DNA from: Xanthomonas sacchari
Lineage (GTDB): Bacteria; Pseudomonadota; Gammaproteobacteria; Xanthomonadales; Xanthomonadaceae
NCBI RefSeq assembly: GCF_040529065.1
Contig: NZ_CP132343.1
Span: 3,720,001 to 3,784,000, forward strand
Length of the DNA stretch: 64,000 nt
Direction of reading: 5' to 3'
A program made the position numbers and the translations under genes. Below, piece by piece: positions 1 to 64,000 of this stretch (position 1 is its first letter; each line of letters starts with the position of its first letter). The notes under the pieces are model-generated. The model did not search any database, had not been told where the DNA came from, and worked only from the letters and a program-made list of their open reading frames with translations.

Positions 1-275
1 TCCAGGAACACGTTGAGCCGGTCCAGGCGCAGGTCGCGGGTCACCGCCTGGCCCGGCGCGATCGGCCGCACCACGCCGGCCCCGCTCTCCTTCCAGACCC
101 GGCTCATGGTTGCCTGGGTGGCCTCCTGGCCCACCGCCCAGGCCACGGCCTCGACGTTGCAGCGGCCATCGCCTTGCACGCTCGGCCCGCCACTGGCCGG
201 CTGCAACTTGGCCGGTGGCGCGCACGCGGCCAGCAGCGGCAACACGGCGGCGATTCCCATCCACGGTCGGAACAT
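1..275 (-). CDS. peptidase inhibitor I78-family lipoprotein (3' end outside window)
   Basis: Read directly from the minus strand; 91 codons are present and the gene runs off position 1. The N-terminus is a lipoprotein signal peptide ending in a lipobox (LLAAC at about residues 14-18), so the product should be anchored in the envelope. The rest matches the I78 (elastase-inhibitor-like) pattern: a Cys early in the mature protein, then TMSRVWKESGAG, VRPIAPGQAVT and DLRLDRLNV, which is the conserved end of this small inhibitor fold. The family blocks serine proteases with a C-terminal reactive loop. The start is supported by a strong AAGGAGAG ribosome site just upstream; a second in-frame ATG five codons in has no such site. 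Only the final few residues seem to be missing. Confidence 0.8.
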   Translation of the reverse strand, partial: MFRPWMGIAAVLPLLAACAPPAKLQPASGGPSVQGDGRCNVEAVAWAVGQEATQATMSRVWKESGAGVVRPIAPGQAVTRDLRLDRLNVFL

Positions 276-373
276 GGCGCGCTCTCCTTCAGGCTGGACA
301 GGCCAGCACTGTAGCGCGCGCTCGTTGCCGCTGTGTCGACGCGGCATGCCCGGACGACGTCCGGTTGCAGGCG

Positions 374-892
374 TCAGGCCGCGCGTGACGGCCGGCGCAG
401 GATGAATTCGAGATCGCGCACCTGCCCCACCGGGAACTCGTAGGTGCCGACCTTCTCGAAGCCGTAGCGCGCGTAGAAGCGCTGCGCGCCCAAGTTTTCC
501 GACCACACGCCGACCCACAGCGTGCGCGGGCCGTTGCGCTCCAGCCAGGCCAGGGCGGTGTCGAACAAGCGACCGCCCCAGCCGCCGTTCTGGTGCGCGC
601 GCAGCAGGTACAGCCGTTTCAGTTCGCCATCGCCAGGCGTCACCTCGGCATGCGGCAGACCGCAGGGGCCGGCGGCGGCGTGTCCCACCACCTCGCCGTC
701 ATGCTCGACCAGCCAGATCGCGTAGTCCGGATGCGCCAGCACCACCTGCGCGCGCTCGATCGAATAGGCTTCGTCGAGGAAGGCCTGCAGATCCTGCGCA
801 GGGTAAAGATGGCCGAAGGTTTCGCAGAACGTGGCCGTGGCGATGCGGGTCACCGCCGCGGCATCGTCCGGCGTGGCGCGACGAATCAGCAC
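374..892 (-). CDS. GNAT family N-acetyltransferase
   Basis: 172 aa, full length for a single-domain GNAT enzyme, which moves an acetyl group from acetyl-CoA to an amine. The N-terminus (IRRATPDDAAAVTRIATATF) is the usual first strand and helix; the acetyl-CoA binding region is around residues 90-115 (LKRLYLLRAHQNGGWGGRLF), a variant of the R/Q-x-x-G-x-G/A loop, followed by GAQRFYARYGFEKVG, the typical last helix and strand. The substrate cannot be told. It starts three bases after the stop of the acidic-tail protein upstream (896-1216), so the two are probably co-transcribed. Confidence 0.85.
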   Translation of the reverse strand: MLIRRATPDDAAAVTRIATATFCETFGHLYPAQDLQAFLDEAYSIERAQVVLAHPDYAIWLVEHDGEVVGHAAAGPCGLPHAEVTPGDGELKRLYLLRAHQNGGWGGRLFDTALAWLERNGPRTLWVGVWSENLGAQRFYARYGFEKVGTYEFPVGQVRDLEFILRRPSRAA

Positions 893-895
893 GGC

Positions 896-1216
<321 letters not shown>

Positions 1217-1249
1217 GTGTCGGCCTGCGCTACGGTTGGAAGAAAGGGA

Positions 1250-3001
1250 TCACTGCGCCTGCGGGCGCACCTGCACGTGCACTTCGGCCAGCTGCGCGTC
1301 GGCGATCGGCGACGGTGCGTCGGTCATCAGATCCTGCGCGCCGGTGGTCTTGGGGAACGGGATCACGTCGCGGATCGATTCGGTGCCGGCCATCAGCGCG
1401 GCGATGCGGTCGATGCCGAAGGCGATGCCGCCGTGCGGCGGCGCGCCGTAGTTCAGCGCGTCCAGCAGGAAGCCGAACTTGGCGCGCGCTTCCTCGGCAC
1501 CGATGCCGAGCAGCTCGAACACTGCGCTCTGCATGTCCGGGCGGTGGATACGGATCGAACCGCCGCCGATCTCGTTGCCGTTGAGCACCATGTCGTAGCC
1601 GCGCGACACCGCGGTCTTGGCGTGGGTGCGCAGCTCGGCGATGTCGTCCACGGCCGGCGCAGTGAACGGATGATGCAGGGCGACGTAGCGCTGCGCCTCC
1701 TCGTCCCACTCGAACATCGGGAAATCGGTGACCCACAGCGGACGCCAGCCGTCGGCGACCAGATTGAAGTCCTTGCCGGCCTTCAGGCGCAGCGCGCCCA
1801 TGAAGTCGGAGACCTTGCCGTAGGCGCCGGCGCCGAAGAACACGATGTCGCCGTTGCCGGCGCCGACGTGGGCGAGCAGCGCGGCGAACGCGGCCTCGCC
1901 GAAGAACTTCTGGATCGGCGAGCTGATCTCGCCGCTGTCGGCGATCTTGACGTAGGCCAGGCCCTTGGCGCCGTACTTGGCGGCGTGCGCGGCGTATTCG
2001 TCGATCTGCTTGCGCGAGAGGCTGGCGCCGCCGGGGATGCGCAGCGCGGCGACGCGGCCGTCCGGGTCGCCCGCGGCGTTGCTGAACACCGCGAAGTCGC
2101 TGTCCTTGACCAGTTCGGCGACGTCGGTCAGTTCCAGCGCGATGCGCAGGTCCGGCTTGTCCGAGCCGTAGCGGCGCATGGCCTCGGCCCAGGTCATGCG
2201 CGGGAATTCGGCGGCCAGTTCGACATCGACCACTTCCTTGAAGATGGCGCGGACCATCGCCTCGACGAAGTCCTGCACGTCGCGCTCGCGCACGAAGGCG
2301 AACTCCATGTCGAGCTGGGTGAACTCGAGCTGGCGGTCGGCGCGCAACGCCTCGTCGCGGAAGCAGCGCGCGATCTGGTAGTAGCGGTCGAAGCCGGCCA
2401 CCATCAGGATCTGCTTGAACAGCTGCGGCGACTGCGGCAGCGCGTAGAACTCGCCCGGGTGCATGCGCGCCGGCACCAGGAAGTCGCGCGCGCCTTCCGG
2501 GGTGGCCTTGGTCAGGATCGGGGTCTCGATGTCCTGGAAGCCGCGTTCGTCCAGGTAGCGGCGCAGCGCCTGCACCAGCTTGATGCGGGTGCGCTGCATG
2601 CGCTGCATCTCCGGGCGGCGCAGATCCAGATACCGGTACTTCAGGCGGGTTTCCTCGCCCGGGTTCTCGTGCGCGTGGAACGGCAGCGGCGCGGCCTTGT
2701 TGAGCACGGTGATGGCCGTGGCGATCACCTCGACCTTGCCGCTGCGCAGCTTGTCGTTGACCGCATGCCGCGCGCGCACCTCGCCCTCGACCTGCAGCAC
2801 GTCCTCGTAGCCGAGGCTGGCGGCGACCTTGAACACCTCGGCGTTCTCCGGCTCCACCATCACCTGCACGATGCCTTCGTGGTCGCGCAGGTCGATGAAG
2901 CACACGCCGCCGAGGTTGCGGGCCACGTCGGTCCAGCCGGCCAGGGTGACGGTTTGGCCGATCAGGGTCTCGTCGACCAGGCCGCAGAAGTGGGTACGCA
3001 T
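1250..3001 (-). CDS. aspS: aspartate--tRNA ligase
   Basis: 583 aa, normal for bacterial AspRS. It charges tRNA(Asp) with aspartate in the cytoplasm. The anticodon-binding OB fold is at the N-terminus ([20 protein letters not shown], then [19 protein letters not shown]). Class II motifs are present: the flipping-loop/catalytic region [20 protein letters not shown], motif 2 around [18 protein letters not shown], and motif 3 near the C-terminus ([14 protein letters not shown]). The bacterial-type GAD insertion lies between motifs 2 and 3. An in-frame extension 30 codons upstream exists, but the MRTHFCG start matches the family exactly and is chosen. Downstream lie the acidic-tail and GNAT genes on the same strand. 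Confidence 0.98.
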
Positions 3002-3100
3002 CGCTAGCTCCAAACAGGGGGCGGCCGGCGCAGAAGGCGCCGGCAAGCCCGGTATTCTGCGGCGGCGCGTCGGCCCGGGCAAATCGCGCATGACTCATCC

Positions 3101-3127
3101 TGGCTTAAGTTGGCCTGCGGCTATAGT
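3101..3127 (+). promoter_or_regulatory. possible promoter of the DUF3011 gene
   Basis: A good -10 box, TATAGT at 3122-3127, stands 31 bases upstream of the ATG at 3159. The best -35 candidate, TGGCTT at 3101-3106 with a 15-bp gap, is poor, so only the -10 is convincing. Confidence 0.35.
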
Positions 3128-3158
3128 CCGCGCACCATTCACGGGGAGGAGAGAACCC

Positions 3159-4109
3159 ATGTTGAAGCCCCTTGGCACCTGGCTGGTGATCGCCGCGCTG
3201 GCCCTGGCCAGCGCCCCGGCCGCGGCCCAGAGCGCCCGCGCCTATGCCCCGCAGGACCTGCGGCAACTGTCGGTCCCCGGCCGGGTCCGGGTGATCGAAC
3301 GCGAGTACGCCGACCAGTCGCGCGGCCGGCAGATCCCCGACGACCAGCTCGAGTTCTATCTGGACCAGATCGACCGCGGCTGGAGTTTCGGCAACATCCA
3401 GCAGGACATCGCCACCTCGCTGCGCGGCAGCGGCGGCGGCTGGCGGCAGGAACCGGGCTTCGACGGCCGCACCGTCGCCTGTTCCAGCAACGACCGCCGC
3501 CGCCAACAGTGCGCGACCCCGTTCCGCGGGCCCGCCCGCTTGGTCGGCACCCTCTCCGACTCGCCCTGTATCGAAGGCCGCACCTGGGGCTCGGCGCCCG
3601 GCGTGGTGTGGGTGGACCAGGGCTGCCGCGGCCGTTTCGTCGAAGGCCGCGGCGCTCCGGGCGGCAACTGGGGCGGTGGTGGCGGTGGCGGCGTGGCCGG
3701 CACCGTGCGCTGCGAAAGCCAGGACCAGCGCCAGCGCATCTGCCCGACCGGCTGGCGCAATGCCATGCTGGTGCGACAGCTATCTGACACCCGCTGCATC
3801 GAAGGCCGCACCTGGGGCTCGCGCGATGGCGCGGTGTGGGTCGACGACGGCTGCCGCGGCGAGTTCGCCGAGGGCCGCGGCGGTGGCGGCTGGGGACCGG
3901 GCCGGCCGCCGCTGGACAACGGCTACACGGTGACCTGCAGCAGCGACGACAAGCGCCTGCGCACCTGCGCCTGGGACCGCCGCCAGGGCCGCCCGGTGCT
4001 GATCGAACAACTGTCCGGCACCACCTGCGCGGAAGGCCGCAGCTGGGGCTACGAAGGCAATACGGTGTGGGTCAACGGCGGATGCCGGGCGCGCTTCGGC
4101 GCGCGCTGA
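3159..4109 (+). CDS. exported DUF3011 protein with three cysteine repeats
   Basis: 316 aa. Residues 1-24 are a signal peptide (cleavage after APAAAQ). Residues 30-95 form a charged helical region. Three copies of a roughly 57-residue DUF3011 repeat follow at about 105-162, 182-238 and 256-314. Each has four cysteines at matching places (C108/118/137/156, C185/195/213/232, C260/270/290/309) and the signature C-I/A-EGR-T/S-WG...VWV-x-x-GCR, so two disulfides per repeat are likely in the periplasm. Gly-rich linkers separate the repeats. The function of DUF3011 is not known; the fold looks like a small lectin-like or binding module, which is inference. The start is supported by GGGGAGGAGAG just upstream. 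Confidence 0.85.
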   Translation: MLKPLGTWLVIAALALASAPAAAQSARAYAPQDLRQLSVPGRVRVIEREYADQSRGRQIPDDQLEFYLDQIDRGWSFGNIQQDIATSLRGSGGGWRQEPGFDGRTVACSSNDRRRQQCATPFRGPARLVGTLSDSPCIEGRTWGSAPGVVWVDQGCRGRFVEGRGAPGGNWGGGGGGGVAGTVRCESQDQRQRICPTGWRNAMLVRQLSDTRCIEGRTWGSRDGAVWVDDGCRGEFAEGRGGGGWGPGRPPLDNGYTVTCSSDDKRLRTCAWDRRQGRPVLIEQLSGTTCAEGRSWGYEGNTVWVNGGCRARFGAR

Positions 4110-4120
4110 GCGAAGACACA

Positions 4121-4147
4121 CGGGCCGCGTGGCGGCTGCGCGGCCCG
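4121..4147 (+). terminator. hairpin after the DUF3011 gene
   Basis: A perfect 9-bp GC stem (CGGGCCGCG / CGCGGCCCG) with a 9-nt loop begins 11 bases after the stop codon. No T-run follows directly; the next T-run (ATTTTTAG) is about 20 bases on, so it may be a weak terminator or only a stabilising hairpin. Confidence 0.4.
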
Positions 4148-4221
4148 ATGCATGGCTACAGGCCGATTTTTAGGGCGGCGCTTGCCGTTCTTTTGGATTA
4201 GCCGCGACCCGGTAATCCACG

Positions 4222-4244
4222 GTCGCCGCTGAAGCGGCTCCTAC
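4222..4244. repeat. variant REP-like palindrome
   Basis: GTCGCCGCTGAAGCGGCTCC followed by TAC. It is a diverged single copy of the REP-like element seen at 12291, 23027, 23236, 49893 and 55668; the internal bases of both arms have changed together (CCGC..GCGG instead of GCGG..CCGC), keeping a short stem. Confidence 0.7.
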
Positions 4245-4277
4245 GACAGGCCGCGCGCTTGCGCGACCTGGCGAGGC

Positions 4278-4619
4278 TCAGGTGGCCGCAGGCTTGGCTG
4301 CGGCGGGCGCCGCGGCAGGCGTGGCCGCCGCAGCAGGCTTGGCCGGCGCGTCGGACGTCGCAGCGGCGGGCGCGGGCTTGCTGTCCCCGCTGCTGCCGGG
4401 GCTGCCCGACTCGGCAAGGTTGCGCTTCTTGTCGCCGTCCTTCTTGAAGTCGGTCTCGTACCAGCCGCTGCCGGACAGGCGGAACGCCGGCGCGGTGAGT
4501 TGGCGCTTGACCGCCGGGGCGGAACAGGCCGGACAGGTCTCCGGATCGGGATCGGACAGTTTCTGCAGGCGGTCGAAGCTGTGACCGCATGCGGCACATT
4601 GGAAAGCGTAGATCGGCAT
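4278..4619 (-). CDS. FmdB-family zinc ribbon protein
   Basis: 113 aa. The N-terminal 40 residues are an FmdB/CxxC_CxxC_SSSS zinc ribbon: MPIYAFQCAACGHSFDRLQK with C8/C11 and C29/C32 as the four zinc ligands. The middle (FRLSGSGWYETDFKKDGDKK) is the conserved short tail of the family, and residues 65-113 are an Ala/Pro/Lys low-complexity tail. The family is named for a formamidase-cluster regulator, but its role in most bacteria is unknown. In many gammaproteobacteria it sits beside aspS; here one gene on the opposite strand separates them. Confidence 0.88.
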   Translation of the reverse strand: MPIYAFQCAACGHSFDRLQKLSDPDPETCPACSAPAVKRQLTAPAFRLSGSGWYETDFKKDGDKKRNLAESGSPGSSGDSKPAPAAATSDAPAKPAAAATPAAAPAAAKPAAT

Positions 4620-4690
4620 GGCGGCAAAAACGCGAGAGCAACGGAGGCGGCCAGTATGGGGGCCGCACGCCGGCTTTCAAGCGTCCCGGC

Positions 4691-5974
4691 TCACGCCGGC
4701 CCGGGCTGGGGCCGCGGCGCGGTCTCCGGTGCGCCCGCCGACGGCGTCGGTGCGTCCACCAGCGGCGCCTCGGCGACCGGCTCATCCGGTGCCGTCGGTG
4801 CCTGCGCCGATGCGGGATCTGCCGGCGTGGCCGGCGCCGTCTCCAACGGGCTGACATCGAACGGCATGCGCAGCAGCAGCGCTGGCAGCAGCGTGGTCAG
4901 GGCCGCGTACAGCAGCAGCGCGCCGAACAGCGCGTCGGCGATGGCGAAGCGGTCGCGCAGGATCCCGGCCAGCACCAGGGTGAAGATCAGCGTCGGCGAC
5001 AGCGCCAGCGACACCCGCAGGCTGCTGCGCGCGCCTTCGCCGAACAGCACCCGCCGCTGCAGCCACAGGATGCCGATGCGCAGCGGCAGCACGCAGGCGG
5101 TCATGGCCAGGCCGAGGCCCAGTGCCTGCAGGCTCAGCGCCCCGCTCGGCACCTTGGTGCCGGCATTGAAGAAATAGAACGGCACGAAGAACGAGGCGAA
5201 CAGGCGCACCGCCTGCAGGTTCTCGTCGGAGGCCAGCAGCGGCATGCGCTGGCGCAGCAGCCGCGCCACCAGGCCGGCGATGAACGCACCGACCAGGTAG
5301 TACACGCCCAGCGAATAGGTGATGTAGGCGGCGATCAGCCCGACCATCACCAGCAGCGAGAACTCCGACCCCGGCGCCTGCGGCGCCACCCAGCGCCCCA
5401 GGGCCACGAACAGCAGCGGCAGGCCGACCAGCATCGCCACCAGCGCCAGGCTGGACAGGCCCATCTGCCAGGGATCGCCGGCCTGCAGGATCACGAACAG
5501 CGCCGCCAGCGCCAGCAGCTCGCCGGCGATGGCCTTGCTGGTGACCCAGAAGCGTTCTTCCTCGTCCAGCCCCAGCCGCCCCAGCGACTCGATGATGAAA
5601 CCGGTGGACGGGGTCAGCAGGGCCAGCGCCAGCAACCCGGCCGCCTGCCACGGCAGCGCGGCGTAGCGCCAGGCCAGCCAGCCGACGCCGAACAGGGTGG
5701 CACCGCGCACCACCAGGTGCAGCAGCAGCGGCCACAACCCACGGCGCAACGCCTTCGGGTCCACCTCCAGGCCGGCGAACAGGAACAGCGAGGAGATGCC
5801 GAGCGTCGCCAGCAAGGTCACCACCGGATCGTGCGCGCGCGGCCCCATCGCCAGCATCGCGATGATGCCGAACAGCAGGCAGGTCAGCGGCGCCGGCATC
5901 TTGAAGCGTTGCAGCGCGCGCGGGATCACCAGCAGGGCGAAGATCAGCAGCAGGTAGATCAGTTCGTGGCTCAT
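4691..5974 (-). CDS. CPA2-type cation:proton antiporter
   Basis: 427 aa inner-membrane protein. Residues 1-375 hold about 11-12 hydrophobic segments in the Na+/H+ exchanger pattern: LTCLLFGIIAM early, then GISSLFLFAGLEVDP (the membrane-buried LFxxGLE motif of CPA2 carriers), LLTPSTGFIIESLG in place of the common ASTA stretch, and FFVPFYFFNAGTKV late. It should exchange Na+ or K+ for protons. There is no C-terminal TrkA-N domain, unlike the antiporter at 29165. Residues about 380-427 are an Ala/Pro-rich cytoplasmic tail. It diverges from the receptor gene at 6369. Confidence 0.85.
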   Translation of the reverse strand: MSHELIYLLLIFALLVIPRALQRFKMPAPLTCLLFGIIAMLAMGPRAHDPVVTLLATLGISSLFLFAGLEVDPKALRRGLWPLLLHLVVRGATLFGVGWLAWRYAALPWQAAGLLALALLTPSTGFIIESLGRLGLDEEERFWVTSKAIAGELLALAALFVILQAGDPWQMGLSSLALVAMLVGLPLLFVALGRWVAPQAPGSEFSLLVMVGLIAAYITYSLGVYYLVGAFIAGLVARLLRQRMPLLASDENLQAVRLFASFFVPFYFFNAGTKVPSGALSLQALGLGLAMTACVLPLRIGILWLQRRVLFGEGARSSLRVSLALSPTLIFTLVLAGILRDRFAIADALFGALLLYAALTTLLPALLLRMPFDVSPLETAPATPADPASAQAPTAPDEPVAEAPLVDAPTPSAGAPETAPRPQPGPA

Positions 5975-6368
5975 CGGGCAGGAGATTCCGGTGGGGACCC
6001 GCCAGCGGCGGCAGCGGCGATGATGCCGGGTCGGCCGTGTGCTGCGCCATCACGGCGGAGCGCCGGCTGCGGTCGCGCCACCGCGCGGCGCCTGCATGCG
6101 CCCCGCGAAGGACACGTCCTCGCTGTGGCGGATTCGCGTCGCCTGCAGGCATCCGTGCCCGACACGCATCGTCCAACGGCGTACACGCAGCGCACTCCAA
6201 CGCCGTGCCGAACAGCCGCGCACACGCAGTGGCTCTGCCGCAACCGCCAGCCCCCGTTGCCATTGCGCGTGGCGCCGGTGCCACCCCGCACCCGATTCAT
6301 GCCGATTTGCGCATGGTGCACGGATTCGCAAGATCCCGGTCACACGCACGAAACCGCCCGGTACGACC
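5975..6368. other. divergent intergenic region, no gene seen
   Basis: 394 bp between the antiporter and the receptor/phospholipase pair. Long open frames cross it but have no start site or family look. No Fur box, Pho box or clear -35/-10 pair was recognised. It must hold the promoters of both flanking genes. Confidence 0.5.
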
Positions 6369-8795
6369 ATGAGCGCCCCTCACGCAGCTGCGCAACCGAT
6401 GACCGTTTCGGCGTATTTCCGCACCCCTTCTCCGACCCTGCTGGCCCTGGCGCTCGCCGCCGGCATCGCCTGCGCCCACGCCGCCGAGGCCACCGACGCA
6501 GCAGAGACCGCCACGCCTGCCGACAGCAGCGACCAGGTTTCCACCCTCGACCAGGTGCAGGTGCTCGGCCAGGCCACCACCTACGCCAAGATCAACGTCA
6601 GCAAGGAGGCGCTGGACCGCCAGTTCGCGATGAGCAGCGTCAACGACGCGCTCAACGAACTGCCCGGCGTGATCGCCACCGAGGCCGATGCGTTCGGCTC
6701 CTCCGACTGGGGCACCCAGATCAGCATGCGCGGCTTCGTCACCAACCGCGACGACCAGCAGATCGGCACCACCATCGACGGCGTGCCCAACGGCGGCTCG
6801 GCCTACGGCGGCGGCTCCAAGGCCAACCGCTTCATCGACACCCTGGACCTGGAGACGGTGGAGGTCAGCCAGGGCACCGCCGACATCGCCTCGCGCTCCA
6901 ACGAAGCGCTTGGCGGCACCCTCAACTTCCTCACCAGCGAACCGCTGGACCAGCAGCGCGTGCGCCTGGCCTTCGGCATCGGCGATAACCAGGCGCGCAA
7001 GTACTACGCGCGCTACGACAGCGGCGACCTCGGCGGCACCCGCGCCTGGGTCAGCGGCTCGCACGCAAGCAACGACGACTGGATCGACGGCAGCGGCCAC
7101 ACCACCCGCGACCACCTGGCCGGCAAGTTCGTCAGCGACCTCGGCGCGTGGACGCTCAGCGGCTACCTGTCCTACGACGACGCCAACGAATCCGAATACA
7201 GCAGCGTCACCCCGGCGCAGTTCGCCACCGATCCGGACCACGACCTGCTCACCGGCACGCTCACCGGCATCCCTTACTACGACCAGAACTATCGCTCCGG
7301 CTCGCGCGCGCTGCGCAAGAACACCTTCGGCTACCTGCGCGGCCTGTTCGACGGCGGCAACGGTTTCAAGGCCACCCTGACCGGCTACGCGCACCGCATG
7401 CAGGGCCGCGGCGATTGGATTCCGCCGTACCTGGTCGACGTCACCAACGATGGCGCCGGCCAGCCCGAGTCCGAATACACCGGCGGCCACACCGTGTACG
7501 GCGGCAGCGCGCTGGGCAAGCTCTACTTCGTCACCCCGAGCGGTGCGGCGGCGAGCATGCTGCCCGGCTGCGCCGACACCGCGACGCTGCCGGCCGAGTC
7601 CAACCCGGCCTGCTACCCGGCCGGCTCGCTGCCGGTGCAGTCCTACCGCCACAGCCACTACGACAACCAGCGCGGCGGCGTCACCGCCGACGTGGAATGG
7701 GCGCAGGATTTCGGCGGGCTGCACAACACCGTGCGCGGCGGCCTGTGGCTGGAACGCTACGACCGCAGCGTCACCCGCGACTGGCACCGCCTGCTCAACG
7801 TCGGCACCAACATCGCCTTCGACCACACGCCGTACTGGGTGCAGTTCAAGGACGACTACCGCACCGACGAGCAGATGTACTACGTCGAGGACGTGATGCG
7901 CTATGGCGACTTCGCCTGGCGCGTGGGCGTCAAGCAGTTCTTCGTCGACCAGACCCGCGACCGCCGCATCGGCGACGCCGCGCACATCGAATCGGATTCG
8001 CACTCCGATCCGCTGTTTTCCGCTGGCCTGACCTGGACCACGCCGATCAAGGGCGTGGAGGCCTTCGCCGGCTTCTCGCAGAACTTCGCCGCGATCCCCT
8101 CCGGCGTGCTCGGCGAGACCGATCCGCTGGTGCTGAGCAAGGTCAAGCCGGAAACCGCCGACAACATCGAGGTCGGCCTGCGCATGAGCCGCTGGCCGCT
8201 GACCGGCAGCATCACCCTGTACGACATCCGCTTCGACAACCGCATCGTCTACGTGCCGGCCAACTTCGTCACCGGCATCGACTACCTGGGCGAGACCGAC
8301 GGCGTCTATGAGAACTTCGGCGGCGTGCACGCGCGCGGCGTGGAGTTGGCGCTGGGCTACGCCTGGGACAACGGCTGGCGGCTCAACGGCGCCTACACCT
8401 ACAACAAGGCCACCTACCTGGGCAGCGGCAACGCCGCGCGCGACCAGGCGCTGGAGATCGCCCCCGGCTCGCAGGTGATCGGCCAGCCGCGGCAGACCCT
8501 GGTGCTGTCCGCCGACTGGCAGGGCCAGCGCTGGCACGGCGGCCTGTCCGGCCGCTACCTGGGCCGGCGCTACCTGGACGCGGCCAACAGCGCGGCGCTG
8601 GATGCGGTGACCACCTTCGACGCCAACCTTGGCATCGCCCTGGGCGGACTGAGTCCGCAACTGCAGCAGGCCAAGCTGGACCTGGTGATCAGCAACCTCA
8701 CCGACAAGCGCTACCTCAACGGCGTGGACGGCAGCGACAGCGCCTTCATCGCGCCGCCGCGCACCGTCGGCCTGACCTTCATGGTCGACCTGTAA
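6369..8795 (+). CDS. TonB-dependent outer-membrane receptor next to phospholipase C
   Basis: 808 aa. Signal peptide at about residues 1-42 (PTLLALALAAGIACAHAAEA), plug domain at about 60-190 (LDQVQVLGQATTYAKINVSK, then INDALNELPG-type VNDALNELPGVIAT and ISMRGFVTNRD), followed by a beta-barrel. It takes up a bulky ligand across the outer membrane using TonB energy. The barrel ends GLTFMVDL; the last residue is Leu rather than the usual Phe/Trp. A second start, ATG at 6399, would give a shorter signal peptide. The phospholipase C gene begins 70 bases downstream on the same strand, so a shared transcript and a link to released choline-phosphate or other phosphorus compounds are plausible, but that is inference. 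It is clearly not one of the four array-type receptors. Confidence 0.9.
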   Translation: MSAPHAAAQPMTVSAYFRTPSPTLLALALAAGIACAHAAEATDAAETATPADSSDQVSTLDQVQVLGQATTYAKINVSKEALDRQFAMSSVNDALNELPGVIATEADAFGSSDWGTQISMRGFVTNRDDQQIGTTIDGVPNGGSAYGGGSKANRFIDTLDLETVEVSQGTADIASRSNEALGGTLNFLTSEPLDQQRVRLAFGIGDNQARKYYARYDSGDLGGTRAWVSGSHASNDDWIDGSGHTTRDHLAGKFVSDLGAWTLSGYLSYDDANESEYSSVTPAQFATDPDHDLLTGTLTGIPYYDQNYRSGSRALRKNTFGYLRGLFDGGNGFKATLTGYAHRMQGRGDWIPPYLVDVTNDGAGQPESEYTGGHTVYGGSALGKLYFVTPSGAAASMLPGCADTATLPAESNPACYPAGSLPVQSYRHSHYDNQRGGVTADVEWAQDFGGLHNTVRGGLWLERYDRSVTRDWHRLLNVGTNIAFDHTPYWVQFKDDYRTDEQMYYVEDVMRYGDFAWRVGVKQFFVDQTRDRRIGDAAHIESDSHSDPLFSAGLTWTTPIKGVEAFAGFSQNFAAIPSGVLGETDPLVLSKVKPETADNIEVGLRMSRWPLTGSITLYDIRFDNRIVYVPANFVTGIDYLGETDGVYENFGGVHARGVELALGYAWDNGWRLNGAYTYNKATYLGSGNAARDQALEIAPGSQVIGQPRQTLVLSADWQGQRWHGGLSGRYLGRRYLDAANSAALDAVTTFDANLGIALGGLSPQLQQAKLDLVISNLTDKRYLNGVDGSDSAFIAPPRTVGLTFMVDL

Positions 8796-8865
8796 CCGGC
8801 GCCGTGGCAGTCTCGCGCCGGCGGCCACTCCTGGCCGCCGCCGCATTGCGTTTCCCCGGACCACC

Positions 8866-11052
8866 ATGACCGACCAGACCCGCCGCCGGCTGCTCCGCGC
8901 CGGCCTCACCGCCAGCGCCGCTGCCCTGCTGCCGCCGAGCATCGCCCGCGCCGCGGCGATCGCCCCGGACGTGCGCAGCGGCACCCTGGACGACCTGCAG
9001 CACGTGGTGATCCTGATGCAGGAGAACCGCGCCTTCGACCATTACTTCGGCAGCCTGCCCGGCGTGCGCGGCTTCGGCGACCGTTTCCCGATCCCCGCCC
9101 CGCCGCTGCCCGACACCGCACCGCGCACGGTGTGGCTGCAGCCCAGCGCCGACGGCAGCCGCCAGCTCGCGCCGTTCCCGCTGCGCACCGCACACGACTT
9201 CGCCACCATGCGCGTGCAGGGCACCCCGCACACCTGGCCGAACGCGCAGCAGGCCTGGGACCACGGCCGCATGGGCCAGTGGCCGGCGGCCAAGCGCGAC
9301 CACGCGCTGGCCTACTACGAACGCGACGACCTGCCGTTCCAGTTTGCCCTGGCCGACGCCTTCACCCTCTGCGACGCCTACCACTGCGCGATCCAGGCCG
9401 GCACCAATCCCAACCGCATCTTCCTGTGGACCGGGCAGAACGATCCGCATGCGCGCGCCGGCGGCCCGGCGATCGCCAACTCGCACGACAACTTCCCGGA
9501 ACTGGGCGGCGACCCGGACGACTATCGCTGGCCCAGTTATGTCGAGGCGCTGCAGCAGGCCGGCGTGTCCTGGCAGATCTACCAGGACATGGCCGACAAC
9601 TTCACCGACAACCCGCTGGCCGGCTTCGCGCCGTTCCGTGCGGCCTGGCGCGGCGCGCCCGGGCACGATCCGCAACTGCGCGCGCGTGGCGTGTCCAGCC
9701 GCAGTCTGGCCCAGTTGCGCGAGGACGTGCTGGCCGCGCGGCTGCCGTCGGTGAGCTTCATCATCGCCGACGCCGCCGGCAGCGAGCATCCCGATCCGTC
9801 CAGCCCGGCGCAGGGCGCGGCCTACACCGCGCGCGTGCTCGATGCGCTGACCGCCGATCCCAAGGTGTGGGCACGCACCGCACTGCTGCTGATGTTCGAC
9901 GAGAACGACGGCTTCTTTGACCACGTGCCGCCGCCGGCGCCGCCTTCGCCCTCGCCGTCGCACGATCCGGCCGTGACCGCGGCCGGCGGCTGGGCCGGCG
10001 CCTCCAGCGTCGCCACCGATGGCGAATACCACCTGCATCCGGCGCCGGGCGATGCCAAGGCGGACCCGCCGGAACTGCGCGGCCGCCCCTACGGCCTCGG
10101 CCCGCGCGTGCCGATGTACGTGATCTCGCCATGGAGCCGCGGCGGCTGGGTGGATTCGCAGGTCTATGACCACACCTCGGTGCTGCGCCTGCTGGAGCGC
10201 CGCTTCGGCGTCGCCGCCAGCGGCGTGAGCGCCTGGCGCCGCGCGGTCTGCGGCGACTTGCTCGACGCCTTCGATTTCCGCCAGGCCGATACCCGCCCGT
10301 TCGTCGCCGACCTGCCGGATGTGCGCGAGGCAGCGGCGCGCGCCGCCGCATTGAGCGACCACGCGCTGCCACCGTTGCCGCCGCAGTTGCAGGCGCCTCG
10401 GCAGGCGTTCGGCGTGCGCCGTTCGCGCGCCCTGCCGTATCGGCCGACGGTGCAGCTGCAGTACGTGCAGGCACGTGGCGAGGTGCAGTTACGCATGGCC
10501 AATGCAGGCGCAGCGGCGGTGCTGCACGTCTACGATCGCTACGACCTGGCCGCACTCCCGCGCCGCTACACGGTCGGCGCCGGCGCGACCCTGGACGGCA
10601 CCTGGACCACCTACGACGGCAGCTACGACCTGTGGCTGCTCGGCCCCAACGGCTTCCACCGCCACTACCGCGGCGACCTCAGCGCCCCGCTGCTGCAGGC
10701 CGAGATCGCCCAGGAACCGACCAACGCGGAGGCGCTGTGCCTGGTCCTGCGCAATCCGGGTGACGCGCCGCTTAGCGTGTCCCTGGAACCGGCCGCCTAC
10801 GCCCAGGCGCAACCCCGCCAACGCGTGACGCTGGCGCCCGGTGCCGAGCAGCGCATTCGCTGGAATGCCAAGCCGAGCGGCGGCTGGTACGACCTGTGGC
10901 TGGTCCAGGACAACGCGCGTCAGCGCCTGGCCGGCCGCGTGGAAACCGGCAAGCCCGGCATCAGCGACCCGGCGATGGGCGGACCGGCGCGGCTGTATCA
11001 GGAGCCCGCCGGAGGCGGGCGGGATTGGGGAGTCGGGATTGAGGATTCGTGA
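8866..11052 (+). CDS. phosphocholine-type phospholipase C, Tat-exported
   Basis: 728 aa. The N-terminus is a twin-arginine signal (TRRRLLRAGLTASAAALLPP). Family motifs of the PlcH/PlcN/AcpA phosphoesterase group: HVVILMQENRAFDHYFGSLP at residues ~45-64, CAIQAGTNPNRIFLWTG with the likely nucleophile Thr, and LLMFDENDGFFDHVPPPAPP for metal binding. Two C-terminal DUF756 domains follow (about 510-605 and 610-710), as in the full-length family. It should cleave phosphatidylcholine or sphingomyelin to diacylglycerol/ceramide plus phosphocholine, in the periplasm or outside. The normal end is near SDPAMGGPARL; here about 20 more residues (ending DWGVGIEDS) are read from an intergenic GGGATT repeat. 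Confidence 0.93.
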   Translation: MTDQTRRRLLRAGLTASAAALLPPSIARAAAIAPDVRSGTLDDLQHVVILMQENRAFDHYFGSLPGVRGFGDRFPIPAPPLPDTAPRTVWLQPSADGSRQLAPFPLRTAHDFATMRVQGTPHTWPNAQQAWDHGRMGQWPAAKRDHALAYYERDDLPFQFALADAFTLCDAYHCAIQAGTNPNRIFLWTGQNDPHARAGGPAIANSHDNFPELGGDPDDYRWPSYVEALQQAGVSWQIYQDMADNFTDNPLAGFAPFRAAWRGAPGHDPQLRARGVSSRSLAQLREDVLAARLPSVSFIIADAAGSEHPDPSSPAQGAAYTARVLDALTADPKVWARTALLLMFDENDGFFDHVPPPAPPSPSPSHDPAVTAAGGWAGASSVATDGEYHLHPAPGDAKADPPELRGRPYGLGPRVPMYVISPWSRGGWVDSQVYDHTSVLRLLERRFGVAASGVSAWRRAVCGDLLDAFDFRQADTRPFVADLPDVREAAARAAALSDHALPPLPPQLQAPRQAFGVRRSRALPYRPTVQLQYVQARGEVQLRMANAGAAAVLHVYDRYDLAALPRRYTVGAGATLDGTWTTYDGSYDLWLLGPNGFHRHYRGDLSAPLLQAEIAQEPTNAEALCLVLRNPGDAPLSVSLEPAAYAQAQPRQRVTLAPGAEQRIRWNAKPSGGWYDLWLVQDNARQRLAGRVETGKPGISDPAMGGPARLYQEPAGGGRDWGVGIEDS

Positions 11053-11127
11053 AAGCGCAATCCGCGCGCCGACACGCTTTTGCCAATCCCGAATCCCCAA
11101 TCCCAAATCCCGGCTGTCCCTAATCCC
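11021..11127. repeat. GGGATTSGG repeats in inverted arrangement
   Basis: Left arm 11021-11048 (GGGATTGGGGAGTCGGGATT...) and right arm 11085-11111 (reverse-complement units AATCCC/GAATCCCC), plus TAATCCCGG at 11121. The arms can pair into a long imperfect hairpin between the convergent phospholipase and hydrolase genes. The left arm encodes the last residues of the phospholipase and the TAATCCC unit gives the stop of the hydrolase. Confidence 0.8.
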
Positions 11128-12085
11128 GGCTCTCAAGCACCCCGATCGTCCGCAACCAGGTCTCCACCAACTGCGGCCACTGTGCGATCGGCAGGTTCTT
11201 CGCGCGCAGGCCGAAGGCATGACCGCCCTTGGCATAGATGTGCATTTCCGTCGGCACGTCGGCGTGGTTGAGCGCGACGTAGTACGCCAGCACCTGCGAG
11301 ATGCCGTCGACATAGTCGTCCTGCGCCTGCAGCAGGAAGGTCGGCGGGGTGTCGGCGGCGACGCGGATGTCCGGACGCAAGGCCAGATCGGTGAAATCGC
11401 GGGTGTCGGCGTCCTCGTCCTCGTGCACCCACAGATGGCCGGGATACACGGCGATGGCGAAATCCGGGCGGCAGCTCACGCGGTCGGCGGCATCCACCAG
11501 CGGATAGGTACGCTGGGCGAAATGCGTACTGGTCGCGGCCACAAGGTGGCCGCCGGCGGAAAAGCCCATCACCCCGATCTTGTGCGGGTCCACGCCCCAG
11601 GTGGCGGCCTGCTGGCGCACCAGGCCCAGCGTGCGCTGCGCGTCCTGCAGCGCGGTCTGCACCTTGGGGTAGTAGCGCCGGTCGTTGACCCAGGTCGGCC
11701 CGGAGTTGGGCACGCGGTACTTCAGCAGCACGCAGGTGATGCCGCGCGAGACCAGCCAGTCGCAGATCTCCGTGCCCTCCAGGTCCATCGCCAGCATCTG
11801 GTAGCCGCCGCCGGGAAACACCACCACCGCGGCGCCGGTGTTGTGGCCCTGCGCCGGGTACACGGTCATGGTCGGCCGGCTGACGTCGTGGATGGCAGGC
11901 CACCACGGCTTGCCCGGGCCGGGACCGGCCGTTTCCGGCTTCGGGTGCGGCAACGCATCCGGCACCGCGCCGGGCCAGATCGGCACCTGCACGTGCCCCG
12001 GCGTGGGTTCCCAGACCCGCGCCTGCGCGGCGTGGGCAGACAGACCGAGGGCGATGGCCAACGAACAGCACACGAATCGACGCAT
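11120..12085 (-). CDS. secreted alpha/beta hydrolase (esterase/lipase-like)
   Basis: 321 aa. Residues 1-22 are a signal peptide (RRFVCCSLAIALGLSAHAAQ). The fold is that of small-molecule or acetyl-xylan-type esterases: an HGGG-like oxyanion region VVVFPGGGYQMLA, the nucleophile elbow GFSAGGH, a late Asp in DDYVDG and the His in AKGGHAFGL. It probably deacetylates a sugar or polysaccharide in the periplasm; the substrate is a guess from the family. The start at MRRF is chosen because an upstream in-frame extension lacks a signal peptide. It ends in SRD plus TAG taken from a GGGATTAG repeat unit and converges on the phospholipase gene. Confidence 0.88.
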   Translation of the reverse strand: MRRFVCCSLAIALGLSAHAAQARVWEPTPGHVQVPIWPGAVPDALPHPKPETAGPGPGKPWWPAIHDVSRPTMTVYPAQGHNTGAAVVVFPGGGYQMLAMDLEGTEICDWLVSRGITCVLLKYRVPNSGPTWVNDRRYYPKVQTALQDAQRTLGLVRQQAATWGVDPHKIGVMGFSAGGHLVAATSTHFAQRTYPLVDAADRVSCRPDFAIAVYPGHLWVHEDEDADTRDFTDLALRPDIRVAADTPPTFLLQAQDDYVDGISQVLAYYVALNHADVPTEMHIYAKGGHAFGLRAKNLPIAQWPQLVETWLRTIGVLESRD

Positions 12086-12290
12086 GGGACGCTCCGAACA
12101 GGGGTTGGGAATGAAAGGGACCGCACGATCAGTGAGCACGGCCGCGGTGGCCGTGGCCGTTGGCACAACGCTGGCGATCGCACGCGGCATCCCCACGATG
12201 GCGCCGCCGACGATCGCGAGCAGCGGCTCGTGCGAATGGCTCTTGTCCCGTTTGTGGAATCAGCCGCGACGGACCTTCGCGGCAAAGCCT

Positions 12291-12313
12291 GTCGCGGCTG
12301 AAGCCGCGCCTAC
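12291..12313. repeat. single REP-like palindrome
   Basis: GTCGCGGCTGAAGCCGCGCC then TAC, a single copy of the REP-like element in the 292-bp gap between the hydrolase start and the beta-lactamase end. The remainder of that gap shows no gene. Confidence 0.75.
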
Positions 12314-12377
12314 GGGAGAGCGACCTGCCTCCGGCGCGATTGCGGCGAGCGCAGGCGATACGGCGCGCGCAACGCGC

Positions 12378-13286
12378 CTAGCCGGTACGCAGCGTCTGCG
12401 CAGGCAGCGACGCCACCACCGCCTGCGCCACCGCCTTCAGCGTCGCATCGCGCGCGGCGCTGTCGACCGTGGCGCCGTTGAGATACGCGGTGAGCAGCAG
12501 CGGCGTGGCCCGCCCCGGCGCCCACACGATGGCGATGTCGTTGCGGGTATCGGTGCCGTTGCTGCCGGTCTTGTCGCCGATCCGCCAGCCCGCCGGCAGG
12601 CCGGCCCGCAGGCAGTCGTTGCCGGTGCGGTTGTCGCGCATCCAGTCGATCAGGCGCTGCCGCGAGACCGGCTGCAGCACCTGCCCGAGCAACAAGGCAC
12701 GCATCGTCGCGGCCATCGCCGCCGGCGTGGTGGTGTCGCGCGGATCGCCGGCGACAAACTCGTTCATGCCCGGCTCGTTGCGGTCCAGTTGGGTCTGCGC
12801 ATCGCCCAGCGCACGCAGGAAGCGGGTCACCCCGGGCGGGTCGCCGACCAGCGGCAGCAACAGGTTGGCCGCGGTGTTGTCGCTGTAGATCATCGCCGCG
12901 CGGCACATTTCGACCACGCTGAGGCTGCCGCCGACATGGCGCTCGGACACCGGCGCATTCGCCAGCAAATCCGCCTTGCGCACCGGCAGGCGCCGCTCCA
13001 GGGACAGCTCACCGCGGTCGACCCGCTGCAGTACGGCCCCTGCCAATAGAAATTTGAAGGTACTGCACAGCGGGAAGCGCTCATCCTGGCGCTGCCAGCC
13101 CAGCGTTGCGCCGCTGCCGTCGAGCAGACTCACGCCGAGCCGGCCGCCGCTGCGCCGCTCGATCTCGGCCAGGCGCTGCTGCAGCGTCTGCGCAGGCTGT
13201 TGCGCGGTTTTTGCCTGTGCTGCAGCCACCGCCAGCAGGCTCGCGCCCATGCCCACGCCCTGCAGGAACCGTCGTCTCGTCAGCAT
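12378..13286 (-). CDS. bla: class A beta-lactamase, Tat-exported (L2-like)
   Basis: 302 aa. The signal peptide has a twin-arginine motif (LTRRRFLQGVGMG). All class A landmarks are present: STFK with the nucleophile Ser at about residue 75, the SDN loop in IYSDNTAAN, the general base Glu in RNEPGMNE followed by GDPRDTTTP, and KTG in DKTGSNG. It should hydrolyse penicillins and cephalosporins in the periplasm. An upstream in-frame extension of 17 codons is rejected because it would bury the Tat signal. Divergent from an AmpR-type LysR gene 98 bp away, the arrangement seen in inducible L2/Xanthomonas enzymes, so beta-lactam induction is expected. Confidence 0.95.
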   Translation of the reverse strand: MLTRRRFLQGVGMGASLLAVAAAQAKTAQQPAQTLQQRLAEIERRSGGRLGVSLLDGSGATLGWQRQDERFPLCSTFKFLLAGAVLQRVDRGELSLERRLPVRKADLLANAPVSERHVGGSLSVVEMCRAAMIYSDNTAANLLLPLVGDPPGVTRFLRALGDAQTQLDRNEPGMNEFVAGDPRDTTTPAAMAATMRALLLGQVLQPVSRQRLIDWMRDNRTGNDCLRAGLPAGWRIGDKTGSNGTDTRNDIAIVWAPGRATPLLLTAYLNGATVDSAARDATLKAVAQAVVASLPAQTLRTG

Positions 13287-13384
13287 CGTCCACCTCCGTC
13301 GGGAGCCAGGATGATGGCCGCATTGACCCACCCCCACCAGCGAGGTTATTCAATCGCACCCATGAGCCGAATTGATACCTGGCA
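13287..13384. promoter_or_regulatory. bla-ampR divergent control region
   Basis: 98 bp between the two start codons, the expected place of the AmpR operator and both promoters. A weak dyad, TTCAAT (around 13349) with ATTGAT (around 13371), brackets the middle of the region on the ampR side. The exact T-N11-A box was not settled. Confidence 0.5.
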
Positions 13385-14263
13385 ATGATCCGCCCGCATC
13401 TGCCGCTGAATGCCCTGCGCGCCTTCGAGGCCGCGGCGCGGCACCAGAACCTGACCCGCGCCGCCGCAGAGCTATGCGTGACCCAGGCCGCGCTGAGCCA
13501 CCAGATCAAGCATCTGGAGGCGCGCCTGGGCGTGGTGCTGTTCCAGCGCCTGCCGCGCGGTGTGGCCCTGACCGACGAGGGCCTGCGCCTGCATCCGGTG
13601 CTGACCGAGGCCTTCGACCGCATCGCCGGGACGCTGCAGCGCTTCGCCGGCGGCCGCTACCGCGAGACGCTGAGCGTGGGCGTGGTCGGCACCTTCGCGG
13701 TGGGCTGGCTGCTGCCGCGGCTGGACGCCTTCCACGCCGCGCATCCGGACATCGAACTGCGCGTGTACACCCACAACAACCGGGTCGACCTGGCCGGCGA
13801 AGGCCTGGACCTGGCGATCCGGTTCGGCGATGGCGACTGGCAGGGCCAGCACGCCACGCCGATCCTGGACGCCCCGTTCGCACCGGTGTGTGCGCCGGCG
13901 CTGGCGCCGCTGCTGCGCACGCCCGCCGACCTCGCCAGGACCACGCTGCTGCGCTCCTATCGGCTGGACGAATGGCCGCGCTGGCTGCAGGCCGCCGGTG
14001 CGCCCGACGTGCAAGCCGGCGGCCCGATCTGCGATGCCTCGCTGACCCTGGCCAGCATCGCCGCAGCCGGCCACGGCGTGGCCCTGCTGCCGCTGCGCCT
14101 GTTCGCCCAGGATCTGGATGCCGGGCGATTGGTCTGTCCGTTCAGCACGCGCATCGACCTGGGCCGCTACTGGCTGACCCGGCTGCGCTCGCGCGTGGAA
14201 AACGACGCCGCCCGGCGCTTGCGCGCGTGGCTGCTGGCCGAGCAGGCGGCGTCGGCCGAGTGA
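13385..14263 (+). CDS. ampR: LysR-type regulator of the beta-lactamase
   Basis: 292 aa, standard LysR length. Winged helix-turn-helix at about residues 7-66 (LPLNALRAFEAAARHQNLTR, then ELCVTQAALSHQIKHLE), which matches AmpR closely; the inducer-binding domain spans about 90-290 and holds the GcvA/AmpR-like stretch VGTFAVGWLLPRL. AmpR senses muropeptides released by beta-lactams and switches bla from repressed to activated. Position next to a class A bla on the opposite strand supports the symbol. Confidence 0.9.
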   Translation: MIRPHLPLNALRAFEAAARHQNLTRAAAELCVTQAALSHQIKHLEARLGVVLFQRLPRGVALTDEGLRLHPVLTEAFDRIAGTLQRFAGGRYRETLSVGVVGTFAVGWLLPRLDAFHAAHPDIELRVYTHNNRVDLAGEGLDLAIRFGDGDWQGQHATPILDAPFAPVCAPALAPLLRTPADLARTTLLRSYRLDEWPRWLQAAGAPDVQAGGPICDASLTLASIAAAGHGVALLPLRLFAQDLDAGRLVCPFSTRIDLGRYWLTRLRSRVENDAARRLRAWLLAEQAASAE

Positions 14264-14397
14264 GTCGGCCTGGCGGCGGCGCAGGAAAGTGCCTGGATGT
14301 AACGGTTTGTCGGGTACTCGGCCAGCGTGAACGGCATCGCCGAAACAGCGCGCGAAACTGGTAACGATACCCGCGTGAAGATTTTGTGCAGTGCCGC

Positions 14398-14426
14398 TTG
14401 GCGACCGGTTTGGGGCGAACTATGAT
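14398..14426 (+). promoter_or_regulatory. sigma-70 type promoter of the small membrane protein gene
   Basis: TTGGCG at 14398-14403 and TATGAT at 14421-14426 with a 17-bp spacer, 63 bases upstream of the ATG at 14490. This is one of the best -35/-10 pairs visible in the window. Confidence 0.65.
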
Positions 14427-14489
14427 CCCGGTCGCAGTCGCAATGTGCGCCTGGGGAAGGCGCCCACAGTTTCTGGGGGAAACTTGCTG

Positions 14490-14780
14490 ATGAACCGTAT
14501 TGCCTTGACCGCCCGTCCGGGACTGGTCTCGCGTGACGTCGTGCTCGCGGCCGCGCTGGCCTGCCTGTGTGTTCTGCATCTGGCCTACTTCCTGCGCGGC
14601 GGCGCCAGCGAATGGCATTGGGCGCTCAGCGCTGCGGGCCTGGCGCTGATGGCGCTGAAGGCAGGCCTGCGGCCGACGCCGACCGCCCGCCCCTCGCTGC
14701 AGAGCCTGCGCTCGCGCACGCCGCTGGACTGGGCGGCGATCGCCGGTGGCCTGCTGGTCGTGGCCAGCGCCGCGGCCTGA
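14490..14780 (+). CDS. small membrane protein, unknown
   Basis: 96 aa, family not recognised. After a short basic start (MNRIALTARPGLVSRD) there are two or three hydrophobic segments: VVLAAALACLCVLHLAYFL, WALSAAGLALMALKAGL and a C-terminal AAIAGGLLVVASAAA, so it sits in the inner membrane. The ATG at 14490 follows GGGGGA and a recognisable promoter; an in-frame upstream ATG at 14391 lies ahead of the promoter and is rejected. It stands alone between ampR and a repeat region. Confidence 0.7.
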   Translation: MNRIALTARPGLVSRDVVLAAALACLCVLHLAYFLRGGASEWHWALSAAGLALMALKAGLRPTPTARPSLQSLRSRTPLDWAAIAGGLLVVASAAA

Positions 14781-14843
14781 GCGTCACAGGCCGGCGCTCT
14801 CGCGCTCCGGCCTCGCCTGGAGCCGCGTCAAGAAGCGATTGAA

Positions 14844-14972
14844 GCCCCTCTCCCACTGGGAGAGGGGTTGGGGTGAGGGTACGCCGGCACGCACGGCCGG
14901 CTGCTCCGGGCTCCGCAGGCGCCCGCACCCTCATCCGCCCCTTCGGGGCACCTTCTCCCGCAGGGAGAAGGA
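14844..14972. repeat. A/B hairpin repeat, one copy
   Basis: Unit A (14844-14882) is a palindrome CCCCTCTCCC/GGGAGAGGGG followed by TTGGGGTGAGGGTACG. Unit B (14926-14972) carries GCCCCTTCGGGGC and CCTTCTCCC/GGGAGAAGG hairpins. The same pair occurs three times, partly, at 41739-42056. It fills most of the 319-bp gap 14781-15099, which otherwise holds no gene. Confidence 0.85.
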
Positions 14973-15099
14973 ACTGGCCCGACGGGAATCATCCGAGTTC
15001 GGCGGCGACACCATCGCCGAGCCGCATCCGCGCGAACAGACCCGGCCCGAACATCCACCTCTCACGTCTCTCCTGCGCTCGCCTGAGCCACGGCGCCCG

Positions 15100-15615
15100 C
15101 TACACGGCGCGCTTGCCGGCCTCGCCGCCCACCTGCGCCGCCACCAGTTGCCGGAAGGCGTCGCGCTGCGCGGCATCGGCGAACCAGGACATCGGTACCA
15201 GGTCGAACAGGATGTCGTTCTGGTACAGCATCAGCACCTGCGGATTCTCGCGACAGCGCACGTAATCGCGCCAGGAACGACGCACGCGGCCATCCGCCCA
15301 GGTGACCTCCAGGCCGGCCTCGTCCCAGCGATAGGTGAGGCGATGCCGCAACGTCGCCTGTTGCGCATACAGGCGGCGGAGCTTGCGCGGCATCGTCCAT
15401 GCCGACTGGATGGTCTGGCCGATCAAGCCACCGCCACCGGCGCCGGCGCCGGCGAGCATGTCCAGGCCGGAGCCATGCCGGGCGAAGGCGAACAGCGTCA
15501 ATCCGCTCAGCAGCAACGCCGCCATCGCCACCAGCACGCGCCGCACGGCGCGCCGTTGATGCAGGCGCTGGGCGATCAGATAGTCCTCCAGCGTGATGTT
15601 GCCGCTGATCGTCAT
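15100..15615 (-). CDS. YcxB-like membrane protein
   Basis: 171 aa. Residues 1-25 are cytoplasmic (MTISGNITLEDYLIAQRLHQ), one hydrophobic segment at about 26-46 (VLVAMAALLLSGLTLFAFA), a Gly/Ala-rich stretch at 53-66, then a soluble C-terminal half with the YcxB signature order: TYRWDEAGLEVTW, WRDYVRCRENPQVLMLYQ and ILFDLVPMSWF. Function of YcxB domains is unknown. The start is chosen for its GGGAGGAACAGC ribosome site; longer in-frame starts (15639, 15741) are weaker. Confidence 0.75.
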   Translation of the reverse strand: MTISGNITLEDYLIAQRLHQRRAVRRVLVAMAALLLSGLTLFAFARHGSGLDMLAGAGAGGGGLIGQTIQSAWTMPRKLRRLYAQQATLRHRLTYRWDEAGLEVTWADGRVRRSWRDYVRCRENPQVLMLYQNDILFDLVPMSWFADAAQRDAFRQLVAAQVGGEAGKRAV

Positions 15616-15760
15616 GCTGTTCCTCCCGCTGTCCTCCATCGGCCAGAGCGGGAGCGTGCCACGCGCGGCAGGGCCGGCGCAAAGCCGCCGGCAAGCGCGC
15701 TGCGCGGCCCTCCACCGCGGCGTCGGTCTACCTGCCAGCAAGGCAGGCCCACGGCGCGCC

Positions 15761-17617
<1,857 letters not shown>

Positions 17618-17769
17618 GGCAGGGCACTCGGCTAGCGAGGCGGAAGTGTAGCCGCTTCGCCCGCCCCGGCCCACCCGGGGCGGCGACGCGGCGCGGTCCG
17701 GGGCTGTCCCCTGGGCACCGCAAAAAACCGGACCCAGGTCCGCATTTGTATACGCGCCGGCGTGAAAAA

Positions 17770-17783
17770 CGGATTTCAATCCG
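17770..17783. promoter_or_regulatory. perfect palindrome upstream of the first array receptor
   Basis: CGGATT-TC-AATCCG, a perfect 6-bp dyad 89 bases before the ATG at 17873. TATACG (around 17750-17755) just upstream could be a -10 box. It may be an operator, but nothing shows which regulator would bind it. Confidence 0.35.
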
Positions 17784-17872
17784 ATGGCAACCGCTGCACC
17801 GCAGCATTCACCCACCCCAATGGAAATCGCCAGACCCACGCCACTCCCACCAGCCACTGGAGTCTCCGCCCG

Positions 17873-20263
<2,391 letters not shown>

Positions 20264-20280
20264 GAAGGCCAGGGACCGTG

Positions 20281-20306
20281 GCGTGGCCGCAGGGGCGCGG
20301 CCACGC
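20281..20306 (+). terminator. GC hairpin after array receptor 1
   Basis: A perfect 10-bp stem GCGTGGCCGC / GCGGCCACGC with a 6-nt loop, 18 bases after the stop. There is no T-run, so intrinsic termination is uncertain. Confidence 0.4.
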
Positions 20307-20346
20307 AGCGGAGCGGAGCGGGCGACTTAGAACGTAAAAGAATAAG

Positions 20347-20383
20347 AACATGCGCTTGCATCCTGCGACGCAGCACGCATGTT
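20347..20383. promoter_or_regulatory. nested palindrome upstream of array receptor 2
   Basis: Outer arms AACATGCG (20347-20354) and CGCATGTT (20376-20383) are perfect; inside the 21-nt gap is a second dyad CTGCG-A-CGCAG (20363-20373). AAAAAATAATAA follows. It lies 92 bases before the ATG at 20475 in an unusually A+T-rich patch, so it may be an operator or a leader structure. Confidence 0.45.
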
Positions 20384-20474
20384 AAAAAATAATAAGCCGC
20401 CCCTGGGACGCGGCCTGCCTGGCCATGCCGGCCGCCGTGCCCCGCCTGCCGTTTCGGCACCTGCTGGAGTTTCC

Positions 20475-22868
20475 ATGAACCGTCCGTTGTCGCTGCTGGC
20501 GAGCGCCGTGCTCGCCGCCCTCGCCACTCCCTCCGTCTTCGCCCAGACCGCCCCCGAGGCGTCCAACTCGCCCAGCACGCTGGACACGGTGATCGTCACC
20601 GGCACCCGGGTCAGCGACCGCACCGTCGCCGAGTCGCAGTCGCCGATCGACATCATCACCCCGGAGGCGCTGCAGGCCACCGGCACCTCGGAACTGGCCA
20701 CCGCGCTGTCGCGCGCGTTGCCCTCGCTGAACTTCCCGCGCCCGGCGCTGACCGACGGCACCAGCGGCATCCGCCCGGCGCAGTTGCGCGGGCTCTCGCC
20801 CGACCAGGTGCTGGTGCTGGTCAACGGCAAGCGCCGCCACACCTCGGCGATGATCAACGTCAACGGCACCATCGGCCGCGGTTCCTCGGCGGTGGATCTC
20901 AACGCGATCCCGATCGCCGCGATCGAGCGGGTGGAAGTGCTGCGCGACGGCGCCTCGGCGCAGTACGGCTCCGACGCCATCGCCGGCGTGGTCAACATCG
21001 TGCTCAAGGGCGCCAGCGAAGGCGGCAGCCTGGCGGTTGAGCACGGCCAGTACTCGGCCGGCGACGGCGCCAAGTCGCAGTTGTCCGGCGACACCGGCGT
21101 CGGCTTCGGCGATGGCCGCGGCAGCCTGCACGTGGCCGGGCAGATCAGCCAGCAGGACGCCACCAACCGTGCCGGTCCCTACCAGGGCACCGCGCCGAAC
21201 ACCGGCAACTATCCCGGCATCGGCCAGACCACCTTCGTCTACGGCGACCCCAAGGTCGACGCCACCGCGGTCTCGGCCAACAGCGAGTTCCGCTTCAGCG
21301 ACCACCTCACCGGCTACGCCACCGCGATCGCCAGCAACCGCGACATCACCTCGTTCGCGTTCTACCGCTCGCCCAACCACAACGGCCAGACCGCGCTGCT
21401 GGCGCAGGTCTATCCCGACGGCTACGTGCCGCAGATCGAGCAGTACTCCAAGGACCGCTCGCTGATCGCCGGCCTGAAGGGCAGCACCGCCGGCGGCTTC
21501 GCCTGGGACATCAGCTATAACTACGGCTACAACAAGGTCGACTTCCACACCGCCAACAGCATCAACTACAGCCTCGGCGTCGACAGCCCGCGTCGCTTCT
21601 ACGACGGCGCGCTGGAGTACACCCAGAACGCGGTCAACGCCGACTTCACCCAGCCGCTGGAGTGGGGCCTGGCCTATCCGGTGACGCTGTCCTTCGGTGC
21701 CGAGTATCGCCAGGAGAAGTGGAACCAGTCGCCGGGCGAGCTGGCTTCCTATACCGGCACCACCGGCGGCGCGCAGGGCTTCGCCGGTTTCGCGCCGCTC
21801 AACGCGGTGCATTCGGACCGCCACAACTACGCGGTGTACGCGGGCCTGGAAGCCGACCTCACCGACAAGTTCTCCGCCGGCCTCACCGGCCGCTACGAGG
21901 ACTACTCGGATTTCGGCAGCAAGACCTCCGGCAAGCTGTCGGCGCGCTACGCGTTCACCGACAAGGTCGCGCTGCGCGGCACCGTCGCCAGCGGCTTCCG
22001 TGCGCCGTCGCTGGCGCAGCAGCAGTACCAGGCGGTGACCAGCAGCTACATCAACGGCAGCTTCTTCGAATCCGGCACGTTCCCGGTGAACAGCGCCGTG
22101 GCCCAGGCACTGGGCGCGGCGCCGCTGAAAGCCGAGACCTCGCTGTCCTACAGCCTGGGCCTGGTGCTGCAGCCGGTCGAGCGCCTGTACCTGACCGTGG
22201 ACGCGTACCAGATCGAGATCGACGACCGCATCCTGCTCTCGTCCAACCTCAACGACGCAGCGGTGCTGGCCAAGCTGCGCCAGCTCGGCTACAGCAACGT
22301 CACCAGCGTGCGCTACTTCAGCAACGCCGCCGACACCCGCACCCGCGGCGTCGACGTGGTCGGCACCTACAGCATCCCGTTCGCGGCCAGCACGCTGGAC
22401 CTCACCGCCAGCTACGGCTACAGCAAGACCGAGATCACCCACGCGGTGACCCAGCCGCAGGCGCTGGCCGCCATCGGCTCGACCCAGACCACGCTGGGCC
22501 GCGACGAGATCGGCCGCCTGGAAGACAGCTACCCGAAGGACAAGCTGATCCTCAGCGGCACCTGGAAGCTGCCGAAGTGGGACCTGAGCCTGGCCGCGAC
22601 CCGCTACGGCGAGTTCACCGTGCGCAATTCGGCCACCGCCGCACGCGATCAGACCTATGGCGCGGACTGGGTGGTCGACGCCTCGGCCAGCTTCAAGCCG
22701 AGCACGAACTGGACGCTGACGCTGGGCGCGGACAACGTGTTCGACCAGTACCCGGACAAGACCGCCAACCTGATCAACTCCACCTACGGCATGCTCCCGT
22801 ACAGCAACTACTCGCCGTACGGCTTCAACGGCGCCTACGTGTACGGGCGGATCAATTACCGCTGGTGA
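20475..22868 (+). CDS. TonB-dependent receptor, array member 2
   Basis: 797 aa. Signal peptide residues 1-23 (LSLLASAVLAALATPSVFAQ), then LDTVIVTGTRVSDRTVAESQ as TonB-box/plug start, plug with LRGLSPDQVLVLVNGKRRHT and VEVLRDGASAQYGSDAIAGV, barrel ending YVYGRINYRW (terminal Trp). Very close to members 1 and 3 in the plug and spread differences in the extracellular loops, as expected of duplicates that changed ligand. The ribosome site is CTGGAG, about 8 bases ahead. A strong intrinsic terminator follows at 22913, so the gene closes its own transcript. Confidence 0.93.
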   Translation: MNRPLSLLASAVLAALATPSVFAQTAPEASNSPSTLDTVIVTGTRVSDRTVAESQSPIDIITPEALQATGTSELATALSRALPSLNFPRPALTDGTSGIRPAQLRGLSPDQVLVLVNGKRRHTSAMINVNGTIGRGSSAVDLNAIPIAAIERVEVLRDGASAQYGSDAIAGVVNIVLKGASEGGSLAVEHGQYSAGDGAKSQLSGDTGVGFGDGRGSLHVAGQISQQDATNRAGPYQGTAPNTGNYPGIGQTTFVYGDPKVDATAVSANSEFRFSDHLTGYATAIASNRDITSFAFYRSPNHNGQTALLAQVYPDGYVPQIEQYSKDRSLIAGLKGSTAGGFAWDISYNYGYNKVDFHTANSINYSLGVDSPRRFYDGALEYTQNAVNADFTQPLEWGLAYPVTLSFGAEYRQEKWNQSPGELASYTGTTGGAQGFAGFAPLNAVHSDRHNYAVYAGLEADLTDKFSAGLTGRYEDYSDFGSKTSGKLSARYAFTDKVALRGTVASGFRAPSLAQQQYQAVTSSYINGSFFESGTFPVNSAVAQALGAAPLKAETSLSYSLGLVLQPVERLYLTVDAYQIEIDDRILLSSNLNDAAVLAKLRQLGYSNVTSVRYFSNAADTRTRGVDVVGTYSIPFAASTLDLTASYGYSKTEITHAVTQPQALAAIGSTQTTLGRDEIGRLEDSYPKDKLILSGTWKLPKWDLSLAATRYGEFTVRNSATAARDQTYGADWVVDASASFKPSTNWTLTLGADNVFDQYPDKTANLINSTYGMLPYSNYSPYGFNGAYVYGRINYRW

Positions 22869-22912
22869 TCGCGAGACCAGGCGCGCTGATAGCGCCTGCG
22901 CCGAGCACGACG

Positions 22913-22943
22913 ACGGCCCGGGTTTTCCGGGCCGTTGTTTTTT
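22913..22943 (+). terminator. intrinsic terminator after array receptor 2
   Basis: Perfect 9-bp stem ACGGCCCGG / CCGGGCCGT with a 5-nt loop (GTTTT) followed by TGTTTTTT. A textbook rho-independent terminator, 45 bases after the stop codon. Confidence 0.92.
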
Positions 22944-22950
22944 GGGGCGG

Positions 22951-22985
22951 GGATTCGGGATTCGGGATTCGGGATTCGGGATTGG
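22951..22985. repeat. five tandem GGATTCG 7-mers
   Basis: Four exact GGATTCG units and one GGATTGG unit in a row, directly after the terminator. Same repeat family as at 11021, 30858, 42110, 58923 and 62128. Confidence 0.85.
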
Positions 22986-23026
22986 CAATTTATCGGTTTG
23001 CGATGTGCTCGCCTGCCTGTTTTTTT

Positions 23027-23086
23027 GTGGGAGCGGCTTCAGCTGCGACGCGATCGCGCATGGGTCGCGGCTGAAGCCGCTCCTAC
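23027..23086. repeat. REP-like inverted pair
   Basis: GTGGGAGCGGCTTCAGCTGC (plus) faces GCGGCTGAAGCCGCTCCTAC across a 17-nt spacer. The two arms pair over more than 20 bases with few mismatches. Same arrangement at 49893 and 55668. Confidence 0.85.
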
Positions 23087-23235
23087 GAAACGCAACGCAA
23101 GAAACGTGCACGACGTTGTCGCACGGCGTCTCCCCTGGTTGAACCGAGCGTGCCTTGCCATACCCGCCTCAACGAGCCAGAAGAACGCGTCGCACGCGCT
23201 TCGGTATAGCCTCAGCAGCGTACGCCGTAGCACGC

Positions 23236-23258
23236 GTAGGAGCGGCTTCAGCCGCGAC
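23236..23258. repeat. single REP-like palindrome
   Basis: GTAGGAGCGGCTTCAGCCGC then GAC, a consensus copy of the element without a partner arm. Confidence 0.8.
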
Positions 23259-23360
23259 GCCTGATCAATGAAGCGTCGCAACTGACGGCATGGCTGAAAC
23301 GACCAACCACGCGATGGCCACCTTCGACGACACAACCGCTGGCCAATCCACACGAAGACG

Positions 23361-23409
23361 CCCGCAGCCCGCAGCCCGCAGCCCGCAGCAGCCCGCAGCA
23401 GCCCGCAGC
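23361..23409. repeat. CCCGCAG tandem run
   Basis: Four exact CCCGCAG units (23361-23388) followed by two more, each separated from the last by an extra CAG-like insertion. A short variable-number tandem repeat upstream of array receptor 3. Confidence 0.85.
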
Positions 23410-23576
23410 GTCAAGCAGGACACGCACCCCATCCCGCGCAAGCACAGCGCAGGCACGACGCCATCGCGCGCGACCCGCATTTTGTCTACAACTCCAGCAA
23501 ATCCGCGGATGCGCGCTGCCGCAACGCCTGCAGCGTTGGTTGCAACTGCAACCTCCGCGTTGCACTTAACGGAACA

Positions 23577-23605
23577 TTGACACTCCTTACATCCGCCGGT
23601 AATCC
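23577..23605 (+). promoter_or_regulatory. possible promoter of array receptor 3
   Basis: A perfect -35 TTGACA at 23577-23582 with 17 bases to TAATCC at 23600-23605. The -10 match is poor, and the distance to the ATG at 23689 (about 83 bases) is reasonable. Confidence 0.4.
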
Positions 23606-23688
23606 CTAGGGAGCGTCGCCGCATCCGCCAGGGGACAGGGAGCGCGCATGCAGCGACGCCTTCCCCCACTACTGGAGCCGCCTCCCTC

Positions 23689-26073
<2,385 letters not shown>

Positions 26074-26079
26074 TGCGTG

Positions 26080-26117
26080 TGCGGCGGCGGTGTCCCGAGG
26101 CACCGCCGCCGCATTTT
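26080..26117 (+). terminator. intrinsic terminator after array receptor 3
   Basis: Perfect 13-bp stem TGCGGCGGCGGTG / CACCGCCGCCGCA with an 8-nt loop, then TTTT. It begins 6 bases after the stop codon. Confidence 0.88.
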
Positions 26118-26793
26118 CTATCGGCAGTCTCGACACCGCACCCCGCCACGTCCGCATCGCTGACGTGCGGCATCACCACGCTGCAGGAATCGGATGCGTG
26201 CCCGCGCAGCAGCGGTGGGATGTCGACAAGGCCTGCGCGTGCCGGCCTTGCCGATGTCGCAGGGCACAGCAGCGCACTGCGGCAGTCACCCGGTTTACGC
26301 GCACGGTCGCCGCGAGGCTCCATCCCAGCGCCACTGGCAATGACGCAGACGCGTCAAGCCTTCGTCGCGCGACCCAAGCGCATCGGGCTGCCGCATTAGC
26401 GCAATAGATTTACTCGCGCCGCAACTCGCGCCCGATAGATAGAGGCATTCGACACCCACGTCGTCGCCCATCGGCGCAAACGGCGGGCAGCGAAATACGC
26501 TGCCGCTGTGTCGCGACGCTGTGCCTGCAATAAATGGCATGGAAACTGCAATGCAGTCCACGCCCGACATCCCGGCACTGCCGGAGGGTCGACGCGATGT
26601 TGCGTGACCTGGGGCCATACCTGAGCAAGCCGATGCGGCGCATTTTGTGGAAATCATTCCGCATAAATAAGCGTGAGCCGCATCACAAGTATGAACCGAT
26701 TGATTATTTGTCAACAGTGGCCTGTTGCGATTCGCGTAATGTGGAATCGCCTGAACGGCAGGCAAAAAATCCCTTATGGGGAAGGATCTGATT
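26118..26793. other. intergenic region, lower GC toward its end
   Basis: 676 bp without a convincing gene. From about 26395 the sequence is visibly A+T-richer than its surroundings (close to half A+T around 26640-26760), which can mark a strong promoter region or imported DNA. A minus-strand frame (26295-26975) and a plus-strand frame (26534-26791) are open but have no family look and no ribosome site. Confidence 0.5.
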
Positions 26794-27225
26794 ATGTGGA
26801 AAACTTCCAAATTCGCGACGCTTTCGGGCATCGCGCTTTGCTCTGCGCTGGCGTTCAATGCCTCGGCGCAGAGTTGCTGCCCGGGTGGCGGTGTCGGCAC
26901 GCCGATCGCCATCCGCGGCCTGGGCGAAAGCGCCCCGGCGGCGACCAATCTGTCCACCAACGCGTCGGCGCGCATCTACCAGTTCGAGCGTAATGGCGTG
27001 ACCTACCTGCAGATCAACGACGCCACCGGCCAGGTGCGCGGCGCGATCGGCCGTGTCGGCGACACCGCCTGGGTGACGCCGATGGGTCAGGACGTGGATC
27101 GGGTGAGCACCGTCGACACCTTCGACAGCAGCCGCGGCACCGTGGTCTACGATGCGCGCTACTTCACCGTGCAGTTGGCCAGCAGCGCCAACGGCGACGT
27201 CTGGACCGTGACCATCAAGAAGTAA
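26794..27225 (+). CDS. small exported protein, unknown (CC after signal peptide)
   Basis: 143 aa. Basic N-terminus and hydrophobic core (MWKTSKFATLSGIALCSALA) ending NASAQ, a type I signal peptide; the mature protein begins SCCPGGG with adjacent cysteines. The rest (about 110 residues) is a compact beta-rich domain: RIYQFERNGVTYLQINDATG, GAIGRVGDTAWVTPMGQDVD and a final FTVQLASSANGDVWTVTIKK. No family recognised. The ATG at 26794 has AAGGAT 8 bases ahead; an in-frame ATG 18 bases upstream is weaker. Its end overlaps the end of the opposite-strand sensor gene by 11 bp. Confidence 0.78.
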   Translation: MWKTSKFATLSGIALCSALAFNASAQSCCPGGGVGTPIAIRGLGESAPAATNLSTNASARIYQFERNGVTYLQINDATGQVRGAIGRVGDTAWVTPMGQDVDRVSTVDTFDSSRGTVVYDARYFTVQLASSANGDVWTVTIKK

Positions 27226-28729
27226 CCGGCTTTTGCAGGGGCTCTGAGATCAGGAAACTGATCTTTCGCTCATGACGGCGCCGGCAGGTGCCGTCATGAG
27301 CCTTCAACCGGCTCGCCAGCTCCCAGTCCATCTCGTCGGCGCTGTGCTGTTTGCGGCCGCTGCCCGGCATGGTCGTATCGGCTTCCAGCGTCACCACCAC
27401 GCCGCGCTTGCCGCGCGCCGACCAGACCCGCGCCGTGATCGTGTGCCGGCCCGCGTTGGGCAGGATTTCCATGGCATTGAGCACGCACCGGTACGCCGCC
27501 AGTTGCAGGCCAATCGACAGCCGCCGCGTATCGCCGTGCAGGCGCGCCTCGACCTCGGTCTCGCAGGCATTGGCGAAGGCGATGGAATTCAGCGCGCCGT
27601 ACAGGCCGTGGGTTTCGATATCCAGCGGATACAGTGCGGCGACGTAATCGTCCAGCAATTGCGCCTGGATCACCCCGGTGCGGTTCATTTCCATCGCCGC
27701 GGCGTAGTGGCCGTGCTCCTTCAGCGTGGTGGCGATGTCGCGGCGCAGCTTGTTGATATGCACGTGGATGTCGGTGTACTCGATCACCCGGTTGCGCAGG
27801 GTACGTTCGGCCGACATGTAGCTGGCTTGGGCGACCTGCAGCGCCTCCCTTTCGGCAAAGCCGAAACGTTGCACTTGATCGAAGGCCACGGACAACTTGG
27901 CGCCGAGGGAAGCGAGTGCGGTCACCGCAAAGGCGACCAACAATTGCACCTGCAATGAGTCCGCGTCGTAGGCACCGGCATAATTGGTCTTCGGCATGGA
28001 CATGGCCACCGCGAAGTTGGCCATCACCACGCCGATCGCGGCGCCTCGCCAGGCATGCTTGAAGGTCAGCCAGACGGCCGGCGCAATCATGAGAACCAGG
28101 AGGAACTGGCGCAGCACGCCCTCCACCTGCATCGCGACGCCGAACAGGACGCCCATCAGCAGCGCGGCGACGCCTGCGCTGTGCAGAACCGTCCTTCGCG
28201 CAGCCGCATCGCCCTCTGCTCGCCTGACCCACAGCAGCGCGGGGAAGACGAACATGACGATACCCAGATAGAAACCGATCCAGAACTTCAGCGTGTTTTC
28301 CAGATTGATGTAGGCCGCCGGCCCACCCAGCAGCCAGTTGACGCCCTTGTTGACGAGCACCGCCCACAACGCTGCGCACAGGCAGATCAGCGGCAGCCAG
28401 CTCTGCTCGACCCGGAAATCCGGAAGATTGCGCCGGACCATCCACGGCAGCAGCGCGAAGGCGGGCATCAGCAGGAACGAACTGCCGTACACCCAGACCG
28501 GATTTGCGCCGCCCTCCTCGATCATCGGCACGCGCATGCTCAACAGCGCCGCCGCATCTCCCAGGAACACGTAGGGCCAGAGCCGATACGGGAGAAACAG
28601 CAGTGCTGCCGTGCGCAGTCCGATCGGCAGGAACCACTGATCCAGAGAGCAGTGCCACACGGCCAGATAAGCCGCGCAGTACAAGGCGCTCAGGAGGATT
28701 CCTCTAGCGAAAGTCTTCAGTCTAGCCAT
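27215..28729 (-). CDS. MASE1-type membrane sensor with degenerate kinase-like end
   Basis: 504 aa. Residues about 5-285 contain around eight hydrophobic segments in the MASE1 sensory pattern (GILLSALYCAAYLAVWHCS, then PIGLRTAALLFLPYRLWPYVFLG read across two helices, and later GFYLGIVMFVFPALLWVRRA). A coiled linker (FGFAEREALQVAQASYMSAE) leads into a cytoplasmic domain resembling UhpB/NarX-type kinases: DIHVHINKLRRDIATTL, then IGLQLAAYRCVLNAMEILPN at the N-box position. The DxGxG ATP loop expected after it is not seen, so catalytic activity is doubtful. An internal ATG gives this start; 11 extra codons upstream are possible. Converges with the exported protein gene. Confidence 0.75.
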   Translation of the reverse strand: MARLKTFARGILLSALYCAAYLAVWHCSLDQWFLPIGLRTAALLFLPYRLWPYVFLGDAAALLSMRVPMIEEGGANPVWVYGSSFLLMPAFALLPWMVRRNLPDFRVEQSWLPLICLCAALWAVLVNKGVNWLLGGPAAYINLENTLKFWIGFYLGIVMFVFPALLWVRRAEGDAAARRTVLHSAGVAALLMGVLFGVAMQVEGVLRQFLLVLMIAPAVWLTFKHAWRGAAIGVVMANFAVAMSMPKTNYAGAYDADSLQVQLLVAFAVTALASLGAKLSVAFDQVQRFGFAEREALQVAQASYMSAERTLRNRVIEYTDIHVHINKLRRDIATTLKEHGHYAAAMEMNRTGVIQAQLLDDYVAALYPLDIETHGLYGALNSIAFANACETEVEARLHGDTRRLSIGLQLAAYRCVLNAMEILPNAGRHTITARVWSARGKRGVVVTLEADTTMPGSGRKQHSADEMDWELASRLKAHDGTCRRRHERKISFLISEPLQKPVTS

Positions 28730-29164
28730 GCCCCTGTCCCGGCAGGACACCAATGGGCGCAAACATACACCACGGAATGGGCCGAAACAGTAGACAGATA
28801 ACGTCCACCATGCGCTGTAATGTCTTTCCTGACAGGGAGTTGCGTGCGGGCACGGTTCGCTGCGACCTCCATCCCAGTCGTGCTGTCGGGGAGCGACATC
28901 CGAGACCGCGTTGCGGCACCGCCGACGCAGCCGATTGCGCGATGATCGTCACCCGCCAGGCCAGGTCGCTCCCTCGGCCGGCGCGGTAGGCGTGACCGGT
29001 GCGACCGGGTTCCGCCACTTCCGCCATATGCGGCTGAGTGGATCCGGGCAGCGCCACACCGAGCGCCTGCCGGCCGCCGCGTCGCCGCTGCGCCCCGCCA
29101 CACCGATTTGCCGACAAAAGCCCCGATCGGCGACACTCCAGGCTTCCTTGTTCTGCGATCCTGA
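28730..29164. other. divergent intergenic region, no gene seen
   Basis: 435 bp between the sensor and the YbaL-like antiporter, read away on both sides. A 131-codon minus frame (28722-29117) is open but Arg/Gly-rich, overlaps the sensor start and has no ribosome site. No recognisable operator or repeat. Confidence 0.5.
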
Positions 29165-30844
29165 ATGCATCACGACACCAGTCTCATCGACATCATCGCG
29201 GTCGGGCTCGCGCTCGCCTTCGTCCTCGGCACGCTCGCCCATCGCCTCAAGCTCTCGCCGCTGGTCGGCTACCTGGTGGCAGGCATCTGCGTGGGGCCGT
29301 TCACGCCGGGCTTCGTCGCCGACCAGGCCCTGGCCACCCAGTTGTCGGAACTGGGGGTGATGCTGCTGATGTTCGGGGTGGGGCTGCACTTCTCGCTCGA
29401 AGACCTGATGGAAGTGAAGTGGATCGCGATCCCCGGCGCGCTGGCGCAGATCGCGGTCGCCACCCTGCTCGGCTGGGGGCTGGCCTGGAGCATGGGTTGG
29501 CCGACCCTGCACGGCCTGGTGTTCGGCCTGGCGCTGTCGGTGGCCAGCACCGTGGTGCTGCTGCGGGCGATGGAGGAACGGCGCCTGCTGGAAACCCAGC
29601 GCGGGCGCATCGCGGTCGGCTGGCTGATCGTGGAGGACCTGGTGATGGTGCTGGCGCTGGTGCTGCTGCCGGCGCTGGCCGACGCGCTCGGCGGCAAGGG
29701 CGCCGACACCGGGGCGATCCTCGGCGCGCTCGGCGTCACCCTGCTGAAGATGGCCGCGTTCGTAGCGGTGATGCTGGTGGTCGGCCGCCGCGCCATCCCG
29801 TGGGCGCTGGAGAAGGTCGCCGCGACCGGCTCGCGCGAGCTGTTCACCCTGTCGGTGCTCGCGATCGCGCTGGGCGTGGCGTTCGGCTCGGCCACCTTGT
29901 TCGGCGTGTCGTTCGCGCTGGGCGCGTTCTTCGCCGGCATGCTGCTGAAGGAATCGGAGCTGAGCCACAAGGCCGCCAACGACTCGCTGCCGCTGCGCGA
30001 CGCCTTCGCGGTGCTGTTCTTCGTCTCGGTGGGCATGCTGTTCGACCCGCATATCCTGGTCGAGCATCCGTGGCAGGTGCTGGCCACCTTCCTGACCATC
30101 ACCGTCGGCAAGTCGCTGGCCGCGTTCGTGATCGTGCGGGCGTTCGGCCACCCCACCGGCATCGCCCTGACGATCTCCACCAGCCTGGCGCAGATTGGCG
30201 AGTTCTCCTTCATCCTCGCCGGCCTCGGCGTGAGCCTGGCGATCCTGCCCGAGACCGGCCGCGACCTGATCCTGGCCGGCGCGCTGCTGTCGATCATCGC
30301 CAACCCGTTGCTGTTCAGCTGGCTGGACCGCTGGCAGGCGCGCCAGGCGGTGGAGGCGCCGGTGACGGTGGAACCGGAGCTGCCGCCGGGTCCGTCGCTG
30401 GATCTGGTCGACCACGCCATCGTGATTGGTTACGGCCGGGTCGGCAGCGCGCTGGCGGCGGTGCTGCGCGAGCGCGGCGTGCCGGTGCTGGTGATCGACG
30501 ACAACCGCGACCATGTCGAACGCGCCCACGCCGACGGCATCCCCGGCATCCGCGGCAGTGCCGCCGCCGACCGCGTGCTGGCCGAGGCGCATCCGGAGAA
30601 GGCCAAGATCGCGATCCTGGCGATCCCGCAGCCGCTGGAGGCCGGCGAGGCCCTGGCCAAGCTGCGTGCGCTGAATCCGGCGCTGACCCTGCTGGCGCGG
30701 GCGCACAGCGATGCCGAGGTCAAGCACCTGCTCGACCACGGCGCCGACGGCACGGTGATGGCCGAGCGCGAGCTGGCCTATTCGCTGGCGGAAATGGTGA
30801 TGGCGACGCCGCCGTACCGGGGGATGCGCGCCGTCGCGCGCTGA
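29165..30844 (+). CDS. ybaL: YbaL-like CPA2 K+/H+ antiporter with TrkA-N domain
   Basis: 559 aa, the same size as E. coli YbaL (558). Residues 1-385 are the 12-13-helix CPA2 exchanger: LVGYLVAGICVGPFTPGFV, LLMFGVGLHFSLEDLME, and LFFVSVGMLFDPHIL. Residues about 415-535 are a TrkA-N/RCK Rossmann domain: HAIVIGYGRVGSALAAVLRE (GxGxxG) and PVLVIDDNRDHVERAHADG, which binds nucleotides and gates the channel. It exports K+ in exchange for H+ and probably helps under electrophile or pH stress. Alone on its strand until the siderophore operon. Confidence 0.9.
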   Translation: MHHDTSLIDIIAVGLALAFVLGTLAHRLKLSPLVGYLVAGICVGPFTPGFVADQALATQLSELGVMLLMFGVGLHFSLEDLMEVKWIAIPGALAQIAVATLLGWGLAWSMGWPTLHGLVFGLALSVASTVVLLRAMEERRLLETQRGRIAVGWLIVEDLVMVLALVLLPALADALGGKGADTGAILGALGVTLLKMAAFVAVMLVVGRRAIPWALEKVAATGSRELFTLSVLAIALGVAFGSATLFGVSFALGAFFAGMLLKESELSHKAANDSLPLRDAFAVLFFVSVGMLFDPHILVEHPWQVLATFLTITVGKSLAAFVIVRAFGHPTGIALTISTSLAQIGEFSFILAGLGVSLAILPETGRDLILAGALLSIIANPLLFSWLDRWQARQAVEAPVTVEPELPPGPSLDLVDHAIVIGYGRVGSALAAVLRERGVPVLVIDDNRDHVERAHADGIPGIRGSAAADRVLAEAHPEKAKIAILAIPQPLEAGEALAKLRALNPALTLLARAHSDAEVKHLLDHGADGTVMAERELAYSLAEMVMATPPYRGMRAVAR

Positions 30845-30857
30845 GGCCTTTAGCGCA

Positions 30858-30886
30858 GGGATTGGGGATTAGGGATTGGGGATTCG
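30858..30886. repeat. GGGATTGGGGATTAGG repeats
   Basis: Four GGGATT-type units in direct order just after the antiporter stop. Same family as at 11021 and 22951. Confidence 0.75.
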
Positions 30887-30985
30887 CAAAAGCGGCTCCT
30901 CTTCGGCGAGTGAGTCGCAGCGAAAAGCGCGGTAGCGCACAGAAAGCGTCTACGGCGGCCGTGAAGCCCTGCAGCGAATCTTCTT

Positions 30986-31004
30986 GATAAGCATTCTCGT
31001 TTGC
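30986..31004 (+). promoter_or_regulatory. candidate Fur box of the siderophore operon
   Basis: GATAAGCATTCTCGTTTGC agrees at 12 of 19 positions with the classic GATAATGATAATCATTATC and has the ATAA..ATTCTC form often seen before xanthomonad iron genes. It ends 43 bases before the first ATG of the operon, where repression by Fur-Fe(II) would block transcription. Confidence 0.55.
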
Positions 31005-31047
31005 GGCAGGATTGCGCTCCCTTCCCCAGTTCCGCTCGCCCTCCCCC

Positions 31048-31779
31048 ATGGCCTGCAAGATCGGGTTGCTCAACTCCGTGCCCAGTGCCCTGCTGTGCGA
31101 GATGTTCGGGCATGTCGGCTACGACTTTGCGGTGCTGGACCTGGAACACGTGCTGCGCTCGCCAGCCGAGCTGGAACACGCCATCCGCGCCTGCGAGCTG
31201 GGCGGCTGCGAAGCCTGGGTGCGGGTGCCCGAGGTCGACGCCAAGCTGATCGGCCGGGTGCTCGACGCTGGCGCCCGCGGCGTGGTCCTGGCCGGGCTGG
31301 ACAGCGCCGAACAGGCCGAGCGCGCGGTTGCCGCCGCGCACTTTCCGCCGCACGGCCGCCGCGGCATCACCGGTGGCCGCGCCACCGGCTTCGGCAGCGT
31401 GGCCCTGGCCGACTACATCGCCCGCAGCCGTGAGCGCCTGCGCGTGATCCCGATGATCGAAAGCGCCGCCGGCGTGCGCGCGCTGCCGCAGATCCTGCAG
31501 GTGCCTGGCGTGTCGCTGGTGATGGAAGGCGCGTTGGACCTGGCGCTGGACCTGGGCCTCGGCCCGCAGCCCACCCACCCGCAGGTCTGGGAGCAGTTGC
31601 TGGCGATCGACGGGGCCTGTCGCGCCGCCGGCATTCCGTTCTGCCCCAATCCGCGCGACGCCGCGCAGCGCGCGCACTGGCTGGCGCAGGCGGACCTGCA
31701 GTGGCTGTTCGCCGGCGAGGACCGCGCGCTGCTGCAGGCCGCGTTGCGCCAGCGCGCGGCCGACCTGCGCAGCCCCTGA
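31048..31779 (+). CDS. mhpE: HpcH/HpaI-aldolase family enzyme, likely siderophore citrate synthase
   Basis: 243 aa, one HpcH/HpaI (citrate lyase/aldolase) TIM-barrel domain. Recognisable points: NSVPSALLCEMFGHVGYDFA then LDLEHVL, RVPEVDAKLIGRVLDAGARG, the Mg-binding Glu in VIPMIESAAG and the later Asp in GALDLALDLG. The family includes SbnG, which makes citrate from oxaloacetate and acetyl-CoA for staphyloferrin B. As first gene of a citrate-based siderophore operon it most likely supplies citrate. In Xanthomonas it has been called mhpE, though it is not a true 4-hydroxy-2-oxovalerate aldolase. No Shine-Dalgarno is visible before the ATG; a TTG 36 bases upstream is the alternative start. Confidence 0.85.
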   Translation: MACKIGLLNSVPSALLCEMFGHVGYDFAVLDLEHVLRSPAELEHAIRACELGGCEAWVRVPEVDAKLIGRVLDAGARGVVLAGLDSAEQAERAVAAAHFPPHGRRGITGGRATGFGSVALADYIARSRERLRVIPMIESAAGVRALPQILQVPGVSLVMEGALDLALDLGLGPQPTHPQVWEQLLAIDGACRAAGIPFCPNPRDAAQRAHWLAQADLQWLFAGEDRALLQAALRQRAADLRSP

Positions 31780-31807
31780 CCGTTTCGTTCCTGTTGGAGT
31801 CGTCGTC

Positions 31808-33937
31808 TTGATCGCTTCGCTTTCCCCTTCGCTGCTGGCCGTCGCCCTCGCCGCCGCCATGCTCGCTCCCACCAGCGTGCGCGCCGAGGACACCCCGCCC
31901 GACGCCGACGCGCAGGCGCGGATCCGCCAGCTCGACGCGGTGCAGGTGCAGGGCAGCCTGCTCGGCCGCTCCACCGTCGAGGACGTGCAGCACTACGCCG
32001 GCAGCCGCCAGGTGATCGACAACGTGCAACTGCGCACCGGCGCCAACCGCTCGCTGGACGATGCCCTGCAGAAGGTGCCGGGCATCAAGGTGTTCGACGA
32101 GACCGGCACCGGCGCGCTGCCGCAGATCATGCTGCGCGGCCTGTATGAAAGCCGCAGCGGCCGCGTGCAGGTGCTGGAGGACGGCATTCCGCTGGCGCTG
32201 GCGCCGTACGGGCAGACCAGCCTGTCGCTGTTCCCGGTCGGCCTGAACCAGATCGACCGCATCGACATCGTGCGCGGCGGCGCCGCGGTGCAGTACGGCC
32301 CCAACAACGTCGGCGGCGTGATCAACCTGATCAGCCCGGACATCCCCACCACCTGGACCACCACGCTGGGCCAGAAGGTCACCGCCGGCGGCGCCGGGCA
32401 TTACCTGGGCGACACCGCGATCAGCACCGGCGGCTACGCCAGCGACACGTTCGGCCTGCAACTGGACGCCAACTGGACCAAGGGCGACTACTGGCGCGAG
32501 CACAGCGCCACCGACATCAAGAACCTGCGCCTGCGCGCGGAATGGTGGCTGGCGCCGGACAAGCTGCTCAAGGCCAGCGTGCAGCGCTATGTCGCCGACA
32601 TGGACATGGCCGGCGCCTTGTCCGTCGCCGACTACCTGCGCGATTCCCGCCAGTCGACGCGGCCGCTGGACGAATTCACCGGCCGCACCACGCGCGCCTC
32701 GCTGGTCTACCAGCAGGACTTCGGCGACGTGGGGCCGTTCCAGGACCTGCGCCTGGACTGGAGCAATTTCAGCGCGCGCAGCAGCCGCAACTTCATTGTC
32801 GGCATGCGCTCGGCGTCCAGCGAGACCTGGCGCCCCGACCTGCCGCCGCAACTGCGGCAGAGCGCGCCACGCGATTTCCGGGTCTATGGCAGCGAGCCGC
32901 GGCTGAGCTGGACGATGGGCGACGGCGCTGTGCGCCAGCAGTGGACGTTGGGTGCCCGTGCGATCAACGAGGACATCGACTTCCTGGTCGGCAACACCCG
33001 CCTCAGCGACGGCCTGTACACCCTGGTGCGCGACTGGCGCTTCAAGGACCGCGGCGCGGCGGCCTACGTGAGCGACGCGATCGCGTTCGCCGACGGCCGC
33101 GTCACCGTCACCCCCGGCCTGCGCTACGAGCAGGTCGATTCGCGCTACTACAACCTGGCCAGCGGCGTGCGCACGCGCAACAAGACCGACGACGTGCTGC
33201 CCGGCCTGACCCTGGGCTTCCAGGCCACTCCGACGTGGTACCTGTACGCCGACGGCCAGCGCTCGCTGCGCGCGCCGCAGGTCACCCAGATCATCTTCGG
33301 CGACAACCTCGACGCCGAACTGGCCTGGAACTACGAGGCCGGCGCGCGCTACCAGCCCAACGAACGCACTCGCGTGCAGTTCGGCGGCTACCTGATCGAC
33401 TTCGACCAGCAGATCCAGCTCGACAACACCACGCGCACCTATCGCAACCTCGGCAAGACCCGCCACCAGGGCGCCGAAGTGGAAGTGCAGTGGAGCCCGG
33501 CGCAACTGCGCGCGCTGACCCTCAACGCCGGTTACGCCTACCTGGACGCGCGGCAGGAATCGGGCGTGTACGACGGCAATCGCGTGCCCTACACCTCGCG
33601 CAACCAGCTCACCCTCGGCGCGTCGTACCGGCCCGAATCCGGTCATACCACCGTCGCCGTTTCCAGCTATTACTTCAGCCGCGCCTTCAGCGATGCGGCC
33701 AACACCGTGCAGGAGAACGCGATCGCCTCGGTCGGCGAACTGCCCTCCTACTGGGTGTGGAACGCGCAGCTGAGCCAGGTGCTCAGCGAAGGCGCCAGCG
33801 GCAAGCTCAGCGCGTCGCTGGCGGTCAACAACCTGTTCGATCGCAAGTACTGGTACCGCGGCATCGACACCAGCCCCTGGGGCCGGCAGCCGGCGCCGGG
33901 CCGCAGCGTCACCGTCGGCCTCGAGTACACGTTCTGA
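31808..33937 (+). CDS. xsuA: xanthoferrin TonB-dependent receptor
   Basis: 709 aa, starting at TTG with GGAG 9 bases ahead. Signal peptide residues 1-26 (SLLAVALAAAMLAPTSVRAE), plug at about 40-180 (LDAVQVQGSLLGRSTVEDVQ, DALQKVPGIKVFDE, IMLRGLYESRSGRVQVLEDG, VRGGAAVQYGPNNVGGVINL), barrel ending VTVGLEYTF. It imports the ferric siderophore through the outer membrane with TonB energy. It is 28 bases after the aldolase gene and about 250 bases before xssA, within the siderophore operon, which matches the xsuA place in Xanthomonas and psuA/pvuA in vibrioferrin loci. Iron repression is expected from the Fur box upstream. Confidence 0.93.
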   Translation: MIASLSPSLLAVALAAAMLAPTSVRAEDTPPDADAQARIRQLDAVQVQGSLLGRSTVEDVQHYAGSRQVIDNVQLRTGANRSLDDALQKVPGIKVFDETGTGALPQIMLRGLYESRSGRVQVLEDGIPLALAPYGQTSLSLFPVGLNQIDRIDIVRGGAAVQYGPNNVGGVINLISPDIPTTWTTTLGQKVTAGGAGHYLGDTAISTGGYASDTFGLQLDANWTKGDYWREHSATDIKNLRLRAEWWLAPDKLLKASVQRYVADMDMAGALSVADYLRDSRQSTRPLDEFTGRTTRASLVYQQDFGDVGPFQDLRLDWSNFSARSSRNFIVGMRSASSETWRPDLPPQLRQSAPRDFRVYGSEPRLSWTMGDGAVRQQWTLGARAINEDIDFLVGNTRLSDGLYTLVRDWRFKDRGAAAYVSDAIAFADGRVTVTPGLRYEQVDSRYYNLASGVRTRNKTDDVLPGLTLGFQATPTWYLYADGQRSLRAPQVTQIIFGDNLDAELAWNYEAGARYQPNERTRVQFGGYLIDFDQQIQLDNTTRTYRNLGKTRHQGAEVEVQWSPAQLRALTLNAGYAYLDARQESGVYDGNRVPYTSRNQLTLGASYRPESGHTTVAVSSYYFSRAFSDAANTVQENAIASVGELPSYWVWNAQLSQVLSEGASGKLSASLAVNNLFDRKYWYRGIDTSPWGRQPAPGRSVTVGLEYTF

Positions 33938-34187
33938 TCCATCCCGGCGTCGGACGACGACGCCGGACGCCGCACCACCGCGCGCCAGCACGGCGCGCCG
34001 CCGCCCGCGGGAGACGCGGGCCAGTGCAACGGACGCAGCCGCGTCCTTCCCGTACCCAGCGCACGCCCGATGCGATGCGCCAGGCAACCACGCGACCCTG
34101 CCGCAGCCGCGGCGCCTGCCTCCCGTGTCCGCCTCTGCGCGGCCGCGCCGGCGGCGTGCGTGCGCCTGCGCCCGACGAGACCCGCAC

Positions 34188-35414
34188 ATGACCCCGCACG
34201 ACGCTCCCCTGCTGATCCTCAGCCACGTCTGCCACCCGGCGGTGACCGATGGCTTCCTCCCCGCCGCGCAACGCCTGGGCGTGCCGGTGCTGCTGCTGAC
34301 CGACCACCGCCACGCCCACCTCGAGCACTTCCGCCGCCATCCGCCGGCCGCACCGGTGCAGGTGCTGGAGTGCGACGTGTTCAATCCGCTGGGTGTGCTC
34401 GACTTGCTCGGCAGCCTGCCGCAGCCGCCGCGCGCGGTGTTCAGCAACAGCGATCACCTGCAGACCAGCGCCGCCGTGGTCGCCGCCGCGCTCGGCGTGC
34501 CCGGCAAGGATTGGCAGGTCTGCTACGCGGCCAAGAACAAGGCGGCGATGCGCCAGCGGCTGCGCGCGCTCGGCCTGCCGACGCCCTGGTTCTGCAGCCT
34601 GGCGCCGGGCGCGCAACCGCCGGCGCAGGCGCCATGGCCGCTGATCGCCAAGCCGCGCGAAGGCGTGGCGAGCCTGGACGTGCGCCACTGCGCCGACGCG
34701 ACGGCGCTGCAGACCTACCTCGATGATTTCTGGCAGCGCCACCCGCAGCGCAGCGTGCTGCTGGAAAGCATGCTTGAGGGTCCGCTGTTCACCCTGGAAA
34801 CGCTCGGCGACGGGCGCAGCCTGCAGCCGATCGGCGGCTTCGACGTGCAACTGTCGGCGCCGCCGCATTTCGTCGAATGCGAAGCGCGCTGGCGCGGCGC
34901 CACCGACACGCCGGTGCTGCAGCAGGCGCTGGCGCAACTGCAGGCGTTCGGCATCGGCTTCGGCGTGTGCCACAGCGAGTTCATCCTGACCGCCGACGGC
35001 CCGGTGCTGGTGGAGATCAACTACCGCAGCATCGGCGACGGCCGCGAGTTCCTGCTCGACCGCCTGTTCGGCGGGCACTGGTTCGACAGCGTCCTCGGCC
35101 TGCACCTGGGCCGCCCGCTGCCGACGCTGCAGGCGCGCCGCACGCACGCCCTGGTGCGCTACTACGTGGCCGAGCACGACGGCACGCTGGCCGTGGCCAG
35201 TGCCGACCACGCCAGCAGCGACGCGCACTGGGAAGCGCGTTACCGGCGCCTGCGGCAACCCGGCGACGCCATCCGCCTGAGCCATTCCAACAAGGATTAC
35301 CTGGGCGTACTGGACGTGCTCGCCGACACCGAGGTGGACCTGCAGCAGGCGCTGGACGGCACCGAGGCGTCGCTGCACTGGCGCATCGACAGCAGCATCG
35401 GAGCGGCCGCATGA
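34188..35414 (+). CDS. xssA: ATP-grasp ligase of siderophore assembly (PvsA-like)
   Basis: 408 aa, ATP-grasp superfamily. Pre-ATP-grasp fold at residues 1-100 (APLLILSHVCHPAVTDGFLP, FSNSDHLQTSAAVVAAALGV), ATP-binding lid with WPLIAKPREGVASLDV and VLLESMLEGPLFTLETLGDG, and Mg/ATP acid motif VLVEINYRSIGDGREFLL. PvsA in Vibrio ligates one building block of vibrioferrin through an acyl-phosphate. The start at 34188 is preceded by GACGAGA; an in-frame ATG 63 bases upstream is possible. It ends in an ATGA overlap with xssB, so their translation is coupled. Confidence 0.92.
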   Translation: MTPHDAPLLILSHVCHPAVTDGFLPAAQRLGVPVLLLTDHRHAHLEHFRRHPPAAPVQVLECDVFNPLGVLDLLGSLPQPPRAVFSNSDHLQTSAAVVAAALGVPGKDWQVCYAAKNKAAMRQRLRALGLPTPWFCSLAPGAQPPAQAPWPLIAKPREGVASLDVRHCADATALQTYLDDFWQRHPQRSVLLESMLEGPLFTLETLGDGRSLQPIGGFDVQLSAPPHFVECEARWRGATDTPVLQQALAQLQAFGIGFGVCHSEFILTADGPVLVEINYRSIGDGREFLLDRLFGGHWFDSVLGLHLGRPLPTLQARRTHALVRYYVAEHDGTLAVASADHASSDAHWEARYRRLRQPGDAIRLSHSNKDYLGVLDVLADTEVDLQQALDGTEASLHWRIDSSIGAAA

Positions 35415-37207
35415 GCCAGGACGCCGACCGCCGCTACATCGACCTGCGCGTGATCGACGCCTGCCTGCGCGAAGACCTGCGCGGCATCGTCAGCCGCGGC
35501 GCCGCTGCCACCCCGCCGCCGGCGGTGCTCGCCGCCTGGACCCAGGCGCCGCTGCCTACGGACGCCATCTGGTGGCGCATCGCGCACCTGCCCGACGGCG
35601 AACTGTGGCTGCCGCTGCGCCGTGCCGGCTACCTGCAGACGGTGAGCGCCTGCAGCGACGGCTGGGTGCTGCACACCGGGCAGCACAGCGCCTGCGAATC
35701 CGGCGCGGCGCAGTGGCTGGCGCGGCTGGGCGCCGGGCTCGATGCGGAGACCCAGGCGCTGCACCGCGCCTATGTCGAGGAAGCCGAGTGCGCGGTGCGC
35801 CAGCGTGCGTTGGCGCGGCAGGCCTATGCGCAGCAACGGCCGCTGCTGGCCACCGCGCTGGACGCGGCCGACGCGCACGAACGCGCCTACCGCTGCGAAC
35901 AACTGGCCAGCCACCGCGACCATCCGTTCTATCCCAGCGCACGCGCCAAGCTCGGCCTGGACGACGCCGACCTGCCGCGCTACGCACCGGAATTCGGCCC
36001 CAGCTTCGCACTGCGCTGGCTGGCGCTGCCGGCCGCGCAGGTCACCCAGACCACGCCGCCGCCGGCGTTCTGGCCGCGCCCGAGCATGCTCGGCCTGGAC
36101 CCGGCGTTGGACGCCGACCATGTCGCCTGGCCGCTGCATCCGCTGATCTTCGAACGCCTGGGCGAGGACGGCTTCGCCCTGCCGGCGGGCGCGATCGCCG
36201 CGCCGCAGCCGTGGCTGCAGGTGCGGCCCTCGCTGTCGCTGCGCACGGTGATTCCGCTGGCGTTTCCCGATCATCATCTGAAGCTGCCGGTGCCGATGCG
36301 CACGCTGGGCGCACTCAACCTGCGCCTGATCAAGCCGTCCACGCTGTACGACGGGCACTGGTTCGAGCGCGTGCTGCGCGACCTCGCCTCGCACGATCCG
36401 GCGCTGGGCGAACGCTACCTGCACGTGGACGAGGCGCATGCCGGCCATGTCGGCGAGACCCGGCACCTGTCCTACCTGCTGCGCCGCTATCCAGCGCTGC
36501 CGGAGGCGACCCTGGTCCCCGTGGCCGGCCTGTGCGCGCTGCTGCCCGATGGCCGCCCATTGGCCATGCACCTGGCCGAGCGCTTCCATGGCGGCGACCT
36601 CACCGCCTGGTGGGACAGCTACCTGGCGCTGATGTGCGAGGTGCACCTGCGGCTGTGGCTGCGCTACGGCATCGCCCTGGAGGCGAACCAGCAGAACAGC
36701 GTGCTGATCTACGCCGCCGGCCGTGCGCCGCGGCTGCTGATGAAGGACAACGATGCGGCGCGGGTGCTGCTGTCGCGGCTGCACGCGCAACGGCCGGCGC
36801 TGGCCGCGTTGGGCACCCCGCGCGATGCGCGCATCGCGGTGCAGGACGACGCCGCGCTGGCGCGGATGTTCTGCACCATCATCCTGCAGTTGGATCTGCA
36901 GGCGGTGCTGGAAGGGCTGGCGGAATGGCAGCCGGGGCTGCGCGCAACGCTCTACGCGCTGCTGCGCGCGCGCCTGCACGGCACCCTTCGCGCGCTGCGC
37001 GAAGAAGGCATCGACACCGCGCCGGCGCAGGCGCTGCTGGATGCACCGAAGCTCCCGGTGAAGTACCTGCTCAGCGCCGGCAGCCTGCTCGGCAAGCAGG
37101 TCACCGGCGCGGCGGACATCAACAAGTTCTACGGCGACAGCGCGCCCAACCTGCTGCGCGAGGATGCGCTGGCGGCGCGCGCGCTCGCGATCGGGGCGAC
37201 GCGATGA
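35411..37207 (+). CDS. xssB: NIS siderophore synthetase (PvsB-like)
   Basis: 598 aa, IucA/IucC family NRPS-independent siderophore synthetase. Motifs: HRDHPFYPSARAKLGLDDAD (substrate/ATP region), LSLRTVIPLAF, LKLPVPMRTLGALNLRLIKP (phosphate-gripping Arg and Lys), then HLRLWLRYGIALEANQQNSV and RLLMKDND near the C-terminus; a FhuF-like C-terminal part follows. It adenylates a carboxylate and joins it to an amine or alcohol. In the vibrioferrin model the PvsA and PvsB homologues add the alanine/2-oxoglutarate half to the citryl half; the exact order is not asserted here. ATGA overlaps at both ends. Confidence 0.93.
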   Translation: MSQDADRRYIDLRVIDACLREDLRGIVSRGAAATPPPAVLAAWTQAPLPTDAIWWRIAHLPDGELWLPLRRAGYLQTVSACSDGWVLHTGQHSACESGAAQWLARLGAGLDAETQALHRAYVEEAECAVRQRALARQAYAQQRPLLATALDAADAHERAYRCEQLASHRDHPFYPSARAKLGLDDADLPRYAPEFGPSFALRWLALPAAQVTQTTPPPAFWPRPSMLGLDPALDADHVAWPLHPLIFERLGEDGFALPAGAIAAPQPWLQVRPSLSLRTVIPLAFPDHHLKLPVPMRTLGALNLRLIKPSTLYDGHWFERVLRDLASHDPALGERYLHVDEAHAGHVGETRHLSYLLRRYPALPEATLVPVAGLCALLPDGRPLAMHLAERFHGGDLTAWWDSYLALMCEVHLRLWLRYGIALEANQQNSVLIYAAGRAPRLLMKDNDAARVLLSRLHAQRPALAALGTPRDARIAVQDDAALARMFCTIILQLDLQAVLEGLAEWQPGLRATLYALLRARLHGTLRALREEGIDTAPAQALLDAPKLPVKYLLSAGSLLGKQVTGAADINKFYGDSAPNLLREDALAARALAIGATR

Positions 37208-38376
37208 AGCGCATCCTCGGCCCGGTGCTGGCCGCGCACTACCTGGCGGCCTTCACCGCGCTGGGCATGCCGCTGTTCCTGCCGCAGGTGCTGCAGCAGC
37301 TGGCGCCAGGCGCGGCGATCGGCTGGAGCGGCGTGCTCTACGTGCTGCCGACGCTGTGCACCGCGCTCACCGCCAGCGCCTGGGGCCGGCTGGCAGATCG
37401 CTACGGACGCAAGCGCTCGCTGCTGCGCGCGCAACTCGGCCTGGCAGCGGGCTTCGCCATGGCCGGCTTCGCGCCGAACCTGGGCTGGCTGGTCGCCGGC
37501 CTGGTCGTGCAGGGCGCCTGCGGCGGCTCGCTGGCCGCGACCAATGCCTATCTCAGCAGCCAGTCGCAGCACGGCTCGCTAGCGCGGGCGCTGGACTGGA
37601 CCCAGTTCTCGGCGCGACTGGCGATGGTCACCGCCCCGGCCCTGCTTGGCCTGGCCACCACGCTGGGCCCGGCGCAGTCGCTGTACCGCTACCTGGCGCT
37701 GCTGCCACTGCTCGCCTTCGCGCTGAGCTGGCGCTTGCCGGACGATCCGCCGCGCGCGCCGGCGCCAGTCGTGTCCACGCCCGCGGTGCCGCATGCGGAT
37801 GCGGCGCAGCGCCGCCAGCGCTGGGCGCTGTGGACCACGCAGTTCCTGTTCTGCTTCGCGATGGTGGTGACCTTTCCCTACTTCCTGCCGTATGCGCAGG
37901 CGCACGGCATCGGCAGCAGCGCGGTCGCCGGCCTGCTGTACAGCCTGCCGCACCTGGTCTACCTGGTGCTGATGCCGTGCTGGCGCGGCCGCGACCACCG
38001 CGCATCGCCGCTGCCGGCCGGCCTGGCGCTGTTCGCCCTGGCCTGCCTGCTGCAGATGGCACCGCCGACGCCGGGCTGGCTGATCGCCGCGCGGCTGCTG
38101 TTCGGCCTGGGCATGTGGATGGCGCTGCGCGGCCTCAACCGCAGCCTGGCCGAGATCGCCGGCGGGCGCGGCGCCGGCCAGTTGTTCGGCCGTTTCGATG
38201 CTGCCGGCAAGTACGCCGGCGTCGCCGGCGGCGCCCTCGCCGGCGCCCTGGTGCAAGGCCATGGCCTGGCCGTGCCGTTCCTCGCCGCCGCCGCGGCCGT
38301 CCTGCTGGCGCTACTGCCGGCCCTGATGCTCACGTCCGTTCGGAGAACCGTCCATGTCCCCGTTGCCGATGCATGA
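37204..38376 (+). CDS. xssC: MFS siderophore exporter (PvsC-like)
   Basis: 390 aa with 12 likely membrane segments, two halves of six around a Pro/Ala-rich loop (about 178-205). The inner-loop MFS motif is GRLADRYGRKRSLLRAQLGL after helix 2. By position between two NIS synthetases and by homology to PvsC it should pump the finished siderophore out across the inner membrane. ATGA overlap with xssB; its last 23 bases overlap the start of xssD. Confidence 0.92.
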   Translation: MKRILGPVLAAHYLAAFTALGMPLFLPQVLQQLAPGAAIGWSGVLYVLPTLCTALTASAWGRLADRYGRKRSLLRAQLGLAAGFAMAGFAPNLGWLVAGLVVQGACGGSLAATNAYLSSQSQHGSLARALDWTQFSARLAMVTAPALLGLATTLGPAQSLYRYLALLPLLAFALSWRLPDDPPRAPAPVVSTPAVPHADAAQRRQRWALWTTQFLFCFAMVVTFPYFLPYAQAHGIGSSAVAGLLYSLPHLVYLVLMPCWRGRDHRASPLPAGLALFALACLLQMAPPTPGWLIAARLLFGLGMWMALRGLNRSLAEIAGGRGAGQLFGRFDAAGKYAGVAGGALAGALVQGHGLAVPFLAAAAAVLLALLPALMLTSVRRTVHVPVADA

Positions 38377-40111
38377 CCCGTGGTACGACAGCCTGGCGCA
38401 AGCGCAGGCGATCACTTGCTGGCTCAACTGCTACCTGCGCGAAGTCGCGCTCGGGCGCGGCCTGGCCGACTTCGACTATCGCGGCCTGGACCGGCCCGGC
38501 ATCGCCGCCGCCGGCGAGCGCTGGCTGCGCCTGCGCCTGCCCTCCGGCGCCACGCTGTGCGTGCGCCTGGCGCATGCCGACGGCCTGGGCCGCTGCCGCT
38601 TCGCTTCGGCGCCCTACCTCAAGGCCGACGGGCGTCCCTGGCACTGCCTGGACGCAGAGGCGCTGGTGCGCCGGCTGTTGCAGGAGCTGAGCGAAGGCGA
38701 ACAGGCGCCGAACCTGGAACTGCTGGCGCAGAGCGCCAACAGCATCGCCATCACCGCGCAGTTGCTGCGCCAGGCCGAGGCCGCCCCGCCCACCGGCGAA
38801 GCGCTGATCGACGCCGAGCAGTCGATGCTGTGGGGCCACGCCTTCCATCCCACGCCCAAGAGCCGCGAAGGCGTGCCGTTGGACCAGGTGCTGGCCTGCG
38901 CGCCGGAAGCGCGCAGCGCCTTCCCGCTGTTCTGGTTCCGCATTGACCCGCGCCTGTACCGCGCGCAGGGCGATGACGTGCGCGCGACGCTGGCGCAGGC
39001 CGGCGGCGGCGCCGACCTGTACCCCTGCCATCCGTGGGAAGCCGAGCGCGTGTTGGCCCATCCGCTGCTGCGCCAAGCGCAGGCGCGCGGCTGGATCGAG
39101 CCGCTGGGCGAACGCGGCCTGGCGCTGCGCCCGACCTCGTCGGTGCGCACGCTGTATCACGCCGACCTCGATCATTTCCTCAAGCTGTCGGTGCACGTGC
39201 GCCTGACCAACTGCGTGCGCAAGAACGCCTGGTACGAACTGGAAAGCGCGGTGGCGCTGACCCGCCTGCTGGCCCCGGACTGGCAGGCGCTGGCGCAGCG
39301 CGTGCCCGGCTTCCACGTACTGCTGGAGCCGGCCGCCACCGACCTGGACTTCTCCGCGCTGGACGCCGATGCGCAGGCCTGCCGCGAACTCGGCGAAAGC
39401 TTCGGCGTGCTGTACCGGCAGGCGATCCCCGCGGCGCAGCGCGCGCGCTATCGCCCGCAGGTGGCCGGTGCACTGTTCACCAACGACGCGCGCGGCGAGC
39501 CGGCCTGCACCGCCGCGCTGCAGGCGCTGGCGCAACGCAGCGGCAGCAGCCTGGAGGCGGCCACCGCGGCCTGGTTCCGCGCTTACGCACAGTTGCTGCT
39601 GGATGGCGTGTGGAGCGCCTGGTTCGGCTACGGCATCGTGCTCGAGCCGCATCTGCAGAACACCGTGATCGGTTGCGAGGACGGCCTGCCGACGCAGGTG
39701 TGGATCCGCGACCTGGAAGGCACCAAGCTGCTGCCGTCGCGCTGGCCGGCCGCGCGCCTGCCCGGCATGTCCGAGACTGCACGGCAGTCGCTGTACTACA
39801 GCGCCGAACGCGGCTGGAACCGCATCGCCTACTGCGCACTGGTCAACAACCTGGCCGAAGCGATCTTCCACCTCGCCGACGGCCACGACCGCCGCGAACG
39901 CCAGCTGTGGCAGATCGTCGGCGACATCGCGCGAACATGGCAGCAGCGTCACGGCACGCAACCGGCACTGCAGGCCCTGCTCGACGGCGCGCCGCTGCCG
40001 GCCAAGAACAACCTGCGTCTGCGCCTGCTGCAGCGTGCCGACCGCCATGCCGACTACAGCTTCCTGCCCAACCCGATCGGCAGCGCCGCGCTGCGGCAGG
40101 CGGCGGCATGA
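38354..40111 (+). CDS. xssD: NIS siderophore synthetase (PvsD-like)
   Basis: 585 aa, second IucA/IucC-type synthetase. Motifs: WGHAFHPTPKSREGVPLDQV (HPxPKSR, the hallmark of the family), ALRPTSSVRTLYH, FLKLSVHVRLTNCVRKNAWY, and FGYGIVLEPHLQNTVI near the end. In vibrioferrin synthesis PvsD joins citrate to L-serine to give O-citrylserine, so XssD probably takes the citrate made by the first gene of the operon. Starts inside the end of xssC and ends in an ATGA overlap with xssE. Confidence 0.93.
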   Translation: MSPLPMHDPWYDSLAQAQAITCWLNCYLREVALGRGLADFDYRGLDRPGIAAAGERWLRLRLPSGATLCVRLAHADGLGRCRFASAPYLKADGRPWHCLDAEALVRRLLQELSEGEQAPNLELLAQSANSIAITAQLLRQAEAAPPTGEALIDAEQSMLWGHAFHPTPKSREGVPLDQVLACAPEARSAFPLFWFRIDPRLYRAQGDDVRATLAQAGGGADLYPCHPWEAERVLAHPLLRQAQARGWIEPLGERGLALRPTSSVRTLYHADLDHFLKLSVHVRLTNCVRKNAWYELESAVALTRLLAPDWQALAQRVPGFHVLLEPAATDLDFSALDADAQACRELGESFGVLYRQAIPAAQRARYRPQVAGALFTNDARGEPACTAALQALAQRSGSSLEAATAAWFRAYAQLLLDGVWSAWFGYGIVLEPHLQNTVIGCEDGLPTQVWIRDLEGTKLLPSRWPAARLPGMSETARQSLYYSAERGWNRIAYCALVNNLAEAIFHLADGHDRRERQLWQIVGDIARTWQQRHGTQPALQALLDGAPLPAKNNLRLRLLQRADRHADYSFLPNPIGSAALRQAAA

Positions 40112-41361
40112 GCCTGCGCATCGATCCCGCCCCCCTGCACGCGGCGCTGGCGCGGCTGCGCGCACAGGCCGACGGCCCGGTCTGCGCCTACGTCTACGAC
40201 CTGGCAGCGCTGCAGGCGCATGCGGCGATGCTGCGCGCACAGCTGCCTGCCGAGTGCGAGCTGTTGTATGCGGCCAAGGCCAATGCCGAACCGCCGGTGC
40301 TGCGCACGCTGGCGCCGTGGGTGGACGGTTTCGAGGCGGCCTCCGGCGGCGAACTGCAATGGCTGCACACGCATCAGCCAGGCCGCCGGCTGCTGTTCGG
40401 CGGCCCCGGCAAGCTCGACAGCGAACTGCAGTTGGCCGCCAGCCTGCCCGACTGCAGCGTGCACGTGGAAAGCCTGGGCGAGCTGCAGCGGCTGGCGCGC
40501 ATCGCCGCATCGAGGGAGCGGCCGCTGTCGGTCTTCCTGCGCCTGAACATCATGGTGCCGGGCATGCAGGACACGCGCCTGGTGATGGGCGGGCGGCCCT
40601 CGCCGTTCGGCCTGGACGTGGACGATCTGGACGCGGCCATGCAGGTACTGCGTGGCGCGAGCGGACTGCGCCTGGACGGCTTCCACTTCCACCTGCTGTC
40701 GCACCAGCGCGATGCGCAGCTGCAGTTGCGGCTGATCGCACACTACCTGCAGACCGTGCAGGGCTGGCGCCAAGCCTATGGATTGGGACCGCTGACGGTG
40801 AATGCCGGCGGCGGCTTCGGCGTGGACTATGCCGATCCGGCAGCTTCGTTCGATTGGGCGACGTTCTGCGCAGGATTGCCGACGCTGCTGCACACGCATG
40901 GCGATGGCCTGCGCCTGCGCCTGGAACCGGGCCGCTACGTCAGCGCCGCCTGCGGCTGGTACCTGATGGAGGTGCTGGACATCAAGCGCAGCCATGGCGC
41001 GCAGTTCGCCATCGGCCGCGGCGGCACCCATCATTTCCGCACGCCTGCCGCGCAAGGCCACGACCATCCGTTTCTGGTGCTGCGCGGCACCCAGCCGCCG
41101 GTGCTGCGCGATGCGCGGGTGACCCTGGTCGGCCAGCTGTGCACGCCCAAGGACGTGCTGGCCCGCGACCAGCCGGTGGCCGCGCTGGCGCCGGGCGACT
41201 GCCTGGCGTTCCCACTGGCCGGCGCCTACGCCTGGAACATCTCGCACCAGCACTTCCTGATGCATCCACCGCCGCAGATGCTGTTCCTCGACGCCGCTGC
41301 GCAAGCCGCCGATGCCATGCCGCAGCGCCGCATTGCCGACCCGGCCACCGCCGCGTCATGA
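40108..41361 (+). CDS. xssE: PLP-dependent decarboxylase of siderophore assembly (PvsE-like)
   Basis: 417 aa, fold type III (diaminopimelate/ornithine decarboxylase-like). The PLP lysine is in CELLYAAKANAEPPVL (residues ~50-65), the Gly-rich phosphate loop is NAGGGFGVDY, with EPGRYVSAACGWY and the active-site Cys in LVGQLCTPKDVLARD. In vibrioferrin PvsE decarboxylates O-citrylserine to O-citrylethanolamine. ATGA overlap with xssD. It closes the seven-gene operon; the psiF-type gene follows 53 bases later. Confidence 0.93.
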   Translation: MSLRIDPAPLHAALARLRAQADGPVCAYVYDLAALQAHAAMLRAQLPAECELLYAAKANAEPPVLRTLAPWVDGFEAASGGELQWLHTHQPGRRLLFGGPGKLDSELQLAASLPDCSVHVESLGELQRLARIAASRERPLSVFLRLNIMVPGMQDTRLVMGGRPSPFGLDVDDLDAAMQVLRGASGLRLDGFHFHLLSHQRDAQLQLRLIAHYLQTVQGWRQAYGLGPLTVNAGGGFGVDYADPAASFDWATFCAGLPTLLHTHGDGLRLRLEPGRYVSAACGWYLMEVLDIKRSHGAQFAIGRGGTHHFRTPAAQGHDHPFLVLRGTQPPVLRDARVTLVGQLCTPKDVLARDQPVAALAPGDCLAFPLAGAYAWNISHQHFLMHPPPQMLFLDAAAQAADAMPQRRIADPATAAS

Positions 41362-41414
41362 TCCGCTCGCCCGTGCCGGCACATCCTGCCTGCACACCCT
41401 CCGGAGCTGCCGCC

Positions 41415-41729
41415 ATGACCCGTTCCGCTCGCTTCGCCGCCACCTGTTTGCTGCTGAGCTTCACCGCCGCCCCGCTGCTGGCCACCGCCGCGCCCAAGCC
41501 ACCGACCGCACAACAGACCCTGATGGCCAAGTGTTCGGCCCAGAACAAGGGCAAGAAAGGCGACGAGTACAAGAGCGCGCAGAAGGCCTGCCTCAGCGGC
41601 GGCGCCGCCCCGGCGGCCGGCAACGCCTCCCAGCAACGCATGAAGGACTGCAACGCGCAAGCCGCGACGCAGAAGCTGCAGGGCGACGCCCGCAAGACCT
41701 TCATGAGCGGTTGTCTGAAGAAGCAGTGA
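41415..41729 (+). CDS. psiF: PsiF-family exported protein
   Basis: 104 aa. Signal peptide residues 1-25 (FAATCLLLSFTAAPLLATAA). Two PsiF repeats: MAKCSAQNKGKKGDEYKSAQ with ACLSG, and MKDCNAQAATQKLQGDARKT with GCLKKQ, each with two Cys. PsiF was named for phosphate-starvation induction in E. coli; its job is unknown. GGAG stands 10 bases ahead of this ATG. Another in-frame ATG at 41358 overlaps the xssE stop (ATGA) and would add 19 residues without a signal peptide start. It may be co-transcribed with the siderophore operon, but its family is not tied to iron. Confidence 0.82.
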   Translation: MTRSARFAATCLLLSFTAAPLLATAAPKPPTAQQTLMAKCSAQNKGKKGDEYKSAQKACLSGGAAPAAGNASQQRMKDCNAQAATQKLQGDARKTFMSGCLKKQ

Positions 41730-41738
41730 GCCGACTAG

Positions 41739-42056
41739 CCCCTTTCCCACCGGGAGAGGGGTTGGGGTGAGGGTACGTCGCGTAGCGTCTCGCGGTGTTT
41801 GGGCGCACGAGGCTGCGCCCGTACCCTCATCCGCCCCTGCGGGGCACCTTCTCCCGGAGGGAGAAGGAAAAAAGCTAAGCCCCTCTCCCCTCGGGAGAGG
41901 GGTTGGGGTGAGGGTACGGCGCGTAGCGTCTCGCGATGGTTGAATGCACGAGGCTGCGCCCTACCCTCATCCGCCCCTTCGGGGCACCTTCTCCCGAGGG
42001 GAGAAGGAAAAGCTAAGCCCCTCTCCCCTCGGGAGAGGGGTTGGGGTGAGGGTACG
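41739..42056. repeat. A-B-A-B-A hairpin repeat array
   Basis: Three unit A copies (about 41739-41777, 41880-41917, 42017-42054) alternate with two unit B copies (about 41820-41869, 41961-42010). The A-to-A period is about 140 bp. Between A and B lies a shared stretch with GCGTAGCGTCTCGCG and CACGAGGCTGCGCCC, so the whole block is a tandem duplication. All units are strong hairpins. It fills most of the gap 41730-42103. Confidence 0.9.
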
Positions 42057-42103
42057 ACAGCCAGCGAGACCGGCAACAACCGCAGTGCCAACCGCCACCG
42101 CTC

Positions 42104-43189
42104 CTACGAATCCCGACTCCCCACTCCCGAATCCCCGCCGTTCAACGGCATCCCCGCATGATCCACCGCGATCGGCGCATAGTCCTCGCCGAACGCCACC
42201 TCGCCCGGCGTCCATCCTGAGCGGCGTCGCACCGCGCCCCAGAAGCGCTTGAGCCCTTCCACCTGCAGCGCCACCAGGCCTAGCTCGTTGTCGCGGTCCA
42301 CCATCGGATCGCCCACGCCGGTCGGCCGCACCGGCTCGCCGTACAGCGCGGTGCCGAACAGCACGTCCCAGAACGCGAACACCTGGCCGAAGTTGCAGTT
42401 GTGCAGCCCCGGCCGCTCCGGGTCCACGCGCATGTGGTGCAGGCGGTGGAACGGCGGATCGACCAGGATCTTGTCGAGCACCGGGCCGAAGCCGAAACGG
42501 GTGTTGGCGTGCGACAGGTTCTGCACCAGCTCGCCGAGCAGCATCAGCCAGGCGAACTCGTCGGCCTCGATGCCGAAGGCGATGCCCACCGCGGCCAGCA
42601 CGAACGATTGCAGCATGCCGTCCAGGTAGTTGCTGCGGTCATTGGCCCAACAGCTAAGCTGGCGCTGGCTGTGGTGCATGCTGTGCATCGCCCACCACCA
42701 CGGCATCCAGTGCTGCACCCGGTGCATCCAGTAATAGGTGAAGTCGTAGGCCAGGTAGTACAGCGCGAACAGCACCAGCGGATGCTGGTCCAGCCACGGC
42801 CACAGATGGCGCAGGCCGGTCTCCGGCGCCGCCGCGGCGTTGGGGTCGGCGCCGCCCAGCGCATTCACCACCGGAGTGAGAATCAGGAACGAGAACAGCG
42901 GGAACACCCCGATCAGCATCAACCAGGTGTAGTGGAAGTCGATCCGCGCCAGCCGCCGATGTTCCCAGCGCTCGGCCGGCCACAGGCTCTCCAGCGGCCG
43001 GAACAGCACGCCGATGATGGACAGTTGCAGCGCGGCCACCAGCAGCGAGGCGGCGATGTCGTGCGGATCGTCGCTGAGCCCGGTCAGGTGCAGCGCCGCC
43101 AGCAGCGGCGCCACCGCGTGGCTGGCGACCAGGTCGACCAGCGTGGACCAGGCGTGGGCAACGGACGAGACCAGGGCGATGACAGGCAT
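42104..43189 (-). CDS. fatty acid hydroxylase/sterol desaturase family membrane protein
   Basis: 361 aa. About four to five membrane helices (residues 35-60, 80-105, 115-140, 175-200), with the three histidine boxes that bind the di-iron centre: WMHRVQHWM, HSMHHSQRQ and FHRLHHMRVD. The family hydroxylates or desaturates lipids using O2. A start 21 codons upstream is possible; MPVIALVS is preferred as it leaves a normal first helix. The natural end seems to be near PLN; the last residues (GGDSGVGSRDS) and the TAG stop come from a GGGATTCGG-type repeat at 42110-42130. Confidence 0.85.
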   Translation of the reverse strand: MPVIALVSSVAHAWSTLVDLVASHAVAPLLAALHLTGLSDDPHDIAASLLVAALQLSIIGVLFRPLESLWPAERWEHRRLARIDFHYTWLMLIGVFPLFSFLILTPVVNALGGADPNAAAAPETGLRHLWPWLDQHPLVLFALYYLAYDFTYYWMHRVQHWMPWWWAMHSMHHSQRQLSCWANDRSNYLDGMLQSFVLAAVGIAFGIEADEFAWLMLLGELVQNLSHANTRFGFGPVLDKILVDPPFHRLHHMRVDPERPGLHNCNFGQVFAFWDVLFGTALYGEPVRPTGVGDPMVDRDNELGLVALQVEGLKRFWGAVRRRSGWTPGEVAFGEDYAPIAVDHAGMPLNGGDSGVGSRDS

Positions 43190-43291
43190 GCGAAGACGGC
43201 GATGGGGGCGCGACGGCCGGCGCGACAGCATGCGGCCGCTGGCTTTCGCCAAGCTGTCCGCGCCGGCCGATGCCGGCCGCGCGCGGTGGCG

Positions 43292-44527
43292 CTAGTGCGC
43301 CGCGACGGCGTCGGCCCGCCGGCTCGGCAGCAACGCCGCGACGATGCCCAGCAGCGGCAGGAACGACATCACCTGGTACACGAAGACGATGCCGCGGTGG
43401 TCGGCAAGCAGGCCCAGCACCGCCGCGCCCAGCCCGCCCATGCCGAAGGCGAAACCGAAGAACAGCCCGGAGATGGTGCCGATGCGCCCGGGCATCATCT
43501 CCTGCGCGTACACCAGGATCGCCGAGAACGCCGAGGACAGCACGAAGCCGATCAGCACGGTCAACGCGGTGGCCGCATGCAGGCCCACGTGCGGCAGCGC
43601 CAGCGCGAACGGCGCCACGCCCAGGATCGACACCCAGATCACCGGCTTGCGGCCGATGCGGTCGCCGACCGGGCCGCCGATCAGCGTGCCCAGCGCCGAG
43701 GCCAGCAGGAACGCGAACAGGTGCAGCTGCGCGCTCTGCACCGAGATGCCGAAGCGCTGGATCAGGTAGAACGTGTAGTAGCTGCTCAGCCCGGCGATGT
43801 AGAAATACTTGGAGAAGATCAGCAGCAGCAGGATGCCGACGATGCGCACCACCATGGCCCGCGGCAGTGCCGGCACCGCGGCGACCGGCCGCGGCGCCGC
43901 GCGCGCGGCCTGCAGGTGCAGCGCGTACCAGCGCCCGACGTAGGACAGCAGGGCGATGCCGAGCAGCGCCGCGCCGCCGAACCAGGCCACGCTGTGGCGG
44001 CCGTTGGGCACGATCACCGCCGCGGCGATCAGCGGCCCAAGCGCAGTGCCGGTATTGCCGCCGACCTGGAACACCGATTGCGCAAGACCATGGCGGCCGC
44101 CCGAAGCCAGCCGCGCAATGCGCGAGGATTCGGGATGGAAGATCGCCGAGCCGATCCCGACCAGGGCCGCGGCCAGCAGCACCATGCCGAAGCTGGGCGC
44201 ATAGGCCAGCAGCAGCAGGCCGCACAGCGTGGAACTCATGCCCAGCGGCAGCGAGTACGGCGCCGGCCGGCGGTCGGTGCGCAGCCCGATCAGCGGCTGG
44301 AACAGCGAGGCGGTGATCTGGTACGTGAGAGTGATCAGGCCGACCTGGGCGAAGCTGAGCTGGAACTGGCCCTTGAGCACCGGGTACAGCGCCAGGATCA
44401 GCGACTGCATCATGTCGTTGATCAGGTGCGAGGAGGTGATCGCCGCGAGCACACCGGAGGCGACCTTGCGCGGGGCGGCGGCGGCAGACGAGGAAACGAC
44501 GGGGGCGGCAAGACGCAGCGTGGACAT
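43292..44527 (-). CDS. fsr: MFS exporter, fosmidomycin-resistance (Fsr) type
   Basis: 411 aa, close to E. coli Fsr (406), with 12 membrane segments. Family features: HLINDMMQSLILALYPVLKG in helix 1 (the LIND motif), IGLRTDRRPAPYSLPLGM loop, GIGSAIFHPESSRIARLASG and GGPVGDRIGRKPVIWVSILG. It should export a drug-like or sugar-type compound by proton antiport; the true substrate is unknown. Divergent from an AraC-type gene 66 bp away, which probably controls it. Confidence 0.9.
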   Translation of the reverse strand: MSTLRLAAPVVSSSAAAAPRKVASGVLAAITSSHLINDMMQSLILALYPVLKGQFQLSFAQVGLITLTYQITASLFQPLIGLRTDRRPAPYSLPLGMSSTLCGLLLLAYAPSFGMVLLAAALVGIGSAIFHPESSRIARLASGGRHGLAQSVFQVGGNTGTALGPLIAAAVIVPNGRHSVAWFGGAALLGIALLSYVGRWYALHLQAARAAPRPVAAVPALPRAMVVRIVGILLLLIFSKYFYIAGLSSYYTFYLIQRFGISVQSAQLHLFAFLLASALGTLIGGPVGDRIGRKPVIWVSILGVAPFALALPHVGLHAATALTVLIGFVLSSAFSAILVYAQEMMPGRIGTISGLFFGFAFGMGGLGAAVLGLLADHRGIVFVYQVMSFLPLLGIVAALLPSRRADAVAAH

Positions 44528-44593
44528 GGCGGGACAGGCATTGCCGGGAACGCGTGCATGGTAGGCTTCCCTGCCCCGACCTTCTTGCGCGAC

Positions 44594-45388
44594 ATGCCCA
44601 GCAACCATCGCAAAAAGGGCGTATTGGTGCCGCGCTCCACGCGCAACGCGGACGACGCGCCCGCCGACGTGGTGTGCAAGGCCGTCGACTACCCGCCCGA
44701 CAGCGCCATCGCCCCGCACTGGCATGCGCGTCATCAGTTGATCTACGCGGTCTCCGGCCTGATGGTGGTGCGTTCGGGCCAGGGCCACTGGGTGGTGCCG
44801 AGCACGCGCGCGCTGTGGATTCCCGCCGGCACCGAGCACAGCGTGCGTTGGATCGGCAGCCTGCACATGCGCAGCCTGTACATCCGCCCCGCCGCGATCG
44901 CTGGCATGCCCGACACGCCGGCAGTGATGGCGGTGGAGCCGCTGCTGGAAGCGCTGATCCGCAGCGCCGCGGAGATCCCCTGGGACCACGCCGCCGACTC
45001 GCGCGACGGACGGCTGATGCGGCTGATCCTGGACGAACTGCACGCGCTGCCGGCGCTGCCGCTGTACCTGCCGCAGCCGCGCGATCCGCGCCTGCTGCGC
45101 ATCGGCGCCGCGCTCGACGCCGACCCGGCCGACCCCACCACCCTGCACGCCTGGGCTGCGGCGCTGGGCGTGGACGTCAAGACCATCCAGCGCCTGTGCC
45201 AGCGCGAGCTGCGGATGCGCTTCGGTCAGTGGCGCCAGCAACTGCGCCTGCTGCGCGGGCTGGAACGGCTGGCCGCCGGCGACCGCATCATCGACGTGGC
45301 GGTGGAACTGGGCTACGACAGCCCCAGCGCGTTCACCGCCATGTTCAAGCGCCAGTTCGGGCAGCCGCCGAGCCAGTTCTTCCGCTAG
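44594..45388 (+). CDS. AraC-family regulator with cupin domain
   Basis: 264 aa. N-terminal cupin at about residues 28-110 (APHWHARHQLIYAVSGLMVV and WIPAGTEHSVRW), then the AraC double helix-turn-helix at about 165-264 (LHAWAAALGVDVKTIQRLCQ, then DVAVELGYDSPSAFTAMFKR). This NimR-like class commonly controls a neighbouring MFS exporter and shuts it off until an inducer binds. Here it faces the fsr-like gene. The ATG at 44594 is the first one with the typical NH2-terminal basic stretch (SNHRKKG). Confidence 0.9.
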   Translation: MPSNHRKKGVLVPRSTRNADDAPADVVCKAVDYPPDSAIAPHWHARHQLIYAVSGLMVVRSGQGHWVVPSTRALWIPAGTEHSVRWIGSLHMRSLYIRPAAIAGMPDTPAVMAVEPLLEALIRSAAEIPWDHAADSRDGRLMRLILDELHALPALPLYLPQPRDPRLLRIGAALDADPADPTTLHAWAAALGVDVKTIQRLCQRELRMRFGQWRQQLRLLRGLERLAAGDRIIDVAVELGYDSPSAFTAMFKRQFGQPPSQFFR

Positions 45389-45517
45389 CGGCATCCGCGA
45401 CGCGGCGGCGGCGCATCGACGGCGCAGCCACGCCACCACCGCCCACGCGCGCGATGTCCGCGCGGCCAGGCGCGCGAGTCCAGACCTGCAGCGCGCGACC
45501 GCTCACGGCACCTGCGA

Positions 45518-45889
45518 TCAGGCGCGGGACTTGGACGTGGCCGCGGCGGACGCGCGACGCGCGCTGATGCGCTCGACCGTCTGCATGTGCTGTGTGCCCC
45601 ACTCGCACAGCCCTGCCAGCGCCGCCGCCAGGGACTGCCCGAACGGCGTCAGCGCGTACTCGACCCTGGGCGGGATCTCCTGGAAGTCGATGCGCGCCAC
45701 GACCTGATCGCGCTCCAGTTCCTTGAGCTGCTGGATTAGCACCTTGTCGGTCACCCCGCCGATGGCACGCCGCAGCTCGCCGTAGCGGTGCACGCGCTTG
45801 GCCAGGTTGTAGAGGATCAGCGGCTTCCACTTGCCGCCAAGCACGGACAGCGCGGCCTCGAGACCGCAACTGAAAGTGGGGTTCGCCAT
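45518..45889 (-). CDS. HxlR-family winged-helix regulator
   Basis: 123 aa, single HxlR/MarR-like domain: LGGKWKPLILYNLAKRVHRY (DNA-contact helix), FGELRRAI-type YGELRRAIGGVTDKVLIQQL, then RIDFQEIPPRVEYALTPFGQ as the wing. Cys8, at the N-terminus (MANPTFSCGLEAAL), matches the redox-sensing cysteine of YodB, HypR and QorR, so thiol switching by electrophiles is possible. It has a basic tail (RASAAATSKSRA). Divergent from an SDR gene with 97 bp between. Confidence 0.9.
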   Translation of the reverse strand: MANPTFSCGLEAALSVLGGKWKPLILYNLAKRVHRYGELRRAIGGVTDKVLIQQLKELERDQVVARIDFQEIPPRVEYALTPFGQSLAAALAGLCEWGTQHMQTVERISARRASAAATSKSRA

Positions 45890-45907
45890 GGCCCGTCCGT
45901 TCCGAAG

Positions 45908-45944
45908 GTACTTACCAAATGGTGCATACTATTCAAAAGAATAG
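45908..45944. promoter_or_regulatory. candidate HxlR operator between hxlR and SDR genes
   Basis: GTACTTACC at 45908-45916 resembles the half-site described for HxlR-type regulators, and a perfect palindrome CTATTC-AAAA-GAATAG is at 45929-45944, 43 bases before the SDR start. Either or both may bind the neighbouring HxlR protein. Confidence 0.5.
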
Positions 45945-45986
45945 CCCGGTTCTACAGTGCCGCCTCCCCATTCTCTGGAGCGCAGC

Positions 45987-46736
45987 ATGAGCAGGCTCAA
46001 CGGCAAGATTGCAGTGGTGACCGGCGGCAACAGCGGCATTGGCCTGGCGAGCGCGATCCGCTTCGCCGCCGAAGGTGCGCAGGTCGTCATCGTCGGGCGT
46101 CGGCAGGAGGAACTGGACAAGGCGCTGCGCCTGATCGGCGCCGACGCCATCGCCCTCCAGGGCGACATTTCCAGGCTGGACGATCTGGACCGCGTCTTCG
46201 CCCAGGTCCAGGCCGAAAAGGGCCGCATCGATGTGCTGTTCGCCAATGCGGGACTGGGCGATTTCCAGCCGCTGGGCTCGATCACCGAGGAGTCCTTCGA
46301 TCGCACCTTCGGCGTCAACGTCAAAGGCACGCTGTTCACCGTGCAAAAGGCGCTGCCGCTGATGCGCGCCGGCGGCTCGGTGATCCTCACCGGCTCCACC
46401 ACCGGCAGCATGGGCACGGCGGCGTTCAGCGTCTACAGCGCCACCAAGGCCGCCCTGCGCAACTTCGCGCGCAGTTGGGCGCTGGACCTGAAAGGCACGA
46501 GCATCCGCGTCAACGTGCTCTCGCCCGGGCCGATCGCCACGCCCGGGTTGGACCTGGTGCTGTCCGGCACCGGCCAGCAGGAGGCGATCGTCGCGGGCAT
46601 GACCGCGCAGGTGCCGCTGGGCCGCATCGGGCACGCGGACGAAGTCGCGGCGACGGCGCTGTTCCTGGCCTCGGACGAGAGCAGCTTCATGACCGGCAGC
46701 GAGGTGTTCGTGGACGGCGGGTTCGCGCAGGTCTGA
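45987..46736 (+). CDS. short-chain dehydrogenase/reductase
   Basis: 249 aa, classical SDR length. NAD(P) loop TGGNSGIG at residues 12-19, structural NAG in LFANAGLGDF, catalytic Ser/Tyr/Lys in ILTGSTTGSMG and YSATKAALRNF, and C-terminal GPIATPG and VFVDGGFAQV. It reduces or oxidises an alcohol/carbonyl, perhaps a quinone-like or reactive aldehyde given its redox-type regulator; that is inference. The start MSRLNGK follows TGGAG. Confidence 0.92.
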   Translation: MSRLNGKIAVVTGGNSGIGLASAIRFAAEGAQVVIVGRRQEELDKALRLIGADAIALQGDISRLDDLDRVFAQVQAEKGRIDVLFANAGLGDFQPLGSITEESFDRTFGVNVKGTLFTVQKALPLMRAGGSVILTGSTTGSMGTAAFSVYSATKAALRNFARSWALDLKGTSIRVNVLSPGPIATPGLDLVLSGTGQQEAIVAGMTAQVPLGRIGHADEVAATALFLASDESSFMTGSEVFVDGGFAQV

Positions 46737-46804
46737 ACGACGCGACGCCGCGGCAGCCGACCTGCTCGGCACAGCCCGACAGGCCTGTCGCATCGTGGTC
46801 TATC

Positions 46805-48850
46805 TCAGGACTGCAGCGTCACCGACGGCGTCAGCGGCACCTGCGCTTGCACGCTGTCCTCAGCGCCGGCCTGCAGATACTCGCGCGCGCAAAGCGCCAT
46901 GTCCCACAGCACCATCGCCGTGCGCCAGTGCGCCTGGGCCTGCGCGTCCTGGCGATCGCCGGCCAGGCCGGCATGGTGGCGCGCCGCGCGCATGGCCTGC
47001 TCGGCCACGCCGGGCAGGTCGCCGCGCGCGAGCCGGCGCAGCACCGCACGCACCCGGAGCCCCGGCATGCCATCGGTCCGCGCCAGATCGAGCGCGTCGC
47101 TGCCCATGCCCAGCGCGCCGAGCAAGGCGGCCAGGTCGCGCTGCAGCGTCGCCTCCGGCAGCGCGGCGGCCAGGCCCAGGCGCGCGCGCATGCGATCGGC
47201 CATCAGACCGAACCATGCGCGCCGTTGCATGCGCCGCGGATGCAGCGCGATCGCCGCGAGATCGGCATCGACCGAACGCCGCAGCCGGCGCAGGTAGCGC
47301 TCGGCGCCACTGGGCAGCAGCACGGTGAACATCAGCACGCCGATGCCGATGCCCAGCAGGAGCGTCAGCGTGCCATTGAACAGCTGCACCACGCCGGTAT
47401 TGGTGCCGTTGAGCGGCCCCACCAGATCGATGAAGAAGATCGAGCCGCTGGCGCCCAGCGCGGCCGTCGAAGGCCGTCGCATCGCCAGGCCGGCCAGGAT
47501 CAGGAACGGCGCCAGCACCGCCGCCAGTCCGGCGAAATCCTCCACCCACGGCAGCAGCCAGACGATGCACACGAAGGCGGCCAGCGCCGCCAACCCGGCG
47601 CCCTTGAGGAAGCCGATGCTCCCGGACACCGGATCGGGCCGGGTCGCATACAGCGCGCACACCACGCCGACGATGGTCACCATGCCCGCACCGGCGCTCC
47701 AGCCGCTGTAGACCCAGAACAGCGACGCCGCCCCCATCGCCAGGAAGGCACGCACTCCGTTGTACGCCGCTTCGTACCGGTCCCGATGGCGGCGCGTGGC
47801 GAAGCGGCGACGCGACGGCTGGCCCTGTTCGAACGCCGCCTGTTCCTGCTGGCTGGCCTGCAAGTCGTGCACGATGGTGCGCGCGTGTTCGAGCGCGAAG
47901 GCACGGTCGAAGGCGTCGCGCCGCTGCATGCACAGCCGGCGCAGGCGGCGATGGTGCCGATCGAGCCGCCCCAGCGTGGTGGCCAATGCGTCCTCGCCGG
48001 GCGAGCGGCCCTCGGCACGCTGGACCAACAGGTCGTGCACGCCGCGCAGCGCACGCGAAGGCGCGCATCCATCCAGGCCGACCCGGCACGATTGCGCCGC
48101 CAACAGTTGCGCCAGCATCAGGTAACTGATGTGACGCAGGCGGCCGCCCAGCCGCGCGATCTCGCGCGAACGTGCGGCGGCATAGTCGACCGCGTCGTTG
48201 AGCGCCAAGGCGCTGGCGAAGAAGCCGTGGATCTGCGTGCCGGTCGCCTCGCCGCGCAGCAGCCGCGCGGCCAGCGCACTGCCCTGGCGCAGATAGGCCT
48301 CCAGCCGTCGCTCCAGTGCCAGGCGCGGCGACGCCGGCGAGAAGATCGACGCCATCACGCCTTCGACCGCAATGCCGAGCAGGATCTCGGTCGCGCGCGC
48401 CACGGCGATGTCGAACACCTGCTGCGGATGGGCAGTGGAAGACATGCCCACGATCACCGCCGTGTAGCCGGCCAGCACCACGCCATAGCTGCGGAAGGCC
48501 GAGACCACGCTGGCCATGCCGGTGCAGGCACCCAGCCACAGCGCCAGCGCGATCATGAACAACGGCGGCGCCTGGCCGAACAGGCCCATCAACACCACGG
48601 CCATGCTCGCCCCCACCAGCGTGCCCACGATGCGGTTGCGCGCCTTGACCACGCTCATGCCGCGGTCGGCCTGGGCCACGATGAAGACCGTCATCGCCGC
48701 CCACTTGGGATCCTCCATCGAACAGAGCAGCGCGATGGCCAGCGCCAGCAGCGCGGCGGCCGTGGTCCGCAGCGCAAACCACACATCGGGAGAAGGACGG
48801 AGACGGACCATCGACACCGCGTCGAAGCTGGGCAGGCGCATGGCCCTCAT
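46805..48850 (-). CDS. FUSC-family membrane exporter (AaeB-like)
   Basis: 681 aa. Two blocks of membrane helices: residues about 25-175 (FALRTTAAALLALAIALLCS, KWAAMTVFIVAQADRGMSVV) and about 365-520 (GASGSIFFIDLVGPLNGTNT near the end), separated by a long cytoplasmic region (180-350), the layout of AaeB/FUSC aromatic-acid efflux proteins. It should export aromatic or weak-acid compounds. Two start codons compete: ATG at 48850 and ATG at 48841; the second has GAGG just ahead. A LysR-type gene begins 26 bp away on the other strand, the usual AaeR/AaeB-type control. Confidence 0.85.
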   Translation of the reverse strand: MRAMRLPSFDAVSMVRLRPSPDVWFALRTTAAALLALAIALLCSMEDPKWAAMTVFIVAQADRGMSVVKARNRIVGTLVGASMAVVLMGLFGQAPPLFMIALALWLGACTGMASVVSAFRSYGVVLAGYTAVIVGMSSTAHPQQVFDIAVARATEILLGIAVEGVMASIFSPASPRLALERRLEAYLRQGSALAARLLRGEATGTQIHGFFASALALNDAVDYAAARSREIARLGGRLRHISYLMLAQLLAAQSCRVGLDGCAPSRALRGVHDLLVQRAEGRSPGEDALATTLGRLDRHHRRLRRLCMQRRDAFDRAFALEHARTIVHDLQASQQEQAAFEQGQPSRRRFATRRHRDRYEAAYNGVRAFLAMGAASLFWVYSGWSAGAGMVTIVGVVCALYATRPDPVSGSIGFLKGAGLAALAAFVCIVWLLPWVEDFAGLAAVLAPFLILAGLAMRRPSTAALGASGSIFFIDLVGPLNGTNTGVVQLFNGTLTLLLGIGIGVLMFTVLLPSGAERYLRRLRRSVDADLAAIALHPRRMQRRAWFGLMADRMRARLGLAAALPEATLQRDLAALLGALGMGSDALDLARTDGMPGLRVRAVLRRLARGDLPGVAEQAMRAARHHAGLAGDRQDAQAQAHWRTAMVLWDMALCAREYLQAGAEDSVQAQVPLTPSVTLQS

Positions 48851-48876
48851 CGTAGGGCCAGACGATTTTCAGCATA

Positions 48877-49839
48877 ATGCAGCCAAAGATGGATAGACCC
48901 TTGCCAGAAACGGAAGAAAGCGCGCGCGCCGCCCGCGTGGACTTCGACAACGTGCGGCTGTTCCTGCGCGTGGTCGAACAGGGCAGCCTCACCGCCGCCG
49001 CGCGCCAGGCGCGCGTGCCGCTGACCAGCGTCAGCCGTCGCATCAAGGCACTGGAACAGGCATTGGGCGTGCAACTGCTCCATCGCAGCACCCGTCGGCT
49101 GGCGGTGTCCGAGGCCGGGCGCGCCTTCTATGCCCGTTGCGTGGAGGCCGAGCAGACCCTGCAGGATGCCGTGCAGGACGCGCGCGACCTGCGCGCGCAG
49201 GCGCGCGGCACCCTGCGTGTGCTGGCTCCCTATGCACTGGGCCTGCTGGTGCTGGAGCCGCAGCTGGCGCGACTCCGCCAGCGCCACCCAGGCGTGCAAC
49301 TGGCGCTGACCTACGACGATCAGCCGCTGGACCTGCTCAGCCATGGCCTGGACGTTGCCGTCCACGTCGGGCCACCGCCCCACTCCAGCTACGTTGCGCG
49401 GCCGTTGGGCGCCTCGCGCGCCATCCTGGTGAGCAGTCCCGATTATCTGGCCCGTGCCGGTACGCCTGCACATCCCAAGGACCTGCTCGGCCACGCGGTG
49501 CTCGCGGTCGGCGCGGATGCCCCGCTCGTGGTCTGGGCGTTGCGGCACGGCACCGGCGAATCGATCGAGCTGACCCTGCGGCCGCTGCTGATTTCGAACG
49601 AATCGACCACGGTGATCCGCCAGGTGGCGCAAGGGGCCGGCATCGCCCTGCTCTCCCAGCCGTTGGTCCAATCGCGGCTCGACCAGGGCCAACTGGTGCG
49701 CGTGCTGCCAGACTGGCAACGCTGGCCGGATCTGGAGATCACCGCGCTGTATCCGCGTCGCGCCACCCAGGAACGCAAGGTGCGCGCGTTCGTCGACTTC
49801 CTGCTGGAGATCTTCGCCGATTGGCGCGTGTGCGATTGA
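48877..49839 (+). CDS. LysR-type regulator divergent from the FUSC exporter
   Basis: 320 aa (316 if started at the second ATG, 48889). HTH at about residues 24-82 (VDFDNVRLFLRVVEQGSLTA, SVSRRIKALEQALGVQLLHR), a CrgA/AaeR-like group member; substrate domain at about 110-310 (TLRVLAPYALGLLVLEPQLA, PHSSYVARPLGASRAIL). It likely activates the FUSC gene in response to an aromatic compound. Neither start has a clear ribosome site; CATAAT at 48873-48878 next to the first ATG hints at a very short leader or the second start. Confidence 0.88.
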   Translation: MQPKMDRPLPETEESARAARVDFDNVRLFLRVVEQGSLTAAARQARVPLTSVSRRIKALEQALGVQLLHRSTRRLAVSEAGRAFYARCVEAEQTLQDAVQDARDLRAQARGTLRVLAPYALGLLVLEPQLARLRQRHPGVQLALTYDDQPLDLLSHGLDVAVHVGPPPHSSYVARPLGASRAILVSSPDYLARAGTPAHPKDLLGHAVLAVGADAPLVVWALRHGTGESIELTLRPLLISNESTTVIRQVAQGAGIALLSQPLVQSRLDQGQLVRVLPDWQRWPDLEITALYPRRATQERKVRAFVDFLLEIFADWRVCD

Positions 49840-49892
49840 AAGGCACCTCTCGTCAGCTGCCTCCGGCCCAGCAAGCCGGAGTCTAGTTGCCC

Positions 49893-49959
49893 GGTAGGAG
49901 CGGCTTCAGCCGCGATGGGCTACCGGGAACGCCCCGGTCGCGGCTGAAGCCGCTCCTAC
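49893..49959. repeat. REP-like inverted pair
   Basis: GTAGGAGCGGCTTCAGCCGC (from 49893) faces GCGGCTGAAGCCGCTCCTAC (to 49959), perfect arms around a 23-nt centre that itself holds CCGGG/CCCGG-type pairing. It lies between the convergent LysR and metY genes and may act as a bidirectional terminator. Confidence 0.88.
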
Positions 49960-50011
49960 AGGACAGCCCTGAAGTCCCAAAAGCCTCCATCGCGGCGATG
50001 CTGCCGCGCGC

Positions 50012-51298
50012 TCAGGCCTGCCCCAGCGCCTGCTGCAGATCGGCGAGCAGATCGTCGATATGTTCGATGCCCACCGAAAGCCGCACCGTGTCCTCGCTGA
50101 CGCCGCTGCGCTGCAACTCCTCGGGCGAGAGCTGGCGATGCGTGGTGGATGCCGGATGCGTGGCCAGCGACTTGGCGTCGCCGATGTTGACCAGCCGGGT
50201 GAACAGTTGCAGCGCGTCGAGGAAGCGCGCGCCGGCGGCACGACCGCCGCGCAGGCCGAAGGTCAGCACGCCGGAGCCATGCCCACGCAGGTACTTCTGC
50301 GCCAGCGCGTGCTCGGGATGGTCCGGCAGGCCGGCGTAATTGACCCACTCCACCTTGGCCTCGCCCTGCAGGTGCCGCGCCAGCGCCAGCGCGTTCTGGT
50401 TGATCCGGTCCATGCGCAGCGGCAGCGTCTCGATACCCTGCAGGATCTGGAACGCATTGAACGGCGACAGCGCCGCGCCGGTGTTGCGCAGCGGCACCAC
50501 CCGCGCACGGCCGATGTAGGCGGCCTCGCCCAGCGCCTCGGTGTAGACCACGCCGTGGTAGCTCACGTCCGGCTCGTTGAGGCGGCGGAAGCGCTGCGCG
50601 TGCGCCGCCCACGGGAAGCGCCCGGAATCGACGATCGCCCCGCCCAGGCTGGTGCCATGGCCGCCCAGGTACTTGGTCAGCGAATGCACCACGATGTCGG
50701 CGCCGAACTCGAACGGCCGCAGCAGGTACGGCGTGGGCACGGTGTTGTCGACGATCAGCGGCACGCCATGGGCGTGGGCGATGGCGGCCACCGCTTCCAG
50801 GTCGGTGACGTTGCCGCGCGGATTGCCGATCGACTCGACGAAGATGGCCTTGGTGCGCTCGTCGATCAGCCCGGCGAAGGCGCCCGGATCGCGGTAGTCG
50901 GCGAAGCGGGTCTGGATGCCGGACAGCGGCAGCGTATGCGCGAACAGGTTGTAGGTGCCGCCGTACAGCGCGCTGGAGGAGACGATGTTGTCGCCGGCCT
51001 CGGCGATGGTCTGGATGGCGTAGGTCACCGCCGCCTGCCCGGAGGCCACCGCCAGCGCGCCGATGCCGCCTTCCAGCGCGGCGATGCGCTGCTCCAGCAC
51101 GTCGGTGGTGGGGTTCATGATGCGGCTGTAGATGTTGCCCTGCACCTTCAGGTCGAACAGGTCGGCGCCGTGCTGGGTGTCGTCGAAGGCGTAGGCCACG
51201 GTCTGGTAGATCGGCACCGCCACCGCGCGGGTGGTCGGATCGGGACGATAGCCGCCGTGCACGGCGATGGTTTCCAGCTTCCAGTTCGGGTCGGACAT
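50012..51298 (-). CDS. metY: O-acetylhomoserine aminocarboxypropyltransferase
   Basis: 428 aa, the Cys/Met-metabolism PLP family in its long MetY form. PLP lysine in HSLTKYLGGHGTSLGGAIVD (about residues 205-225); SSALYGGTYNLFAHTL binds the cofactor phosphate; C-terminal RLSVGIEHIDDLLADL typical of the family. It makes homocysteine from O-acetylhomoserine and sulfide (direct sulfhydrylation) in methionine synthesis. The start MSDPNWKLETIAVHGG is the family start; 20 codons of upstream frame are ignored. Long variants can also use methanethiol or act as cysteine synthases, which the sequence does not settle. Confidence 0.93.
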   Translation of the reverse strand: MSDPNWKLETIAVHGGYRPDPTTRAVAVPIYQTVAYAFDDTQHGADLFDLKVQGNIYSRIMNPTTDVLEQRIAALEGGIGALAVASGQAAVTYAIQTIAEAGDNIVSSSALYGGTYNLFAHTLPLSGIQTRFADYRDPGAFAGLIDERTKAIFVESIGNPRGNVTDLEAVAAIAHAHGVPLIVDNTVPTPYLLRPFEFGADIVVHSLTKYLGGHGTSLGGAIVDSGRFPWAAHAQRFRRLNEPDVSYHGVVYTEALGEAAYIGRARVVPLRNTGAALSPFNAFQILQGIETLPLRMDRINQNALALARHLQGEAKVEWVNYAGLPDHPEHALAQKYLRGHGSGVLTFGLRGGRAAGARFLDALQLFTRLVNIGDAKSLATHPASTTHRQLSPEELQRSGVSEDTVRLSVGIEHIDDLLADLQQALGQA

Positions 51299-51427
51299 GC
51301 GCGCGTCTCGGCAACGAGGGAGCGCAGACGATAGCGCCGCGCGCGACGGCAGATGCAAACCTGCGGTTATGAGGCCATGCCGCTGGGTTGTCAGCGTTGC
51401 GGCCGGCAGCGTGGCGACCTGCCAGGC

Positions 51428-52086
51428 TCAGTCGTCGCCGAGCGCGCCCTGGACGAGCAGCCAGGCACGCAAGGTTTCTGCGTCCACATAACGCTCGGCG
51501 CGCAGGCCCAGGGCACGTGCGGCCTCGACATGGACCGCCGTGTCATCGACGAACAGCACCTCGTCCGCGGCCATTCCCAATTGCGCCAGCGCATGCAGGA
51601 AGATCGCCGGCTCCGGCTTGATCGCGCCGACCTCGCTCGAATTCACCACCGCGTCGAACGCATCGGCGATGCCGAGCGCCTGCAGATCGTGCGACAGGCG
51701 CGAGGTGGCGTTGCTCAGCAACACCACGGGCATGCGCTGGCGCACCTGCTGCAGCAGCGCCAGCACAGGCGGGTTGAGCCGCGCCGCCGTCGGCGCGGAC
51801 CAAGCGGCGACCAAGGCCGCGACATCGGCCTCCGGCGCCATCGTAGCGAGGCGCGCGGCCACCTCGGCCCGCCATTGCGCATCGCGCGTCGCGCCGCGGA
51901 TCGCTGGCTCCAGCAGCGCCGGCGCGAACGCCACCGTGCGCAGACTGCCCTGCGGCACGCCGTGTGCGCGCTCGAGTTCGGCGTCGTCGGCGGGCCACAG
52001 CCGCAGCACGCCGTCCATGTCGATCAACAGCGCGCGCGCCGCAGGCGCGGCGGTGCGCGCCTGCGGTGCCTGCGCGACGTGCCCCA

Positions 52087-52087
<1 letters not shown>
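51428..52087 (-). CDS. HAD-superfamily hydrolase
   Basis: 219 aa. HAD motif I ALLIDMDGVLRLW (nucleophile Asp and acid Asp), motif II VVLLSNATS, motif III Lys in GAIKPEPAIF and motif IV EVLFVDDTAVHV; a helical cap lies between motifs I and II. Subfamily IA, a small-metabolite phosphatase of unknown substrate. The ATG shares its A with the clpB stop (TGATG), so translation is coupled to clpB; a GTG one codon upstream is also possible. Confidence 0.88.
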
Positions 52088-54672
<2,585 letters not shown>

Positions 54673-54719
54673 CGGGAAGTCCTCTGAAGGAAAGGGCCGG
54701 CCATGCCGGCATGCCAGCA

Positions 54720-54747
54720 AAATGCGGCTGTCCGCTTCTGTTTCAAG
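54720..54747 (-). promoter_or_regulatory. sigma-32 heat-shock promoter of clpB
   Basis: On the minus strand: CTTGAAA (54747 to 54741), 13-bp spacer, CCGCATTT (54727 to 54720). The sigma-32 consensus is CTTGAAA, N11-16, CCCCATNT. The box lies about 50 bases before the clpB start. Confidence 0.85.
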
Positions 54748-54888
54748 GCCGTCGGCGGCGTCTGTATACGCTACGCAGGAGCACCGCGACGCGGTGTGCC
54801 GTTGGCCGCACTTTGGTACCTGCCAGTCACACGCCGCTACCGCAAGGGCGCTACCCTCGGCGCTTCGTCCCCACGCGCAGGCCCCGTC

Positions 54889-55593
54889 ATGCACTACGAG
54901 CTCTACTACTGGACCGGCATCCAGGGCCGCGGCGAGTTCGTGCGGCTGGCGCTGGAGGATGCCGGTGCCGGCTACCGCGACGTGGCCCGCGAACAGGGCG
55001 ATGCGGCGATGCAGCCCTTCCTCGACGGCGCCCATGCCGGCGCGCGGCCGTTCGCACCGCCGTTCCTCAAGGCCGGCCGGCTGGTGATCGCTCAGGTCGC
55101 CAACATCCTGCACTACCTCGGCCCGCCGCTGGGCCTGGTGCCGGACAGCGACTCGCGGCGGCTGCAGGCGCTGCAATTGCAGTTGACCATCGCCGACCTG
55201 GTCGCCGAGGTCCACGACAGCCACCATCCCATCGCCAGTGGGCTGTACTACGAAGACCAGAAGGCCGAAGCGCAGCGCCGCGCCGAAGACCTGCGCAAGC
55301 AGCGGTTGCCGAAGTTCCTGGGCTATTTCGAACAGGTGCTGGACCAGGGCGGCGGGCGCCACGTGCTGCGCGAGCATTCCTATGTGGATCTGTCGCTGTT
55401 CCAGCTGATGAGCGGACTGGACTACGCGTTTCCGCAGGCAATGAAGAAACTGTCGCCGAAGCTGCCGCGACTGCGCGCGCTGCAGCAGCGCGTGTGCGAG
55501 CGCCCGGGCATCGCGGCCTACCTGGCCTCGCCACGGCGCCTGCCGTTCAACGAGAACGGCATCTTCCGGCATTACCCGGAGCTGGATGGCTGA
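54889..55593 (+). CDS. glutathione S-transferase
   Basis: 234 aa. Thioredoxin-like N-domain at about residues 1-85 ([20 protein letters not shown] with the likely catalytic Tyr, then [20 protein letters not shown], the glutathione-binding cis-Pro and Ser/Ala region) and an all-helical C-domain (about 95-225). It resembles sigma/alpha-like bacterial GSTs. It should conjugate glutathione to electrophiles or act as a peroxidase. The start is set where the GST fold begins; a 62-codon extension upstream would run through the clpB promoter and is rejected. Confidence 0.88.
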
Positions 55594-55667
55594 GCGGGCC
55601 GACGGCCTTGTCGTTTACCGGAAGCCCGCTGTCACCCGGCGGGCTGGCAGATGACGGCATCGCGGTT

Positions 55668-55734
55668 GTAGGAGTGGCTTCAGCCGCGATGGGCATTTCC
55701 CGGTAAGGCCCGTCGCGGCTGAAGCCGCTCCTAC
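55668..55734. repeat. REP-like inverted pair
   Basis: GTAGGAGTGGCTTCAGCCGC (plus) faces GCGGCTGAAGCCGCTCCTAC, one mismatch between arms, between the convergent GST and DUF3014 genes. Confidence 0.85.
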
Positions 55735-55758
55735 GAGAACCAAAAGCCCGCGTCCGAC

Positions 55759-56592
55759 TCAGGTCCGCGTCAACTCCACGCGCACCGCACGCAATTGCGC
55801 CTTCACCGCCGCGGCCTGGGTCGGGCCCATGCGCAGCAGCGCCTTCTGCCCGATCGACAGCGATTCCAGCGCCGGATCCACGAAGCGGTACTTGCCGCGC
55901 ACCGGATCCATCTCCACCGCGAGCGGCGCGGTCGGTGTCGGGGTCTGCAGCAGGTGGTCGATCACTTGCACCAGCCGATCGTTGAAGTAGCCCTGCGGAT
56001 AGCCCAGTTCCACGTAGGCCTGTTGGAACAACGGATAGAAGCGCCGGTAGGCCGCCACCGCCGTGCCCGGATCGGCGCGGGTGAAGGCCTCCACGTAGGG
56101 CGCATAGCGCTGGGCATTGGTGTCGGCGATGACGCTGGCGCCGCCGGCATCGGTGCTCACCTGCAGGTCGCCCGGCACCTGCTTGAGCGCCAGGGAGCGG
56201 GCAGTGACGCGGCGCTGGGTCAGGTTGTCGACCATGGTCACCAAGCGCTGGATCAGGTGGTCGCGCAGCAGCAGCGCCAGCGGTGCGTCGCCGCCGGCCA
56301 GCGCACTCAGTGCCGACCAGGCTGCGTCGTCGCTGGCGGCCAGCGCCGGAATCGCCGCATCGGCAGCGGCCGCGGCATCGATCGGGTGCTGGATCGGCGG
56401 AGGTGTTGCCGCCGCGGCCGGCGCAACGGGCGCTGCGGGCGGGGTCGCGACGGGTGCCGGCGCGACTGCGGCAGGCGCCGGTGCGGCGGCCGGCCATAAC
56501 GCTGCGATGTTGTCGCGGAACAACCATGCCGCAGCAGCGGCCACCAGCACGGCGACCAGGATCCACGGCCAGAACGAAGGACGCGACTGCAT
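55759..56592 (-). CDS. DUF3014 membrane-anchored protein
   Basis: 277 aa. One N-terminal membrane helix (WPWILVAVLVAAAAAWLFRD, residues 8-27), a Pro/Ala-rich periplasmic linker at about 33-75, then the DUF3014 domain to the end (LRDHLIQRLVTMVDNLTQRR, PYVEAFTRADPGTAVAAYRR, AYVELGYPQGYFNDRLVQVI). Function unknown. A longer frame adds 38 residues (start 56706), but no ribosome site is seen there and the helix-first form fits the family better. Lies 135 bases after the permease gene, probably one transcript. Confidence 0.82.
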   Translation of the reverse strand: MQSRPSFWPWILVAVLVAAAAAWLFRDNIAALWPAAAPAPAAVAPAPVATPPAAPVAPAAAATPPPIQHPIDAAAAADAAIPALAASDDAAWSALSALAGGDAPLALLLRDHLIQRLVTMVDNLTQRRVTARSLALKQVPGDLQVSTDAGGASVIADTNAQRYAPYVEAFTRADPGTAVAAYRRFYPLFQQAYVELGYPQGYFNDRLVQVIDHLLQTPTPTAPLAVEMDPVRGKYRFVDPALESLSIGQKALLRMGPTQAAAVKAQLRAVRVELTRT

Positions 56593-56727
56593 GGGATGCA
56601 CATCTCCATCGGACAATGGAGGTGTGACCGTCGCGATGCGCACCGGTTCCAGCGTGCGACGGCTGGCGTTCAGCCTCGACGCATCGTCCCCATGCAATGT
56701 CGCCATGGTCGGCGCACCACCGCGCCG

Positions 56728-58326
56728 TCAGTCCACCAGTACCGCCCGCGGCTTCTGCAACGACAGCAGGCCGAGCAAGGCGGCCAGCACCAGGTAGCCG
56801 CCGACGAACTGCCAGGCGATCAGCTTTGGCACGCCGCTCAGCGTCCACGGCAGGTACAGGCCGCCGCGCGGGTCCACCGAATGGATCAGCCCGAACAGGG
56901 TCAGCCCGGCCGCCACCAGCAGGAACGCGGCGGCGCGACGCAAGCGGCCGTCGACCATCGCCGCCACCGCGGCGATCCACAGCATCGCGGTGATGATGAA
57001 GCCGTTGCCCAGGGTCAGGATCACCGCCAGCTCCGGCAGGCCGTGGCCGTCGAGGGTGGTGGTGAGCTTGGCCAGCTGCTCCGGGGCGATCCAGCCCGGT
57101 GCCTTGATCGCCAGCAGGTAGGCCACCGACGGCAGGAAGCCCAGCACCATCGCACCGGCGTGGCGCTTGGGCGTGGCCTGGAAGGCCTGGGTGGTGATGT
57201 CGATGGCGACGTAGACGATGATCGGCGCCAGCACCGCCATCGGCAGCCACTGCACCAGGCCGGCGACCAGCCCGAGCATGCCGCCCAGGCCGATGAACAG
57301 GCCGGTGAGCAGCGTGTAGCCGCTGCGCGCGCCCATGTGCTTGTAGGCCGGCTGGCCGATGTACGGCGTGGTCTGGGCGACGCCGCCGCAGACGCCGGCG
57401 ATCAGGGTGGCGCCGGCCTCGACCAGCAGGATGTCGCGGGTGCGGTAGTCGTCGCCGGCGGCGCGTGCGCTCTCGCTGACGTTGATGCCACCCACCACCA
57501 TCAGCAGGCCGAACGGCAGCAGCAGCGGTAGCAGCGGCACGGTGTCGGCCAGGCCGGCGACGAAGCCCAGGCTCGGCCACGGCAGCACCAGCTGCGGCGC
57601 GATCCACTGCGGCGCCTGGTGGCCGGGAATGCCGAAGCCGGCCGCATTGGCCCAGTAGTACAGGCCGGTGCCCAATGCCAGCGCCACCGGCACCCCAGGC
57701 AGGCGCCACGGCAACCGCCCCTTGGCGATCAGCACGTACAGCAGCAGGCCCAGCACCACCAGCCCGACCAGCGGCGTGCGCAGCGTCTCCAGCAGGGGCA
57801 GGAAGCCCATCAGCACGATGGCGATGCCGGCAATGGAGCCGAGCAGCGCGGCGCGCGGCAAGGCGCGGGTGACCGCGTCGCCGAAGAACGACAGCACGGT
57901 CTTCAGCGTGCCCATCACCACCAGCGACGCCATGCCCAGGTGCCAGGTGGCCAGCGCCGCGGCCTGCGGATCCAGGCCCTGCTGCTTGTAGCGCACGAAC
58001 GCCGGGCCAAGCACCAGCAGGGCCATGCCGATGCTGGTCGGCGCATCCAGGCCCAGCGGCATCGCGGTGACGTCGCTGCGCCCGCTGCGCGCAGCCAGGC
58101 GCCGCGCCATCCAGGTGTAGAGCAGGTTGCCGACCAACACGCCGAAGGCGGTGCCGGGAATCATCCGGGTGTAGATGACCTCGGCGGGGAACTGGAAGAG
58201 ACCGACCAGCGCCAGGGTGATGAAGCCGAGGATCGACAGGTTGTCGACCACCAGGCCGAAGAAGCCGTTGAGGTCGCCGGCGACGAACCAGCGCAGGCGC
58301 GGCGAAACGGGAGCGGGACTGGACAT
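56728..58326 (-). CDS. NCS2-type permease-like membrane protein
   Basis: 532 aa with 12-14 hydrophobic segments. The nucleobase-transporter layout is visible: DLNGFFGLVVDNLSILGFIT at the N-terminus, TAMPLGLDAPTSIGMALLVL, GGINVSESARAAGDDYRTRD and AQTTPYIGQPAYKHMGARSG around the substrate site. Members move xanthine, uracil or other weak acids with H+ or Na+. The specific substrate is unknown, and the family also holds uncharacterised permease-like branches. 22 upstream codons before MSSPAP are dropped. Confidence 0.8.
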   Translation of the reverse strand: MSSPAPVSPRLRWFVAGDLNGFFGLVVDNLSILGFITLALVGLFQFPAEVIYTRMIPGTAFGVLVGNLLYTWMARRLAARSGRSDVTAMPLGLDAPTSIGMALLVLGPAFVRYKQQGLDPQAAALATWHLGMASLVVMGTLKTVLSFFGDAVTRALPRAALLGSIAGIAIVLMGFLPLLETLRTPLVGLVVLGLLLYVLIAKGRLPWRLPGVPVALALGTGLYYWANAAGFGIPGHQAPQWIAPQLVLPWPSLGFVAGLADTVPLLPLLLPFGLLMVVGGINVSESARAAGDDYRTRDILLVEAGATLIAGVCGGVAQTTPYIGQPAYKHMGARSGYTLLTGLFIGLGGMLGLVAGLVQWLPMAVLAPIIVYVAIDITTQAFQATPKRHAGAMVLGFLPSVAYLLAIKAPGWIAPEQLAKLTTTLDGHGLPELAVILTLGNGFIITAMLWIAAVAAMVDGRLRRAAAFLLVAAGLTLFGLIHSVDPRGGLYLPWTLSGVPKLIAWQFVGGYLVLAALLGLLSLQKPRAVLVD

Positions 58327-58426
58327 GCGGGCAGTGGCGGCGTGGGGAGTCGAGGGATGGTAAGGGGAAGCGGCACCGACGGATCGGTGCACGCGCAGGA
58401 TGCCGTTTTCCGGCGGCGGCGCGCCG

Positions 58427-58903
58427 CTACGGCGACAGCGGCAGATGCAGGAACTGGTTGAACGCGCTGGGTACGTAATCGCCGAACGCCGGCCCGTTGC
58501 GGAAGCCGCGTCGGCGATACAAAGCCAGCGCCGGCGCGAATGCCGCGCCGCTGCCGGTCTCCAGGCTCAGCCGTTGCAGGCCTTCGGCACGGGCGAGCGC
58601 GATCAGGTGGTCGAGCAGTGCCGCGGCCGCGCCCTGGCGCAGGAACGACGGATGCGTGCGCATCGACTTCAGCTCGCCACCGCCATCGTCCAGCGTCCGC
58701 AACGCGCCGACCGCGGCCAGCGCCTCATCACGCCACACGCTCCACACCCGCACCTGCGGCTGCCGCAGACCGGACAGATCCAGCGCATACACGCTGCCCG
58801 GCGGCGACTGTGCATGCATCTGCTGCACGTGGTACTCCAGCAACCCACGCACCGCCGGATCGTCCAGTTCCCCCGGCCGGATCACAAACGCCCCCACCGT
58901 CAC
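58427..58903 (-). CDS. GNAT family N-acetyltransferase
   Basis: 158 aa from a GTG at 58903 (MTVGAFVIRPGELDD), preceded by GGAG seven bases ahead. Acetyl-CoA loop at about residues 75-95 (LKSMRTHPSFLRQGAAAALL, the R-x-x-G/A-x-G/A region) and the C-terminal ALALYRRRGF motif. Substrate unknown. An in-frame ATG at 58939 would add 12 residues, but that ATG and its codons lie in a GGGATTCG repeat and have no ribosome site. Confidence 0.85.
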   Translation of the reverse strand: MTVGAFVIRPGELDDPAVRGLLEYHVQQMHAQSPPGSVYALDLSGLRQPQVRVWSVWRDEALAAVGALRTLDDGGGELKSMRTHPSFLRQGAAAALLDHLIALARAEGLQRLSLETGSGAAFAPALALYRRRGFRNGPAFGDYVPSAFNQFLHLPLSP

Positions 58904-58922
58904 CGCAACGCTCCGCCTCTGC

Positions 58923-58952
58923 GAATCCCCATTCCCCACTCCCGAATCCCCG
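58923..58952. repeat. GAATCCCC repeat run
   Basis: Three to four units of the GGGATTCG/CGAATCCC family in the 52-bp gap between DUF3574 and GNAT genes, overlapping a false upstream start of the GNAT frame. Confidence 0.75.
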
Positions 58953-58955
58953 CAG

Positions 58956-59435
58956 TCAAAACGACACGTCCACCGCCTGCCGCGCCCACAGCACCGACTG
59001 ATGCCCGGTGGCCTGCTTCCACGCCAGCCGGATCGCCTCGATGTCGGCGCGGCGCTGCGGGGTGTCCTCGTGCAGAATCACCAGCACCTTGGTGTTGAGC
59101 CGGTTCGGCTCCTTGGCGCCGCGGAACAGCCACTGGCCGTAGGCATCGAACACGGTCAGGCCGTCGGGAAAGCGCGGCGTCACTTCCTTGTCCAGGAACG
59201 CGCGCCAGCGCGCCTCGCTGATCGGCTCGGCCTGCGGGCGGTCGGCCGGGCCGCTCTCCTCGCCGACGCCGAAGTACAGCTCGCTGCGCACCCAGCCGCT
59301 GGCCTGCGCCGGCCGCGCCGCATCGCCCTGCATGGTCGCGCTGACCTTGCTCGGCGCGGTGGGGGCAGACGGGGCGACGCTGGCGCAAGCGCTCAGGGCC
59401 AGGAGGACGGCGATCAACGGGGCACGCAGCAGCAT
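58956..59435 (-). CDS. DUF3574 lipoprotein
   Basis: 159 aa. Lipoprotein signal ending LLALSACAS (Cys at about residue 19). The mature part holds the DUF3574 pattern: SGWVRSELYFGVGEESGPAD, ISEARWRAFLDKEVTPRFPD, GLTVFDAYGQWLF and KVLVILHEDTPQRRADIEAI. Function unknown; likely outer-membrane or inner-membrane attached. The start 12 codons inside the open frame is chosen because it begins the signal peptide. Confidence 0.85.
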   Translation of the reverse strand: MLLRAPLIAVLLALSACASVAPSAPTAPSKVSATMQGDAARPAQASGWVRSELYFGVGEESGPADRPQAEPISEARWRAFLDKEVTPRFPDGLTVFDAYGQWLFRGAKEPNRLNTKVLVILHEDTPQRRADIEAIRLAWKQATGHQSVLWARQAVDVSF

Positions 59436-59678
59436 CGGCAAGGTCTCGGTCGGAAGGGGCAGGCAACACACGATCGTAGGCCAGGTGCGGACCGGGCCGG
59501 ATAACCGCCGAGCATGAGCTCATGCCCGAGCGCACCGAACACGCGGCTCGCACATCGCCTTAACGTCGGGCTAATATATCGCTTCATCCGGATGGATGCA
59601 GCAACCTTTGCCGACCTCGGTCGACGCCATGGCCGGCGCGGCCGGTCTTGATGGTCATCGTTTCAGGAGAGAGCCCCC

Positions 59679-62117
59679 ATGTCGTCCCCGTTCGTCAGGC
59701 CGTTGAGCCTGGCCATCGCCCTGGCCCTGGCGGCCCCCGCCTTCGCCCAGGACGCCGCCCCGGCCACCACGACCAATCTGGACACAGTGATCGTCACCGG
59801 CACCCGCGCCAGCGGCCGCACCGTGCTCGAATCCACCGCCCCGGTGGACGTGCTCAGCGCCGAGGACATCCGCAAGGCCGGCGTGGTCAACGGCGAACTC
59901 GGCAGCGCGCTGCAGGCGCTGCTGCCCTCCTTCAACTTCCCGCGCCAGTCCAACTCCGGCGGCGCCGACCACGTGCGCGCCGCGCAACTGCGCGGGCTCT
60001 CGCCCGACCAGGTGCTGGTGCTGGTCAACGGCAAGCGCCGCCACACCTCGGCGCTGGTCAACACCGACAGCAAGATCGGCAAGGGCACCACGCCTGTGGA
60101 CTTCAACGCGATCCCGATCAGCGCGATCAAGCGCATCGAGGTGCTGCGCGACGGCGCCGGTGCGCAGTACGGCTCCGACGCGGTGGCCGGGGTGATCAAC
60201 GTGATCCTCGACGACGACCCGGACAGCGGTGCGCTGGAAGCCAGCTACGGCGCCAACCACACCGACGTCAAGCCGATCCACCGCACCCTCACCGACGGCC
60301 AGACCGGCTATGCCAGCGGCAAGGTCGGCACGCGCCTGGGCGAGGACGGCGGCTTCTTCAAGGTCGGCCTGGAACTGAAGAACCACGAAGCCACCAACCG
60401 CGCCGGCTTCGACCAGATCCCCTCGTTCGAGGAACAGACCCCGGCCAACCTGGCCCTGGCCGGCAAGCGCAACTACGCGCTCGGCGACGGCGCCAGCAAG
60501 GACCTCAACGCCTGGCTCAACGGCAAGCTGCCGTTCGGCCAGAGCAGCGAGGTCTACGCCTTCGGCACCTACAACCAGCGCGACACCCAGGGCGACAACT
60601 ACTTCCGCTATCCCGACGGCGCCGCCAACTGGACCCAGGTGTATCCGCAGGGCTACCGCCCGGTGTCGCTGGGCGAGAACCGCGACCTGCAGGCGGTGCT
60701 CGGCGCGCGCGGGCAGTGGGGCGAATGGGCCTACGACGCCAGCCTCGACTACGGCCGCAACGACTTCACCTACCGGCTCAAGCACTCGCTCAACGCCTCG
60801 CTGGGCCCGGGCAGCCCGACCCGCTTCAAGACCGGCGACTACGCGTTCGAGCAAGGCGTGGCCAACCTCGACCTGAGCCGCAGCTTCGACGCCGCCGGCG
60901 CCACCCACACCGTGGGCACCGGCGTGGAACTGCGCCGCGAGCACTACCGCACCCGCCCGGGCGACCCGGCCAGCTACGCCGCCGGCCCCTACACCGACCG
61001 CCCCACCGGCGCCCAGGCCGGCGGCGGCCTGACCCCGCAGGACGCGGCCGACCTGTCGCGCAACGTCGCCAGCCTCTACGCCAGCGTGTCCAGCCAGTTC
61101 GGCGACAAGCTCTCCACCGACCTGGCCGCGCGCTACGAGCACTACCAGGACTTCGGCGGCGAACTGACCGGCAAGCTGGCCGCGCGCTACGAGTTCGTCC
61201 CGGCGTTCGCCCTGCGCGGCGCGATCTCCAACAACTTCCGCGCGCCGTCGCTGAGCCAGATCGGCTACGAGGCCAGTTCCACCGGCTACAACGCCAACGG
61301 GCAGTTGCTGCAGGGCCGCCTGCTCTCGGTCGACAACCCGATCGCGCAGGCGCTGGGCGCGCGCACGCTGCAGCCGGAGAAGTCGCGCAACTACAGCCTG
61401 GGCTTCACCAGCCGCGTCGGCAGCCACTTCGACCTGTCGCTGGACCTGTTCCAGATCGACATCGACAAGCGCATCGCGCTGTCGGAAAGCATCGACGGCG
61501 ACGCCCTGACCGACTTCGTCGCGCAGCGCTTCGGCATCACCGGCCTGCAGAGCGCCAGCTTCTTCGTCAACGCCGCCGACACCCGCACCCGCGGCGCCGA
61601 ACTGGTCAGCAACTGGCGGCAGGCGCTGGGCCAGGGCCAACTGCAGCTGACCGGCACCTGGAGCTACGCCAAGACCGAACTGGAGAACGTGGTGGCCACG
61701 CCGGCGCAGCTGCTGGCGCTGAATCCGGACTACGTGCTGTTCGGCGTGGAGGAGCGCAACACCCTGACCGAGGCGACCCCGCGTACCCGCGCGCAGCTGG
61801 CGGCGAACTGGAGCGACGCGCGCTGGTCGCTGCAGACCCGCGTCACCCGCTACGGCAGCGCCACCCGCGTGTTCGACTTCGGCGGCGGCTTCGCCCCGGA
61901 GCAGACCTACAGCGCCAAGTGGCAACTCGACGCCGAGGTCGAGTATCACCTCACCCCGCAGTGGAGCGTGGCGGTGGGCGGCCAGAACCTCACCGACGCC
62001 TACGCCGACCGCTCCAAGCCGGACATCGCCTACTTCGGCAACCTGCCCTACGACGTGCTCTCGCCGATCGGCAGCAATGGCGCTTACTACTATGGGCGGG
62101 TGCGGTACACCTTCTGA
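59679..62117 (+). CDS. TonB-dependent receptor, array type, stand-alone copy
   Basis: 812 aa. Signal peptide residues 1-24 (LSLAIALALAAPAFAQ), LDTVIVTGTRASGRTVLEST, plug with LRGLSPDQVLVLVNGKRRHT and IEVLRDGAGAQYGSDAVAGV, barrel ending YYYGRVRYTF. Same subfamily as the three tandem receptors at 17.9-26.1 kb, but set apart: PVDVLSAEDIRKAGVV in the plug and a longer barrel insert. GGAGAGAG stands 5-12 bases ahead of the ATG. TAATAT at 59572-59577 may be its -10 box. No substrate genes are next to it. Confidence 0.93.
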   Translation: MSSPFVRPLSLAIALALAAPAFAQDAAPATTTNLDTVIVTGTRASGRTVLESTAPVDVLSAEDIRKAGVVNGELGSALQALLPSFNFPRQSNSGGADHVRAAQLRGLSPDQVLVLVNGKRRHTSALVNTDSKIGKGTTPVDFNAIPISAIKRIEVLRDGAGAQYGSDAVAGVINVILDDDPDSGALEASYGANHTDVKPIHRTLTDGQTGYASGKVGTRLGEDGGFFKVGLELKNHEATNRAGFDQIPSFEEQTPANLALAGKRNYALGDGASKDLNAWLNGKLPFGQSSEVYAFGTYNQRDTQGDNYFRYPDGAANWTQVYPQGYRPVSLGENRDLQAVLGARGQWGEWAYDASLDYGRNDFTYRLKHSLNASLGPGSPTRFKTGDYAFEQGVANLDLSRSFDAAGATHTVGTGVELRREHYRTRPGDPASYAAGPYTDRPTGAQAGGGLTPQDAADLSRNVASLYASVSSQFGDKLSTDLAARYEHYQDFGGELTGKLAARYEFVPAFALRGAISNNFRAPSLSQIGYEASSTGYNANGQLLQGRLLSVDNPIAQALGARTLQPEKSRNYSLGFTSRVGSHFDLSLDLFQIDIDKRIALSESIDGDALTDFVAQRFGITGLQSASFFVNAADTRTRGAELVSNWRQALGQGQLQLTGTWSYAKTELENVVATPAQLLALNPDYVLFGVEERNTLTEATPRTRAQLAANWSDARWSLQTRVTRYGSATRVFDFGGGFAPEQTYSAKWQLDAEVEYHLTPQWSVAVGGQNLTDAYADRSKPDIAYFGNLPYDVLSPIGSNGAYYYGRVRYTF

Positions 62118-62127
62118 CGAAGGTGTG

Positions 62128-62260
62128 GGGAATGGGGAGACGGGAATCGGGAATGGGAAGGAGCGGGGAATCGGAAATCGAGAAACGGGAATCGGAAGAG
62201 CAAGAGCCTGCCCGCACGGCTGTTGCTTTCCCCATTCCCGATTCCCGCCTCCCCATTCCC
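62128..62260. repeat. 32-bp inverted repeat after the receptor
   Basis: Left arm 62128-62159 (GGGAATGGGGAGACGGGAAT...) and right arm 62228-62260 pair over 32 bases with one G/A change and one extra base; 68 bases between them, rich in GGGAATCGG units. It is built from the GGGATTCG repeat family in opposite orientations and could form a large terminator-like hairpin between the receptor and otsB. Confidence 0.85.
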
Positions 62261-62307
62261 AGCTCCAATCCACCTGGCGCTAACGCTGTCCCGTTCATCA
62301 TGAACAG

Positions 62308-63060
62308 ATGGCAGACGCGCTCCCCCTCCGACCGCCGCCGCCGCGTCTGGACGATGCCTGCGCATTGTTCCTGGACGTGGACGGCACCCTCATCGCCTTT
62401 GCCGAACGCCCCGACCAGGTGCAGTTGCTGCCCGAGGTGCGTGAGGCGATCGGCCGCCTGCACCAGCGCCTCGGTGGCGCGGTGGCGCTGGTCAGCGGAC
62501 GTCCGCTGACGCAGCTGGACGCCTTGTTCGCGCCACTGCGGCTGCCCGCTGCCGGGCTGCACGGCCACGAGCTGCGCAGCGCCGCCGACGCGCAGGCGGC
62601 GATGCCCGCAGACACCTCCGACTTTCTCCATGCGCTGCATGCGCGCGCCGCACATTTGCGCCAGGCGCATCCGGGCGTGCTGGTCGAAGACAAGGGCGCC
62701 AGCATGGCCCTGCATTGGCGGGCCGCGCCGGCCGCCGCGGAGGCGGTCCTGGCGTTCGCCAACGAACAGCTCGGCGACCTGCCCGGCTACCGCCTGCAGC
62801 CCGGCGACCACGTGGTCGAGTTCGTGCCCGAAGGCAGCGACAAGGGCGTGGCGCTGACCACGCTGCTGCAGCAGCCGCCGTTCCGCGGGCGCCGCCCGGT
62901 GTTCGTCGGCGACGATCTCACCGACGAATTCGGCTTCGCCGCGGCCAACCAGGCCGGCGGCTGGAGCGTGCTGGTCGGCAGCCGCGCCGACAGCGTCGCC
63001 ACCTATGCGCTGCCCGATCCACGCGGCGTACACGCCTGGCTGCGCGATAACGCCGGATGA
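62308..63060 (+). CDS. otsB: trehalose-6-phosphate phosphatase
   Basis: 250 aa, HAD-type OtsB. Motif I LFLDVDGTLIAFAERPDQV, motif II in ALVSGRPL, the Lys in GSDKGVAL, and GDDLTDEFGFAAAN as motif IV. It removes phosphate from trehalose-6-phosphate. First gene of the otsB-GH15-(otsA) cluster seen in Xanthomonas; the next gene starts 77 bases later. The N-terminus (MADALPLRPP) is chosen as the first ATG after the repeat. Confidence 0.93.
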   Translation: MADALPLRPPPPRLDDACALFLDVDGTLIAFAERPDQVQLLPEVREAIGRLHQRLGGAVALVSGRPLTQLDALFAPLRLPAAGLHGHELRSAADAQAAMPADTSDFLHALHARAAHLRQAHPGVLVEDKGASMALHWRAAPAAAEAVLAFANEQLGDLPGYRLQPGDHVVEFVPEGSDKGVALTTLLQQPPFRGRRPVFVGDDLTDEFGFAAANQAGGWSVLVGSRADSVATYALPDPRGVHAWLRDNAG

Positions 63061-63137
63061 GGCCGCCGCAACGCCCGTCCGTCCGCGCCCCGTGGCCGTT
63101 TCCCCCACTGCTTCCGCACAAGGACCCGTCCGCTCCA

Positions 63138-64000
63138 TGAGTTCCCCCAATCTCGACCTCGGCGTCATCGGCAACGGCAGCTTCGGCGCCCTGATCGACA
63201 AACGGGCCAGCGTGGTGTGGAGCTGCCTGCCGGCCTTCGACGGCGACCCGGCGTTCTGCGCCCTGCTCTCCCCACGCGCGCATCCAGGCGGCGATTTCAG
63301 CATCGACCTGGAAGACTTCGTCGACAGCGACCAGCACTACCTGGCCAACACCGCGATCCTGCGCACGGTGTTGCGCGACGCCCACGGCGGCGCGGTGGAG
63401 GTGATCGACTTCGCCCCGCGCTGGCGCAACCACGGCCGCTTCTACCGGCCGGTGAGCATCATCCGCCAGGTGCGGCCGTTGGCCGGCAACCCGCGCATCC
63501 GCGTGCGCGCGCGGCCGCTGGCCGACTGGGGCGCGCGCCAGCCGGAGAGCACCTGGGGCAGCAACCACGTGCGCTGGCTGCTGCCGGATTTCACCCTGCG
63601 CCTGACCACCGACGTGCCGGTGCGCTTCATCCGCGAAGAACTGCCGTTCGTGCTCAACCACCCGGTCAACCTGATGCTGGGCGTGGACGAATCGCTGACC
63701 CGCTCGCTCACCGGCTACATCCAGGAAGCGCAGGAACGCACCGAGGAATACTGGCGCGAGTGGGTGCGCTATCTGTCGGTGCCGCTGGACTGGCAGGAGG
63801 CGGTGATCCGCAGCGCGATCACGCTGAAGCTGTGCCAGTACGAGGACAGCGGCGCGATCATCGCGGCGATGACCACTTCCATTCCGGAGGCGCCGGACAC
63901 CCCGCGCAACTGGGACTACCGCTACTGCTGGCTGCGCGATGCCGCCTTCGTGGTGCGCGCGCTGAACCGGCTCGGCGCCACCCGCACCATGGAGCAGTTC
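63138..64000 (+). CDS. glycoside hydrolase family 15 protein (3' end outside window)
   Basis: Read directly; 287 codons present. The start MSSPNLDLGVIGNGSFGALI is the usual opening of bacterial GH15 trehalase/glucoamylase-like proteins, followed by WSCLPAFDGDPAFCALL, a beta-sandwich N-domain, and PRNWDYRYCWLRDAAFVVRA entering the (alpha/alpha)6 barrel; the W-D-Y-R-Y-C-W-L-R-D box is highly conserved. The catalytic Glu residues lie beyond the window. AAGGA stands 12 bases ahead of the ATG. With otsB upstream it probably takes part in trehalose turnover. Confidence 0.92.

What the first reader, a model, noticed from the sequence alone, without database searches (positions are those of the whole stretch)
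31048..41361. Complete xanthoferrin-type operon led by an SbnG-like citrate-forming enzyme
Seen: seven genes in one direction, five of them joined by ATGA or longer overlaps, with NIS, ATP-grasp, PLP-decarboxylase, MFS and TonB receptor signatures. Known: XssA-E/XsuA correspond to PvsA-E/PsuA of vibrioferrin, and SbnG of staphyloferrin B is an HpcH/HpaI protein acting as a dedicated citrate synthase. Inferred: the first gene, usually called an aldolase, supplies citrate for XssD, so the operon could make siderophore when TCA-cycle citrate is low under iron starvation. I know of no test of this role for the Xanthomonas gene.
Basis: partly seen in the sequence, partly recalled or inferred. Interest (0 to 1): 0.7.

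Follow-up and report, generated by a model that had tools for sequence, protein, structure and literature searches.

The report
Citrate-making enzyme in xanthoferrin operon
The first gene of an iron-scavenging operon in a Xanthomonas, usually labelled an aldolase, belongs by sequence to the SbnG family of siderophore citrate synthases, so the operon probably makes its own citrate, but the enzyme itself was not tested here.

Summary
The operon is real: seven intact same-strand genes at 31048-41361 behind the window's best Fur-box match (30983-31001). Gene 1 is not a typical HpaI aldolase. A ten-row profile without S. aureus SbnG finds SbnG in the PDB at 304 bits, the next protein at 164. A tree puts 25 rows (24 from siderophore clusters, SbnG among them, and one orphan) opposite 15 aldolase-side rows, support 100/99. 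The gene type also sits in vibrioferrin-, achromobactin- and staphyloferrin B-type clusters. Strong matches to it and to PvsA occur in the same 52 of 395 same-family genomes. Two Vibrio and one Piscirickettsia vibrioferrin operons lack it, so it is optional to the chemistry and perhaps lost there. Most likely it is an iron-regulated second citrate synthase feeding XssD. Activity and physiological need are untested. It is a new member of a known kind, hidden under the names mhpE and aldolase.

The parts
30983..31001 (+). Fur-box-like operator CTTGATAAGCATTCTCGTT, 46 nt before the ATG of gene 1
   Evidence: 14/19 to the Fur consensus printed in PMC1790865; best site in the 64-kb window; 13-15/19 at the same place in 35 of 35 loci of the window's genus and of group g17 (taken to be the campestris group), which are 30 distinct genomes; a Fur box for the Xcc gene XCC3049 (mphE) is published
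31048..31779 (+). SbnG-type citrate synthase (predicted); called mhpE/mphE or aldolase in Xanthomonas papers
31808..33937 (+). TonB-dependent ferric-siderophore receptor (XsuA), FecA-like
   Evidence: FecA 295 bits
34188..35414 (+). ATP-grasp enzyme, PvsA/XssA type
   Evidence: 54% identical to a Pantoea gene annotated PvsA; Xss-Pvs naming from PMC11035887 (passage)
35411..37207 (+). NIS synthetase, PvsB/XssB type
37204..38376 (+). MFS exporter, PvsC/XssC type
38369..40111 (+). NIS synthetase, PvsD/XssD type; nearest solved relative AcsD (recalled to be a citrate-activating enzyme)
   Evidence: AcsD 241 bits, IucA 119 bits
40108..41361 (+). PLP decarboxylase, PvsE/XssE type; nearest solved relative 6knh
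   Evidence: 325 bits; 6knh is named SbnH in PMC7139808

Best explanation
The operon is a xanthoferrin (vibrioferrin-type) biosynthesis, export and uptake operon whose first gene encodes a citrate synthase of the SbnG kind. On iron starvation Fur is expected to leave the site at 30983-31001, and gene 1 is the first gene behind it. Its enzyme condenses oxaloacetate with acetyl-CoA to citrate on an HpcH/HpaI barrel. XssD, the AcsD-like NIS synthetase, then activates that citrate. This gives the siderophore pathway a citrate source that is under iron control and independent of the TCA citrate synthase. Shown here: gene content, conserved Fur-box sequence, membership of the SbnG clade, clade-specific residues, linkage to NIS clusters. 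Inferred: the reaction, the regulation in this strain and the physiological benefit.
For: Profile of 10 rows (the window, eight from other siderophore clusters, one orphan; SbnG not among them): 4tv5 304 bits, 4tv6 301 bits, next PDB protein 164. 4tv5 is SbnG according to PMC7139808 Table 1. Single-sequence search: 138 bits for 4tv5, 108 for the next protein. Tree: 25 rows versus 15, support 100/99. R203 is Arg in 24 of 24 SbnG-side rows and 0 of 15 others, R226 in 23 of 24 and 0 of 15, Ala162 in 22 of 24 and 1 of 15, where 14 have Pro (one broken row, XanG250, left out). The gene lies inside NIS clusters in 7 of 7 further genomes that score 223 bits or more, and no NIS homologue was found beside the 8 lower-scoring relatives whose surroundings I fetched. 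Of 13 plasmid records fetched for a gene-1 match, 7 have it in an NIS cluster and one more is an operon remnant; a second Rhodococcus plasmid, fetched for PvsA, has it too. Strong matches are linked to the PvsA gene in 52 of 52 same-family genomes. Conserved Fur box. Score of 108 against a curated cut-off of 369 for the HpaI equivalog model.
Against: No assay of this enzyme or a Xanthomonas orthologue was seen in anything I could read. Identity to SbnG is only 37% over the aligned part. The genome has three PF00285 matches, so citrate is presumably available without it. Two Vibrio and one Piscirickettsia operons with all of PvsA-E lack the gene within 10 kb, as do four distant actinomycete PvsA-like clusters. 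In one relative (G250) the gene looks broken while the rest of the operon is still recognisable. Five of the 13 plasmid records lie outside any annotated NIS cluster; one of them (Acinetobacter, L049) has a cut reading beside a TonB receptor and is unclear. The acetyl-CoA site could not be examined; the structure model was too poor to use.
Confidence: 0.84

Rival explanations
1. Gene 1 is an ordinary class II 2-oxo-acid (sugar-acid) aldolase of catabolism that happens to lie in front of the operon. A 2012 X. albilineans paper reads an HpcH/HpaI gene beside a receptor this way.
For: Pfam HpcH_HpaI 91 bits; aldolase models are the best NCBIfam matches; the four shared active-site residues are those of the aldolases; PMC3542200 assigns glucarate/galactarate catabolism (passage).
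Against: Far below every aldolase cut-off; falls with SbnG at 100/99; lacks the Pro that 14 of 15 aldolase-side rows have at the GPxDL motif and has the two SbnG-side arginines; with the siderophore genes in 52 of 52 strong matches in the family, whereas the two weak relatives there (37-38% identity) have no PvsA match; no sugar-acid gene in the operon.
Confidence: 0.06
2. It belongs to the SbnG clade but has drifted to another product (for example another 2-hydroxy acid) used by this siderophore.
For: Only 37% identity to SbnG; activity in the clade is proven, to my knowledge, only for the S. aureus enzyme; vibrioferrin, achromobactin and staphyloferrin B share a 2-oxoglutarate unit as well as citrate (recalled chemistry).
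Against: XssD is closest to AcsD, recalled to be a citrate enzyme; the clade-specific residues are kept across three siderophore classes whose common backbone acid is citrate (chemistry recalled).
Confidence: 0.07
3. Not exclusive of the best explanation: it is a true SbnG-type citrate synthase but of no measurable use in this strain, because the TCA citrate synthase supplies enough.
For: Three PF00285 matches in the genome; two Vibrio and one Piscirickettsia operons lack the gene; a broken copy in G250.
Against: Present in 52 of 52 same-family genomes with a strong PvsA match and first behind the Fur box in the 30 distinct genomes scanned, which argues for selection.
Confidence: 0.2

Closest known systems
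SbnG, citrate synthase of the staphyloferrin B cluster (S. aureus, PDB 4tv5/4tv6)
   Same: HpcH/HpaI family; H47, R72, E151, D177 and the clade-specific A175, R216, R238; in both cases an NIS siderophore cluster with an SbnH-type decarboxylase
   Different: 37% identical; here first gene of a vibrioferrin-type operon; activity unproven
xss/xanthoferrin cluster of X. campestris and X. citri (mhpE, xsuA, xssA-E)
   Same: same seven genes by name (PMC6804348, passages); same Fur-box place; mphE promoter fused to a reporter in X. citri
   Different: gene 1 is 67-71% identical in group g17, which I take to be the campestris group; the passages I read give mhpE no role
HpcH/HpaI genes of achromobactin clusters (Thalassospira, Sodalis; AcsB of P. 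syringae)
   Same: Thalassospira and Sodalis rows fall in the same clade; P. syringae acsB is annotated HpcH/HpaI in its cluster (PMC3329529, passage); one paper calls such a gene of P. agarici a predicted SbnG (PMC7696170, passage)
   Different: different siderophore class; P. syringae AcsB itself was not placed in the tree
pvsABCDE vibrioferrin operon of Vibrio
   Same: PvsA-E gene set and order
   Different: no SbnG-type gene within 10 kb in the two Vibrio plasmid operons examined
GarL, RhmA/YfaU, HpaI aldolases
   Same: same Pfam family and the same His, Arg, Glu, Asp
   Different: GPxDL instead of EGAxDL; no clade arginines; 27-31% identity for the four compared

Membership tests
SbnG-type citrate synthase | HpcH/HpaI domain | tested here: met
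   PF03328 91 bits, cut-off 25
SbnG-type citrate synthase | catalytic Arg72, Glu151, Asp177 (roles recalled) | tested here: met
   R59, E138, D164 here; not diagnostic, since 15 of 15 aldolase-side rows have them
SbnG-type citrate synthase | groups with SbnG apart from aldolases | tested here: met
   100/99, 25 versus 15 rows; 304 versus 164 bits
SbnG-type citrate synthase | clade-specific residues A175, R216, R238 | tested here: met
   A162, R203, R226
SbnG-type citrate synthase | member of an NIS siderophore cluster | tested here: met
SbnG-type citrate synthase | repressed by Fur | tested here: inconclusive
   conserved Fur-box sequence; binding or regulation not testable here
SbnG-type citrate synthase | makes citrate from oxaloacetate and acetyl-CoA | not testable with these tools
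   needs an assay
SbnG-type citrate synthase | metal-independent; acetyl-CoA site | not testable with these tools
   site not defined in any paper I could read; model too poor
HpaI / GarL / RhmA aldolase | passes curated equivalog cut-off | tested here: not met
   108 of 369, 100 of 407, 92 of 441 bits
HpaI / GarL / RhmA aldolase | GPxDL motif | tested here: not met
   EGALDL here; Pro in 14 of 15 aldolase-side rows
MhpE 4-hydroxy-2-oxovalerate aldolase (the published gene name) | HMGL-like domain (PF00682, recalled) | tested here: not met
   only PF03328 matched at E up to 0.001
xanthoferrin/vibrioferrin operon | PvsA, PvsB, PvsC, PvsD, PvsE homologues plus receptor | tested here: met
xanthoferrin/vibrioferrin operon | product is xanthoferrin | not testable with these tools
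   vibrioferrin was measured by HPLC in X. campestris by others (PMC5130282, passages)

The most novel reading that the evidence does not exclude
The vibrioferrin pathway of Proteobacteria ancestrally carried its own SbnG-type citrate synthase, and the textbook Vibrio operon is a reduced form that lost it. The enzyme would be a portable iron-controlled citrate module that goes with NIS siderophores drawing on both citrate and 2-oxoglutarate, uncoupling siderophore output from TCA flux.
Probability: 0.4. Interest if true: 0.6.

Novelty: new member of a known kind. Interest (0 to 1): 0.45.

Why it matters
It replaces a misleading label (mhpE, aldolase, sugar-acid catabolism) with a concrete, cheaply testable role, and probably corrects a published guess that the adjacent X. 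albilineans receptor imports carbohydrate. It names residues that separate siderophore citrate synthases from aldolases, which the usual active-site check does not. It also raises an evolutionary question: why do some vibrioferrin producers keep their own citrate source while Vibrio does not?

Tried and rejected
Of the 20 positions first flagged as clade-specific with 13 versus 7 rows, only 6 stayed at 21 or more of 24 versus 2 or fewer of 15 in the larger set (V80, F115, L120, A162, R203, R226). The others, among them the GG of GGR and the C-terminal FC and Trp, were dropped as less strict; at V80 SbnG itself has Ile. XanG250 was left out of that count because its reading is out of frame in the middle (24 of 25 rows used; the 24 include the P. 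mandelii orphan). Rows were called aldolase-side before the tree, from annotation or from lack of NIS genes nearby; no activity was proven for them here. Structure prediction gave mean pLDDT 45 from a shallow alignment, so no fold search was run. L049 (Acinetobacter) was left out of the alignments because its reading was cut to 32 residues. The four Streptomyces, Embleya and Nonomuraea PvsA-like clusters also lack the gene within 10 kb, but they are distant and bear no annotation in the stretch, so I give them little weight. I did not test aerobactin, staphyloferrin A or rhizoferrin clusters as negative controls.

The cut-offs for 'strong' in the family count (gene 1 below 1e-70, PvsA below 1e-100) were set after seeing the gap in the scores. 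At E 1e-10, 54 of 395 genomes match gene 1 (two weak) and 71 of 395 match PvsA (19 weak). The tree of PvsA+B+D+E is a quick search with 21 rows and long branches; its outgroup was not one side of a branch. Loss in Vibrio is the simplest reading there, not shown. In the phylum sample, strong PvsA hits are in 5 of 398 genomes, the window's own included, and 3 of those 5 have the gene.

Papers not held and so not read: Kobylarz 2014, Pandey 2017, Pandey and Sonti 2010, Guerra and Balan 2020. That SbnG forms a clade with homologues from other siderophore clusters is recalled from the 2014 abstract. No paper in the held library contains both SbnG and Xanthomonas; this says nothing about papers not held.
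Full report
What is there. The window lies in a 4.96-Mb one-contig genome. Seven intact genes run in one direction from 31048 to 41361. Pfam gives HpcH/HpaI, TonB receptor, weak ATP-grasp, IucA/IucC, MFS, IucA/IucC and PLP decarboxylase. The order after gene 1 is receptor, PvsA, B, C, D, E. PvsA-E are joined by overlaps of 4, 4, 8 and 4 bases. All seven genes are found in the same order in the 5 Xanthomonas loci.

Promoter. The best Fur-box match in the whole window is CTTGATAAGCATTCTCGTT at 30983-31001 (14/19), 46 nt before the ATG. Random 150-nt stretches of the window reach 13 or more in 1 of 2000 draws. In most g17 loci the site is letter for letter the published one before XCC3049, called mphE, given as 41 bp from its start (PMC1790865, passage). 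In X. citri the cluster is described as mhpE, xsuA and xssA-E, and the mphE promoter was measured with a reporter (PMC6804348, passages). The operon is therefore known; what was unclear is gene 1.

Is gene 1 an aldolase or SbnG-like? Single-sequence search of the PDB: 4tv5 and 4tv6 lead with 138 and 137 bits, then 108 for 3qz6 and 90 for YfaU. 4tv5 is SbnG according to PMC7139808 Table 1, and 4tv6 differs by Glu to Gln at 151 in the printed alignment. A ten-row profile (the window, eight rows from other siderophore clusters and the P. mandelii orphan) that does not contain SbnG gives 304 bits for 4tv5, 301 for 4tv6 and 164 for the next protein. NCBIfam aldolase models are reached only at 92-108 bits against cut-offs of 369-441. 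A maximum-likelihood tree of 40 rows puts 25 rows (24 from siderophore clusters, SbnG included, and the orphan) on one side of a branch with support 100/99 and the 15 aldolase-side rows on the other.

Which residues tell. SbnG H47, R72 and E151 are in 25 of 25 and 15 of 15 rows, and D177 in 24 of 25 and 15 of 15 (the catalytic role of R72, E151 and D177 is recalled). Leaving out the out-of-frame XanG250 row, R203 (SbnG R216) is Arg in 24 of 24 against 0 of 15, R226 (R238) in 23 of 24 against 0 of 15, and Ala162 (A175) in 22 of 24 against 1 of 15, where 14 have Pro. The window protein has all of these. My guess, not a result, is that the two arginines serve the acetyl-CoA or oxaloacetate site.

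Company it keeps. In the family, strong gene-1 matches (E below 1e-70) occur in 52 of 395 genomes and strong PvsA matches (E below 1e-100) in the same 52, all on one strand and one contig; two genomes have only a weak gene-1 relative and 19 only a weak PvsA relative. The gap is 2.2-2.6 kb in 49 of 52; the three others are two with no receptor between (192 and 252 bases) and one with an insertion (9.2 kb). Four genomes of the window's own genus lack both. Elsewhere the same gene type lies in vibrioferrin-type operons of Pantoea soli, Cupriavidus necator pHG1 and two Rhodococcus plasmids, achromobactin-type clusters of Thalassospira and Sodalis, and staphyloferrin B-type clusters of Pseudonocardia and Agrobacterium. 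I fetched 13 of the 325 plasmid records with a gene-1 match: 7 have it in an NIS cluster, one is an operon remnant (P. mandelii), and five are not in an annotated NIS cluster. In samples of 369 class and 398 phylum genomes the profile scores split. Seven genomes besides the window's own score 223 bits or more (six of them 346 or more), and all seven lie in NIS clusters: four vibrioferrin-, two achromobactin-, one staphyloferrin B-like. Of the many lower-scoring relatives I fetched the surroundings of 8, and none shows an NIS homologue in the stretch held, two of the stretches being short. P. syringae acsB is annotated HpcH/HpaI inside the achromobactin cluster (PMC3329529, passage), and one paper already labels such a gene of P. 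agarici predicted SbnG (PMC7696170, passage).

Where it is missing. Vibrioferrin operons on two Vibrio plasmids and one Piscirickettsia plasmid have PvsA-E and no such gene within 10 kb. In a tree of PvsA, B, D and E the Vibrio pair sits beside Pantoea, inside the group that has the gene in first place, and Piscirickettsia, on a long branch, inside the group that has it in last place. Loss in both is the simplest reading, on few rows. Four distant actinomycete clusters lack it too. It follows that the gene is probably not needed for the chemistry when TCA citrate is at hand.

How it most likely works. XssD is closest to AcsD (241 bits; IucA 119), recalled to be a citrate-activating NIS synthetase. 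The decarboxylase is closest to SbnH (325 bits) and the receptor to FecA (295 bits). Gene 1 would make citrate from oxaloacetate and acetyl-CoA under iron control, for XssD. The genome also has three PF00285 matches, so the advantage would lie where TCA citrate is scarce. This fits S. aureus. There, deletion of sbnG in a citZ citB mutant had no significant effect on citrate in rich medium but made it undetectable under an iron chelator, and a plasmid copy reversed this (PMC11315280, passages). A review table gives no contribution to virulence for sbnG alone and a contribution for sbnG with citZ (PMC7139808, passages). A normal single mutant in Xanthomonas would therefore not refute the idea.

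Verdict. Identity is well supported; function is inferred. It is a new member of a known kind, with a misleading name in Xanthomonas. I found no paper that joins SbnG and Xanthomonas in the held library, but the key papers on SbnG structure and on xanthoferrin genetics were not readable here, so I do not claim that the link is unpublished.

Noticed in passing
L136 4077-12983 (genome G202): The receptor gene of the operon is split by an insertion of about 6.8 kb; gene 1 and PvsA are 9.2 kb apart instead of about 2.4 kb.
   Followed up: no
L139 13348-14052 (genome G250): Gene 1 looks broken: the reading is out of frame in part of its second half, with many unusual substitutions. PvsA, PvsB, MFS and receptor are 52-63% identical to the window, PvsD/E 79-82%, as if the operon were mosaic or decaying at its 5' side.
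   Followed up: partly
L040 12001-13569 (Pseudomonas mandelii JR-1 plasmid): Orphan SbnG-type gene with a Fur-box-like site (15/19), followed by a receptor fragment that stops just before a Tn3-family transposase gene: apparent remnant of a vibrioferrin-type operon.
   Followed up: partly
L007 10001-20235 (X. albilineans): A 2012 paper reads the HpcH/HpaI gene beside receptor XALc_0723 as sugar-acid catabolism and the receptor as a possible carbohydrate importer (PMC3542200, passage). In the X. albilineans strain fetched here such a gene pair starts a whole xanthoferrin-type operon; that the loci are the same is inferred.
   Followed up: partly
L049 8001-11107 (Acinetobacter soli plasmid): A gene-1 relative (33% identity) whose reading was cut to 32 residues lies just before a TonB-receptor gene, with no NIS gene annotated; its nature is unclear.
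   Followed up: no
window 41737-42099: Three copies of an 84-nt and two of a 53-nt GC-rich repeat with palindromic cores, just after a PsiF-repeat protein gene at 41415-41729.
   Followed up: no
window 29165-30844: Sodium/hydrogen-exchanger family gene with a TrkA-N domain (Kef-like) on the same strand, just before the operon.
   Followed up: no
G000:C1:4007007-4010994: Besides the best PF00285 match at 1373917, two more lie about 2 kb apart on opposite strands, one of them covering only part of the model.
   Followed up: no
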